Source of the DNA: Halomicronema sp. CCY15110
GTDB lineage: Bacteria; Cyanobacteriota; Cyanobacteriia; Phormidesmidales; Phormidesmidaceae
Direction: 5' to 3'
NCBI RefSeq assembly: GCF_016888165.1
Contig: NZ_JACSWC010000261.1
Coordinates: 1-52,158 of the forward strand
DNA length: 52,158 nt
The position numbers and the translations under genes were made by a program. Under the pieces are notes generated by a model. That model made no database searches and was not told the DNA's origin. It saw only the letters and a list, made by a program, of their open reading frames with translations. The number at the start of each line of letters is the position of its first letter. Within the stretch, counting starts at the first letter, position 1. Of this stretch, positions 1-52,158 are shown piece by piece.

Positions 1-246
1 GAAAGTGACGACTTTCTCACGATGAGACTACCGATACTTTGCTCCCAAAACTTTTCTGCACCAGTGAGCTCTGCCAGCCACCCAAACGATTCCAAAGAGA
101 TCGACGCGGCTTAATGGGAGAAGGTGTTTGTCTCTGACAACAGCTTTCCATGGGGGCATAGCTCTAGGAACCCCCACCGTCCTCGTCCCCCAGATGGAGA
201 TACTGTAAAGCACTGGTATCGGTTGCAGTGAGTGGCGTAACTAGGA
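1..246. other. Left-edge noncoding stretch with a long imperfect hairpin
   Basis: I see no convincing gene here; a 61-codon minus-strand frame has no family I recognise. The stretch holds nested complementary segments: CAAC 138-141 with GTTG 222-225, GCTTT 143-147 with AAAGC 207-211, and CCAT plus GGGGG 148-156 with CCCCC 187-191 and ATGG 194-197. Together they could fold into one hairpin of about 90 nt, as a structured RNA would. A smaller hairpin, GAAAG/CTTTC, lies at 1-16. It matches no RNA family I can name, and the window edge cuts off its context. Confidence 0.3.
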
Positions 247-1485
247 CTACTCCTTTAGCAGCAGAAAGAAGAGTTGACCATCGGTGTTGACTTGTCCGGC
301 TTGGGCACCCGCCGCGTCGCCGCTGCCCACATAAATATCAACGCGCCCTGGTCCTTGAATCGCCCCCCCGGTGTCTTGATTGAGGACATAACGACTGATG
401 GGAGTGGCCTGCCAATCACCGTCAGCACCGGGGATGGGCCAGTCGAGGGTGATGAGGGCGAGGGCACCGGGCGGCATAATCGCTTTATCCGTCGCGATGG
501 AGCGGCCCGCTGTAACGGGTACGGAAAAGGTTCCGGTGGGGGGGCCACCAGCGGTTGCTCGAAAGAACACGAAGCGATCGTTGCGAGGGATGTATTCGCT
601 GAGCGTGGCGGGATGGGCAGCGAAAAAGGCGAGCAGCCGCTCCAGGGTCATGCCCTCGGCGGGCACTTGACCATCGTTGATCAGTTCGCGGCCAAGGCTG
701 ACGTAGTCATACTCCGTCCGTCCGGCATAGCCCACCGACATGAAGCTGCCGTCGGCCAGGCGCAACCGGGCCGAGCCTTGCACCTGTACGAGAAAGGCTT
801 CGAGGCGATCGCGCATCCACACTAGTTCCAAACCTTTGAGTGGGCCGTTGGCACTTTGCAGACCGTCTTTGCCCTCTAGCTCGGTGCGGGTAGGATGGGG
901 CAACGTCCACTCTTCCAAATCCGCCGGCCGTTGATACAAGGGATAACGATATTCTGCCGTGGGGACGCGACTGGCCGCATAGGTGGGTTCAAAATATCCG
1001 GTGAAATGAACCGTGCCCGCACCGTCGTTGCCAATTGATTGATACAGCTCAAACTCTCGCTGCACAGCGGCGTGCAACTCCGCCGGTGAGGCGCTGGTCA
1101 ATACCAGTGTCCGAAAGCGTTGCAGACTGCGGCGCACCCGATCGCGGGTCAGCCCTTCAATGGGATAGTTGGCATAGGCTTCCCTCGCGGCTGGGGTGTC
1201 GAGATAGCTGAGGCTATGGGCGATCGCGGTTAACAATCGCAATTGCGCCGCCGATGCATCTCCCTGCCACAGCAAATCATCCGCTAGCGCCGTATCGGGC
1301 CAGTGATCTAGCGACGTCAGGGGCAGGGATGGCGCGATCTCGCCGTCTTCAATCGCTTCAGTGGCTTGGGCGGCAGTCACTGGGGTCGCCGTGACTGACT
1401 GCGACGCTGAACTCAGCCAGGCGAGGCCGACTAAACCCGAGAGCGCGATCGCCCCGACTAACCCATTTCTCCACAAATGCTGCAT
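247..1485 (-). CDS. mltA: Membrane-bound lytic murein transglycosylase A (MltA)
   Basis: This 412-aa protein is an MltA-type lytic transglycosylase, which cleaves the glycan strands of peptidoglycan and leaves 1,6-anhydro-MurNAc ends. An N-terminal hydrophobic segment (about residues 8-26) should export or anchor it. The MltA barrel domain is marked by the FTGYFEP motif near residue 161 and a conserved VQVQGSARL stretch. The C-terminal 3D domain carries the characteristic Asp residues (ITLDWPIPGADGD, NQDTGGAI, and VDIYVGSGDAAG near the end). Its ATG overlaps the stop of the upstream 84-aa gene (TAATG), so the two are probably translationally coupled. Length and domain order are normal for cyanobacterial MltA. 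There is no clear lipobox Cys, so it may be anchored by the transmembrane segment. Confidence 0.93.
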   Translation of the reverse strand: MQHLWRNGLVGAIALSGLVGLAWLSSASQSVTATPVTAAQATEAIEDGEIAPSLPLTSLDHWPDTALADDLLWQGDASAAQLRLLTAIAHSLSYLDTPAAREAYANYPIEGLTRDRVRRSLQRFRTLVLTSASPAELHAAVQREFELYQSIGNDGAGTVHFTGYFEPTYAASRVPTAEYRYPLYQRPADLEEWTLPHPTRTELEGKDGLQSANGPLKGLELVWMRDRLEAFLVQVQGSARLRLADGSFMSVGYAGRTEYDYVSLGRELINDGQVPAEGMTLERLLAFFAAHPATLSEYIPRNDRFVFFRATAGGPPTGTFSVPVTAGRSIATDKAIMPPGALALITLDWPIPGADGDWQATPISRYVLNQDTGGAIQGPGRVDIYVGSGDAAGAQAGQVNTDGQLFFLLLKE

Positions 1486-1739
1486 TAGAACCGTTCGACA
1501 CTAGAACTAAAGACGGGTTCCACCCGGATCGCCAAGAGCTTCGAGGGTCGAATCACCATGTATTCGCCAGGATTGATTTTGGGAATCGGCACATTAATAA
1601 AGGCGTCGTCCGACTGTTTGGGCATCAAGTCGGAGCTATACCATTTCTGGAATTCTTGAATCGTCGCAAACTTGACCTCTTGATGATGGCCGCCATCAAA
1701 CAGCAAGTGGACAATATATTCGCTGGGTGTTCTTGGCAT
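1485..1739 (-). CDS. Conserved hypothetical 84-aa protein upstream of mltA
   Basis: An 84-aa soluble protein with no signal peptide or membrane segment. I recognise it only as the kind of short conserved protein found in cyanobacteria, without a function. It has a compact alternating pattern, an HH pair near residue 18, and a KINPGEYMVIRPSKL stretch that looks like a beta-rich fold. A purine-rich GGGGAA lies just upstream of the ATG. Its stop overlaps the mltA start by one base, so it is very likely the first gene of a two-gene unit and may act near the envelope, but that is inference from position only. Confidence 0.7.
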   Translation of the reverse strand: MPRTPSEYIVHLLFDGGHHQEVKFATIQEFQKWYSSDLMPKQSDDAFINVPIPKINPGEYMVIRPSKLLAIRVEPVFSSSVERF

Positions 1740-1870
1740 GGTATTCCCCGTGTTCTCCTACAGCGCTCCCGTGGGGCAGCGATAACAGACAAATTGTACC
1801 CACGGTCGGGCCTTCTCGACGCATCTGCTCACAAGCTCGGCCATCTCTCGCCTGTCGATGCCCACCACGC

Positions 1871-3442
1871 TTAAGCGTCGTCAGTCGGTTGGCTATCGCT
1901 ATCGGCGGCGCGATCAGGCTTCAACAACGGAAAGGCGATGACATCGCGGATGCTGGGGCTGTCGGTGAGGAGCATAACGAAGCGATCGATGCCGATACCG
2001 AGACCGCAGGTGGGGGGCATCCCGTACTCCAGTGCCGTGAGAAAGTCCTCGTCCACTCCCGTCGCTTCAAGATCGCCAGCGGCCTTGCGGGCAGCCTGGG
2101 CCTCAAACCGCGATCGCTGATCGATGGGGTCGGTCAACTCCGAGAAGCCATTAGCCGTCTCGCGCCCCGCAATGAACAGTTCAAACCGTTCGACCACACC
2201 GGGTTTGCTGCGGTGGGGTTTCGACAACGGCGAAATTTCAACGGGATGATCGATGACGTAGGTAGGCTGGATGAGATCCGCTTCGACAGTTTCTTCGAAC
2301 ACGGTGTTGAGTAACCGCCCGATCGAATCGCAGCCGTCCAAATCGGTAATGCCGAGGGCCATGACTTTCTCTTTAGCAGTGGCGAGATTGTCTAACTGCT
2401 CAAAGTCCAGACCCGTTTTTTCTTGCACCAGTTCGTGCATGGTGGCCCGTCGCCAGGGGGGCGTGAGGTCGATGGTCTGGTCTTGGTAAGTGATTTTGGT
2501 GGTACCCAACACGGACTCCGTAACCTGGGCGATCAGGGTTTCCGTCATGGTCATGAAGTCGTGATAGTCGGCATAGGCTTCGTACACCTCAATACTGGTG
2601 AACTCAGGGTTGTGGCGGGTGGAGACGCCTTCGTTGCGGAAGATACGGCCAATTTCAAACACCTTTTCAAAGCCGCCCACGACCATGCGCTTGAGGTGCA
2701 GTTCGGTGGCGATGCGCAGATACAGCGGCAGATCCAGCGCGTTGTGGTGGGTGGTGAAAGGCCGTGCTTCCGCCCCCCCCGCTTCGCTTTGTAGCACGGG
2801 AGTTTCAATTTCGAGAAAGCCCCGATCTTCAAAAAAGCGGCGAATGCCGGAGGTGATCAGCGCCCGCTTGCGAAAGGTGTCGCGCACGTCAGGATTCACA
2901 ATCAGATCGACGTAGCGTTGGCGGTAGCGTTTGGCAACGTCGGTCAGGCCGTGCCATTTATCCGGCAGGGGCAGCAAAGACTTGGTGAGCAGGGCGTAGT
3001 TTTGCACTTTGACGGAGAGTTCGCCTTTGTCAGTGCGCTTGAGGGTGCCGCGCACGCCGATAAAGTCACCCACGTCGGTGAGCTGTTTCACCTGGTTAAA
3101 GGCATCAGGATTATCGGCCATGCTGTCGCGAATCACCTTCTTGTCCAGATAAAGCTGGATGGGGCCGCTCTCGTCTTGAATATTGAAAAACGCGAGTTTG
3201 CCAAAGACCCGCCGGGCCAGGATGCGACCCGCGATCGCCACTTCATCCTCAACTTCTGCACCCGCCGCCAAGTCCTGATACTTTTCCTGCAACTCAGCCG
3301 CGCTGTGGGTCTTGTCCCAACGATAGGCAAAGGGGGTAAGTCCTGCTTCCGTGAGCTGCTGCACCTTTTGCAGTCGGGCCGCCCGGATTTCATCGAGGGT
3401 AGACGCGCTCTGATCGGGTTTGGGTGACTCGTTTTGGGCCAT
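1871..3442 (-). CDS. lysS: Lysyl-tRNA synthetase, class II
   Basis: A class II lysyl-tRNA synthetase that charges tRNA-Lys in the cytoplasm. The 523-aa product has an N-terminal OB-fold anticodon-binding domain (about residues 55-155) and a C-terminal catalytic core. Motif 2 is visible as [18 protein letters not shown] and motif 3 as [12 protein letters not shown] near the end. I chose the ATG at 3442, whose product begins [14 protein letters not shown]. The longer frame reaching 3583 adds 47 residues of non-family sequence. Family length is about 500 residues. The last 15-20 residues after motif 3 form a short Asp-rich tail. It is transcribed away from the neighbouring symporter gene at 3590-5053, which is also on the minus strand. 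Confidence 0.97.
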
Positions 3443-3589
3443 GGAATTGAGAAATGGGCGACACAAACAAACCCTCATTATAGGCAGTCGATGAACGGCC
3501 TCACTGAAATTATCGAAAAGTCGTGAGTTAAAGAATGTGCCCCCGGCGAGCACGATCAGAGCAGCACAACACGCGACTGCCACCTGCGG

Positions 3590-5053
3590 TTAGGTGACGT
3601 GGGGAGCGCGATCGCCCTCCCTGCTGGCGGCATCATTGCTTCGACGATCGCGGCGGCCCCACCAGGCCCCGACCAGATAGCCCGCCGTACAGAGCAACAG
3701 CCCGTACACATTCACCCCTAAATCCAGCGCATATTTGCCGCCCCCCAAACTCAACCAGGTGGGAAAAATACTGGTGCTCAAGGCACTTTCCAACACGCGC
3801 AAAACCCCAAAGATCAGGCCCGGCCAAAAGGCGAGATGAAAGCTCAAGGCCCCGGCACCGCGCAAAAAGGCCAGGAGAAAGATGGGGGCCAAGCCCATGA
3901 CCATGGTGCCGCTAATGGTGGTCGCCATGATGATGGCCGGGCCGAGCTGATCGCCCATATAAATGCCCAGTAAGGGCAGGTTGCCGAGGAGGGCGATCGC
4001 CACAATCCACCAGCGACCGATAAAGGCTTGGCTCTCGGTGGGTTGACCTTTGCGGTTATCCCAGTCGCGCGCGCCCAGTTTCGCCACGCTCGAAAAGGTG
4101 GAATCCAGCGTTGAGCCCGCACTGGTGAGCATGATGGCATTGAACACTAGCAGCATCGGTAGGCCGAACAGGGCGGGCACGGTATAGCTGGGCGCGCCTT
4201 CCACCCCAAAGGCCCGGGCATAGAGGCCCACAGAGCTGAACAACAGAATGAAGCCGCCGCTGATCAGGCCCGCCCAGATGAAGGCTTTGACCATGGTGCG
4301 CGGCCCGGTAATGAAGGCGCGATCGGTCATCACGGGGTCGTGAAAGGGGTAGCTGAAAATTTGGACAAAGGCTAGCCCGCAAAAGGTCAACCCCGCCAGG
4401 CGCGTGTCGGCATCTACCGTTGGCAGTCCTTGGCTGACCAGGCCCGGCCCGAGCGTGGCGAGAATCACCACTAACAGCACGGCAGCTAGCAGCATTTGCG
4501 CCCCATCCGTCAGCAGGCTACTCCGCAAGCCGCCGAGGAGACTGTAAAACACGGTGAAGGCCGTGACGACTAGGGCGGCCAGCCAGTAACCCGCGCTGCC
4601 CTCGGCTCCAAAATACAGGGAAAAAACTTTGGTGTTTGACCACACTTCGTTGATCAGACGAATGGCGATCGCAATCAAAAAGAGGCGCGAGCAGACGAGG
4701 CCATATTTAGTTGCCAAAAACTCGGGAATGGAGCGATAGCCGCCCCGCGTGCGAATGAAATAGAGGGCGATCGCGGCGGTGACAAAGCTCAGGTAGTAAA
4801 TGCTGTAGCCGATGCCGCCCAACACGCCGAAGGCATTGCCCAGGGTGGCCGCATTGTCGATAGATTTGGCAAAAATCCAGGAGATGGCAGCGCTGGCCAC
4901 CAGGAGCCACATCCCGGGCGCTTTGCCGCTGCTGGACTGGCCTTCAAAGAATTCGGGGGCGGTGACTCGCTGGGGGGTGGTCTGGCGCACCAGGTAGAAA
5001 ATGACGCCGCCGTAGCCCGCTAGGAGCATCCAAGTCATAGCTGTGATGAACAT
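3590..5053 (-). CDS. Sodium:solute symporter family (SSF) transporter
   Basis: A 487-aa polytopic membrane protein of the SSF family (PutP/PanF/SGLT-like), which uses the sodium gradient to import organic solutes. About 13 hydrophobic segments span nearly the whole length. Family landmarks include the N-terminal YRSIPEFLATKYG stretch, the segment FTVFYSLLGGLRSSLLTDGAQM, and a small-residue segment (LTSAGSTLDSTFSS) at the usual sodium-site region. The C-terminus is short, basic and hydrophilic. The substrate cannot be read from sequence: proline, pantothenate, acetate or an amino acid are all possible. It lies 147 bases upstream of the lysS ATG on the same strand, with no evident functional link. 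Confidence 0.88.
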   Translation of the reverse strand: MFITAMTWMLLAGYGGVIFYLVRQTTPQRVTAPEFFEGQSSSGKAPGMWLLVASAAISWIFAKSIDNAATLGNAFGVLGGIGYSIYYLSFVTAAIALYFIRTRGGYRSIPEFLATKYGLVCSRLFLIAIAIRLINEVWSNTKVFSLYFGAEGSAGYWLAALVVTAFTVFYSLLGGLRSSLLTDGAQMLLAAVLLVVILATLGPGLVSQGLPTVDADTRLAGLTFCGLAFVQIFSYPFHDPVMTDRAFITGPRTMVKAFIWAGLISGGFILLFSSVGLYARAFGVEGAPSYTVPALFGLPMLLVFNAIMLTSAGSTLDSTFSSVAKLGARDWDNRKGQPTESQAFIGRWWIVAIALLGNLPLLGIYMGDQLGPAIIMATTISGTMVMGLAPIFLLAFLRGAGALSFHLAFWPGLIFGVLRVLESALSTSIFPTWLSLGGGKYALDLGVNVYGLLLCTAGYLVGAWWGRRDRRSNDAASREGDRAPHVT

Positions 5054-5476
5054 AAGCAGAAAATCGTGAAATCAGACGAACACTCAGAAAACGGTTTTGG
5101 AGTCGCCCCAACCTCACCGAAAGGTTGGCGAGGCGAGGCATCAGGCTACCTTAACTAGCCCGGTTTGACGACAGTTGCCGACTGGGGAGCCGCGATTGTT
5201 GAAATTCCACCAGCAGTCCGGCGTGGGCCATGGCGGCGATCGCGGTAAGGGCCACCACCGAGGGCGAGGCGATCACACGCCGCCGGAATTTCAAGCTCGA
5301 TAGTTCTCAAATCCTTCACTGGTAATGCTATCGACAAGGGTTCATGCAACCTCGCCGTGAGGCTGCACAGGTGATTGAGCTTACCTTGCCAGACCACGCT
5401 GAGGATTACCTGAGAAAAGCGCTGACCAAAAATTAAGGCATCGTGAGTCGATAAATTAGCCCTGCTGAGCCCAGTC

Positions 5477-5539
5477 AGGGGACGGTTCCCTCGGACTAAG
5501 CCCCACCGTATTGGTGGATCCGACAGGGAACCGTCCCCT
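5477..5539. repeat. Dispersed ~63-bp inverted repeat, copy A
   Basis: Perfect 15-bp arms, AGGGGACGGTTCCCT at 5477-5491 and its reverse complement at 5525-5539, are separated by 33 bases. The spacer holds further nested arms: TCGGA/TCCGA (5491-5495 with 5519-5523) and CCACC/GGTGG (5503-5507 with 5513-5517). The whole unit can therefore fold as a long hairpin or cruciform. The same arms recur at 17568-17630 and 37536-37597. The layout resembles REP-type elements mobilised in trans by REP-associated (IS200-like) transposases; no such transposase is in this window. Confidence 0.85.
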
Positions 5540-5692
5540 CGCAGCGCGATCGCTGTCCCCATACCTGGTGGCAACTGGCAATCATCCCGAGGCCGGACCG
5601 TGAGATTTCATACAATGAACTGGGGTGCCATGGGGCGAGATCCGCATCGTCCGGAGTTTTTAGACGCTCGGCTGTAGAGTTAGCCATGCAAC

Positions 5693-5730
5693 CATCACCG
5701 CTGCCCGGTCATACATCAAGGGCGGTGATG
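5693..5730. repeat. Bulged hairpin upstream of the CHASE2 cyclase gene
   Basis: CATCACC (5693-5699) pairs with GGTGATG (5724-5730), and GCCC (5703-5706) with GGGC (5720-5723), leaving a small bulge and a 13-base loop. There is no U-tract, so it is not a clear terminator. It may be an operator-like or leader structure for the gene starting at 5835. Confidence 0.45.
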
Positions 5731-5834
5731 ATTGCCAATTATCCGCAACTAAAGCGGCGGTTGCATGTCTCCAACTCGCACTAGCTCATGCGAGGGGGCG
5801 AGCGCACGATAACCTCTCAACCAGGGCAGCATCC

Positions 5835-7835
5835 GTGGTGATTTTCAAATCCCTTAAATCTTGGGCGACCGGGCCAATGCAGCGTAGTCGTGGCTGGTGG
5901 CGATCGCAATCGGCCAATCTGATGATGATTGGGGTGGCGAGTTTGGCGCTGTCGTCCGGCGTGGCGGCGGTGGTGCAGGTGGGGCTACTCGAAGGGTTGG
6001 AGCACAAAACTTACGACCAGATGATGCGCCTGCGGCAGCTGACGCGATCGCTGCCGCCCGATGATCGGCTGCTGATTGTGACTGTCACCGAAGAAGATTT
6101 AGAGACTTTAGCGGAGTTTCCCCTCACCGACGGCACCGTCGCCCGCGCGATTAACCAGATCCAGCAGCACGAACCCGTCGCGATCGGGGTCGATATGTTT
6201 CGAGCCATTCCCAAGCCACCGGGCCGCGAGGCGTTGGGAGCAGCGCTGCAAGCGGACAATGTCATCGTGATCGCGCAGCTGTCCAACAGTACCGGTGGCC
6301 CCGGCATTCCGCCCCCCGCTGAGGTCGCCCCCGGTCAAGTCAGCTTCAACGATGTGGTGGTCGATGCCGATGGCAAGGTGCGACGGGCGCTCCTAGTGGC
6401 TGAACCCGTGGGCCTGCCCGAGCATCCGTATCTGTTTTCCTTTTCGCTGCAGTTAGCGATGCGGTATCTAGCGACCCAAGACATCGCCCCCACGGCCAGT
6501 TCCGCCAATTCTGACTACATGCAGCTCGGCGACACCACGCTGTGGCCCCTCCAGGCGGGGTCGGGGGGCTACGCTCGGATCGACGATGACGGCTATCAGG
6601 TCATGCTGGACTATCGCGATCGCCTGACGCCAGCCCGCACCGTGACCTTGCAAGCGGTCTTGAATGATCAGGTTGATCCCGATTGGGTGCGCGGCAAAGT
6701 CGTGCTTATCGGCATTACGGCTCCCAGCTTCAAAGACTTGTTTTACACCCCGTTTACGGGGGGAGCCAGCGACGCCAGCCACCAAATGCCGGGGGTGATC
6801 CTCCACGCGCAGATGGTCAGCCAGTGGTTAGACCTGGCCCTGGGCGATCGCCCCCTCATGGGGATGAGCCACCCCTGGCAAGAATGGCTGTGGTGTCTCG
6901 GCTGGGCGCTGCTGGGGGGTACCCTCGCCTGGTATCTGCATCACCCCATCACGTTGACCGCGAGCGAAACCGGCGTGTTTATCGCGATCGCCGTGAGCAG
7001 CTACGGTCTGTTTATCACCCAAGGCTGGGTGCCGGTGATTGCCCCCGCCCTGACGGTGTTGATCACCAGTGGTGTCGTCTTGGCCTATCAGGCCCAGCAG
7101 TCCTCTCGCCAACGGCAAATGATGCAGGTGCTCCTCGGTCAGAACGCCTCACCAGAAATCGCCCAAGCCCTATGGGAAAATCGCGATCGCCTGATCAAAT
7201 CGGGCAAATTACCGGGCCGGGGCATGGTCGCCACCATGCTATTTACCGACCTGCGCGGCTTTAGCACCCTGGCCGAAACGACCTCGCCCGAGCAACTGTT
7301 GGAATGGCTGAACCACTACCTCGAAGCCATGACGGACGAAATCCGTATCCACCACGGCATTGTCAACAAATTTACCGGGGATGGGCTATTAGCGGTGTTT
7401 GGGGTGCCGATCGCCAGCACCACCCCGGCCGCGATCGCGGCCGACGCCCAAGCCGCCGTCGCCTGTGCCCTCGGCATGGCCACTCGCCTGGAAACGATCA
7501 ACCAAGAACGCCAAGCATACGCCCACCCGCGTTTAGAAATGCGGGTGGGCATTTTCACGGGGCCAGTGGTCGTCGGCAGTCTCGGCGGCCACCACCGCAT
7601 GGAATACGGCATCATCGGCGACAGCGTCAACATTGCCTCGCGGTTAGAAAGCGTGGATAAAAGCCGTCAGCCTGAACCCTGCCGCATTTTGATCGGTCAA
7701 GACACCCTTGACTACCTGGCCGATGCTTTTGTCGTCGAAGCGTGGGGCGACTTAGTGCTCAAAGGCCGTCACGCCCCCTTGGGCGTCTACCGGGTAGTTG
7801 ATCACCGGGTCGCCCCGACCGCGCCGCCCACGTGA
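5835..7835 (+). CDS. CHASE2-domain class III adenylate cyclase
   Basis: A 666-aa membrane-bound sensor cyclase making cAMP from ATP. After an N-terminal transmembrane helix (about residues 28-50) comes an extracytoplasmic CHASE2 sensor domain (to about 330), then three closely spaced helices (about 345-430) and a C-terminal class III cyclase domain (about 465-650). Metal-binding Asp residues are seen in FTDLRGF and KFTGDGLLAVFG, the adenine-selecting Lys in NKFTGD, and the Asp of the purine pocket in YGIIGDSVN. The transition-state Asn and Arg are in VNIASRLES. All key residues are present, so it should be active. It starts at one of two adjacent GTG codons; an ATG at 5877 is an alternative. 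The ligand is unknown. Its stop abuts the stop of the convergent gene with no gap. Confidence 0.93.
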   Translation: MVIFKSLKSWATGPMQRSRGWWRSQSANLMMIGVASLALSSGVAAVVQVGLLEGLEHKTYDQMMRLRQLTRSLPPDDRLLIVTVTEEDLETLAEFPLTDGTVARAINQIQQHEPVAIGVDMFRAIPKPPGREALGAALQADNVIVIAQLSNSTGGPGIPPPAEVAPGQVSFNDVVVDADGKVRRALLVAEPVGLPEHPYLFSFSLQLAMRYLATQDIAPTASSANSDYMQLGDTTLWPLQAGSGGYARIDDDGYQVMLDYRDRLTPARTVTLQAVLNDQVDPDWVRGKVVLIGITAPSFKDLFYTPFTGGASDASHQMPGVILHAQMVSQWLDLALGDRPLMGMSHPWQEWLWCLGWALLGGTLAWYLHHPITLTASETGVFIAIAVSSYGLFITQGWVPVIAPALTVLITSGVVLAYQAQQSSRQRQMMQVLLGQNASPEIAQALWENRDRLIKSGKLPGRGMVATMLFTDLRGFSTLAETTSPEQLLEWLNHYLEAMTDEIRIHHGIVNKFTGDGLLAVFGVPIASTTPAAIAADAQAAVACALGMATRLETINQERQAYAHPRLEMRVGIFTGPVVVGSLGGHHRMEYGIIGDSVNIASRLESVDKSRQPEPCRILIGQDTLDYLADAFVVEAWGDLVLKGRHAPLGVYRVVDHRVAPTAPPT

Positions 7836-9599
7836 TCACGTCTCTGCCGCCACTTGCTTGAGCAAATGCCAACAGGGAATGAAGTAGTCGGCCAAGACGT
7901 TGTCGACCTGCCAGAATTCGGCGTAGCTATCGCCCGAACAGAAGCGACTGATAAACACAATCAGCAAATCTTGAAACGGCAGCGGCGACTGTTGGGTGAA
8001 CTGCGGGTCGGTGTAGAGCGTATTGATGACGTTTTGCAGGTGCAGCAAATTGACAGCAATTTCGGCAAACAGACTGTCTTCGCTCTCGACCGTCGGCAAG
8101 TAATGGCGACCGTATTCCTGCAAAAAGCAAGAGTACATTTGGGCGATCGCCTGCTTCAGATTCACCTCTAAGCGCGGAATCTGGTCGGCCCCCACATCCA
8201 TCAGCGGGGAGTCGGCCAGCAGTGCAATTTCGAGGGGCGACGCTTCCATCGGCGACAGATGAATCTCTAATAGCGGTTGCAACACCCGCAAAAACAAGAA
8301 ATCTAAGTCAGCCAGACTCAGGTCTAAATTGGCCGGATAGTCGGTAAACGCGGAGGAACTGGGCAGTTGATGGGCCGCCTGGGGATTGGTGAAGGTGAAC
8401 TTGAATTCGGCAATGTCGGCGACCAACTCTCCCAGCAGGTGGGTAAACAGCAGTCCCAGGCGCTGGCGCACTTCCCCATGGAAAAACTGCACGGCTTTCT
8501 CTTCATTGAGCGACACCAACGGCCCGGCAAACTCAAACAGTTCGCCACAAGTCAAAGGGCCAGCCGGGGTGTAGGCCGTTTCGTGGGCTCGCAAGGCTTC
8601 GCCGCAGTCGGCCAGGGCAGTGTAATCACTGTTGAATTGGCTGAACAACAGTTGCCAGTAGTGCCCCCAAATATCGTGGACGAGAAACATCTCGGCATCT
8701 TTTTGCGGCAGCACCCCAACGCTTTTGGATAAGCGCTGCATGACCTGTTCGGGCGTGATGGGCACCGGCGATGACGACTGGACGTTGTAGCGATCGCTCA
8801 CCGCCTGCGCCCAGGTCTCGCGAATGCCCGCCGGCTGACAGGGACCAAAGGTGGGAAACCGCTGAAACTTCTGAAACGTAAATTCTGACAGGCGTTGATG
8901 GAGCTGCCGCAGCGCGTTTTCATGCTCTTTGGGGCACAGGTCGCGCCACCCAGCAAAATCTTCTACCGCCGGGAAATCCACACAAAAGTACAGCTGAGTC
9001 GGCGTGAACACCACATCCAGCTTGTCGGGATTGACCAAAATGCCCCCAAACAGTTCTTGAAAGAGGGAGACAAAGGGTTCAGTCGTCAGGGGTAAAACGT
9101 TATCCAGAGACAGGCCAACGGTTTGCAAAACGGACTCGATGAGCAAATGCTGGCGGGCAATGTCCGCATCGACCTGATCCAGTTGGGCGACGATCGCATC
9201 CATCACGGCGTCGGGCAGCGCGAACTGTCGCCCCATGGCGGCGATGCCCTCCGGCGTTGACCAACTCGGGGGCACCGGGTCGGGATGGTACCGACTGAGG
9301 GTGTTAGAAGGCAGCGTCCCCCGCCAACCGCTGCCCCCGACGGCAAAATAACGACTGATTAATAACGCTGACTCAACCACCGCTTGCCGGACTGGCAAGG
9401 GGATCGCTTGGCCCGGTTCGGGCGTCTGGTTAATGGGGTGGGCACAGGCTTGCAGGGCCGTTTGAATCTCGCGAATGCGATCGCGCCGCCGCTCAATCAG
9501 GCTGGGCTCTGCCCCCTCTGACTGCGAAATCAGAAACCGCGACAGCGTCAGCGCCTCGGCAATTTGCGATCGCTGCATAGCGGTCAAATGCGAACCCAT
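7836..9599 (-). CDS. Unknown 587-aa protein with an HDxWGH motif
   Basis: I do not recognise this family. It is a large, mostly helical soluble protein with no signal peptide and no membrane segment. Residues 300-400 concentrate possible metal ligands: HDIWGH (His308, Asp309, His313), AHE (His339, Glu340), FHGE (His374, Glu376), then His387, Glu391 and Glu398 on what looks like one helix. Such spacing would suit a diiron or other carboxylate-bridged metal site, but that is inference. The N-terminal 160 residues are Arg/Glu/Gln-rich and helical. A CAGGAAA Shine-Dalgarno precedes the ATG. It converges on the CHASE2 cyclase stop-to-stop. Related proteins probably exist in other cyanobacteria. 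Confidence 0.75.
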   Translation of the reverse strand: MGSHLTAMQRSQIAEALTLSRFLISQSEGAEPSLIERRRDRIREIQTALQACAHPINQTPEPGQAIPLPVRQAVVESALLISRYFAVGGSGWRGTLPSNTLSRYHPDPVPPSWSTPEGIAAMGRQFALPDAVMDAIVAQLDQVDADIARQHLLIESVLQTVGLSLDNVLPLTTEPFVSLFQELFGGILVNPDKLDVVFTPTQLYFCVDFPAVEDFAGWRDLCPKEHENALRQLHQRLSEFTFQKFQRFPTFGPCQPAGIRETWAQAVSDRYNVQSSSPVPITPEQVMQRLSKSVGVLPQKDAEMFLVHDIWGHYWQLLFSQFNSDYTALADCGEALRAHETAYTPAGPLTCGELFEFAGPLVSLNEEKAVQFFHGEVRQRLGLLFTHLLGELVADIAEFKFTFTNPQAAHQLPSSSAFTDYPANLDLSLADLDFLFLRVLQPLLEIHLSPMEASPLEIALLADSPLMDVGADQIPRLEVNLKQAIAQMYSCFLQEYGRHYLPTVESEDSLFAEIAVNLLHLQNVINTLYTDPQFTQQSPLPFQDLLIVFISRFCSGDSYAEFWQVDNVLADYFIPCWHLLKQVAAET

Positions 9600-9768
9600 A
9601 GGATTTCCTGCCTACCAGCCATTTCAAGTGTGATGACATAGTCAGGCCGATCACTCGGGTGCGGACTCCGCAAAATTACTGACTGCCGCCATCAAAGACA
9701 GTTTGCCCAATCGGCTGACCTGATTGACACCGACTACCCGAAAACATCAATCTCAACAACGGCAACCC

Positions 9769-10659
9769 CTACGACGGCTCATCCGACTGCAACGACAGGG
9801 CTTTCATCGCCGCTTGTTGGCTCACGGTTTGGTACAAATCTCGCAGGTGAGCCATCACAATCCGGGCATCATTCACGGGCAGTGGAATCGAGTCGAGCAC
9901 ATCTAGCACGGTCTCGCCAGCCGGAGTGATGACCACCAAAGATGGATCTAGCGGCTCGTTATATTGCCAGAATTGGGCGACATTGACCGGTGGATAAGCA
10001 GCGCGGGCTGGCGCGATCGCCGATTCGGCAGCGGCCTCCGTGGGCCTCGTTTTCGCCTCGGCATCTACATCTGCCCTGTCACCGCCCTCTACCGCTGCGG
10101 CCTGCTGACGCTGTTGCCGCAAGGTCGCCAAAATTTGGCCGCGATCGCGCCCCCGCAGCTGAAACAAAATGAAGGGATCTTCGCGAAAAAAGTCGCCGAG
10201 CTGATAATAGACTGCGGCGATGTGCTTGCAGGGATTCTGGGGATCAGGGCAGTCGCATTTGGAATGCACTTCCGATAGCTGAAACGGAAACAGGCTCAAA
10301 CCATTAGCCGTAAAGACGCCCTCAATATCATCGGGCATTTCCCCCGCTAGCAGTTGCGCCGAAAACAACGCATGTACCGCCAGACTATCGATGACATAGT
10401 TCCAGTCTTCGTCGGTAAAGGCATCGAGCCAAATAGACAATTTGTAGGGATCATCAGCAGTGCCTTGCACCAGCGCGATCACCTTAGAGCCTTTGTATTC
10501 GATGTTGAGAATATTGCCTTCACGGGCATACTTACGCCCCCGCTCCAGCCGTTTTTTGAAGCGGTAGTTGTTGAGCAGATCGACCCAACGCTGCACCCAC
10601 CACGCTTCTTGTTCAAGCTCGTAATTAGACGGCATAACTGGGCTGCGAGTCATGGGCAA
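9769..10659 (-). CDS. SWIM zinc-finger domain protein
   Basis: A 296-aa soluble protein with a SWIM zinc finger (CDCPDPQNPCKH, about residues 160-171), a CxCx6CxH module that binds zinc and takes part in protein or nucleic-acid contacts. The N-terminal 60 residues, with WWVQRWVDLLNNYRFKKRLERGRKYAREG, match the conserved lead of SWIM proteins often encoded beside SNF2-family helicases, although none is in this window. A low-complexity Ala/Arg/Asp-rich linker (about residues 205-240) joins the finger to a short C-terminal helical domain. An alternative ATG nine codons in (10635) is possible. The partner or substrate is unknown. Confidence 0.85.
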   Translation of the reverse strand: MPMTRSPVMPSNYELEQEAWWVQRWVDLLNNYRFKKRLERGRKYAREGNILNIEYKGSKVIALVQGTADDPYKLSIWLDAFTDEDWNYVIDSLAVHALFSAQLLAGEMPDDIEGVFTANGLSLFPFQLSEVHSKCDCPDPQNPCKHIAAVYYQLGDFFREDPFILFQLRGRDRGQILATLRQQRQQAAAVEGGDRADVDAEAKTRPTEAAAESAIAPARAAYPPVNVAQFWQYNEPLDPSLVVITPAGETVLDVLDSIPLPVNDARIVMAHLRDLYQTVSQQAAMKALSLQSDEPS

Positions 10660-10800
10660 TGGCAGGTAAATCGGACAATATCAACGAGGGCAAAAGTTCC
10701 ACGCAGGCGATCGCTCACTCCTGGCTTCTGAGTCCACTAATTGGGGGCTCCGTCAGGAGTCGCCGAGCCAGCGGGAGCAACGCTTTAAAGGATGATTGCT

Positions 10801-11814
10801 CTACAACCTTACCTGACTCAGGTGACGGCGCGGGTCAGTGGTGCGATCGCGCTGAATCTTTTCATACAGCTCACGTTCTTGCTCGGTGAGGGTTTTGGGC
10901 GGCGTGATGACAACGCGCACCAGCTGATCCCCCCGTGCCCCTTTGGGACTGGGCCACCCCTTGCCCCGCAGCCGCAGCGACTGACCCGATTTCACGCCGG
11001 GGGGTAGATTCATGGTGACAGAGCCATCGGGGGTCGGCACCTGAATTTTGCCGCCCAATACCGACTCATCAGGGGCGATCGGCACTTCACACACCAAATT
11101 TTCGCCCTCAAATTGAAAGATATGGTGCGGCAGCAAATTGACAATCAGGTAAATGTCGCCCCGCTGCTTCGAATAGGGATTCAGTTGTCCCTTGCCCCGC
11201 AGCCGCACTTTCGTCCCCTGCTTGGCCCCTGCCGGAATGCGCACTTCCACTTCATCCTCGCCAATTTTGAGGCGCTTTTGGGTGCCGTGAAAGGCTTCAC
11301 TCAGGGTGAGAGAGATCTTAGCCTCTTGGTCAAAGGATTGCTGGCTCGGCGCTCCTGCCGTGGGGAAGCCATCAAAGCTGTTGCCAAAACCGCCGCGCGG
11401 CGAAGTGCGATAGGACGTATAGCCCCCCGGCGATCGCCCGGTCGGCGCACCATAAGCCCCAGGACCGCCCCCAAAGCGACCTAGTAATTCATTGATAAAT
11501 TCGTCAAAACTGCCGTAATTGCTAAAGTCGAAACCGCCAAAATCTGCGGCATTACCGCCATAGCTGCCCGCGCTCTCCGCCTGTTGCCAGTAACGACCAA
11601 ACTGATCGTATTTTTGGCGTTTATCACTGTCTGACAAGACTTCGTAAGCTTCACTGATTTCTTTGAACTTGGCCTCGGCGGCTTCGTCACCAGGATTCAC
11701 GTCGGGGTGATACTTCCGGGCCAATTTGCGAAAAGTGCGCTTGATGTCGTCAGCACTGGCGGACTTGCTCACGCCCAGGGTCGAATAATAGTCTTTAAAA
11801 TCAGTGGCAGCCAT
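10801..11814 (-). CDS. Type II DnaJ/CbpA-like co-chaperone
   Basis: A 337-aa Hsp40 that stimulates the ATPase of a DnaK and hands it unfolded substrates. The J-domain covers about residues 8-70, with the essential HPD tripeptide in KYHPDVN. A Gly/Phe-rich linker (about 80-155) follows, then the two-lobed substrate-binding C-terminal domain (about 165-325). There is no cysteine-rich zinc-finger region, so it is a type II or CbpA-like J-protein rather than canonical DnaJ. A second J-protein at 29629 has the same architecture; that one sits beside dnaK3, while this one stands alone. A 273-bp gap upstream separates it from the metal-sensor gene. Confidence 0.93.
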
Positions 11815-12087
11815 CCAAACATCCCCTCCTAACCGGCTGACAATTACCTAAGCTGCTAAAAATTACTGCCATCGCCGAGAGCCTAACGAGACTCACCAGC
11901 ATTCAGCAAATACATCTCTCAGACCTTTGATTGCTCCCAGCCAAACATTCAAGAAACTGGAGAATCATTGAGCGCTCAGTCATCTTTTGTCTTGACTATA
12001 GGCTATCAAAGCAGCTTAGTCTGAAAGGTTCGGTTATCTCCCCGGCGCGATCGCCCCTCTCCCTGTCGAGGAAGTGCCCTTGCCCGC

Positions 12088-12468
12088 TCACGGTAAAAAC
12101 CGATCCAGCGCGGCTTTGAGTTCTTCAATTTCGGCTTCAATGTTGCCTTCTTGGGAAGCGCGGGTAACGCATTCGCTCAAGTGTTCATCCAAAATGATGC
12201 GGGCTACGCGATCCAGGGCACCCCGCACCGCGGCAATTTGCACCAGCACATCCGGACACGGACGGCTTTCTTGAATCATGGTCTTAATGCCGCGAATGTG
12301 TCCTTCAATTCGGGCAAAGCGATTCAGGATGCGCTGCAACGACTCTGGATCATGAACATGGGCATGGGGGGCATCATGGGTATGCGGGGCAGCCGCTGGC
12401 GAGGACGGCGAGATTGCCGAGGTCGGCGCAATGTCTTCTGATGAGCGGTTCGGTTTGGCGATCGCCAT
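12088..12468 (-). CDS. CsoR/RcnR-family metal-sensing repressor, InrS-like
   Basis: A 126-aa all-helical DNA-binding repressor of the CsoR/RcnR/FrmR family. Numbered from the chosen ATG, Cys71, His96 and Cys100 have exactly the Cys-25-His-4-Cys spacing of copper sensor CsoR and of the cyanobacterial nickel sensor InrS. A His-rich N-terminal tail (five His within HTHDAPHAHVHD) is also typical of InrS. Nickel or copper is therefore the likely effector. I chose the second ATG because AAGGA lies six bases upstream of it; the first ATG (12474) is too close. It follows the thioredoxin-like lipoprotein gene by 27 bases on the same strand, so the two are probably co-transcribed. No metal exporter gene is adjacent. 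Confidence 0.88.
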   Translation of the reverse strand: MAIAKPNRSSEDIAPTSAISPSSPAAAPHTHDAPHAHVHDPESLQRILNRFARIEGHIRGIKTMIQESRPCPDVLVQIAAVRGALDRVARIILDEHLSECVTRASQEGNIEAEIEELKAALDRFLP

Positions 12469-12495
12469 ATACATTCCTTCAGCAATACGAGCGGG

Positions 12496-12936
12496 TCAGT
12501 TACCTGACGGGGCTTCAAATCCAGACAGCTGCGCCAGTTCTTCCAGCGAGCGGGTACCGGGATACAGTTCGCCCTCGATCTCCCAAGTGGGATACCCCTG
12601 GATTTCTTTGGTTTGGCACAGTTCCGGCTGCGCATTTTCGCCCTCGGGGTCGCATTCCACATAGGGCACTTCGTCAACGGCATCACCGAATAATGCCTTC
12701 TGATCTTGACAGTGAGGACACCAAAAGGCTCCGTACATGGTGGCCTCTTGGGCCGTCAGATGACTGGCCAGGCGGGCTTCATAGGGCGCATCAGCCGCCA
12801 ACTCTGTACTGCCGCCGCTGCTCTCAGCAGTCGTCGGAGAACAACTGCTGAGAGCTAGCCCTAATACGGCCAAGCAGCCCGTCAAAGATAATAAAGCCGC
12901 ACGATATTTTCCGGCAGGACGGTGGATATGGGTCAT
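12496..12936 (-). CDS. Thioredoxin-like lipoprotein resembling the VKOR thioredoxin domain
   Basis: A 146-aa exported thiol oxidoreductase. It has a signal peptide ending in a lipobox (LSSC, Cys32), so it should be lipid-anchored outside the cytoplasmic membrane. A thioredoxin fold follows, with active site FWCPHC (Cys73, Cys76), the cis-proline in GYPTW (Pro116) and two further cysteines (95 and 107). The YVECDPEGEN, PTWEI and LEELAQLSGF segments match the thioredoxin domain fused to vitamin K epoxide reductase (VKOR) in cyanobacteria, but here no VKOR membrane domain is encoded. It probably exchanges disulfides with a separate VKOR. A perfect 12-bp inverted repeat (12820-12855) lies across the lipobox codons. 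It leads the unit with the metal sensor. Confidence 0.87.
   Translation of the reverse strand: MTHIHRPAGKYRAALLSLTGCLAVLGLALSSCSPTTAESSGGSTELAADAPYEARLASHLTAQEATMYGAFWCPHCQDQKALFGDAVDEVPYVECDPEGENAQPELCQTKEIQGYPTWEIEGELYPGTRSLEELAQLSGFEAPSGN
12820..12855. repeat. Perfect 12-bp inverted repeat inside the lipoprotein gene
   Basis: GCTCTCAGCAGT (12820-12831) and ACTGCTGAGAGC (12844-12855) are perfect complements around a 12-base loop. They cover roughly codons 28-39, across and just after the lipobox, so the hairpin would form early in the mRNA. Confidence 0.7.
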
Positions 12937-13398
12937 AACAACAAAGAGTAACCAGTGAACAACATCAAATCAGGGATATGAGGTCAAAGTGACCTGAGGA
13001 CTATGCAGTCTGTAACGACCTTGATCAAAGCATTCATCCTACTTCTTCTTCGCGCCCCCAGCCCCCCTACGGAAAACCGCTCTGTGTCTACATTCCTCAG
13101 CCCCTTCTCCCAGTTTTGGGAGGAGGGGGCCGAACAAGTCCTTTTCTGAGCTTTGGGAGAGGAATTTAGGGTGAGGGCGAACCTGTGGCTAGACAAATCG
13201 AGTCTGTAATGACCTTGACCAAGTCTTGCTGTACGCTGACCAATGCCGTCCCAAGATTCGGCAATCCCGGCTTGGCAGGCGACTAACGGGTTCATTATCG
13301 TAGCTAGTTACTATGAGACAAGACAGTCAACATACTAGCTTTCGCAGCGGGTTCTGCGGCAAAGCTTTAGGCTTAATTCAACACCTTCGGAGAGAGTA
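12937..13398. other. 460-bp divergent intergenic region with a degenerate dispersed repeat
   Basis: No gene is evident. A 22-bp direct repeat occurs at 13007-13028 and 13201-13222 (20 of 22 bases identical). Between the copies lies a C-rich then G-rich block (about 13058-13180) with CCTTCTCCCAGTTTTGGGAGG and GGGAGAGGAATTTAGGGTGAGGG; the same style of text is scattered through many filamentous cyanobacterial genomes. The AT-rich segment around 13295-13320 is the likely htrA promoter area, and GGAGAG just before 13399 is its ribosome-binding site. Confidence 0.55.
13007..13222. repeat. 22-bp direct repeat pair (13007-13028 and 13201-13222)
   Basis: Both copies read AGTCTGTAA(C/T)GACCTTGA(T/C)CAA, differing at two positions. 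They flank a region of degenerate C-rich/G-rich repeat text, as duplicated target or recombination remnants might. Confidence 0.6.
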
Positions 13399-14574
13399 AT
13401 GGCAGTGATGGCTTGGTGGCATTCCTGGCAAAAGCTGATAGTGCGGTTAGTTGCGATCGCGTTAGTGGCCTGTGTGACGCTGGTAACGGGTCAGTCCGCC
13501 GCAATGGCGCAATCGGTGACTGAGGAGGTCGCCGTGCCGACGCCGCCCCGCAGCTTTGTGGCGCTGGCAGTCGAGCAGGTCGGCGACGCCGTAGTGCGCA
13601 TCGATACCGAAACCACAGTGGTGCGCGAGACGCCGGATTTATTTTTCGACGATCCCTTCTTTCGAGGCTTTGCGGGACCTAATGGCTTGCCCCGCTATCC
13701 CCAGGAAGAACTGCTACGGGGTCAAGGTTCTGGCTTCATCATTTCGGCGGCAGGCGATATCCTCACCAATTCTCACGTGGTGGATGGGGCCGATCGCGTC
13801 ACGGTAACCTTAAAGGATGGCCGCAGTTACGAGGGCGTGGTGGAAGGCCAGGATAGCGTGACCGATCTAGCCGTCGTTAAAATTGAGGCGGACGACGAAT
13901 TGCTGCCGGTGGCGGCATTAGGCAACTCTGATGCGATTAAAGTAGGCGACTGGGCGATCGCGGTGGGCAATCCCCTCGGCTTAGACAACACCGTTACCTT
14001 GGGGATCGTCAGCACCCTCAAGCGTTCCAGTGCGTCGGTGGGCATTCCCGACAAGCGCTTGGACTTTATTCAAACCGATGCGGCGATTAACCCGGGCAAC
14101 TCGGGTGGCCCATTGTTGAACCAAAACGGGGAAGTGATTGGCATCAATACCGCCATTCGCGCCGATGCCATGGGCATTGGCTTTGCGATTCCCATCAACA
14201 AGGCGAAGGAAATCAAGGATCAGTTGGTGGCGGGTGAAAGCATCGCCCACCCTTATCTCGGCGTGCAAATCGCGACCCTCACGCCAGATATTGCCCGTCG
14301 CAACAACGAAGATCCCAATGCGGGCGTCCTCTTGCCAGAAGTAGCTGGGGTCTTGGTGATCCGCGTGGTGCCCAATACGCCCGCTGCGGAGGCCGGACTA
14401 CGCCGGGGCGACGTGGTGTTGGAAATCGACGGTGAAGCGATCGCCTCGGCGGATGTGCTGCAACGGCGGGTGGAAGACAGCCGGGTCGGCCAGACGCTAC
14501 GCCTCAAGGTCAAACGGGGCAACCAAACTGAGCAGTTGGCCGTCACCACTGCTGAGCTGGAAGGTGGCGATTAG
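13399..14574 (+). CDS. HtrA/Deg-family serine protease (HhoA/HhoB-like)
   Basis: A 391-aa exported ATP-independent serine protease that degrades or refolds damaged envelope proteins. An N-terminal signal segment (residues 11-37, ending AAMAQ) directs it across the membrane. The trypsin-like domain holds the triad His126 (TNSHVVDG), Asp156 (TDLAVVK) and Ser235 (GNSGGP). A single PDZ domain follows (about 285-385). Architecture and length fit the three cyanobacterial paralogues HtrA, HhoA and HhoB, which I cannot separate by eye. GGAGAG precedes the ATG. A long nested hairpin directly follows the stop, and the gene appears monocistronic. Confidence 0.93.
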
Positions 14575-14631
14575 GTCGGCTGTCGTGCTGAGCTTTTGCA
14601 GATGGCCCCATCTACCCTAAGCTGAGCTGAC
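14575..14631 (+). terminator. Nested hairpin after htrA, possible terminator
   Basis: Starting one base after the stop codon, GTCGGCT (14575-14581) pairs with AGCTGAC (14625-14631) with one wobble, AGCTT (14591-14595) with AAGCT (14619-14623), and AGAT/ATCT closes the inner loop (14600-14613). There is no U-tract, so it may serve as an mRNA 3' stabiliser rather than an intrinsic terminator. Confidence 0.45.
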
Positions 14632-14783
14632 AGTTATGCAAGCATGAGTCTGACTACTCGCTTAATTTGCTGGCCAGTCGCCCAGCTGGCGGCAACGGCA
14701 ACGGTGGTCTGACGAGTGCTTGCAATCGACTGAGTTTGGCAGTTTCATGCGCGATCGCGGCGTTAGATTGAGGAGCTTTAACG

Positions 14784-15854
14784 ATGGCTAACCCGGCTCA
14801 ACCCAATTCGCAGGCGGTGATGATCGCTGGGATGCATCGGTCAGGCACGTCACTGACGGCCTCAATTCTTCAGCAAGCTGGGGTCTTCATCGGCGACCAA
14901 TTACTCGGCGCAGCAGCCAGTAATCCTAAAGGACATTTTGAGGATCGAGATTTCCTCACGCTGCATATTGATATTTTGACGGCTCTGGGACTGAGTTCTG
15001 AGGGTTGGTTAACCGTGGGTCAGTTGGCGGTGCCAGAGCAGTTGTGGCCGCGTGCCCAAGCCCTGTGCGATCGCCGCCAACAAGCTCATGACCTGTGGGG
15101 CTGGAAAGAGCCGCGCACGACCCTATTGCTCAATTTTTGGAAGCAGCTACTGCCTGAAGCCAAAGTGGTGTTGCCCTACCGAGCCCCTTGGGAAGTGCTG
15201 GACTCTTTGTTTACTCGCAGTGATCCAGCGTTTATCAACAATCCGAATTTCGCCGTCGAAGTCTGGCTGACTTACAATCGAGCGGTTTTAGAGTTTTACC
15301 AGCAATATCCCGACGATTGCTTCCTCTTTCACTGCGATGTGTTGAAGACCCATGAAGCTGGCTTTATCGAACAGTTGCGACATAAGTTGCAAGTCCCGTT
15401 GAGCGTGCCCGACCAGCCGCTATTTGACCCAGCGGTGATGCACAAACAGATTAATGACACCCATCGTCCCACGCTGTTAGCGCGTCATTTTCCGGAAACG
15501 CTGGAGGTGTACGCGGCGCTGCAGCAAGCCGCAGACTTGCCGACGCCCCAAAACTGGGAAGCGACCCTCGCCACGGATGTTGATGAAGCCGTCTATCGGG
15601 CCTGGGTATTAGAGGATTGGCGGGCCTATAACTACTGCCAAACGGAAAAGCGCCAGCTCAAGGCGGAGATTCAACAGCTCAAAGTAGAGATGCAGCAGCA
15701 GCGAGAAAGGTGCGATGCCGAGGTTCAGCAGATACAGGTCTGCCTCGACAATGCCCATGAAACGATTAGGGTGATGGAGGCCAACCGGGCTTGGCAACTG
15801 CGAAATGCTTGGCTGAGCTTGAAAAATGCGCTAACAGGCAGTGCCACCGAATAA
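14784..15854 (+). CDS. Sulfotransferase family protein
   Basis: A 356-aa PAPS-dependent sulfotransferase-like protein, probably modifying a glycan, lipid or peptide. The 5'-phosphosulfate-binding loop is GMHRSGTSL near residues 17-25. The second half of the fold contains WGWKEPRTTLLL and LPYRAPWEVLDSLF, typical of the Sulfotransfer_3 type group. The last 60 residues form a Gln/Glu/Lys-rich coiled coil, unusual for a stand-alone sulfotransferase and reminiscent of subunits that join glycosyltransferase complexes. There is no signal peptide. Its neighbours give no pathway. The acceptor is unknown. Confidence 0.83.
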   Translation: MANPAQPNSQAVMIAGMHRSGTSLTASILQQAGVFIGDQLLGAAASNPKGHFEDRDFLTLHIDILTALGLSSEGWLTVGQLAVPEQLWPRAQALCDRRQQAHDLWGWKEPRTTLLLNFWKQLLPEAKVVLPYRAPWEVLDSLFTRSDPAFINNPNFAVEVWLTYNRAVLEFYQQYPDDCFLFHCDVLKTHEAGFIEQLRHKLQVPLSVPDQPLFDPAVMHKQINDTHRPTLLARHFPETLEVYAALQQAADLPTPQNWEATLATDVDEAVYRAWVLEDWRAYNYCQTEKRQLKAEIQQLKVEMQQQRERCDAEVQQIQVCLDNAHETIRVMEANRAWQLRNAWLSLKNALTGSATE

Positions 15855-16068
15855 TCCAGACGGTCTGGTCGGCCACATGATCATGCGATCGCCCGGCCTG
15901 AAGCGTTAATAGCGATCGCCTCGGGCCATTGGCCAGCCAGCCGCTACCAACTTTTTCAGTCTGCAACGGAGACTTGATTGAACCTTTTTGATCGCCCCCC
16001 AGTCTAAAGGGACGTCCACATCATGAGCTGGGGCATCATCTGTGACTGTGACCTCACCGGAGTCAGCA

Positions 16069-16614
16069 ATGTCGGCGCTACCAATGCCCGATGCTGACCT
16101 CATTCAGCAATGTTTGCGTGGACAGCGATCGGCATTTCCAATCCTTTATCGTCGATATCAGCGGCAGGTGCGGGGGACGCTGTTTCAGCTCTGTGGGGCA
16201 GCGGAGTTGGATGATCTGGTGCAAGAGGTCTTTTTCCGCGCCTGGAAGGGATTACCTAAGTTTCGGCAATCGGCCCAGTTTTCGACTTGGCTGTATCGCA
16301 TTGCCTGGAATGTGGCGACCGATCGCCGCCGTGCCCAAGGCCAAGCGCGATCGCAGTCCCTGCCAGTTCCCCCTGCGCCATCGGCAGAGCCGTCCACTCT
16401 GACCCAACTGCATTACGAAGACGTGGTGCAGCGGGGGCTACAAACCTTGTCTTGGGAGCATCGCGCCGTGATCGTCCTGCACGATCTCGAAGATTTGCCC
16501 CAGCAAGAAGTCGCCAGTATTTTGCACATTCCCAAGGGCACGGTGAAGTCACGGCTGCACCATGCCCGCTCAGCCTTGAGGACGTTTTTGCAACAAGAAG
16601 GGATTCAGCTATGA
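16069..16614 (+). CDS. ECF-type RNA polymerase sigma factor
   Basis: A 181-aa extracytoplasmic-function sigma factor. Region 2 (about residues 10-80) includes DDLVQEVFFRAWKGL and the promoter-melting stretch FSTWLYRIAWNVATDRRR. Region 4 (about 110-170) ends in the helix-turn-helix QQEVASILHIPKGTVKSRLHHAR. I chose the ATG at 16069 because GGAG lies six bases upstream; a GTG at 16042 and an ATG at 16084 are alternatives. Its stop overlaps the ATG of the next gene (ATGA), a short membrane protein, followed by a Spy/CpxP-like periplasmic gene. That order implies an envelope-stress or metal-stress regulon led by this sigma factor. Confidence 0.93.
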   Translation: MSALPMPDADLIQQCLRGQRSAFPILYRRYQRQVRGTLFQLCGAAELDDLVQEVFFRAWKGLPKFRQSAQFSTWLYRIAWNVATDRRRAQGQARSQSLPVPPAPSAEPSTLTQLHYEDVVQRGLQTLSWEHRAVIVLHDLEDLPQQEVASILHIPKGTVKSRLHHARSALRTFLQQEGIQL

Positions 16615-16988
16615 CCTTGCCGCCTAACCCTCCCGACGACGATCGCCTGGTTGACTTCTTGCGTCGCCATCGTCCGGCCCCGCCCCCCGCTGCGCCTCAG
16701 TTAGAGGCGCAAATGATGGCCCAATTGACACCACTGTCTTCGCCGCCAGTGCTGACTCAGCCGCGACGATGGGCCATCCCAGCGGTAGCAGCAGCGCTAG
16801 TGCTGGGGGTCGGGGGCTGGGTCGTTGGGCGCTCCACGGTACCTAGTTTGCCGACGGCTTCGGCGTCAGAGGTGGAAGTGTTTTTGGCCGACACCTGGTA
16901 TGGCAGTGCCTACGACGATGAGGTGCGCCTACCGCTGGATACGACTCAGCCTGATTGGTTGGCATCGGTCTACGCCACGCCTTATTAG
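16611..16988 (+). CDS. Short putative anti-sigma factor, single transmembrane helix
   Basis: A 125-aa protein translated from an ATG that overlaps the sigma-factor stop codon, the usual coupling of ECF sigma and anti-sigma genes. It has a 55-residue Pro-rich cytoplasmic part beginning PPNPPDDDRLVDFLRRHRP, one transmembrane helix (about residues 60-78) and a short extracytoplasmic tail with Trp/Tyr residues. It lacks a ZAS zinc motif (HxxxCxxC), so it is not a classic zinc anti-sigma factor. The role is inferred from position and topology, not from a family match. Alternatively it could be a small accessory membrane subunit. Confidence 0.72.
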   Translation: MTLPPNPPDDDRLVDFLRRHRPAPPPAAPQLEAQMMAQLTPLSSPPVLTQPRRWAIPAVAAALVLGVGGWVVGRSTVPSLPTASASEVEVFLADTWYGSAYDDEVRLPLDTTQPDWLASVYATPY

Positions 16989-17017
16989 TTTTTGATGATT
17001 GATTTTGGAGATTTCTT

Positions 17018-17539
17018 ATGAACCGTAGAACGTTGTCTTTAATCGCGATCGCGACCCTCGCTGTGCCCGTAGTGGTCGGTTTCAGCGCCTCTCAGTTGCA
17101 AGCCCAAGGCGGTGGCCGCCCTGGGATGGAGGGTGGTCATGGCCTGGGCGCAGGCCATCGGGGTGATCACGCCGAGCACTTGATTGAAACCCTGGATCTC
17201 AGCGAAGCACAGGTCGCACAAATTCGCGCGATTCGCGAGGGCGATCGCGACACCATGCAGGCCCTGCACGCCAATCTCAGAACCGAACGCGAAACGATGC
17301 ATGACCTGATGTCGGGCACCGCCTCTGAGGCGGAACTCCGGGCCCAGCACGCAGAGATTCAAACCCTACACCGCGAAGTTGCTGACCTGCGGTTTGAAAA
17401 CATGCTCGCGGTGCGCAATGTGCTGACCCCGGAGCAACGCACAGACCTCTCGGAACGCATGGAACAGCGCCGTGAAGACCATCAGGGCCGGTTTCAAGAG
17501 CGCCGCGAAAGTCGCCGCCAGCACCGCCTAGCCGAATAA
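17018..17539 (+). CDS. Spy/CpxP-like periplasmic stress protein (LTxxQ)
   Basis: A 173-aa exported protein with a signal peptide (to about residue 30, ending LQAQ) followed by a Gly/His-rich linker. The all-helical domain (about 50-150) contains LDLSEAQVAQIRAI and LTPEQRTDL, the paired LTxxQ-type motifs of Spy/CpxP. Such proteins are periplasmic chaperones, or metal-stress sensors of the ZraP/CnrX type. His residues in GGHGLGAGHRGDHAEH could bind metal ions. It lies 29 bases after the putative anti-sigma gene on the same strand, so the three genes should form one operon; it may feed back on the anti-sigma factor. The C-terminus is Arg/Gln-rich. Confidence 0.87.
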   Translation: MNRRTLSLIAIATLAVPVVVGFSASQLQAQGGGRPGMEGGHGLGAGHRGDHAEHLIETLDLSEAQVAQIRAIREGDRDTMQALHANLRTERETMHDLMSGTASEAELRAQHAEIQTLHREVADLRFENMLAVRNVLTPEQRTDLSERMEQRREDHQGRFQERRESRRQHRLAE

Positions 17540-17567
17540 CCGCGACCAGCAGCGGGAAGGCGAGTTT

Positions 17568-17630
17568 AGGGGACGGTGCCCTCGGTTCTCAGCGCCATCA
17601 TATCGGTCGAACTGAGAGGGAACTGTCCCC
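17568..17630. repeat. Dispersed ~63-bp inverted repeat, copy B
   Basis: The left arm AGGGGACGGTGCCCT (17568-17582) and right arm AGGGAACTGTCCCC (17617-17630) match copies A and C with one substitution in each arm, around a 34-base spacer. The inner flanks GGTTCTCAG and CTGAGA extend the pairing. It lies just after the Spy-like gene and is the most diverged of the three copies. Confidence 0.82.
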
Positions 17631-17688
17631 GACTATGCTGTGTGACCGCGATCGCTCCCTTGTTTCAGAGCGAGGCACTGCACAGGTA

Positions 17689-17726
17689 GCGCCGCCTATT
17701 CCCAACGGGTTCGGAATAGGCGGCGC
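17689..17726. repeat. Perfect 14-bp stem hairpin
   Basis: GCGCCGCCTATTCC (17689-17702) and GGAATAGGCGGCGC (17713-17726) pair perfectly across a 10-base loop. There is no U-tract on either side. It could end the sigma/Spy operon or be another mobile palindrome, lying 58 bases from repeat copy B. Confidence 0.7.
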
Positions 17727-18052
17727 AAATCAAGAATTTCGCCATTGCGTGAAGGTTAACGGTGAGGCCGGTCAATTGACGCCTTGACGGGAAGATGACG
17801 CAATTTACGCCGAACTCAGATCCATGAAAATATTGCATCGCGTTAAAAAATATTCACCCCTGTTGCATCAGTGATCTCAAGGCACCTCCGCTCTCTAGAC
17901 TTGAAATGTAGAGCCCAGAGCTAATTTTTGAGGGCGGATCCAGCAGGGTTAGCAGGCCACATATCGATGGCGTTGCTCTTGCTTCGTCTCCCTCGGCATG
18001 CGTACGTGGCGGGGCTCGGCTGAGCTGACCTTCAACGAGCAGGAGGACTGTT

Positions 18053-18247
18053 ATGGCTTCCCACCTCACGATTTACACCCCCTCGGTGCGATCGCTGCGC
18101 CTAACCCAAGCCAGCATTGTGCTGTTAGTCATCATCACTGGCATCGTTAGTGCGGTAATCGTGCGATCGCAATGGGAACGTGACGCCCTACAGCCTGAAC
18201 CAACACCGATCACCCAAGTCAAAACTTGGGAAGCGCTGGGTCGCTAA
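18053..18247 (+). CDS. Small 64-aa single-pass membrane protein
   Basis: I do not recognise the family. A strong Shine-Dalgarno (AGGAGGA, eight bases upstream) supports translation. The protein has a short N-terminal segment with Arg residues, one clear transmembrane helix (ASIVLLVIITGIVSAVIV, about residues 20-37) and a hydrophilic tail ending VKTWEALGR. Topology by the positive-inside rule is ambiguous because charges flank both sides. It sits alone, convergent with pyrR, behind a leader of more than 150 bases, which suggests regulation at the RNA level. Confidence 0.7.
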   Translation: MASHLTIYTPSVRSLRLTQASIVLLVIITGIVSAVIVRSQWERDALQPEPTPITQVKTWEALGR

Positions 18248-18286
18248 TGGGCACATCGGCGTAATCGCGCCGCTGGCTAGCCGGAG

Positions 18287-18832
18287 TTAAAGACTGGCGT
18301 CGCGGCGGATGAGCTGCACGGCATCATAGCCGTCGATCGCTGTCATAAATACTTTCACCGCTTCGTCTCTGGCGGTGGGTACCGTTTTGCCGACAAAATC
18401 CGGGTGAATGGGCACTTGCCGATGACCGCGATCGACCAGCACCGCTAGCTGAATCATGTCGGGACGACCGTAATCATTGACCGCATTCATCGCGGCGCGA
18501 ATCGTCCGCCCGCTATAGATCACATCATCGACCAACACCAACGTTTTGCCAGCAAGGTCAAACTCCATCTCAGTCCGCTCTGGGGTGCGGATGCCAATGC
18601 TATCGAGATCATCGCGGTAAAACGTGATGTCCAGCGTCCCCACCGGCACCGTCTGCTGTTCTAAATGCTTAATTTGCTCAGCTAGCAGGTAAGCCAACGG
18701 CACACCCCGCGTATGAATGCCCACCAGCGCCAGCTGATCCAGCGCACTCGTCCGCTCCACAATCTCCGACGCCAATCGATTAATGGTGCGTCGCATTTCT
18801 TCTGGAGACAGCAGTTCAACAAAGCTGGTCAT
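18287..18832 (-). CDS. pyrR: Bifunctional pyr operon regulator / uracil phosphoribosyltransferase
   Basis: A 181-aa PyrR-family phosphoribosyltransferase, which converts uracil and PRPP to UMP and in some bacteria also binds pyr mRNA leaders. The PRPP-binding motif [13 protein letters not shown] is intact (about residues 95-107), and the N-terminal IHTRGVPLA segment fits the family. Length is normal. RNA binding is established in Firmicutes, not in cyanobacteria, so salvage may be its main job here. pyrD lies far away in the same window (45636) with a leader hairpin. Its own start is clear, with only a short gap to cobD upstream. Confidence 0.94.
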
Positions 18833-18978
18833 AGGTTTTATGGTTACCAGGGCTGGGGGCCGACAAGCAGTAGAGCGCCGATCGATCGCATCCTCTCAAA
18901 CTCTAAACTAAGACTGCGAAACCCTGATAGAGATCCGGGGGCCAAATCTTCCGCATTCGAGACAGGGGCGCTCTACAG

Positions 18979-19977
18979 TCATGGGCAACCGATGAACGTG
19001 TAGCGCCCCCCCAGCAATATGCCGCCCACCAGTAGCCACGACCACACAGCCCAACGGGTCAGTTGCAGCCCCTGCTGAATGACACCGGGGGTAATGGGGC
19101 GCAGGGACTCGGCGAGCAGCGGCTTCCGCTTGACTTCGCCCCGATAGGTGTTCAGCCCCCCCAGTTGCACCCCTAGGGCAGCAGCATAGGCGCACTCGCT
19201 CCACCCCGCGTTAGGGCTCGGATCCGCAACGGCGTCCCGGCAACACAGCTGCCACACGCGGCGGGGCTGGCCCGACAGCAGGGCAATCGTCACCACCGTG
19301 AGCCGACAGGGCAGCCAAGTCACCGCATCTTCGCTACGAGCACTAAACCAGCCGAGGTCTTGATAGGGCGCAGTTTGATAACCAATCATCGAGTCTAAGG
19401 TGCTGAGGGCTTTATAGGCGATCGCCGCCCCCACTCCCCAAGCAGGCGCGATCGCAAATCCCCAGAGTCCATAGAACAGCGGTGCCATCACCCCATCAGT
19501 GGCATTCTCGCTAATGGTTTCCATCACCGCCCGCAGCACCGCCGCTTCCGAAAGTTGATCCGTATCGCGACCCACGTATAGTGCTAGGCGGGTTCGTGCC
19601 GTGGACAAATCGCCGTCTGCGAGCGGCTGTAAAACTTCTTCGGCAGCACGCCTTAAACTCCGCGCCGCCAGGCAACTGGCAAATATGATGGCGGCGATCG
19701 CCCCGCCCAATAGGGGATGAATGGACTGGGCTAAGCGCACGAGCCCCACCGCGATCGCGCCGCTCACCAATGGTAAACCAATACCCAATAGGATCCCGGC
19801 TCCCCGTTGTCTCCAGGCCGAGGCCATCGTTTTGAACACCCAGGTTTGGTAGCGCTGAATCGCCCACCCCATCACCTGCACCGGATGCAGCCAATGCCAA
19901 GGGTCACCCACCACAAAGTCGATGAGGCACCCGAAGAGCGGAATCGCGATCGGCCAACTACACCACAAAACTGGCAT
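18979..19977 (-). CDS. cobD: Adenosylcobinamide-phosphate synthase (CobD/CbiB)
   Basis: A 332-aa integral membrane enzyme of cobalamin (or pseudocobalamin) synthesis; it attaches the aminopropanol arm to adenosylcobyric acid. Family marks include the N-terminal LIDFVVGDPWHWLHPVQVMGWAI, the central YVGRDTDQLSEAAVLRAVMETISENATDGVMAPLFYG, and NAGWSECAYAAALGVQLGG. Five or so transmembrane helices are visible. The start overlaps the 3' end of the Rrf2-regulator gene by 20 bases on the same strand, so the two are probably translated from one message. No other cobalamin gene is near. Confidence 0.94.
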   Translation of the reverse strand: MPVLWCSWPIAIPLFGCLIDFVVGDPWHWLHPVQVMGWAIQRYQTWVFKTMASAWRQRGAGILLGIGLPLVSGAIAVGLVRLAQSIHPLLGGAIAAIIFASCLAARSLRRAAEEVLQPLADGDLSTARTRLALYVGRDTDQLSEAAVLRAVMETISENATDGVMAPLFYGLWGFAIAPAWGVGAAIAYKALSTLDSMIGYQTAPYQDLGWFSARSEDAVTWLPCRLTVVTIALLSGQPRRVWQLCCRDAVADPSPNAGWSECAYAAALGVQLGGLNTYRGEVKRKPLLAESLRPITPGVIQQGLQLTRWAVWSWLLVGGILLGGRYTFIGCP

Positions 19978-20401
19978 TCTCTCCTTGGGATGCTTGCCAA
20001 CTGCGCGCGTCGTAGTACAAATCCTCTAAGGAAATGCCATACACAGCTTCCTTCATCTTTTCATGGAGCCGCTTCCAAATGCTGAAGGTGACCCAGTCTT
20101 CAGCCTGTGAGATATCCGGGGCATAGCTGCGAAGTGGTGACGCGGTTTCGCCCACTGCCGCCAAAATTTCTCCGAGTGAAATATCTGCCGCCGGTCGAGC
20201 CAACCGATATCCCCCTTGTACTCCCCGCACTGAAACCACCAAATTGGCCCGCCGTAACTCAATGAGCAACTTTTCCAAATAGGGGGCAGGGAGGTTCTGA
20301 CGTTGGGCGATCGCCTTCACCGAAGCCAAGTGGCCCGGCGCTTGCAAACTCAAATCCAACAATGCTTTAACGCTGTAGTGGCCCCGCTTAGTCAGTTTCA
20401 T
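19958..20401 (-). CDS. Rrf2-family transcriptional regulator without Fe-S cysteines
   Basis: A 147-aa winged-helix regulator. The ATG at 20401 gives the standard family start MKLTKRGHYSVKALLDL; upstream residues in the longer frame are not family-like. The recognition region holds NLPAPYLEKLLIELRRANLVVSVRGVQGGYRLAR. Unlike IscR, NsrR or RsrR it has no cysteine at all, so it cannot hold the usual three-Cys [2Fe-2S] cluster. Cys-less cyanobacterial Rrf2 proteins (Slr0846-like) have been linked to photosystem gene control, but assignment to that group here is inference. Its stop lies inside the cobD start region. Confidence 0.9.
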   Translation of the reverse strand: MKLTKRGHYSVKALLDLSLQAPGHLASVKAIAQRQNLPAPYLEKLLIELRRANLVVSVRGVQGGYRLARPAADISLGEILAAVGETASPLRSYAPDISQAEDWVTFSIWKRLHEKMKEAVYGISLEDLYYDARSWQASQGENASFVV

Positions 20402-20696
20402 AAGCACGTCGCAGTAGAACATGGAGTCGAGCGAGCCATCGTCAACGGGGGCATCCCCATGTTGGCTGGCGGATCGTCCTCCCAAGCCAGATGTCCGCCC
20501 TTAACCATTGCCACCCTCGCAAATTTGGGTGCGCCATAACCAACTTCCCGAGCAAATCAGGATCGAACAACGACCGCCCACTCGTAGAAAAACAGTATTG
20601 AGTCCAGTCATGACCCACATTCAACAACGTATCAGTTAGCGACCCTCGCGATCGCAGTCCGGTCATGGGGCACCACGCCGCGATCGCCCATAACCA

Positions 20697-20724
20697 CCAA
20701 TGGAATCCGGCCAATGGAATCCGG
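20697..20724. repeat. Two tandem copies of a 14-bp unit
   Basis: The unit CCAATGGAATCCGG occurs twice without a gap (20697-20710, 20711-20724), identical in sequence. Confidence 0.8.
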
Positions 20725-20755
20725 CCACATCTAATTAGCCGCCCTCTCTGCCCCT

Positions 20756-20793
20756 ACCAACGGGCAGCAGAAAAACCAACGGGTGGCAGAAAA
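20756..20793. repeat. Two tandem copies of a 19-bp unit
   Basis: ACCAACGGG(CA/TG)GCAGAAAA occurs twice in a row (20756-20774 and 20775-20793) with two substitutions. The proximity to the 14-bp duplication suggests local replication slippage. Confidence 0.75.
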
Positions 20794-21142
20794 ATGGTTT
20801 TAATCATTGTCGGCAGCGACAGAAAACACTAGCTAGACAATCAGATAGTGGCGAACCCCAGCCCAACACGTAGCCTCATCATTTTCCAGCAGTTATCACG
20901 AAATCACCATCCACCTGGGAAATTTTGCGTTAACATTCGATTCTTGAAACGTGCATCAAATCAGCGGTTAAATCATCGGGTTCAATTTCTCATAATTAAC
21001 CTTAATGCTAAGAAACCGGATGGGAGAGATCTAAATTTGAAATTTAGGATTACAGTTGGTGGCGGTAGGTGAGACAACTGCACCGACTTCAACTATTTTT
21101 CACTCTGCGTGCTGCACTGTTGTAGATTGTGAGACATCAACA

Positions 21143-21535
21143 ATGGCCGAAATTCAAAATATCGAAATGCTGACCGGGCAAGCTTTAGTTCAAAAAGTCA
21201 AAGAGTTAGAAAGTCTAACTAAAGAGGAAAAAGCCAGGGCGTGTGGTTACTACACCATTACCAAAAAAGGGACTGAGCGCGTCAACATGATGAAATTCAT
21301 GAACGCGCTGATTGCCGCCGAAGGAATTGAACTTGATAGTGAGCAAAGTCCAAATGGACGAGGCGGCCGCAGTGCCAGCTACCGGATTACGGTGCAGTCC
21401 AATGGCAACTTGTTAATCGGCTCTACATACACCAAGCAGATGGGGCTTGAGCCCGGTGATGAGTTCGAAATTTCCCTGGGTCGCAAACATATTCATCTCA
21501 AGCAGTTGGGGGTGGATGATGAAGGCGACAACTAA
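21143..21535 (+). CDS. cyAbrB transcription factor
   Basis: A 130-aa cyanobacterial AbrB-type regulator. cyAbrB proteins are unusual in carrying the swapped-hairpin DNA-binding domain at the C-terminus; here it is the stretch GNLLIGSTYTKQMGLEPGDEFEISLGRKHIHL (about residues 85-120). The N-terminal half contains TGQALVQKVKELES and ACGYYTITKKGTERVN, also typical. The two paralogues, cyAbrB1 (CalA) and cyAbrB2, regulate carbon and nitrogen responses and hydrogenase genes; I cannot assign the clade with confidence. I chose the ATG at 21143 because upstream residues in the longer frame are not conserved. An intrinsic terminator follows. Confidence 0.93.
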   Translation: MAEIQNIEMLTGQALVQKVKELESLTKEEKARACGYYTITKKGTERVNMMKFMNALIAAEGIELDSEQSPNGRGGRSASYRITVQSNGNLLIGSTYTKQMGLEPGDEFEISLGRKHIHLKQLGVDDEGDN

Positions 21536-21540
21536 ACTAG

Positions 21541-21570
21541 CAACTCGCTTAGCGCCTAAACGAGTTGTTT
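21541..21570 (+). terminator. Intrinsic terminator of the cyAbrB gene
   Basis: CAACTCG (21541-21547) pairs with CGAGTTG (21561-21567), with an inner TTAG/CTAA extension, followed directly by TTT. It begins six bases after the cyAbrB stop. The remaining bases up to 21883 show no gene. Confidence 0.72.
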
Positions 21571-21883
21571 GCTTAAGGCAAAACAGTTGAGAGGTTGGGT
21601 AATCTGCACGCCATGAGTAACCTGATCAGCGCCACTCTTCATCACCGTATCGTGCTCGTATTGGCCTTTTCCAAAGCCAGTCGCCCCGCCTAGCCCCCCA
21701 TTCTGCCCAGTTACTGAGGTGATGGCAAAATCATCAAATGGGCAACCATGGATCAACCATCAAGGGTGCCCCTGACCAAGAGGCTGGCGCACTGTTGGCA
21801 GCATTAACACCGTGCCTGAATTACCAGGGCGCTGTTGTTACATCAATCCTCTGTTTATTGGGTGTTCGTACCACAGAACTGAT
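21571..21883. other. 313-bp noncoding stretch before the 513-aa membrane protein
   Basis: No supported gene; a 66-codon minus-strand frame lacks recognisable features. It should contain the promoter for the gene at 21884, but I cannot place it. Confidence 0.4.
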
Positions 21884-23425
21884 ATGTCTATCCCGTTCAT
21901 CCTAGAAGTTGTTCTCGGCTTAGTCTTCATCTACTTTGCCCTTAGCCTCTTGGCGAGTGAAATACAGGAAATTATTGGCACGCTTTTGCAATGGCGGGCA
22001 GAGCATTTGAAGCGGTCAATTGAAGTATTGATTGCGGGTAATGACCCCACCAGTAAAGCCGCGGCTGAAGCCTTTGCCGATCGCCTGTATGACACGCCGC
22101 TGGTGCGCAGTCTCAATCAAGAAGCCACCGGCCCGATCGCCCACTTCTTTCGCCTCATCAATCAAGCCGCTGGCCGACTTTATCGACTGGTCACCCGTAC
22201 CCGCAATGTGTTTGGGAATAAAACGAGCGGCCCTTCATACATTCCCGCAAAAACCTTTTCCCAAGCCCTGCTCGATAATTTACAGATTGAAGATTTGCGC
22301 ACAGTGCTGCTGGAAAGTCGCTTAGGGCGATTTACGGAAGAGCAGTTGATGCTACCGCTAAATCGCATGGTCAACGACTTGCGGGCCAGCACCGCCAACG
22401 AGTTTTTGTTGAACGCCGAGTTTCGCACGTTAGAGGCATCGGTCAGTCAACTGGTTCATGATTTTCGGGAGAAGCGCACCACCCTATCGGAAACCATTGA
22501 CCGCTTGATTCTCCGGTTGGATGAATTTACCGTAGCGGCTCAGGTAGCGCTGCCGGACAATCACCACCTGACTGAGACATTTATGCGGCGGCTAGAGTTT
22601 CTCAAGCAAGCGTTAGCCAGCACCACGTTGGATAAAGCGGCCTTGTTGAAGCGGATTCAGCCTAGTCTGGCAGAGTTAGTGTCGGTGGTCGATCGCCAAA
22701 GCCCCGTTTACCAAGAGTTAAAAAGTCTGGCCGGTAAAGACGGCGGCCGAGTGCGAGCCATCTTTGAGCGGATCGACAACCACGGTATCCCGCAAAGTTT
22801 GCAATCGACCCTGCTGTCGTTAGCCGACAAGGCGGGCAGCTCATTAGCGGCCAAAGCTAGTGATACGGTGCTCAACACGATGCAGAATTTGGCTGATGAC
22901 TCAGTCAGCAACTTGAAAATTTATCTCTCTGACCTAGAGACTGATGTGAAGTCGTTGGGCCAAGAAGTTGAAAGCTGGTTTAATCGCGGCATGGATCGTT
23001 CCCAAGGCGTTTACAAACGCAATGCAAAAGCCGTGGCCTTGCTGATCGGGATCGCGATCGCGATCTCATTGAATGCTGATTCGCTCCATATTCTTGATCG
23101 ACTCTCGCGAGATCCCGCCATTCGCAGTGCGATTAATCAAGCGGCAGAAGAAATTGGCTCTGCGAATCCAGCAGCGATGGCTGAAATCGAAGCTCAAGTG
23201 GATGATGCTCTCAACCAGTTGCCGATTCCCATCGGCTATGGCGAGGCCGTGACCAGCAAACAGCAAGCTGCCCAGGCGAATTGGTTTATCCCCTTGGTGC
23301 CGCGACGAGTCGTTGGTTGGTTTATTACGGGCTTCGCCATTTCCATGGGATCTAGCTTTTGGTTCAATCTACTCAAGCGAATTGTGGACGTGAAGAATTC
23401 TGGCAAGCTGGATGACTCCGAGTAG
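21884..23425 (+). CDS. 513-aa membrane protein of unknown function
   Basis: I do not recognise a named domain. The product starts at the ATG giving MSIPFILEVVLGLVFIYFAL, a transmembrane helix that begins at once. It is followed by a conserved-looking SLLASEIQEIIGTLLQWRAEHLKR segment, as seen in a widespread uncharacterised bacterial family. Residues 60-380 form a long, soluble, largely helical region with heptad character. A transmembrane helix (about 388-405) and a final one (VVGWFITGFAISMGSSFWFNLL, about 475-500) close the protein. The likely layout is two or three anchors around a large helical domain. The longer upstream frame (from 21812) has no such features. It stands after cyAbrB but is separated from it by a terminator. 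Confidence 0.75.
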   Translation: MSIPFILEVVLGLVFIYFALSLLASEIQEIIGTLLQWRAEHLKRSIEVLIAGNDPTSKAAAEAFADRLYDTPLVRSLNQEATGPIAHFFRLINQAAGRLYRLVTRTRNVFGNKTSGPSYIPAKTFSQALLDNLQIEDLRTVLLESRLGRFTEEQLMLPLNRMVNDLRASTANEFLLNAEFRTLEASVSQLVHDFREKRTTLSETIDRLILRLDEFTVAAQVALPDNHHLTETFMRRLEFLKQALASTTLDKAALLKRIQPSLAELVSVVDRQSPVYQELKSLAGKDGGRVRAIFERIDNHGIPQSLQSTLLSLADKAGSSLAAKASDTVLNTMQNLADDSVSNLKIYLSDLETDVKSLGQEVESWFNRGMDRSQGVYKRNAKAVALLIGIAIAISLNADSLHILDRLSRDPAIRSAINQAAEEIGSANPAAMAEIEAQVDDALNQLPIPIGYGEAVTSKQQAAQANWFIPLVPRRVVGWFITGFAISMGSSFWFNLLKRIVDVKNSGKLDDSE

Positions 23426-23614
23426 GCCGGAGTGACCGCCGAACAACCGTCTCTCTTAATATATGCGGTGCTGCGATCGCATCGGTTCAGTCACGCGTCG
23501 ATGGGGTCACCCTGGCGCGATCGCAATCATCAGCCCCCCAGCCATCGAGGAACAGATCCCCCATAGAGCAATGACTAATCGGCCCACGGTTAAGGATTAC
23601 CAGGTGGTCAAAGG

Positions 23615-23628
23615 GTGAAAATATTCAC
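23615..23628. promoter_or_regulatory. Possible NtcA-type palindrome (GT-N10-AC)
   Basis: GTGAAAATATTCAC fits the relaxed GT-N10-AC form of the site for the nitrogen regulator NtcA, though not the canonical GTA-N8-TAC. The nearest -10-like box starts about 34 bases downstream, further than in standard activated promoters. It is of interest because a nitrogen-responsive riboswitch follows. Confidence 0.25.
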
Positions 23629-23643
23629 AATTTACAAAGTTAG

Positions 23644-23660
23644 CCCACAAAAGTTGTGGG
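23644..23660. promoter_or_regulatory. CCCACAA/TTGTGGG inverted repeat just upstream of the -10 region
   Basis: Perfect 7-bp arms with a 3-base loop end three bases before a TAGTAAT -10-like sequence. The position suits a repressor operator; the factor is unknown. Confidence 0.4.
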
Positions 23661-23690
23661 AATAGTAATAATAGAAATACATCAAAACTT

Positions 23691-23775
23691 CGTTCATCCT
23701 CATTGCCCTCACAGACTTTTGTTCTTTGTATCGATGACTGATGAGGACGGAAGTAGGGAATTTCCCGAAGGAACG
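23691..23775 (+). promoter_or_regulatory. glnA-type glutamine riboswitch
   Basis: The conserved core of the cyanobacterial glutamine aptamer (glnA RNA / Downstream-peptide group) is present: GACGGAAGTAGG (23746-23757) and CCCGAAGGAACGC (23764-23776). P1 is CGTTC (23691-23695) with GAACG (23771-23775). P2 is TCCTCAT (23697-23703) with ATGAGGA (23741-23747). P3 is the short GGG/CCC stem (23756-23758 with 23764-23766). The aptamer binds L-glutamine and usually turns expression on when glutamine is abundant. Here it precedes a 48-codon gene, as Downstream-peptide RNAs do, rather than glnA. The bases just after P1 (CGCCCCC, 23776-23782) can pair with the Shine-Dalgarno GGAGGCG (23803-23809), suggesting translational control. 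Confidence 0.92.
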
Positions 23776-23802
23776 CGCCCCCATTGATTAATCGCATTTT
23801 TT

Positions 23803-23807
23803 GGAGG
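23803..23807 (+). promoter_or_regulatory. Ribosome-binding site of the riboswitch-controlled peptide
   Basis: GGAGG lies seven bases before the ATG at 23815, which decides this start over the second ATG at 23818. It can pair with CGCCCCC at 23776-23782 (six of seven pairs). Confidence 0.75.
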
Positions 23808-23814
23808 CGGTACT

Positions 23815-23961
23815 ATGATGAGTACTTCATTGGTTCAAGGTTTAGAAATTGTCGCTATCGTTAGCGCGATGGCAGTTGTGGTCTCTCCTATTCTGTGCTG
23901 GATTTTGCCCGATCGCACCAGCGCACTAGAGGTTGAAACGCCTACCAGACAATTGGTTTAG
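23815..23961 (+). CDS. 48-aa membrane peptide under glutamine-riboswitch control
   Basis: A short gene that follows the riboswitch by 39 bases and has a strong ribosome-binding site. The peptide starts MMSTSLVQGLEIVAIV, has a single transmembrane helix (about residues 10-31, ending near CWIL) and a hydrophilic tail with PDRTSALEVE. It contains one Cys. It is not GifA or GifB-like (those glutamine synthetase inhibitors are basic and soluble) and does not match PsbX, PetN or Ycf12 by eye. Its expression should respond to glutamine, so a role in nitrogen transport or membrane nitrogen sensing is plausible, but inferred from the switch alone. A 34-bp palindrome about 100 bases downstream probably ends the transcript. 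Confidence 0.8.
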   Translation: MMSTSLVQGLEIVAIVSAMAVVVSPILCWILPDRTSALEVETPTRQLV

Positions 23962-24365
23962 CAGATGCCACGGCTGAATCATGTTCCGATCGATGGGCGT
24001 CAATAGTACGCCGTCAGCGATCGCCAGTGCATTGAGACCGTAGCTAAAAATTATCCCCTTTCACGCCAAAAGGCCAGTCCATGGACTGGCCTTTTGGCTT
24101 ATTAGCCGAACCTCAGCAGATGAGGTAAAAGGCAGAATAATGACAACAAATCGTCAAATCTAAGTGGCTCAACTCACGACTTTTCTGTAGTGTAATTGCC
24201 GAACTTCTGAGGTGGATTCCACGACAAAACCTGGATTGCGTTGTCCCAGAATGATGTCGCACCACTCCTTTTTACACACAAAAAATGTAAGCAATGGCCG
24301 TTAACCGTACTGCCGCTGCCCCCAACAAGCCGGCAGTTAGTGCGCCCAGTCGCACCAGCCGCTAA
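23962..24365. other. 400-bp gap between two small convergent genes
   Basis: Apart from the palindrome at 24065-24098 I see no firm feature. A 23-codon plus-strand frame (24294-24365) ends next to the 53-aa gene but has no clear ribosome-binding site. Confidence 0.45.
24065..24098. terminator. Perfect 34-bp palindrome, probable bidirectional terminator
   Basis: GCCAAAAGGCCAGTCCA is followed directly by its exact reverse complement, so the whole 34 bases are a perfect palindrome. The TTTT/AAAA blocks inside the arms give a terminator-like stem with a U-run on either strand. It ends the riboswitch-peptide transcript and could also stop transcripts from the convergent 53-aa gene. Confidence 0.75.
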
Positions 24366-24527
24366 CTAGGCGAGGTTGCCCGGTCGCACGGTGTAAGCCT
24401 TGTGCATCGGGTAGCCATCTTGAGCGTAAATGCGATCAACACAGTTCAGGGCAATGTCTAAATCTTTGAAGACCCTCAGCACGTCTTCTTTGCCATTGGC
24501 ATAAAGAACGCATAGTTCCCAGAGCAT
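24366..24527 (-). CDS. Small conserved-looking 53-aa protein
   Basis: A 53-aa soluble protein beginning MLWELCVLYANGKEDVLRVF and ending TVRPGNLA. GGAGG lies seven bases before the ATG, a strong translation signal. The sequence has a mixed alpha/beta pattern, two cysteines and a DRIYAQDGYPMHKAY stretch typical of short conserved proteins in cyanobacteria; I cannot name the family or give a function. It is divergent from the flavoprotein gene at 24783, and its promoter must lie in the shared 255-bp gap. Confidence 0.72.
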   Translation of the reverse strand: MLWELCVLYANGKEDVLRVFKDLDIALNCVDRIYAQDGYPMHKAYTVRPGNLA

Positions 24528-24782
24528 AAGTGCCTCCTAATAAGGTCTGCGGTAGACCACGAATCAGCAGTGATAGAGGGGCATGGATCACTTCAGCATA
24601 GGGGGGGCTGGAACAGGTGTAATCCGCAGGACTATTGATTCTTGCCGGTAGCACCAAATGAGTAATCTACGCACAATCTACAGGGTGCCTGCCACACGAC
24701 ATTCTGAGACCGCTCGGCATAGAGGGGAGCACATTTCGGTAATGTGGGCTGTGTGAGCCAACGAGGACGAGGACGAGCAGCC

Positions 24783-25907
24783 GTGACTCAATATGACTGT
24801 GTGGTGGTGGGGGCGGGGCCAGCGGGCAGTAGCACCGCTTATCACCTAGCCCAACAGGGGGCAACCGTTTTGTTACTAGAAAAAGCGGCGTGGCCCCGGT
24901 CGAAACCTTGCACAGGGGCTGTATCCCCTCGGGTGGCAGAGTGGTTTGACTTTGACTTTGCACCAGCGTTGGCTAATACCGTGCGGCGGGTGCGCTACAC
25001 CTGGAAACTGGGGGACGAAATCACCTCGGAACTGGAAACGGCAGAGCCCATTTGGATCGTCCGTCGCGAGACCTTTGATCAGTTTTTGGTTGATCAGGCG
25101 ATCGCTCAAGGAGCCGCCCTGCATGATCAGACTCTGGTCTCTGGCGTCGAGTTGGTGAATGGGCTTTGGCATATTCAAACATCACGCGAAACCTATCGGG
25201 CGCGCTATTTGGTGGCGGCTGACGGGGCCAACGGCCCGGTTTCCGGGTGGTTGGGGCTGGCGAGTGCCAAACTCCGCGCTGCCGCCGTCTTGGAGTTCCC
25301 GACTCCCTTGCCGCCGGATCAAGCCGCGCTCAATTTTGAATTCGGGTTGCTGAAAAGTGGCTGTCTGTGGTGCTTTCCCCGCGATCGCGATGCGGTGATG
25401 GGGGGCGTCACGCTCTTGGGCAAACAAACGCCGAATTTTGAGCAAACGTTTGCCACTTATGCCCAAAATTTTGACCTAACAGGCGGCAACTGCCAAGTCC
25501 ATCCCGTCAAGCTGTGGGATGGGCACCGCACGCTACATACTCAGCAAGCCTTGGTCGTGGGCGAAGCAGCGGCCATTGTCGATCCCCTCTCGGCGGAGGG
25601 GATTCGCCACGGCATGTATAGCGGCATAAAGGCGGCTGAAGCGATCGCGGCAGCCCTGGCCGGAAAACCGGACGCCCTGGCTGGCTACACCGCTGCCATG
25701 CATGAATGGGGCGACAACATGCAGTGGGCGCAGCGCATTGCGAGTGTGTTCTTCCGGGTGCCGGGCCTGGGCTATCGGGTAGGCATTAAGCGCCCGACTA
25801 TGACCCAGCGTATGGGCCAATTGCTCGCGGGCGAAATTCAGTACAGCGACATTGCGAATCGAGTGATCAAACGACTCACAACGGGATTCATTCCCGGTCG
25901 CTCTTAA
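24783..25907 (+). CDS. Geranylgeranyl reductase family FAD-dependent oxidoreductase
   Basis: A 374-aa flavoprotein of the group containing ChlP and archaeal lipid reductases, which reduce isoprenoid double bonds using FAD. The dinucleotide-binding motif GAGPAGSSTAYHLAQ lies within the first 25 residues, the PCTGAVSP segment carries the conserved cysteine of the family, and VVGEAAAIVDPLSAEGIRHGMYSG binds FAD near residues 270-295. I chose a GTG at 24783, preceded by GAGGACGAG, because it puts the FAD motif at the usual distance from the start. A GTG at 24744 would add 13 residues. It is shorter and more diverged than chlorophyll-synthesis ChlP (about 400 aa), so it is probably a paralogue with an unknown substrate. 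Confidence 0.88.
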   Translation: MTQYDCVVVGAGPAGSSTAYHLAQQGATVLLLEKAAWPRSKPCTGAVSPRVAEWFDFDFAPALANTVRRVRYTWKLGDEITSELETAEPIWIVRRETFDQFLVDQAIAQGAALHDQTLVSGVELVNGLWHIQTSRETYRARYLVAADGANGPVSGWLGLASAKLRAAAVLEFPTPLPPDQAALNFEFGLLKSGCLWCFPRDRDAVMGGVTLLGKQTPNFEQTFATYAQNFDLTGGNCQVHPVKLWDGHRTLHTQQALVVGEAAAIVDPLSAEGIRHGMYSGIKAAEAIAAALAGKPDALAGYTAAMHEWGDNMQWAQRIASVFFRVPGLGYRVGIKRPTMTQRMGQLLAGEIQYSDIANRVIKRLTTGFIPGRS

Positions 25908-25968
25908 AAGTGCGGTGCTGCGCTTGAGCGCGGCTTGGGCAAAGATGACAGCTTTGAGCGCCGATCCT

Positions 25969-26469
25969 TTACAAAGAGGACTGAGCGAGATTTTGCAACG
26001 CATCGCCCGTCACGCGGCAGAGTTGCCACTCGGGTTTAATCACCGCTCCCATGCGTTCATAAAAGGCGATCGCGGGACTATTCCAGTCCAGCACATTCCA
26101 ATCCAGCCGCGCACAACCACGGGCCACAGCGACTTGTCCCAATACCTGCAACAGGGCCTTGCCAATGCCCTGACCACGATAATCCGGCAGCACAAATAGA
26201 TCTTCCAAATAAATGCCGGGCTGCATCAAAAAGGTGGAGTAATTGTGAAAAAACAGGGCAAAGCCAACGGGGGTATCGCTCACTCGGGCCAGCAGGGCTT
26301 CGGCATAGGGGCGATCGCCAAATAGGTGTTGCGCCAAGTCATCGGCGCTGCCAGTCACTTCGTGGGCCAGCTTTTCGTAATCGGCCAGGGCCTGGATCAG
26401 GTCAGAGATCGCGGACACATCGGCGGGCTGTGCTGGGGTAATGGTCAAATTTGACGAAGAATCAGACAT
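25969..26469 (-). CDS. GNAT N-acetyltransferase, diamine/thialysine acetyltransferase-like
   Basis: A 166-aa acetyl-CoA-dependent acetyltransferase. The acetyl-CoA loop is LPDYRGQGIGKALLQVL (about residues 98-114). Residues ADYEKLAHEVTGSADDL, FALFFHNYSTFLMQPGIYLEDLFV and LDWNSPAIAFYERMGA match the spermidine/spermine or thialysine acetyltransferase branch, so a small amine or amino acid is the likely acceptor. The start is supported by normal family length. It converges on the flavoprotein gene with a 60-bp gap. Confidence 0.9.
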   Translation of the reverse strand: MSDSSSNLTITPAQPADVSAISDLIQALADYEKLAHEVTGSADDLAQHLFGDRPYAEALLARVSDTPVGFALFFHNYSTFLMQPGIYLEDLFVLPDYRGQGIGKALLQVLGQVAVARGCARLDWNVLDWNSPAIAFYERMGAVIKPEWQLCRVTGDALQNLAQSSL

Positions 26470-27007
26470 CGACTTTAGGTAAAATTGCAGCCTACGATAA
26501 TAGTGTGCCAGCGGAGTGATGCCAACCGACAGATTGCCTTCCTCACCTGAGGCGATCGCAACAGTGAGTGGCTCAACTGTCTACAGCCAACCGTCGCCGA
26601 CAGCCAACCGCCGGAGTGGTCTGTCTGCTTTCCCAGGAGGAAACGGCAAAGTTGGGGAAATGGCATGAAACCCATCAGTATCTAGGATTTCAGGGGCTGA
26701 CGCTGACGCCTCACCGCCTCCCCCCAGGCCCCGTTGATGCTGCGCTAGCGGACACCAGGAACCGCGTAGGTGGTAGGGCCGCCCAACCCGAAAGCACAGG
26801 TCTACCATCTACCATATATATTGTTGGTGTAGGACAGCGGCCAAAAACAGTCGGTGGGCGATCGCGAGAGACGACGACTTGGGAAGTTCTTCGATAAAGT
26901 TGAGGGGTTATCTGTTGCACGTCATACAGCACAGCCCGCCCAGACACCGCAGGCTGAAAGAATATCAAAGCAGTTAGGAACGGGACGAACGAGGAGACAC
27001 GAGTCGA
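26470..27007. other. 540-bp region upstream of dnaK3
   Basis: No convincing gene. A short imperfect direct repeat of CAGCCAACCG(T/C)CG(C/G) occurs at about 26582-26612. The last part before the DnaK start is the probable promoter and leader, with GAACGAGGAG as ribosome-binding region. Confidence 0.45.
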
Positions 27008-29551
<2,544 letters not shown>

Positions 29552-29628
29552 TCCCGCTTATCGGCCCTAGCGTTGGATCAGATGAATTTATCAACTCATC
29601 ATGGTGAGCGAACGCTTTGATTGCGTCT

Positions 29629-30609
29629 ATGGAAAACTTTCGGAACTATTTTGAAATTTTAGGCGTAGGCCAAGATGCGTCAGGGGCCGACATCAAACAG
29701 GCCTATCGCCAACAAGCCCGCAAATATCACCCTGACTTGAATCCTGGGGATAAAGCTGCCGAGGAGAAGTTCAAGCTCTTGGGCGAAGCTTACGAGGTGC
29801 TTTCTGATCCTGAGCGGCGATCGCAATATGAAGAGTACAGCAGCTTTTGGCAACAAAAAGGCTTTCGGCAGCGAGTCAGCAGCAAGTTTTCGTTCAAAGA
29901 CCTTGACTTTAGCGATCTGGGCGACTTCAACTCGTTCATCGATCAGCTCCTGAACCGCCGCGATGAGCCAGCGCGCTCCCCCGGTGGCCGTCCATCACCA
30001 GACTCGCGAACCGAACCGCGTCCGCCCCCCCGTTCGAGTAACGCACGGACGACGGCCCGGGCCACCAGCAGTAACCGCCGCGACGCCGAAGCAACGCTAA
30101 CGGTGCCCCTAGAGCGGGCCTACAGTGGCGGACAAGAGCGCATTCGCCTAGAAGACGGACGCACCATTGAAGTAGAGATGCCCCCTGGCATGGTGACTGG
30201 ACAGCGGATTCGCTTGAAAGGACAGGGCATGGGCGGCGGCAATCTTTACCTGCGCATTGAAGTGCAGCCCCATCCATTTTTCAAGGTGGTCGATAATGAT
30301 ATTTTCTGCCGCATTCCGGTGACGCCGAGCGAAGCGGCGGTGGGCAGCAACATCACCGTCCCCACGTTGGATGGGCCAGTGCAGATGACTGTGCCGCCAG
30401 GCGTACAAGCAGGCAAGCGACTACGGTTAGCGGGGCGGGGCTATCCGGTGGGGCGCGATCGCCGGGGCGACCAAATTATGGAAGTCGATGTCGTGATGCC
30501 CGTGAAACTCAGCGATCGCGAGCAGACTTTGTACCAAGAGCTGCGATCGCTGGAAAAATTCAACCCTCGGGCAGACCTGCTCAAATCCTGGCAGGCGGTG
30601 CCTCGCTAA
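29629..30609 (+). CDS. DnaJ-family co-chaperone paired with DnaK3
   Basis: A 326-aa type II J-protein. The J-domain (residues 4-66) contains the HPD tripeptide in KYHPDLN, a short region with FSDLGDFNSFIDQLL follows, then a low-complexity Arg/Pro/Ser linker (about 110-150) where other J-proteins have the Gly/Phe segment. The C-terminal substrate-binding domain (about 155-310) lacks zinc-finger cysteines. The ATG at 29629 is preferred; a TTG at 29617 is in frame but unlikely. It is downstream of dnaK3 on the same strand and should be the dedicated partner, as in the dnaK3-dnaJ pair of Synechocystis. Confidence 0.93.
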   Translation: MENFRNYFEILGVGQDASGADIKQAYRQQARKYHPDLNPGDKAAEEKFKLLGEAYEVLSDPERRSQYEEYSSFWQQKGFRQRVSSKFSFKDLDFSDLGDFNSFIDQLLNRRDEPARSPGGRPSPDSRTEPRPPPRSSNARTTARATSSNRRDAEATLTVPLERAYSGGQERIRLEDGRTIEVEMPPGMVTGQRIRLKGQGMGGGNLYLRIEVQPHPFFKVVDNDIFCRIPVTPSEAAVGSNITVPTLDGPVQMTVPPGVQAGKRLRLAGRGYPVGRDRRGDQIMEVDVVMPVKLSDREQTLYQELRSLEKFNPRADLLKSWQAVPR

Positions 30610-30734
30610 GCGGGGTCGACTCGCTCCAGACCTAAAAGTGTCAAGATCTACGCAGTCGGAGCGGTTGGGAGATATTCCCGTTACCCTGTGAGCTAGAAAC
30701 TTGAAGATCGGGTAGTAACCGAAGTGAGGAGCCA

Positions 30735-31508
30735 ATGTTAGGGGCGATCGCGGGAGATATGATTGGCTCGGTGTATGAGTTTGATAACCGCCGGAGCAAA
30801 GATTTTCCTTTATTTACCGAGGCCACGACCTTCACCGATGACACCATTTTGTCGGTGGCCGTTGCCGATGTTTTGCTGCATGGGGGCGACTATGCCAAAG
30901 CGTTTAAGGCTTACTACTGGCGCTATCCCAACCCCACCGGCAGCTATGGCGCGCGCTTTCATCAATGGGCGGCAGCCCCGACGCTGACCCCCTACAACAG
31001 TTGGGGCAACGGCTCCGCCATGCGGGTGAGTCCAGTCGGTTTTGCGAGCACCTCGTTAGATGAAGTTCTGCAAGAAGCGGAGAAAACGGCAGCCGTCACC
31101 CACAACCATCCCGAAGGCATCAAAGGTGCTCAGGCCACCGCAGCGGCCATCTTTTTGGCGAGACAGGGCACCGCAAAAGCCGATATCCGCGACTTTATCA
31201 CTGAGCAATTTGGCTATAACTTGCACCGCACCGTCGATGAAATTCGCCCAACCTACAGCTTTAATGAATCTTGTCAGGGCACGGTACCCGAAGCGATCGT
31301 CGCCTTTTTAGACGCTACCGATTTTGAGGACGCCATCCGCAACGCCGTCTCCCTAGGCGGCGACTCCGACACCCTCACCTGCATCACGGGAGGCATTGCC
31401 GAGGCGTTTTACGGCGACATTCCTGAACACATTCGTCAGCCCGTCTCTGAGCGGTTAGATGAACCGCTCAGAGACGTGGTAGCCGCGTTCCGCGATCGCT
31501 ACTGCTAG
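30735..31508 (+). CDS. ADP-ribosylglycohydrolase family protein
   Basis: A 257-aa DraG/ARH-fold hydrolase that removes ADP-ribose from proteins or small molecules, using two magnesium ions. Metal ligands are seen in TTFTDDTILSV (about residues 31-41) and VSLGGDSDTLTCI (about 209-221), with the catalytic-core GAIAGDMIGS at the N-terminus and the NGSAMRVSP segment in the middle. All core motifs are intact. No ADP-ribosyltransferase is nearby, and the sequence does not tell whether nitrogenase reductase is a target. A perfect 15-bp inverted repeat lies within the last 25 codons. Confidence 0.92.
   Translation: MLGAIAGDMIGSVYEFDNRRSKDFPLFTEATTFTDDTILSVAVADVLLHGGDYAKAFKAYYWRYPNPTGSYGARFHQWAAAPTLTPYNSWGNGSAMRVSPVGFASTSLDEVLQEAEKTAAVTHNHPEGIKGAQATAAAIFLARQGTAKADIRDFITEQFGYNLHRTVDEIRPTYSFNESCQGTVPEAIVAFLDATDFEDAIRNAVSLGGDSDTLTCITGGIAEAFYGDIPEHIRQPVSERLDEPLRDVVAAFRDRYC
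31442..31476. repeat. Perfect 15-bp stem hairpin inside the ADP-ribosylglycohydrolase gene
   Basis: CGTCTCTGAGCGGTT (31442-31456) and its exact complement (31462-31476) flank a 5-base loop. It encodes residues in PVSERLDEPLRDV near the protein's end. Such a stable hairpin inside a coding sequence is unexpected by chance. Confidence 0.8.
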
Positions 31509-31577
31509 AGCACAGCGGTCGGTTGGAGCCTCCTCCAGGGATTCTTCGCCGACTATCGACCTGCTGACGATGTCCCC

Positions 31578-32357
31578 TCAAATCTGGATGCGAATTTCGT
31601 CAACTTGCTCAATTTGTTCAGGGCTAAATCCTGCTTTTAGCAAATTTTCTAAATGAGCGGCATCGTAGTAACGACCATCGAGTTGTAACGCTTGCCGATA
31701 GCTAGCCACGGCAGCGACTGGATCTGGTTTGCTCCAGTGTGCCAGTGCCAGCGCCACCCAAGGATGGGGATTGTCAGGTTCTAACTCAGTCGCCCGTTCG
31801 GCGTGGGCGATCGCGGCGGAGACATCCGGCAACCGCTGATAAGCCAAGCTGAGGTTGTAATAGGCAATCTCGTTATCAGCTTGGAGGGTTTTGGCTTGGG
31901 TATGGGCCGCGATCGCCGCTTCCAGATCTCCATTGACCAGATAGGCAATCCCCAAAGCATTGAGCCCCGGCACATGCTCAGCATCACGGGTCAACCCTTG
32001 ATTGAGGGTGGCAATCGCAACGTCGCGATCGCCCGCCAAATGCTGTGTCCAACCCAACAAGACATAACCCGGCACATGGAGTGGATCGAGAATGACGGCG
32101 GTGTTTAGGGCGGCGATCGCGCCCTCAAAATCTTCTTGTTGTCGAGCTGCGAGTCCTTGTTGACGATAGGCCGCCGCGCCATCCGCATCCATCAGAAACA
32201 CCGGATAGGCTAGCTGCTCCTGAGCTTGCGGTGACAGCACCAGCGGCGATCGCAGAGGCACTCTGACCTCGGTAGTGGTACAGGCCCCCAAACTAATGGT
32301 GTAGCAATAGAGGCTGAAAACAACGGCTAGACGTATCATCAATGACCTGATCACCAT
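31578..32357 (-). CDS. Tetratricopeptide-repeat lipoprotein
   Basis: A 259-aa exported protein. A signal peptide ends with the lipobox LGAC (near residue 25), so it should be lipid-anchored. Residues 70-245 form four to five TPR repeats, with phases such as VPGYVLLGWTQHLAGDRDVAIATLNQ and IAYYNLSLAYQRLPDVSAAIAHAERA, which mediate protein-protein contacts. No enzymatic domain is present. It is divergent from the peroxiredoxin gene; its partner is unknown. Confidence 0.87.
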   Translation of the reverse strand: MVIRSLMIRLAVVFSLYCYTISLGACTTTEVRVPLRSPLVLSPQAQEQLAYPVFLMDADGAAAYRQQGLAARQQEDFEGAIAALNTAVILDPLHVPGYVLLGWTQHLAGDRDVAIATLNQGLTRDAEHVPGLNALGIAYLVNGDLEAAIAAHTQAKTLQADNEIAYYNLSLAYQRLPDVSAAIAHAERATELEPDNPHPWVALALAHWSKPDPVAAVASYRQALQLDGRYYDAAHLENLLKAGFSPEQIEQVDEIRIQI

Positions 32358-32541
32358 CCAACAGGGGGCTGTTTACATTGTGACTCTAGTTGGCAGCAGG
32401 TTAGGCCGAATCGGACTACAGTAGACGAGCGGGTATCGCTTACCATCCCCGAAAGCTGAGTGCTGAATGATCTGGGGTAATGCGTTGGGCGATCGTCCCC
32501 GCGACACTCTGGCAGAGCATAGTTTGTGAGGATTAAATCCG

Positions 32542-33147
32542 ATGACTACCCCCCAAGAAGGCTGTCTTCGTGTCGGCCAATCGGCTCCTGATTTCACAGC
32601 GACCGCAGTCGTTGACCAAGAATTCAAAACCATTAAATTGTCTGACTATCGTGGTAAGTACGTCGTTCTGTTGTTTTACCCGCTCGACTTTACCTTTGTG
32701 TGCCCTACAGAAGTGGTAGCTTTTAGCGATCGCCATACCGAATTCAAAGATCTCAACACTGAAGTGCTCAGCATCTCAGTCGATAGCGAGTTTGCCCACT
32801 TAGCCTGGATTCAGACGGAACGAAAACTCGGTGGCGTTGGGGATTTGAATTATCCTCTGGTATCTGATATTAAACGAGAAATTAGTACCGCCTATAACGT
32901 GCTAGACCCTGATGCGGGAGTGGCTTTAAGAGGGCTCTTCATCATCGATAAGGAAGGCGTGCTTCAGCACAGCACGGTCAACAATCTGTCTTTTGGCCGC
33001 AGCGTGGCCGAAACGCTGAGAGTATTACAGGCGATTCAGCATGTGCAAGCTCACCCCGAACAAGTCTGCCCGGTCGATTGGCAACCCGGCGACAAGACGA
33101 TGGATGCCGACCCAGTCAAGTCAAAGGACTTTTTTGCCGCAGTTTAA
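32542..33147 (+). CDS. Typical 2-Cys peroxiredoxin
   Basis: A 201-aa AhpC/Prx1-type thiol peroxidase that reduces H2O2, alkyl hydroperoxides and peroxynitrite with electrons from thioredoxin. The peroxidatic Cys54 is in DFTFVCPTE and the resolving Cys176 in PEQVCPVDW. It has a GGVG motif at 97-100 but the C-terminus ends KDFFAAV instead of the YF helix linked to overoxidation sensitivity, so it may be relatively robust. Length is normal. The promoter should be in the 184-bp divergent gap with the TPR lipoprotein gene. Confidence 0.95.
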
Positions 33148-33377
33148 GGCGAGCGGATCATGCTGAAAAGCAGTTGCCTAATGCAGCGTCCAGACTCATC
33201 CTTAGGCTGCGACAGTTTATTCTGAATCTACAAAGCCCGCCCATCCTGAACTTGTCAAAGGATATTAGCGACCATACACCCATCGAAAACTAAGCATTAA
33301 CAAAGTATTGGGAACGATTCGCGTGTCATCTCCCATCCGTTTTGCCCTCACCTCCAGCCTTAATAGTGGGTGATGGC

Positions 33378-33845
33378 TCAATGAGTAATTGCGCCAATGG
33401 TGCCCTGGACGGTGATTTGATAAGTAGTAGGAGATACCATCAGCATTTGTCCCTGCTTGCCCGCAGAAACCGCAATACTGCTAAATTGTGTCGCAGAAAT
33501 ATCGATAAACACGGGATAAGGCTTTTTACTGCCCAAAGCCGTCACACCACCACGAATATAGCCGGTCAAATTCTGCACTTCTTTGAGCGGTACAGTTTCC
33601 ACCTTTTTATTGTCTGACATTTTAGCCAGAGCTTTGAGGTCGAGGCGAGCATTGGCCGGAATCACCGCGAAACAAACTCCAGTTTGATCGCCCCTGACCA
33701 CTAACGTCTTAAAGACTTGCTCATAGGGTAGCCCCAGTTTGTCAGCGGCTCGCTCTGCCGCTAAATCTTGCGGATCGACATCGTAAGTTAGCAGCTCATA
33801 GGGCACTTGCTGCTGTTCCAGGATTCTAGCGGCATTGGTTTTCAT
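33378..33845 (-). CDS. ybaK: Cys-tRNA(Pro)/Cys-tRNA(Cys) deacylase (YbaK/EbsC)
   Basis: A 155-aa editing enzyme of the YbaK/ProX family that hydrolyses mischarged Cys-tRNA-Pro. The characteristic lysine lies in EQVFKTLVVRGD (near residue 46), and GYIRGGVTALGSKKPYPVFID matches the substrate-binding segment. Length is typical. A 22-bp interrupted palindrome lies 75 bases upstream of the start. It converges on the peroxiredoxin gene with a 230-bp gap in which I see no terminator. Confidence 0.93.
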   Translation of the reverse strand: MKTNAARILEQQQVPYELLTYDVDPQDLAAERAADKLGLPYEQVFKTLVVRGDQTGVCFAVIPANARLDLKALAKMSDNKKVETVPLKEVQNLTGYIRGGVTALGSKKPYPVFIDISATQFSSIAVSAGKQGQMLMVSPTTYQITVQGTIGAITH

Positions 33846-34359
33846 AAAGCTGCGAACTCTCTTAGAAAGGCGCGAAGATAGAAAATTAGCCGTTCTGCCT
33901 TAAGGGTAACGCTGTAGTCTTATTCTCTGAAACGAGAATAACAAAGTTTGCTGAAATCGTCGTCGCCCTCAAGATTGTCATTATTTAGCCACTTAACTGT
34001 TTGACCGTCAAAGTAACAGCCCCTGAAGTTTCACGCCAGCATCAGGGCGTCAGTGTTGATGTGAGATGAGCGCCAACGTCTATCAATGGTGTCCCCTCGG
34101 CCATTTGGCTGGGTGCGGGAAAATCGTCAGGGGCATGAGTCGGACAATCTGACGCTTGGGGCCCAGGCCAAAGGCATTTCAGGATGCTTGGATCGTCCAA
34201 CCAGATCACCCAAATCAAGTTAATGCCCCCAGTCGGTGCCGTGTCAGCACTGGATGGCAAAGCCAGGAACGCCGATTGCGCGATCGCTCCATCCCCACCG
34301 TGGCTCAAATGCCATGCCGTCACCCCAAAGCGACTCATTCACTGCGGCCTATTGCGGCA
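33846..34359. other. 510-bp region upstream of ybaK
   Basis: Two overlapping frames on opposite strands (34042-34338 and 34156-34614) have no family features and are judged noncoding. The palindrome at 33920-33941 is the one defined element. Confidence 0.45.
33920..33941. promoter_or_regulatory. 22-bp interrupted palindrome upstream of ybaK
   Basis: TTATTCTC (33920-33927) and GAGAATAA (33934-33941) are perfect complements with a 6-base spacer. It resembles an operator for a dimeric repressor; it is not a Fur or PerR consensus. Confidence 0.45.
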
Positions 34360-35397
34360 TTAAGCCGTAAAGGAACGACCGAGGCCCAGTTCTTTCAACT
34401 GCTTGCGAAAGGTGATGGAACTCTTGTCGCCCGCAATGTGAACTTCATCCGAAAGCTTCAGGGGCAAATCTTCGGGCCATTGTTCTTGCACGATCGCTTG
34501 ATCTTCGGCAAACACCTGATGGTTAAAATCCAGCGTGTCTTGCAGGGGCGCATCTTTGTCAAAGTTGCGGCAAATGGGCACAAACACCCGCGTCTTACGG
34601 GCCGAAACCGGTGAAGCCGCATTGAGAATATGCAACATGCCATTGGGAAACGTGACCGATAGCTTCGCCGTGAACGGCAAAAACACCTCAAAGAGTCGTC
34701 GCCATTTGAAATCTGGCGGAGCCAGATGCTTCATGCCATGGGGATAATTGCTAACCGTACTGACATAATCGGCCTTGAAGCCCGCCGGTGTCAGCTCGAT
34801 GGGATAGTCCGGCACTGCGGGGTTGTCACTTTCACCAAAGGATTTGACATGGATAAAGGCAAAGTGACTGACATCGAGAAAGCCTTCGACTTGCCGCCCC
34901 GCCGCCGCCTCTAAGTCCACTGCGTCGGGAAGAACCTGTATATAATCCGGGTCATCCCACTCAGCCATTTCCGGCAAAGGAAGAGGGCCATTGTCGACTA
35001 ACCGTACCCAAACTAGACCGTACCGCTCGGTCACGAGATAAGTCGTCAGCTTCAGGCGTTGGGGAATGGTGGCATCCGGTTCAGCAGGGATGCCGACACA
35101 TTGGCCGGTGCTGTCATATTGCACCCCGTGATAAGGACACACAAGGCGATCGCCCGCCATCCACCCCTGACTCAACGGTGCCCCGCGATGCAGACACAGA
35201 TCGCGCGCTGCGGTGACGGTGCCCGCAGAGGTGCGATAAATCACCAACCGCTCATCGAGCAGCCGGGTGCCATAGGGTTGCTCCAGGGTCACTTCTGCCG
35301 AAAATGCTACCGGATACCAAAACGGAGCGAGGGCCTGCCAATCGCTCGGGGTAAAGGTGCAATTGCGGGGCAGCGAGATTTTGGGGGCAGCAACCAT
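34360..35397 (-). CDS. Rieske-type aromatic ring-hydroxylating oxygenase
   Basis: A 345-aa single-component oxygenase. The Rieske [2Fe-2S] ligands are Cys68, His70, Cys87 and His90 (CLHRGAPLSQGW ... CPYHG). The mononuclear iron site is the FLDVSHFAFIH segment, with His178 and His183. The C-terminal half fits the pheophorbide a oxygenase / vanillate demethylase branch, which includes cyanobacterial proteins of unknown substrate. I chose the ATG at 35397 (product MVAAPKISL); the longer frame adds 37 unsupported residues. There is no transmembrane pair at the C-terminus as in plant PAO, so it should be soluble. A separate ferredoxin reductase must supply electrons. Confidence 0.9.
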   Translation of the reverse strand: MVAAPKISLPRNCTFTPSDWQALAPFWYPVAFSAEVTLEQPYGTRLLDERLVIYRTSAGTVTAARDLCLHRGAPLSQGWMAGDRLVCPYHGVQYDSTGQCVGIPAEPDATIPQRLKLTTYLVTERYGLVWVRLVDNGPLPLPEMAEWDDPDYIQVLPDAVDLEAAAGRQVEGFLDVSHFAFIHVKSFGESDNPAVPDYPIELTPAGFKADYVSTVSNYPHGMKHLAPPDFKWRRLFEVFLPFTAKLSVTFPNGMLHILNAASPVSARKTRVFVPICRNFDKDAPLQDTLDFNHQVFAEDQAIVQEQWPEDLPLKLSDEVHIAGDKSSITFRKQLKELGLGRSFTA

Positions 35398-35654
35398 GCA
35401 ATGAACTCCTAGCCTGACTACGATAAAACCACAGCATGATTCAGACGGTACTCCGCTGCCAGCGTCTGTGTTTGTATCAGATGGCACGCGGTCAGCGGCA
35501 TAAGCCAACCGTAGCGGTCATCCGAAGCGATGCCCTCGCCCCCAGACAAGGTCTCTGCAACTTCAACAATTTGTAGAGATTGTGGCTGGGGTAGCAGCCA
35601 CCGCGAGAAAGTTGGGCATGCTGAGAACAAAGACGTCAGCGCAGCACAAATTAA

Positions 35655-37529
35655 ATGGACTTGATGGAGTTAACGCAACTGACGCTGGTAAGCGGCAAAG
35701 GGGGGGTGGGCAAAACGACCTTCGCCTGCGCGATCGCCCTGGATCAAGCGCAGCAGATGCCCGATGAAACGATACTCCTGTTATCGACCGATCCAGCCCA
35801 TTCCCTGGGCGATGTGTTGCAGCTACCCGTGGATGACGACGCGCGATCGCACCCCGACTGCCCCAACTTACGCGTCCGCGCGTTGGATGCCGAGCGGTTG
35901 CTGACCATCTTTAAGGCCGATTATGGCCACGTGCTGGAAACGCTGGTCGAGCGGGGCAGCTTTGTGGAAAATGACGACCTCTCTCCCGTGTGGGATATGG
36001 ACTGGCCCGGCTTGAATGAGCTGATGGGGCTGCTGGAAATTCAGCGGATTTTACGGGCTGGTGAAGTTGACCGAGTGGTCGTGGATATGGCTCCCAGCGG
36101 TCATACCCTCAACCTGTTTGGCCTGATGGATTTTTTGGATACGTTGCTGGCGTCGTTGCGACTCTTTCAAGACAAGCATCGCTACATGATCGAGTCGCTA
36201 TCAGGGCGCTATGACGCCGACGAAGCCGATACCTTTTTGGATGACATGACGGCGGATCTAGCCGCTGGGCGATCGCAACTCCAAGACTCTGAGCGCACCG
36301 CCTGCTGGGTCGTCGCCATTCCCGAACCCCTCAGTCTGCACGAAACAGAGCGCTTTGTTGAAGCCCTCGCTGAGTTGCAGATTCCCCTGGGGGGCATTGT
36401 CGTCAATCGTCTGACGGGGAGTGCTCCGCAGCGTCATCAGCTAGAGCAATTTGCCCAAATTCAAGCAGTCAACGATTTGTTCGGTCTGCCGCTACAAGCG
36501 ACTGAACCCGTCGGTCGCGAAGCTCTACAAACTTTATTAGCCGGACTCGCCCCCATCGACCGCTGGCAAGATCCGACCATCCAAACGCTCCCAATGGCTT
36601 GGCCAGAACCGGTCTCGCCAGGACTCCCCGATTTCATCACCCAAGGGCGGCGACTCGTGATTTTGGGTGGCAAAGGGGGCGTCGGCAAAACTACCGTGGC
36701 CGCCGCGATCGCGTGGGGCCAAGCGCAGCAGCATCCTGATGCGGCGGTGCGCGTAATGTCTATCGACCCCGCCCATTCCCTGGGGGATGTGTTGGAGACA
36801 CCGTTGCGCAACGATGCCGTCACGATTACCGATAACCTCTCCGCCCAGGAAGTGGATGCGGATACAGTGCTAGAGCAGTTTCGCGATGACTACCTGTGGG
36901 AATTGGCAGAGATGATGAGCGGCGACACGGGCGATGATCGCCTCCAGCTCGCCTACGGACCAGAAGCCTGGCGGCAAATTGTCGCCCAAGCCCTCCCCGG
37001 CATTGACGAGATGCTGTCCCTCATCACCGTGATCGATTTGCTAGAGCAAGACCAAGAACAGCTCATCGTGCTGGATACTGCCCCTACAGGCCACCTGTTG
37101 CGCTTTTTAGACATGCCGACGGCGCTAGGCGACTGGCTCGCGTGGATTTTCAAACTATGGATTAAATATCAGGATGTGGTGGGCCGCACTGAATTGATTG
37201 GTCGCCTGCGCGGACTCCGCAAGCAAGTCATGAATGCCCAAAAGCGGCTGACCGATCCAGCCCACACCGAGTTTATTGGGGTGGTACAAAATCAGTCGGC
37301 AATTTTGGCTGAGGCCACTCGGCTCACGGCAACCCTAGATGACATGTCGGTGCCCCAGCATTACATCGTCCACAACCGCTACACGCCAGATAACGACCTG
37401 CCAGAGAATACTTTTCCTGGGCAAACCGTGATTCGCTTACCTGATCTCCCAGATAGCATCCACCCCCATGTCCAAGTCGAGGGGGCTTCACAGCTCCTCT
37501 TTGCGCGATCGCCTGCCCTCGTCCGGTGA
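35655..37529 (+). CDS. Tandem ArsA/GET3-like anion-transporting ATPase
   Basis: A 624-aa protein made of two homologous P-loop ATPase halves. Walker A motifs GKGGVGKTT occur near residues 14-22 and again near 338, each followed by STDPAHSLGDVL or SIDPAHSLGDVL. The second half carries the DTAPTGHLLRFLDMP signature; in the first half it is VDMAPSGHTLNLFGLMD. Bacterial ArsA uses three cysteines, two from opposite halves, to bind arsenite. Here the second half has no cysteine at all, so arsenite binding of that kind is unlikely and a GET3-like membrane-protein targeting or other role fits better. No ars gene is near. Repeat copy C follows the stop. Confidence 0.9.
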   Translation: MDLMELTQLTLVSGKGGVGKTTFACAIALDQAQQMPDETILLLSTDPAHSLGDVLQLPVDDDARSHPDCPNLRVRALDAERLLTIFKADYGHVLETLVERGSFVENDDLSPVWDMDWPGLNELMGLLEIQRILRAGEVDRVVVDMAPSGHTLNLFGLMDFLDTLLASLRLFQDKHRYMIESLSGRYDADEADTFLDDMTADLAAGRSQLQDSERTACWVVAIPEPLSLHETERFVEALAELQIPLGGIVVNRLTGSAPQRHQLEQFAQIQAVNDLFGLPLQATEPVGREALQTLLAGLAPIDRWQDPTIQTLPMAWPEPVSPGLPDFITQGRRLVILGGKGGVGKTTVAAAIAWGQAQQHPDAAVRVMSIDPAHSLGDVLETPLRNDAVTITDNLSAQEVDADTVLEQFRDDYLWELAEMMSGDTGDDRLQLAYGPEAWRQIVAQALPGIDEMLSLITVIDLLEQDQEQLIVLDTAPTGHLLRFLDMPTALGDWLAWIFKLWIKYQDVVGRTELIGRLRGLRKQVMNAQKRLTDPAHTEFIGVVQNQSAILAEATRLTATLDDMSVPQHYIVHNRYTPDNDLPENTFPGQTVIRLPDLPDSIHPHVQVEGASQLLFARSPALVR

Positions 37530-37535
37530 GAGCAA

Positions 37536-37597
37536 AGGGGACGGTTCCCTGAGAGATAGCCGATGCCGTAAGGTTCACGCCAAGGGAACCGTCCCCT
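37536..37597. repeat. Dispersed ~63-bp inverted repeat, copy C
   Basis: Perfect 15-bp arms, AGGGGACGGTTCCCT (37536-37550) and its complement (37583-37597), identical to the arms of copy A, surround a 32-base spacer. The spacer differs in sequence between copies while its length stays at 32-34 bases. It begins six bases after the ArsA-like stop. Confidence 0.85.
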
Positions 37598-37622
37598 GAC
37601 AAATCTATTTTCAATAATGCAC

Positions 37623-37660
37623 CAGAGGGCGATCGCTAGCAAATCCGCGATCGCCCTCTG
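37623..37660. terminator. HIP1-containing perfect hairpin between convergent genes
   Basis: CAGAGGGCGATCGC (37623-37636) and GCGATCGCCCTCTG (37647-37660) pair perfectly across a 10-base loop; each arm contains a full HIP1 octamer. It lies between the ArsA-like gene and the convergent DUF4079 gene and probably serves as a bidirectional terminator, though U-runs are weak. Confidence 0.65.
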
Positions 37661-37717
37661 CTTTCACCATGCTCATCTGGGTGCCGATTCTCTAGTCCGC
37701 AATGATCGGCACGACCC

Positions 37718-38200
37718 TTAAATCGAGAGGCCCAGCTTTACGCCCAGCGCGGCATGGACAAACAGCACCACCATGGCGACGGTGCCAATGTAAGCGTGGG
37801 CCGTCCGCAATGCCGGCTTACCGCCACCAAACTTTGACGCCGAAATCGCACCATTGATACCCAGCACGCCCAACGCAGCCGAGCCCGTCCAAAAGTGTGA
37901 ACTCTGCAAAATCGGATGCCCCTGCATCACGAGGGACAAAATGCCGCCCGTGTAGCCCAGGGCAATAAACAGCGACATCATCGGTGCGAGCTTTTTGTGG
38001 TCGCCCAGCGCTTTCGCGCGAACCGGAACCTCCTCCGCCTTGCGACCTCTCCAACCAGCCGCAGCGGTGTAAATTCCCAAAACAAAAATGACGATGCCCA
38101 TCATCAAAGGGTGGCCCCAATGAACAATCGGCTCTGGCGTGTTGAAGCCGGCAAACCAGTCGGCAATCGGCTGTAGCCAAGCAGTGAGTTGATCAGCCAC
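37718..38200 (-). CDS. DUF4079 family membrane protein
   Basis: A 160-aa polytopic membrane protein with four hydrophobic segments (about residues 25-48, 70-92, 95-112, 128-155). Several histidines fall at helix ends (HWGHPLMMG, GHPILQSSHFWTG, AHAYIGT, FVHAALG), a pattern suggesting heme binding as in cytochrome b561-like proteins; this is inference. The family is confined mainly to oxygenic phototrophs, with no established function. It is 65 bases downstream of glyQ on the same strand and may be read from the same transcript. Confidence 0.88.
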   Translation of the reverse strand: MADQLTAWLQPIADWFAGFNTPEPIVHWGHPLMMGIVIFVLGIYTAAAGWRGRKAEEVPVRAKALGDHKKLAPMMSLFIALGYTGGILSLVMQGHPILQSSHFWTGSAALGVLGINGAISASKFGGGKPALRTAHAYIGTVAMVVLFVHAALGVKLGLSI

Positions 38201-38265
38201 GACAAATCTCCTTTCTGCGACACATTGACGTCGTTACACCCCTCAACATGCCATATCCTTTGGCG

Positions 38266-39150
38266 TTACGCAGCTTTTCCCACAGATTCTTTGAGCAGCG
38301 GAAAACCGAGCGCCTCACGTTGGTCGTAATAGAGCTGCGCGACTTTGCGCGCGAGTCCTCGCACTTGGCGAATATAACGGGTACGCTCCGTCACCGAAAT
38401 CACCCCCCGTGCATCCAATAAGTTAAAGGTGTGGGAACATTTCAGCACGTAGTCGTAGCTGGGCAAGACCAGCCCTTTTTCCATTAACTGTTCCGCCTCT
38501 TGCTGATACAGATTGAAGAGGGTAAACAGCAATTCTGGATTCGACTCGTCGAAGTTGTACTTGGAATGCTCGATTTCGCCTTGCATATGCACGTCGCCAT
38601 AGGTCAGGGTGTCGTTCCATTGGATTTTGGCGATCGCATCCACCTCTTGCAGATACATGGTCAGACGTTCCAACCCGTAGGTCAGCTCAATCGACACTGG
38701 GCGACAGTCAATCCCACCGCACTGCTGAAAGTAGGTGAACTGGGTAATTTCCATCCCGTCGAGCCAGACTTCCCAGCCGACTCCCCAAGCCCCAACTGCG
38801 GCATCTTCCCAGTTGTCTTCCACAAAGCGAATGTCGTGGTCTTCGGGTTTAATGCCCAAAGCCCGCAGCGAATCTAAATACATATCTTGAATATTCGGCG
38901 GCGATGGCTTGATCAGCACCTGATATTGGTAATAGTGCTGATAGCGGTTGGGGTTTTCGCCATAGCGGCCATCGGCGGGGCGACGACAGGGCTCGGCATA
39001 GGCCACCGACCACGGTTCCGGCCCGATCGCCCGCAAAAACGTGTGAGGACTCTTGGTGCCTGCCCCTTTCTCCGTGTCGTAGGGCTGCACAATTAAACAG
39101 CCTTGATTACTCCAAAACTCATGCAACGTTGTGATGACCGATTGAAAATG
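38266..39150 (-). CDS. glyQ: Glycyl-tRNA synthetase alpha subunit
   Basis: The 294-aa catalytic alpha subunit of tetrameric glycyl-tRNA synthetase, which charges tRNA-Gly together with the beta subunit (glyS, not in this window). Family landmarks are [52 protein letters not shown], and [27 protein letters not shown] chose the GTG at 39150, whose product begins [14 protein letters not shown] in register with homologues and has GGGGAGA eight bases upstream. An ATG at 39189 would add 13 residues. Confidence 0.95.
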
Positions 39151-39316
39151 CACGTCGTTCTCTCCCCAGCCGTGACCGCAAGTCTCCATCTATGACTCTA
39201 AGATAGAAAGCCCGCAGATTCCAACCGGGAATCGGGCGCTATGAGCGACGCGACTCAAAGGCGGCGGCGAGAATCGTCGGAGTTAGCGGCCAACGTCACT
39301 GATCACACCCTTTAAT

Positions 39317-40651
39317 TTACGGTTCGGATACGTTACGGCTCGGATCGCCTAAAACGTAAGGCGGCTGACCCATGATGACTTTTGGCGCAAAGGTGGTCGG
39401 GGGTGGGGCGGCTCCCCAATGTTCTTGCAGCGCCAGTAATAACGCATCTTGCTGTGCCCGAAACAGTTCCAGATCGCCGCCCCAGTTTTGGATGGAAAAC
39501 CACACGGGGCCGCGATCGCGCGTGGGAAAGTAGCCCGCCAGCGAACTCACCGTGTTCAATGTCCCCGTTTTCAGGGCAGCTTGCGGCGGCAAGTCTCGAT
39601 AAATTAGCGTGCCTTCATCTTGACCAAATACCGGCATCACGTCGGAAATGGAGAGGCCATTGGGCCGCAGGTCGCGCTGAATACCGACCAGAATCGCCAC
39701 CACCGCCCGAGGTGAAAGTTGGTTTTCTACCCCTAAACCGGAGCCGTTGATCAAGCGAATTTCTGATACTGGTACGCCAGTGCGATCTGCCGCTTTGGCC
39801 GCCACGGTGTTTGCTCCTCCTAAGGCCCGCGCAAACTGGTCGGCCATGGCGTTATTGCTGTAAATGTTCATCGCTTTGAGCAGCGGCACCAGGGGTAATG
39901 ACTGATGCTGCACTAACCACTGCGGCTGTAGGGGATTAGTGGCAAGTGGCTGCACGATAATGTCGCCCGCGATCGCTAACGTCGGGGCCGGAGTCTCAGG
40001 CGGCATCGTGCTGTGAACGTAGTAAACCTCGTCCGACCAGCGATTGATATCCATCGCTTGAATTAACAGCTCTCCAGAACGATAGGCATCAGCCTCAAAA
40101 TTCATCGAAAACTCGCCCAGAATGACGAGATTACCAGTGACTTGCTGAATGCCTTGTTGGTTCAGGGTGTTGGCTAGAGAGATCGCCTCTTCCCAGACAA
40201 AATAAGGATCCCCCGTCCACTGAATGACCAAATCACCATTCACGACGCCATTTTCAATCGTGCCGGTGTGGCCAATGCGAGTCGTAAAGCGATGATTGAC
40301 GGGCCAAGCTTCCAACGCCGCCAGAGTCGTGGCCATTTTGGTCAGGGAAGCCGCCGGCGACGGTTGGTAGGGCTGATTGACCGCGATCGCAGTCGCCCCA
40401 GTCTGTAGCCAGAGTCCTTGCGCTTCCGGGTCAAAACCGAGTTCAGCCAGATTCGTCAGGTAGCTCCGCACAATTTCCTTAGCCTGCGGATCGGGGGCAT
40501 TCATGCTCAGTACCCACGGCGATTCCCAACCCGCAATAGTTTCCATGGCAGGCCAAGCAATCGGCTCTAAAGCCGTCGCGCTGGTAGGTTGTTCACCTAG
40601 CCATGAAAGCAGGCTAAGAGCGACAAGTGCCTGATGCAGCATGACCCACAC
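39317..40651 (-). CDS. dacB: D-alanyl-D-alanine carboxypeptidase, PBP4/DacB (S13) family
   Basis: A 444-aa penicillin-binding protein that trims or cuts peptidoglycan peptides in the periplasm. The active-site motifs are SLTK (Ser102, Lys105), YSNNAMADQ for SxN, and LKTGTLNTV for KTG. The N-terminus has a hydrophobic segment (to about residue 27) as signal peptide. Length and motif spacing fit family S13. The gene for a PEP-CTERM protein upstream has its own terminator, so dacB is probably transcribed separately. Confidence 0.92.
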   Translation of the reverse strand: MWVMLHQALVALSLLSWLGEQPTSATALEPIAWPAMETIAGWESPWVLSMNAPDPQAKEIVRSYLTNLAELGFDPEAQGLWLQTGATAIAVNQPYQPSPAASLTKMATTLAALEAWPVNHRFTTRIGHTGTIENGVVNGDLVIQWTGDPYFVWEEAISLANTLNQQGIQQVTGNLVILGEFSMNFEADAYRSGELLIQAMDINRWSDEVYYVHSTMPPETPAPTLAIAGDIIVQPLATNPLQPQWLVQHQSLPLVPLLKAMNIYSNNAMADQFARALGGANTVAAKAADRTGVPVSEIRLINGSGLGVENQLSPRAVVAILVGIQRDLRPNGLSISDVMPVFGQDEGTLIYRDLPPQAALKTGTLNTVSSLAGYFPTRDRGPVWFSIQNWGGDLELFRAQQDALLLALQEHWGAAPPPTTFAPKVIMGQPPYVLGDPSRNVSEP

Positions 40652-40763
40652 ATCTCACATCGGCAACTATCCTAACGGACATCCTCGAAAGTAGCGTTGC
40701 CTGAGTGACGCAATCTGCAACATCACTGCTCGCTAGTATTTACCGTCCCTGATGGCGCAGTTC

Positions 40764-40797
40764 AAAAAATCCCCCTGATTAGCAAATTAGAGGGATT
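40764..40797 (-). terminator. Intrinsic terminator of the PEP-CTERM protein gene
   Basis: On the minus strand AATCCCTCT pairs with AGGGGGATT (one G-U wobble) across a 12-base loop, followed directly by a run of T. It lies 37 bases after the stop codon at 40835. Confidence 0.85.
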
Positions 40798-40834
40798 CCC
40801 ATAGTTCTGTTCTAAGTTCCTACACAAAAAAGCG

Positions 40835-41578
40835 CTAAGCCATCTTTTTCTTCAGAGCGCCACCAGCCGCTACGGCACCAACTGCCAACACCGCCAAGCT
40901 AGAAATTGGTTCGGGCACATCCGCCGGAGCATCCGGATTCGTGAACCCCTTAGCGACTAACACCACATCGTTATAGTCGAGATCACCGCCGCCCACAATA
41001 TCCTCAAAACCGATGAAAGTGTAATATTCACCCGTTGCTTCATCGGTGTAGCCGAACGCTGTGACATGCTCTAAGCCGTCTGAGTTCTTGCTGGCATCAG
41101 TGTAAAGCAGCGTCGGATTCGTTTTGTTATAGCCGTTTGACGCAATTAAAAATTCAAACTGAGCAATGCCCGAGAGCCCGCCAAAGTCACTCAGAATCCA
41201 GCCATCTCCAGCTTTTAGATTGCCACCAGATCCTTGGAGTGAGGCATTTTCAATCAGCATCTGTGGAGCTTGGTCATCAGCCGTAAACAAGACTTGATTC
41301 TTATAGCCAGCACCTTCATACATGAAGTAAACTTCAACGGTTTCACTGGTGTCAAACAAGAGACCCGTGGCATCCAAAGGCTTCAATTCTGAAGTACTCA
41401 GAGCTGCTCTTTCAGTGTTGACGTGTGATTTAAAGAAGTCAAAGAGCGCCTTATTCTGAACCTCTAAATTAGTTGATTTAGTTTGGGTAAACGAGAAAGC
41501 CTGCGCTTCAGCAGCCATAAATCCCGAGGCCGCTAATGCGATCGCTACAGCTAATGATTTGACGATACCGATTTTCAT
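40835..41578 (-). CDS. DUF4114-like PEP-CTERM exported protein
   Basis: A 247-aa secreted protein. It has an N-terminal signal peptide (to about AEAQA, residue 28), a central domain with FIGFEDIVGGGDLDYNDVVLV, the Asp-rich calcium-binding-like signature of DUF4114, and a C-terminal PEP-CTERM sorting tail: VPEPISS, a short hydrophobic helix and KKKMA. The tail is cut by an exosortase, and such proteins often go to the extracellular matrix or sheath. I chose the ATG at 41578; a GTG four codons earlier is possible. The gene has an AT-rich upstream region and its own terminator. Confidence 0.9.
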   Translation of the reverse strand: MKIGIVKSLAVAIALAASGFMAAEAQAFSFTQTKSTNLEVQNKALFDFFKSHVNTERAALSTSELKPLDATGLLFDTSETVEVYFMYEGAGYKNQVLFTADDQAPQMLIENASLQGSGGNLKAGDGWILSDFGGLSGIAQFEFLIASNGYNKTNPTLLYTDASKNSDGLEHVTAFGYTDEATGEYYTFIGFEDIVGGGDLDYNDVVLVAKGFTNPDAPADVPEPISSLAVLAVGAVAAGGALKKKMA

Positions 41579-42274
41579 GATGGAACTCACTTGTGTCTGT
41601 GTTCCTACAATAACTAGAGCCCAAGTTGAGACGACTCCGTAGTTATGCCTTATTCTGACGGCTTCAGCGTATTTTCAAATTGAAAAAGTTCTTTTTAAAT
41701 TACTTTAAATATCTAGAAAAATGATTTTTATCTAACAAAAACTTTTCAGTATTATTTCAAAATAATCGAATTTCCGCCAAAGCGTCCTAGCATTCCTAAG
41801 AACAATTACTGAACTGTGGACTGGGTTACCGTTGGTATGTGCCGAAATCCTCCGGAGAATGGTAACGCTCTGTCGCCGCCAACACAGTACTTTCCGCAAG
41901 TCTCATTTGACTGTGATATTACGGTTGTGAGCGACTGCTGCCGCCTGTGAGCCGGTAAGGCGATGCTCACAGGGCAATCTGGGTTTCCAGTCTGCACAGC
42001 TGGCACAGTCTCAAAATCGCCCACTCAATGCGACTGAACGAAGTCAACGCATCTACTTATGAGGCTAATAGCGAGTGCATCCCAATTTGGCAGGGCGGAT
42101 TGCGATCGCGGGCAAGCTGCCTGCCCCAAACCAGTGATCAGTTTACAAATTTGAGAGGCATCCCTGGTGGCATTCACTACTGATGGACTGTGGGCTACAG
42201 ACTTTGAATTTTGGCGCTTTCACCCATACCAAAGCATCTATATAACCTCTGAGTCAGTCATTTGGGCAACTCGT
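41579..42274. other. 700-bp AT-rich to mixed intergenic region
   Basis: The segment 41640-41770 is markedly AT-rich, with short palindromes such as TTTTCAAATTGAAAA and ATTATTTCAAAATAAT; this is the likely promoter and operator zone of the PEP-CTERM gene. From 41800 to 42274 no gene is supported; a 72-codon minus-strand frame lacks family features. Confidence 0.5.
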
Positions 42275-45058
42275 TTATTTGCCTTTGCGGGCAACAGTTA
42301 ACACTACTCGGCTCATGATGCGACCATCTTCGAGTTTTTGCAGGCTAAATTCGCCGCCGACCTGCTTGATCAGCGTCTTGCAAATGCTGAAATGCAACCC
42401 TGGTGGGATATCTAACAAAGAAGGTACCAAAATGTCGTCGGGACGACCATGCTTCAAGTCTTTGATGAGTTGATGAGGAATGTCGCCGTCGTCCGTGATG
42501 GCAAGTTCCATGAGGGGACGTTCAAGGGGACGACACCAAATGTCTAGCCGGCCATGCTCGGGCGATCGCTGGCAAGCGGCGACCATCAGTTCGTACAGTA
42601 CAAATTCAATCTTTTCGAGATCCCCAGCAATAATGACATTACTTTCATTATGGACTTTGGCCCAGAGATGTTGCGATTGAATCAGCGGATTGACTCGATC
42701 CATTAACCGATTGAGTAGGCTGATCAGGGGGGTCGTTTGTTGATGTTTGCGTAGCTCCCACGCTTCTTGGGTAACGACATTTTCAATGCTACTGGTCAGG
42801 GTGTTGAGTTGCCGCACGAGTTGGAGCTGGCGCTGCGCTGTTAACCCTTTACCTTGGGTGATGGGGTCACTCAATCGACTGAGATTCATCTTGAGTTGGC
42901 GATGGGTTTCGTTCAAGCGTTGATGCTTGTACCAGTTCAAGGCTTCGAGCGAATCTTGTCGCTCCAGCAGCAGGTCAACGATGCCGAGGTGGCGGCGAGA
43001 CCAAGCCAATTGTCGAGCCAGCACAGAGACTAAACTCAGTTGATGGTTGCTCCAGCGGCGATCGCCGCGATCGGCCACAATCCAAACACCGTTAGGCACG
43101 TGTTTGTCTGCTGTCTTTAAGGCAACCAGTAAAAATTTGCTGTTGGGCGGCCCGGTAATCCAGGTACGGGTCTCCGGGGGAAAATCTTCCCAGGTAACGG
43201 GGAGTGGCCCATCTGTTTGTTGCGCCCAGTTAATAATGGCATCCGAGCTGAGCGGAATCGCGGTGTCTTGGTCTGCGGCAAAATCGACATGACGCGACAG
43301 GACGCGCCCAACTTTGGCATGGTGGTCACCGACTTGCCAAGTCACCAAAGCGACGAGAGGAGCATCCAGCACGTCGCTGAGATATTGGCAGGCTGATTCT
43401 TCTAGCTGCTCTAGATGAAAGGTTTGCTGGAGCGTGCGGAGGCCCCATTGGATAGAACTGTACAGGTCTTCTTGCTGATTGGTTTGTTGCTGTAGTTGCC
43501 ACTGCCGCAGAATCAGGCTGATCTGCTGAGCAATCTGCTGCAACAGGTGACCAGCGGCGGCGGCCCACTGGCGGGGGGTGGCGCTCGCAACCAAGATGAT
43601 GCTTTCTGGCGCATTACCAGGGGCTACATTGCAGGCTAAAACACTCTGCAAATCTAGCGCTTCAAAGTTTTCTCGCCAGGCCAGTAGTTTCAAATCGTTG
43701 GTTAGGTCGTTGATGGCGATCGCTGAAGGGCTCTCTTCCAACATTTGCCAATCGACCTCGTCGAGGGCCGGCCAGGCCAGCGAGGGGCGCTTGCGGGGCA
43801 GCGTGCGCTTTTGAAAAATGACTTGATAGCCATCATGTTCGGCGTCGTGCATTAACACCAAAAATTGTTGCGCATCGAGCGCTTGGCAAAGATTATCGCC
43901 GCACATTTCGAGGGTTTGGTGCCAGTCGGACTCGCTTTGAATGCTGCGCACAACGCCAGTGAGTAGCTGCATTTCTTGCTCTGACTGCTGTTGGGCTTCG
44001 GCTACCGAAACCGTTGGCATCATGAGTCCGGCTAGATTAGCGACCGTTTTACAATAGCTGCGGCTGTCATCTGACCACACTTGGGCCTGATCGCTTTCAA
44101 CGCTGATAAAGCCCAGCAACGTTGATTGTTCAAAAATGGGGACGACGAGCAGGGCATCGGCCTTGAGCAATTGCAAAAAGCGGACGGGCACGGCAGCGGT
44201 ATTGGCAGTCTGGGCCTCGCCCACCACTAGCGGCTGCTGCTTGCTCAAGAGCTGATAAACTCCGCGAATCTCGCTAACCGGCATGGTTAAGCCAGGAGCG
44301 TCTATCGTGTGGCATTTGGGCGCGCGCGCTTGTTTGGTGCGGAGGGTCAGTCTTTCCCAAAACTCAAATTTGTCGGGCTCTAGCCAAAAGATCCGTACAC
44401 GGTCGGGCTGCACAAACCCGGCGATGGATTGGGCAATTTTGATCAGTTGGGTATCGCGATCGTCACCCGTTTGCAATTGGTCGATCAAACTCGCCAAGGC
44501 CACGCCTGGATCTTTGCGCTGTTCCGTCTGGAGCGTTTGCTCGCGTTTGTGTAAAACATCGGCTAAGGCACTACAAATCGTGGAGATGAAGGTGCGATCG
44601 CTATTGGTAATGCCCTGGCCCCAGTGATCAGAGCCCATAATGAGCAAGCCGTAGCAGATGTCTCGGTGGCGGACCGGAAAAATCAGCGCCCCTTGAATCG
44701 ACAACTGCTGCGCCATTTCGTTCCACGCAGCAATGCGCGGTTCAATCCGCAAATCATTAATAATCAGCGGGCGCTGTTGAATCACGACTTGTTCCATCAA
44801 GTCGCCGGGGGCCAACGCAAATGTGCTTTTGAGCGAGCGATGCGGTTTAGGAGCCAAAAACCCCTGGCTGATGACTTGGTGTTGCACCCGTTCGTAGAGA
44901 CCAAACCACAGCAAAGAATAGTGCAGTTCTGCTTTCAAGTTGTCTAGCAATGAGGAAACCAGGCGATCGAGATCCTCAGTTTCTCGCAGCAGCTTCAAAA
45001 TTCTTGCTAAAGCCGCTAGACGCCTTTCAGGATTGGGGCTGGGTAGAGTCGAGACCAT
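42275..45058 (-). CDS. Multi-GAF sensor protein with a degenerate histidine-kinase end
   Basis: A 927-aa cytoplasmic protein with no membrane segments. An N-terminal GAF domain (about residues 15-170) is followed by what look like three more GAF-like domains (about 200-350, 380-525, 545-700), a helical linker, and a C-terminal ATPase-like domain (about 800-920). That last part includes IEFVLYELMVAACQRSP in place of an N-box, ITDDGDIP in place of DxGxG, and GLHFSICKTLIKQVGGE as the last motif. There is no clear phosphoacceptor H-box with a following proline. It therefore looks like a pseudokinase or a partner-binding module rather than an active kinase. The start is the ATG at 45058; a TTG at 45121 is in frame. 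Confidence 0.8.
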   Translation of the reverse strand: MVSTLPSPNPERRLAALARILKLLRETEDLDRLVSSLLDNLKAELHYSLLWFGLYERVQHQVISQGFLAPKPHRSLKSTFALAPGDLMEQVVIQQRPLIINDLRIEPRIAAWNEMAQQLSIQGALIFPVRHRDICYGLLIMGSDHWGQGITNSDRTFISTICSALADVLHKREQTLQTEQRKDPGVALASLIDQLQTGDDRDTQLIKIAQSIAGFVQPDRVRIFWLEPDKFEFWERLTLRTKQARAPKCHTIDAPGLTMPVSEIRGVYQLLSKQQPLVVGEAQTANTAAVPVRFLQLLKADALLVVPIFEQSTLLGFISVESDQAQVWSDDSRSYCKTVANLAGLMMPTVSVAEAQQQSEQEMQLLTGVVRSIQSESDWHQTLEMCGDNLCQALDAQQFLVLMHDAEHDGYQVIFQKRTLPRKRPSLAWPALDEVDWQMLEESPSAIAINDLTNDLKLLAWRENFEALDLQSVLACNVAPGNAPESIILVASATPRQWAAAAGHLLQQIAQQISLILRQWQLQQQTNQQEDLYSSIQWGLRTLQQTFHLEQLEESACQYLSDVLDAPLVALVTWQVGDHHAKVGRVLSRHVDFAADQDTAIPLSSDAIINWAQQTDGPLPVTWEDFPPETRTWITGPPNSKFLLVALKTADKHVPNGVWIVADRGDRRWSNHQLSLVSVLARQLAWSRRHLGIVDLLLERQDSLEALNWYKHQRLNETHRQLKMNLSRLSDPITQGKGLTAQRQLQLVRQLNTLTSSIENVVTQEAWELRKHQQTTPLISLLNRLMDRVNPLIQSQHLWAKVHNESNVIIAGDLEKIEFVLYELMVAACQRSPEHGRLDIWCRPLERPLMELAITDDGDIPHQLIKDLKHGRPDDILVPSLLDIPPGLHFSICKTLIKQVGGEFSLQKLEDGRIMSRVVLTVARKGK

Positions 45059-45635
45059 GACTGTACTGTGGTTTGCGGATGGAGGGGCCGACTGAAACTT
45101 AAGCAAGTTGATGTCGGTCAAATCAACTTCACATGATCCAAGACGTGCAGATTAGCCCAATCAGGTTGGTGGTCGGCAATCAGCTCCATTTTGAAGGCCT
45201 TTGCAGTGAAAGGCACGATTTAAGGGTATCCGAAAATTTAGCGCGTCTATGCTAGTGATTAAAAATTCCTAGCAAATCGGCATGAAGATGCAGCCATCAA
45301 CGGAATATTCATGGCTTGGTAACGCTTATCAGGCAAACTTTTGAACCGCGTAAAATCTCGGGACATCCGAAAGTATAGGCACAAGGCCCAGGGCAGTTTG
45401 CCACGAATGTTACTCAGCTGGGGGCAATCGTGCTCCAGGCGTTGCTGAGCAACGAGTAGGACCAACGCATCCCTTCTGGCCAGAAACGACGTACTCAGCT
45501 GCACTAGCGCCCATGCTAATAGCCAACGGCTACACTAACAGCGGTGAGTCGGTGCGCCTAACCGAAGGCTGACTGAAGGCTTGCCTTTGGTTGGCACCTG
45601 ATGAGATGACGCATGCAATTAACAGGAGAGGCATC
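45059..45635. other. 570-bp divergent region between the GAF protein and pyrD
   Basis: One minus-strand frame of 81 codons (45259-45504) has no recognisable features and is not called. A long imperfect hairpin lies in the pyrD leader (45551-45598). The pyrD ribosome-binding site is AGGAG at about 45624. Confidence 0.45.
45551..45598 (+). promoter_or_regulatory. Imperfect hairpin in the pyrD leader
   Basis: GGTGCGCCTAACCGAAGGC (45551-45569) pairs with GCCTTTGGTTGGCACC (45583-45598), with bulges and a 13-base loop. It could be an attenuator, but there is no U-tract. Confidence 0.35.
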
Positions 45636-46793
45636 ATGGTCGATTGGTATCAACAGCTAGCACGGCCACTACTGTTTTATGGTGTTCAAATCGATCCGGA
45701 ATGGGTACACCAGCGCACTTTAGAATTGCTGCAAGGGGCGGCTCACCCGGCAGCGACTCAGGGGCCTCGCCTATACGGCCAGCTCCAAGGTTGGCTCTCC
45801 CAGCGCTGTCAATATGAGGATACGCGTTTATCACAATCGCTCTGGGGACTCAAATTTGCGAATCCCATGGGCTTAGCCGCTGGGTTTGATAAGGATGGCA
45901 TCGCGGCGCAAGCCTGGCCCATGATGGGGTTTGGCTATGCCGAGCTCGGCACGGTGACGTATCACGCCCAACCGGGTAACCCCAAGCCTCGCCTGTTTCG
46001 CTTGCCCCGCGATCGCGCGGTCATCAACCGCATGGGGTTTAACAATCAGGGGGCGGCCCAGTTGGCGACTCGATTACAACAGTATGGGCAGCAGCAAGCG
46101 TCCCCGATTCCCATCGGTATCAATTTAGGCAAGTCCAAAGTGACGCCGTTAGACCAGGCGGTGGACGACTATGTGGAGAGTTTTCGACTGCTGCAAGCTA
46201 TGGGTGACTATTTTGTGGTGAATGTGTCGTCACCCAATACGCCAGGGTTGCGATCGCTCCAGGCTAGTGACAGTTTGGGACCGATTCTCGCGGCTTTGCA
46301 GGCTGAAAATACCGAGGCCAAACCGCTGCTGGTGAAAATTGCGCCGGATTTAGAGTGGGCGGCGATCGCGGCAGTGTTGGCCCTGGCAGAGCAACATCAC
46401 CTGGCAGGCATTATCGCCACGAACACCACCATTGGGCGATCGGGGCTGAAGACTGACCGCATTTTAAAAACAGGCAATCGGGTCACGGAAGAACCGGGCG
46501 GCCTCAGCGGTGCGCCTCTGCGCCAGCGCTCGACCGAAGTGATTCAGTTCTTGTACCAAAAGAGTCAGGGACAGATGCCGATCATTGGCGTGGGAGGCAT
46601 TTTTACAGCTCAGGATGCTTGGGAAAAGCTGAATGCTGGCGCGACCCTGCTCCAGGTCTACACCGGATGGATTTACGGCGGCCCGGAAATGGTGCGGCGA
46701 GTGCTCACTGGCCTCACGCAGCAGATCGATCGCCATCAACTCAGCACCTTGTCAGCAGCGATCGGGCAAAACCTGCCCTTCATTGCCGATTGA
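45636..46793 (+). CDS. pyrD: Dihydroorotate dehydrogenase, quinone-type (class 2)
   Basis: A 385-aa membrane-associated FMN enzyme of pyrimidine synthesis, oxidising dihydroorotate to orotate with a quinone acceptor. The N-terminal helix typical of class 2 (YQQLARPLLFYGVQIDPEWVHQRTLELL) is present. FMN and substrate motifs include GLAAGFDKDG, VTYHAQPGNPKPRLFRLP, NRMGFNNQGA and VNVSSPNTPGLR (with the catalytic Ser), then IIATNTTIGR and GVGGIFTAQDAW. The ATG at 45636 is preceded by AGGAGAGG; the longer frame lacks a ribosome-binding site. Confidence 0.95.
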   Translation: MVDWYQQLARPLLFYGVQIDPEWVHQRTLELLQGAAHPAATQGPRLYGQLQGWLSQRCQYEDTRLSQSLWGLKFANPMGLAAGFDKDGIAAQAWPMMGFGYAELGTVTYHAQPGNPKPRLFRLPRDRAVINRMGFNNQGAAQLATRLQQYGQQQASPIPIGINLGKSKVTPLDQAVDDYVESFRLLQAMGDYFVVNVSSPNTPGLRSLQASDSLGPILAALQAENTEAKPLLVKIAPDLEWAAIAAVLALAEQHHLAGIIATNTTIGRSGLKTDRILKTGNRVTEEPGGLSGAPLRQRSTEVIQFLYQKSQGQMPIIGVGGIFTAQDAWEKLNAGATLLQVYTGWIYGGPEMVRRVLTGLTQQIDRHQLSTLSAAIGQNLPFIAD

Positions 46794-46952
46794 GCGATCG
46801 CGATCGTCTTCAGGGGCAGCAGATCACCTGGAGGCGGGTAACATCGTCGCAAGGATCAGCATTCCAGGCACCGCTCACGACACCAGCAATCGGTTTTGAA
46901 TCAAGGCATATTGCCCCACGCCTCACAGCGGCCCCAGTTTCGAGATGGCTTG

Positions 46953-47855
46953 CTACTGCGAAAATTCTGAGGCCACGAGCATGGAGCCGATGCCCGTGTC
47001 GCTGAAGATTTCCAGCAGCAGTGCGTGGTTGATGCGACCGTCGAGAATGTGGGTGGCCCCCACGCCTTGGGCCAGCGATCGCACGCAGCATTGCACCTTG
47101 GGAATCATGCCCCCCGCGACCACGCCCTCATCAATCAGCTTGCGGGCTTCGCGAATATCGAGCTTCGGCAACAGGGTGCTGGGATCTTTGTAGTCCCGCA
47201 AAATGCCCCGCGTATCGGTCAACAGGATCAGCTTCTCGGCATTCAGGGCAGCGGCAAGTTCGCCAGCCACCGTGTCGGCGTTGATGTTATAAGCCTGACC
47301 ACTCTCATCTGAGGCGACGCTAGAGATCACGGGGATGTAGCCGTCTTCAACCAGGGCTTTGACGAGCCCCGGCTCAATATTGGTGACATCACCGACAAAC
47401 CCGACATCGGCATTGCCCTGCGATCGCGCCGTGATCAGGTTGCCGTCTTTGCCGCACAGGCCGACGGCTTGCCCCCCCGCTTGGTTGATCAGCGAGACCA
47501 ATTCTTTATTCACCCGTCCGACTAGCACCATTTCCACCACGTCCATCGTGGCCGCATCGGTGACGCGCAGGCCGTCTTTGAACTGGGGTTCAATGTTGAG
47601 TTTCGTCAGCCAGGTATTAATCTCCGGGCCGCCCCCATGCACCACAACGGGGCGCATCCCGACGCAGGCCATGAACACGATATCGCGCACCACGCTGGCT
47701 TTTAGCGTGCTGTCTTTCATCGCGGCACCGCCATATTTGACAACCACCGTGCGCCCCCGGAACTGCTGAATGTAAGGCAATGCCTCACTCAAAATGCGGA
47801 CGCGATCAACATCGGTTTCTAAAATGCCGCTGGGGGGCTCAGAGAGATTGGTCAT
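46953..47855 (-). CDS. argB: Acetylglutamate kinase
   Basis: A 300-aa amino-acid kinase that phosphorylates N-acetylglutamate, the controlled step of arginine synthesis. The nucleotide-binding segment [10 protein letters not shown] and [16 protein letters not shown] at the N-terminus are intact, as are [13 protein letters not shown] and [12 protein letters not shown]. Cyanobacterial ArgB is feedback-inhibited by arginine and activated by the nitrogen signal protein PII; the N-terminal helix region and length fit the arginine-sensitive hexameric type. The gene follows aroK by 31 bases on the same strand and converges on pyrD. Confidence 0.96.
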
Positions 47856-47886
47856 GGCTTTGACAAAATATCGTTCCCGTAGTGTA

Positions 47887-48462
47887 TCAACCGTCGGTGG
47901 GAACGGATGACGGCGGCGGCAGAATCCGCTCGCGCAAGCGCTCCACCAAGCGATCGCAAATATCCTCAGTTTGCTCCCCAGCGGTGACGGTGAGGTGAAT
48001 GTCGGCTTGGGAGTAGAGGGATTGGCGATCGCTCAGCAATTGGGCCAGCTGGGCTTGCCAGTCCGGGCGTTGCAACAGGGGACGGCTGGCATCCCCTTGC
48101 AGGCGACGCCCTAATTCCTCAACCGGCACGTCGATCCACGCGACCACCCCCTGACGGAGATGCCACCAGTTTTCTTGATTCAGGACGATGCCGCCCCCCG
48201 TGGCGATCACCAGGCGGGTGTAGGGCGAGAGCTGACTCAGCACCTGACTTTCGAGGGCGCGAAATTCGGCTTCCCCAGATGACGCAAAAATTGCGGGAAT
48301 GGACTGCTGGGCGGCCTGCTCGATGACCGTATCGGTGTCACAAAAGCGATAGCCCAGTTTCGTCGCCATGACCTGGCCAAGGGTCGATTTACCTGCCCCC
48401 ATCATGCCGACGAGGTAGAGATTGGCTCCTCTCAGGAGATCCAGCGCTGAGGAATCTGACAT
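47887..48462 (-). CDS. aroK: Shikimate kinase
   Basis: A 191-aa P-loop kinase of the shikimate pathway that phosphorylates shikimate at O3. The Walker A motif [11 protein letters not shown] lies near residues 20-30, the FCDTDTVIE stretch binds shikimate and metal, and [15 protein letters not shown] provides the conserved GGG. Length is standard. It lies 49 bases after the LapA-like gene and 31 bases before argB on the same strand, consistent with one transcript across different amino-acid pathways. Confidence 0.95.
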
Positions 48463-48511
48463 CCAAATCTAAGGGGTGAAACGAGGGGCAATGGCCTTAC
48501 CGTATCAGAGA

Positions 48512-49432
48512 TCAGGAAGCGCGATCGCCCTCATTGCCCCCATCGTCTGAAGGCTGATAGGGGGGAATGATCACGCGATAATCGGCATCGTAGACCTGAT
48601 CATCATCTTGGTTGGGGTCATCGGGCGGCGCGTAGATCGAGTCGCGGCGGTTGGCGCGATCCACCCCGGCATATTTTTCTGCATAGGCCGTGTCCGACAG
48701 GGGATTATCGGGCGAGTCCCAACCTTCCCAGCCGTCTTCGATTTCATCCAGTGTGTCTTGGACCTCGCTGCCACCGGGGGGCACGTACACCGTCTCGCGA
48801 GCCGACTCGTCCCACCCTTTGTCGAGATCGTGAATGGTCGCTTCGGCTTGGTCGCGATCGCGTTTTTGCCGACGATCAAAATTTTCATCTTCGGGACGAT
48901 TACCGCTGGCGTCCGACCAATCGTTCCAAGCACTGGGTTTATTGCGTTGGCCCCAGGCTTGCCAATCTTCCGCCGCCACGGCATTGCTCGGGGGTGGGCC
49001 ACTGGGTCGCGATCGCGGCGCTTGACGCGGTTCATTACGATTGTCCTGACGATTGGGAGCGCGCTGCGTCCCCTCTCGGCGCAAGAAGTCCTGGGGCGAT
49101 CGCATCTGCCACCGACGGTTGCGCTGCTGGGCAGTGCCATCATCCGAGCGGCCCGCATCGGGATGGGGCGGCATGTCGGGCTGCACATGCCACTGACGAC
49201 GGCGCGATCGCGGTGGCGCACCAGAGCCCATTTCAGTCAGAACCAGGATCGCGATCGTGGTGAGGGAGCCGAGGGCGATCGCGGCCACTAGCCACACCCC
49301 CAGCGGCAACGTCACCGAGCGGAATCCCAAAAAGCTGAGAGCCAGCAGCGGCGTCGAATTTTGCCACGCTAGAATGACGAGAATCGCGACGATGAGCGCG
49401 ACGAGCACGAGTTTGGGGGCTTGCTTTCCCAT
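48512..49432 (-). CDS. LapA-like membrane protein with a long hydrophilic tail
   Basis: A 306-aa protein. The first 75 residues hold two transmembrane helices in the LapA/DUF1049 pattern (LVLVALIVAILVILAWQNSTPL, then LPLGVWLVAAIALGSLTTIAILVL). LapA in E. coli acts with LapB in control of lipopolysaccharide synthesis, but the link to this protein is at family level only. The remaining 230 residues are a low-complexity tail: Arg/Pro/Gln-rich at first, then Asp/Glu-rich with repeats of EDGWEGWDS-like text, probably disordered and cytoplasmic. It is the first gene of the run with aroK and argB. Confidence 0.8.
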   Translation of the reverse strand: MGKQAPKLVLVALIVAILVILAWQNSTPLLALSFLGFRSVTLPLGVWLVAAIALGSLTTIAILVLTEMGSGAPPRSRRRQWHVQPDMPPHPDAGRSDDGTAQQRNRRWQMRSPQDFLRREGTQRAPNRQDNRNEPRQAPRSRPSGPPPSNAVAAEDWQAWGQRNKPSAWNDWSDASGNRPEDENFDRRQKRDRDQAEATIHDLDKGWDESARETVYVPPGGSEVQDTLDEIEDGWEGWDSPDNPLSDTAYAEKYAGVDRANRRDSIYAPPDDPNQDDDQVYDADYRVIIPPYQPSDDGGNEGDRAS

Positions 49433-49761
49433 AATGGGAACCTCTCCACGGCAATCCCCCCTATCCTAAAACCTGGCTGGCCTCAGCAACCGATTTCCAC
49501 CGTGCTGATGTGAGAGTTAACGCTGGCTCCCCCCTGGATTAAACATGCTGGCCATCAGCCCGTCCAAATGGGAGATAGTACGCTCTCAGCCATGACCTGG
49601 CAACATTCTCTCGCCATTCGCTCGGATGGGTCGACAGGCTCAACGGATAAGACGGCGATCGCCCCGCCCAGCCAAAAATCCGCCCCGCAACCTCTCATGT
49701 AAGAGCGACACGCGGTAACATTTAAGATTGCTGCTATGCTTGCTCAACTCATCGGTTCATC
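49433..49761. other. 330-bp divergent gap before miaB
   Basis: No gene or strong structure is visible. Promoters for the LapA-like gene and for miaB must lie here; TGCTATGCT near 49731 could be the miaB extended -10. Confidence 0.4.
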
Positions 49762-51144
49762 ATGTCTACTGCTCCTCGTCGCTATCACGTCACTACCTTC
49801 GGCTGTCAGATGAACAAAGCCGACTCCGAGCGCATGGCCGGAATTTTGGACGATATGGGCTTGCAGTGGGAAGCCGACCCCTACCAAGCTGACGTGGTGC
49901 TTTACAACACCTGCACCATTCGCGACAACGCCGAACAAAAGGTCTATTCCTACCTGGGACGTCAGGCCAAGCGCAAGCAAGGAAAACCCGACCTGACGCT
50001 GATCGTCGCCGGATGCGTGGCGCAGCAAGAAGGGGAAGCGCTCCTGCGTCGCGTACCCGAACTCGATTTGGTGATGGGACCGCAACACGCCAACCGCCTG
50101 CAAGATTTGCTGGAACAGGTGATGGACGGCAATCAGGTGGTCGCCACCGAACCCGTCCACATTATGGAAGACATCACCAAACCCCGCCGCGATAGCCAAG
50201 TCACCGCTTGGGTCAATGTCATTTACGGCTGTAACGAACGCTGCACTTATTGTGTAGTACCCGGTGTGCGCGGCGTTGAACAGTCTCGCACACCCGAAGC
50301 CATTCGCGCCGAGATGGCAGAGCTAGGGCGGCAAGGCTACAAAGAAATCACCCTGCTAGGGCAAAACATCGACGCCTACGGGCGCGACCTGCCAGGGGTG
50401 ACGGCTGAGGGGCGGCGACAAAATACCCTCACCGATCTGCTTTACTACGTTCACGATGTCCCCGGTATTGAGCGCATTCGCTTTGCCACCAGCCATCCTC
50501 GCTACTTTACCGAGCGGCTGATTAAGGCTTGTGATGAGTTGCCCAAAGTTTGCGAGCATTTCCATATTCCCTTTCAGTCGGGCGATAACGACATCTTGAA
50601 GGCAATGGCCCGGGGTTACACCCACGAAAAATATCGCCGGATTATCGACACCATTCGCGAATACATGCCCGATGCCTCGATCAGCGCCGATGCGATCGTG
50701 GGCTTTCCCGGCGAGACTGAAGAGCAGTTTCAAAAGACGATGCAGATGACTGCCGATATCGGCTTCGACATGCTCAATACGGCGGCCTATTCTCCGCGCC
50801 CCAACACGCCCGCCGCCCTTTGGAACAATCAATTGAGTGAAGAGGTGAAGAGTGATCGCCTGCAACGGCTCAATCATTTAGTCAACCAAAAGGCCGCCGA
50901 GCGATCGCTGCGGTATCGCGATCGCGTCGAAGAAGTCCTCGTCGAAGATGTGAACCCCAAAGATCCGTCCCAGGTCATGGGCCGCACCCGGGGCAATCGC
51001 CTCACCTTTTTCGCAGGCGACATCAACGACCTCAAAGGGCAACTCGTCAAAGTGCACATCACCGAGATCCGCGCCTTTAGCCTCACGGGCACACAACTCG
51101 CGCCCGTTGTGGCTGAAGTAGAGTCCGGCATACATTCTTCGTAG
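49762..51144 (+). CDS. miaB: tRNA-2-methylthio-N6-dimethylallyladenosine synthase
   Basis: A 460-aa radical-SAM methylthiotransferase that converts i6A37 to ms2i6A37 in tRNA. The N-terminal MTTase domain binds a [4Fe-4S] cluster through Cys15, Cys51 and Cys85. The radical-SAM cluster is CxxxCxxC, Cys157, Cys161, Cys164, in [16 protein letters not shown]-terminal TRAM domain (about residues 380-445) follows. All cluster ligands are present. A weak hairpin spans the stop codon (51137-51159) and a second (about 51166-51208) follows; they may end the message. Confidence 0.96.
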
Positions 51145-51391
51145 GACAAGTCAACGAAGCATAATCTTTGCAGGCGTTTAGTTTCATACCTCAAACGCAA
51201 TCCACAAAGCATCAATTTTCAGATTGCATCTTAACCACCTGCTTAGCGAGCGACCTCTTAATTGCAAGGCTGCCGAGTCTCCCAGGCTATGTTGTGGTGT
51301 CAGTGAGTCATTTACAATATCAACGAAGTAACCGTCGCTTCGTGATGGTTACGGTTTGAGTGTATTGATAAGCCTGCGTCTAACCGCCCCT

Positions 51392-52084
51392 ATGACTGAC
51401 CAAATTGATCTGTTTGTCGAGCCTAATGCTGATGCTGTGCCAGAGAGCTTTGACCGGGAAGCCATTCCCACCCGTGCATCGGTGTCAATTCCCGCAGGCG
51501 TTTACGATGATTTAGACACGCTGGGTCGGCACTGCCGGAGCTGTCAGCGCTGTGGTTTGGCGGCGGGGCGCACCAACGTGGTCGTCAGCCGAGGCAATCC
51601 TCAGGCCCACATCATGATTGTGGGAGAAGGCCCTGGTCAGCAAGAGGATGAGCAGGGATTACCCTTTGTGGGCAAATCGGGGCAGCTGCTGGAAAAAATT
51701 CTCGCCGCCGTCCGCTTAGACACTGAAAAAGACGTTTACATCTGTAACGTCGTCAAATGCCGTCCCCCGGGCAACCGTACGCCGACCGCAGAGGAATCGA
51801 ATGCTTGCAAGGGCTACCTGCTCGAACAAATCCGCTTGGTTGACCCCAAAATCATTTTGATGACGGGGGCCACTGCGATGAAGGGACTGACGGGAGAAAA
51901 GCGCGGCATCACGAAGGTGCGAGGCCAGTGGATGGAGTGGGAGGGCCGTTTGTGTATGCCGATCTTCCATCCAGCGTACTTATTACGAAACCAGTCGCGG
52001 GACAAGGGCTCACCCAAGTGGCTGATGTGGCAAGACATCCAGACAGTGCGGGCCAAGCTTGATGAACTGACTGCCACAGACTAG
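51392..52084 (+). CDS. Family 4 uracil-DNA glycosylase
   Basis: A 230-aa Fe-S uracil-DNA glycosylase that removes uracil from DNA. The active-site segment GEGPGQQEDEQGLPFVGKSGQLL (around residues 78-100) and the HPAYLLRN motif near the C-terminus are intact. Cys48, Cys51 and Cys54, then Cys118 and Cys123, supply the [4Fe-4S] ligands. I chose the ATG at 51392 (product MTDQIDLF); the longer frame opens with an unsupported TTG. The hydrophilic first 35 residues are a non-conserved extension common in cyanobacterial members. Confidence 0.93.
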   Translation: MTDQIDLFVEPNADAVPESFDREAIPTRASVSIPAGVYDDLDTLGRHCRSCQRCGLAAGRTNVVVSRGNPQAHIMIVGEGPGQQEDEQGLPFVGKSGQLLEKILAAVRLDTEKDVYICNVVKCRPPGNRTPTAEESNACKGYLLEQIRLVDPKIILMTGATAMKGLTGEKRGITKVRGQWMEWEGRLCMPIFHPAYLLRNQSRDKGSPKWLMWQDIQTVRAKLDELTATD

Positions 52085-52124
52085 GGATCGGCGGGAAAAT
52101 AACATCCCGGTAATGGCAGTGCTT

Positions 52125-52152
52125 GGGTGGCTGGGTAGCTGGGTGCCTGGGT
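52125..52152. repeat. 3.5 tandem copies of an 8-bp unit at the window edge
   Basis: GGGTGGCT, GGGTAGCT, GGGTGCCT and GGGT follow one another without gaps. Variable short tandem repeats of this kind are common in cyanobacterial intergenic DNA. The repeat may continue past the window. Confidence 0.75.
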
Positions 52153-52158
52153 CAGTTA

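Follow-up and report, generated by a model that had tools for sequence, protein, structure and literature searches.

As judged from its sequence and that of its relatives, the locus described here belongs to the glutamine riboswitch regulon, of which it is a conserved branch whose product is a membrane protein. Along the forward strand, the aptamer of a type 1 glutamine riboswitch is followed by the gene for a conserved microprotein with a single transmembrane (TM) helix, and this by a hairpin. The switch is already known, and the target class is new. We refer to the whole 52,158-nucleotide stretch of Halomicronema sp. CCY15110 that was analysed as the window; it is contig C181 of the source genome, G000, and L-, G- and C-numbers are our codes for loci, genomes and contigs. 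Relatives keep the same switch-peptide pair, and the locus therefore looks like a so far undescribed arm, at the membrane, of the response to nitrogen sufficiency.

Riboswitch aptamer and peptide gene at the locus

An Rfam covariance-model scan matched the type 1 glutamine riboswitch aptamer (RF01739) to positions 23689–23779 of the forward strand, covering the full model (1–53) at 54.2 bits and E 3.2e-9 against a gathering cut-off of 35, and this was the single Rfam match at gathering within the whole 52-kb window. P1 is formed by CGUUC (23691–23695) with GAACG (23771–23775), and a long-looped P2, the GGACGGAAGUAGGG core and P3 could also be seen. A preliminary description of this DNA had recognised a complete glnA-type aptamer and proposed the Rfam glnA model as a check, and the match over gathering bears this out. 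Its comparison with Downstream-peptide RNAs fared less well, since the RF01704 covariance model gave no row at E ≤ 10 in 23600–24150; by sequence, the riboswitch class at the locus is type 1 (glnA), not Downstream-peptide.

The end of the aptamer is separated by 35 nt from a 48-codon ORF on the same strand (23815–23961), whose product is MMSTSLVQGLEIVAIVSAMAVVVSPILCWILPDRTSALEVETPTRQLV. The peptide is predicted to form one hydrophobic helix: its highest 19-residue hydropathy is 2.55, and AlphaFold2, run with 6 sequences, returned one helix spanning residues 3–30 at a mean pLDDT of 74.3. Nine pairs of sequences were compared over the first 34 codons: six had dN/dS values of 0.03, 0.04, 0.06, 0.06, 0.07 and 0.10, and the remaining three gave 0.31, 0.35 (with two differences in total) and one saturated comparison. 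A P-L-W-L core is kept across the peptide family. We conclude from these sequence comparisons that the ORF is a real gene under purifying selection, so that the tiny gene with one TM helix proposed earlier stands as coding and conserved, its product having a single predicted TM helix; the ribosome-binding site assigned to it, GGAGGCG at 23803–23809, was also right.

The peptide had further been described as neither glnA nor a known glutamine synthetase (GS) inhibitor, in agreement with the absence of any Pfam or NCBIfam match to it up to E 1 and of DUF4278 (PF14105) from the matches of 18 peptide relatives. None of the chains in the PDB matched the peptide profile at E ≤ 10, and nothing convincing was found when Pfam, NCBIfam, PHROGs and PDB sequences were queried with the peptide, its relatives or the profile. 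Viral contigs scanned with two short patterns encoded no relative of the peptide. Ycf12/Psb30, which we considered for the 48-aa peptide on what we take to be a P-x8-R likeness, was rejected: the single PF05969 match of the genome (E ≤ 0.001) lies on C117, not in the window.

Recurrence of the switch-peptide pairing within the glutamine riboswitch regulon

Searched as a single sequence, the peptide gave matches at E ≤ 0.1 in 33 of 59 genomes, G000 included. With a profile built for the family (A1), 141 of 388 genomes matched at E ≤ 0.1, the best matches reaching E 1e-23, and 40 places matched at E ≤ 1e-12. At 29 of these 40 places, RF01739 scored over its cut-off directly upstream on the same strand. 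Of the others, G276 fell just short (34.4 bits against 35), three (G011, G009 and G007) had a riboswitch core recognisable by pattern only, two (G023 and G314) had a damaged-looking riboswitch, and in five (G366, G322, G269, G381 and G255) no riboswitch was recognised. Another 11 units over the cut-off lie outside the 40 places (one in G025, a group of four and a group of six), bringing the switch-peptide units over the RF01739 cut-off to 40 in total.

The window's taxonomic family holds at least 218 RF01739 matches (E ≤ 0.001) in 58 genomes, at least 34 of which belong to TM-peptide units. Beyond that family, switch-bearing units were found in f3 (L088 and L089), f24 (L071 and L073) and f39 (L074). 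A wider profile (A3) matched 79 of 388 genomes and 37 of 159 genera at E ≤ 0.001, a patchy presence, and members of the peptide family, many of them without a riboswitch, span several cyanobacterial families; among the records in which a relative is encoded are Leptolyngbya sp. PCC 6406, Leptolyngbya sp. SIOISBB (a MAG) and Oscillatoria sp. CS-180. The relative in PCC 6406 is apparently the one at L012, where the core of the switch could be recognised by pattern only. A3 also found a class resembling GLWI...PAVLWVLPDR, without a riboswitch, that is present in G000 as well (C372). The last 20 family members fetched had no RF01739 match at E ≤ 0.1. Since some relatives have a decayed riboswitch or none, glutamine control is not essential to the peptide. 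Gene order in the window is kept at L075 and not at L076–L079, and no neighbour gene was common to all five loci read.

Several individual loci of the family are recorded here as separate observations. The GLWI-class member of G000 (L055; C372, 39051–39158) is a third TM-peptide paralogue, 36 aa long, with no riboswitch found. In the genus g12 relatives L081, L045, L052, L082, L083 and L086, the riboswitch is decayed or missing and the TM peptide is intact; an exact GTA-N8-TAC box is present in L045, L052 and L081. L153 (G215:C59) belongs only weakly to the family and has an apparently broken reading frame; it has no RF01739 match, and its upstream GCGCCTC...GGAGGC stretch may be a riboswitch remnant.

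In G000, RF01739 had seven matches: the window, C225 and five in front of DUF4278 ORFs. The C225 riboswitch (54.7 bits) directly precedes a paralogous 53-aa TM peptide, and the five non-TM targets all scored over the Pfam DUF4278 cut-off. The locus had been described as a self-contained module; it is instead one member of a genome-wide glutamine riboswitch regulon that includes these five ORFs. Three of the five DUF4278 units are tandem switch-ORF repeats on C360. In these repeats (L005–L007, with switches at 12605–12672, 12908–12975 and 13202–13269), complete riboswitches, each with a 56-aa DUF4278 ORF, lie head to tail, and the later two have no GTA-N8-TAC box in front.

RF01739 matches occurred in at least 231 of 388 genomes. 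We hand-picked 40 switches outside the peptide family among the best-scoring RF01739 matches listed, including two same-genome pairs (G083 and G213), a choice that leans to strong matches. A YRG motif of DUF4278 type was present in the first ORF behind 31 of them and absent from nine, and the TM-peptide profiles scored none of the 40 targets. Five of the switches (L104, L111, L115, L121 and L124) directly precede short Arg/Gln-rich ORFs without YRG, which we take to resemble IF7. One target, L108 (G083:C77, switch 181149–181212), is an ORF of 76 aa in which a YRG N-terminus is combined with a TM stretch (hydropathy 2.01) at the C-terminal end. Other uncharacterised ORFs adjoin the riboswitches of L118, L129 and L110 (49–51 aa, KTYRVS..., and 89 aa).

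Candidate control elements of the unit

Directly 3' of P1 lies a candidate anti-Shine-Dalgarno strand, CGCCCCCA (23776–23783), that can pair with the Shine-Dalgarno (SD) strand UGGAGGCG (23802–23809) with one C.A mismatch; folding places the SD strand in the paired part of a predicted hairpin. Among TM units in which a 3' strand and a GAGG could be recognised (which leaves out G213b, with no GAGG), the six bases after P1 could pair with the SD hexamer at five or more positions in 38 of 45 (29 of them perfectly), against 4.5 expected from linker shuffles, an expectation that, like those for promoter boxes and hairpins below, is calculated for unrelated sequences and overstates independence, the counted units being kin to one another. 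For the switches outside the family, pairing with the SD was seen in looser register in all 38 scorable leaders of the 40 (13.0 expected), L112 and L119 being left out because no ATG/SD was found. In L133 and L135, both from G213, CACCUC/GAGGUG replaces CGCCUC/GAGGCG, a change on both sides of the pairing.

Folding-based measures were less telling. The SD was unpaired at 0.138 in the units, compared with 0.222 after shuffling, and 11 of 45 units stood out; this control is weak because shuffling preserves the C-rich linkers, and since the thermodynamic shuffle had little power we used positional complementarity. The whole leader of the window folded no better than its shuffles (z −0.65). Blocking the first C after P1 in the model left the SD of the window unchanged (0.20 to 0.20) and raised the mean from 0.14 to 0.18, with G002, G003 and G009 opening clearly; stacking or kinetics would have to contribute to switching besides the blocking of this base.

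At the promoter position, we found a GTA-N10-TAC block, GTAATAATAGAAATAC (23665–23680, forward strand), which is a diverged form of the NtcA-type GTA-N8-TAC box of the relatives. The block is identical in G001 and lies at the place of the relatives' conserved box; the exact GTA-N8-TAC is absent from this position in the window, where only the N10 form occurs. Of 43 related units, 20 have an exact box in the 60 nt before P1 (0.77 expected; G030b, with a short upstream region, was left out), and in 19 of these 20 it lies at −20 to −34. G000 itself has an exact box at −25 to −31 in the promoter-proximal gif-type units L001, L003 and L006 and in the C225 TM unit. Of 49 family members without a detected riboswitch, 16 have a box no more than 250 nt away (1.5 expected). 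We take NtcA to be the binder of this box. The distribution of boxes and riboswitches among the units suggests that some lineages have both controls and others only one. A sigma-70 scan of 23420–24200 gave no match; of the promoter-like region earlier assigned to the unit, what stands is the block at a conserved position, with its box diverged.

A 15-bp palindromic hairpin lies ~105 nt after the stop codon (24065–24098, forward strand; −29.2 kcal/mol, z −7.3), and no second copy of its 24-base core exists in the genome when up to 3 mismatches are allowed. In 34 of 51 units, the 200 nt that follow the stop contain a stem of at least 12 pairs (4.2 expected; G008, with a short downstream region, and units with x and y names were left out); these hairpins lie at a similar position and have other sequences (in G005 and G004, for example, within longer stretches). 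The strength of the hairpin and the similarly placed hairpins of the relatives make it likely, not proven, that it is a terminator. The palindromic terminator of the preliminary description thus survives as a strong, recurrent hairpin, though one that fails a consensus terminator scan because it has no T tract.

Proposed role of the peptide and its relation to known systems

The reading that we favour, and to which we give even chances, is that of a monocistronic nitrogen-sufficiency gene, in which a glutamine ON switch would control a membrane microprotein that damps nitrogen uptake or its energy supply. In the excerpted text of PMC6316151 and PMC11288750, glutamine raises expression through type 1 switches, and gifB of Synechocystis is under a glutamine ON switch; in the solved aptamer, according to section 2.3 of PMC11477058, glutamine causes G23 to pair with C60 at the foot of P1. 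If the C directly after P1 corresponds to C60, the same C would be the first base of the SD-hiding helix. In the absence of glutamine, the bases after P1 (CGCC...) would sequester the SD (GGAGGCG) by pairing, so that translation is blocked. Once bound, glutamine would bring a G of the junction to the C at the base of P1 (the G23-C60 linchpin), and the SD, if this C is indeed the first base of the sequestering helix, would open and allow the peptide to be made. In many relatives, NtcA may additionally repress the promoter under nitrogen shortage; in the window, where the box has diverged, the riboswitch is probably the main control. By extension from gifB, the peptide is most likely a membrane microprotein induced by nitrogen excess, which would be made alongside homologues of the GS-inactivating factors. 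By analogy with these homologues, a feedback product under the same regulation would most naturally be read as a brake on nitrogen uptake at the membrane, and the peptide is plausibly such a brake. The least certain step is the last, in which the membrane-seated peptide would damp a membrane protein of nitrogen uptake or of its energy supply.

Many cyanobacterial complexes carry single-TM subunits of 30–50 aa, and the peptide could instead serve as an accessory subunit in a membrane complex of photosynthesis or respiration, tuned in amount to nitrogen status, rather than a transport regulator. The spread of family members, many without a riboswitch, over several cyanobacterial families is more like that of a structural part; against this, the search of PDB chains (E up to 10) was empty, there was no convincing Pfam match, the only Ycf12 (PF05969) match in the genome is at another place, and presence in 79 of 388 genomes at E ≤ 0.001 is patchy. 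We consider such a subunit unlikely. A role as partner of the DUF4278/gif proteins on the side of the membrane, where the peptide might for example tether glutamine synthetase or its inactivators or keep them in position, seems rather improbable: the peptide shares its switch class with the five DUF4278 ORFs of the genome, and L108 joins a YRG N-terminus to a C-terminal TM stretch, but the peptide profiles score 0 of 40 outside-family targets, which leaves no sequence link, and RF01739 occurs in at least 231 of 388 genomes while the wide peptide family is found in 79.

Two further explanations concern whether the peptide has a role of this kind at all. A toxin from a type I toxin-antitoxin pair would likewise be short and hydrophobic with a single helix, but a metabolite riboswitch, NtcA-type boxes and a conserved P-L-W-L core speak against it, the search for an antitoxin RNA having covered Rfam; we regard a toxin as very improbable. 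Chance can put short ORFs behind structured leaders, in which case the conserved element would be the leader RNA alone, as a small RNA or a relic. This explanation is nearly refuted by conservation at the codon level (six of the nine pairs have dN/dS of 0.03–0.10, and profile matches reach E 1e-23), and the ORF is kept where the riboswitch is decayed or missing. The nitrogen-sufficiency reading may extend to the family as a whole. More tentatively, its cyanobacterial members of ~36–53 aa, some under a glutamine ON switch, an NtcA-type box or both, could form a second, membrane arm of the regulon, with single-helix product-feedback brakes on nitrogen uptake or its energy supply acting at the membrane in parallel to the soluble GS-inactivating factors.

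According to the relevant part of PMC6316151, glutamine aptamers are mainly associated with DUF4278 (GS-inactivating-factor) genes, and the literature excerpts searched, a scope outside which Klahn 2018 fell, contained no description of a TM peptide behind a type 1 glutamine riboswitch. The earlier claim of an undescribed system accordingly appears to hold for the pairing, which recurs in 40 units, and not for the riboswitch class, which is known. With a recurrent membrane-microprotein target, glutamine feedback would reach beyond enzyme activity to the membrane. The gene is small and testable, with one ORF and one leader, and the family, for which we found no Pfam or NCBIfam model, offers natural variants with switch and NtcA box, switch only or box only.

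Norf4 of Synechocystis, as portrayed in the excerpted text of PMC5126843, is a 31-aa membrane microprotein with a predicted TM region and a nitrogen-responsive transcript, and it resembles the locus peptide in being a tiny cyanobacterial protein with such a region. Kinship was rejected: its sequence, read from two genomes with the exact published primer site (L163/L164), has no P-L-W-L core and scored 1.9 bits against A3 and −0.6 against A1. The Downstream-peptide (type 2) system, RF01704, is like the locus in having a glutamine-class leader followed by a short ORF; the available portions of PMC2864571 and PMC6316151 describe that leader as glutamine-binding, and PMC6316151 ties the type 2 riboswitch to DUF4278 small proteins of marine picocyanobacteria. 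Unlike type 2 leaders, 23600–24150 has no match to RF01704 itself at E up to 10. The closest known systems are the gifB/DUF4278 type 1 units, which share the RF01739 aptamer family and the SD-pairing strand directly after P1, and which have a promoter box at the same place, diverged in the window; the gifA and gifB products carry DUF4278, whereas the product of the locus is a single-TM microprotein without a DUF4278 match.
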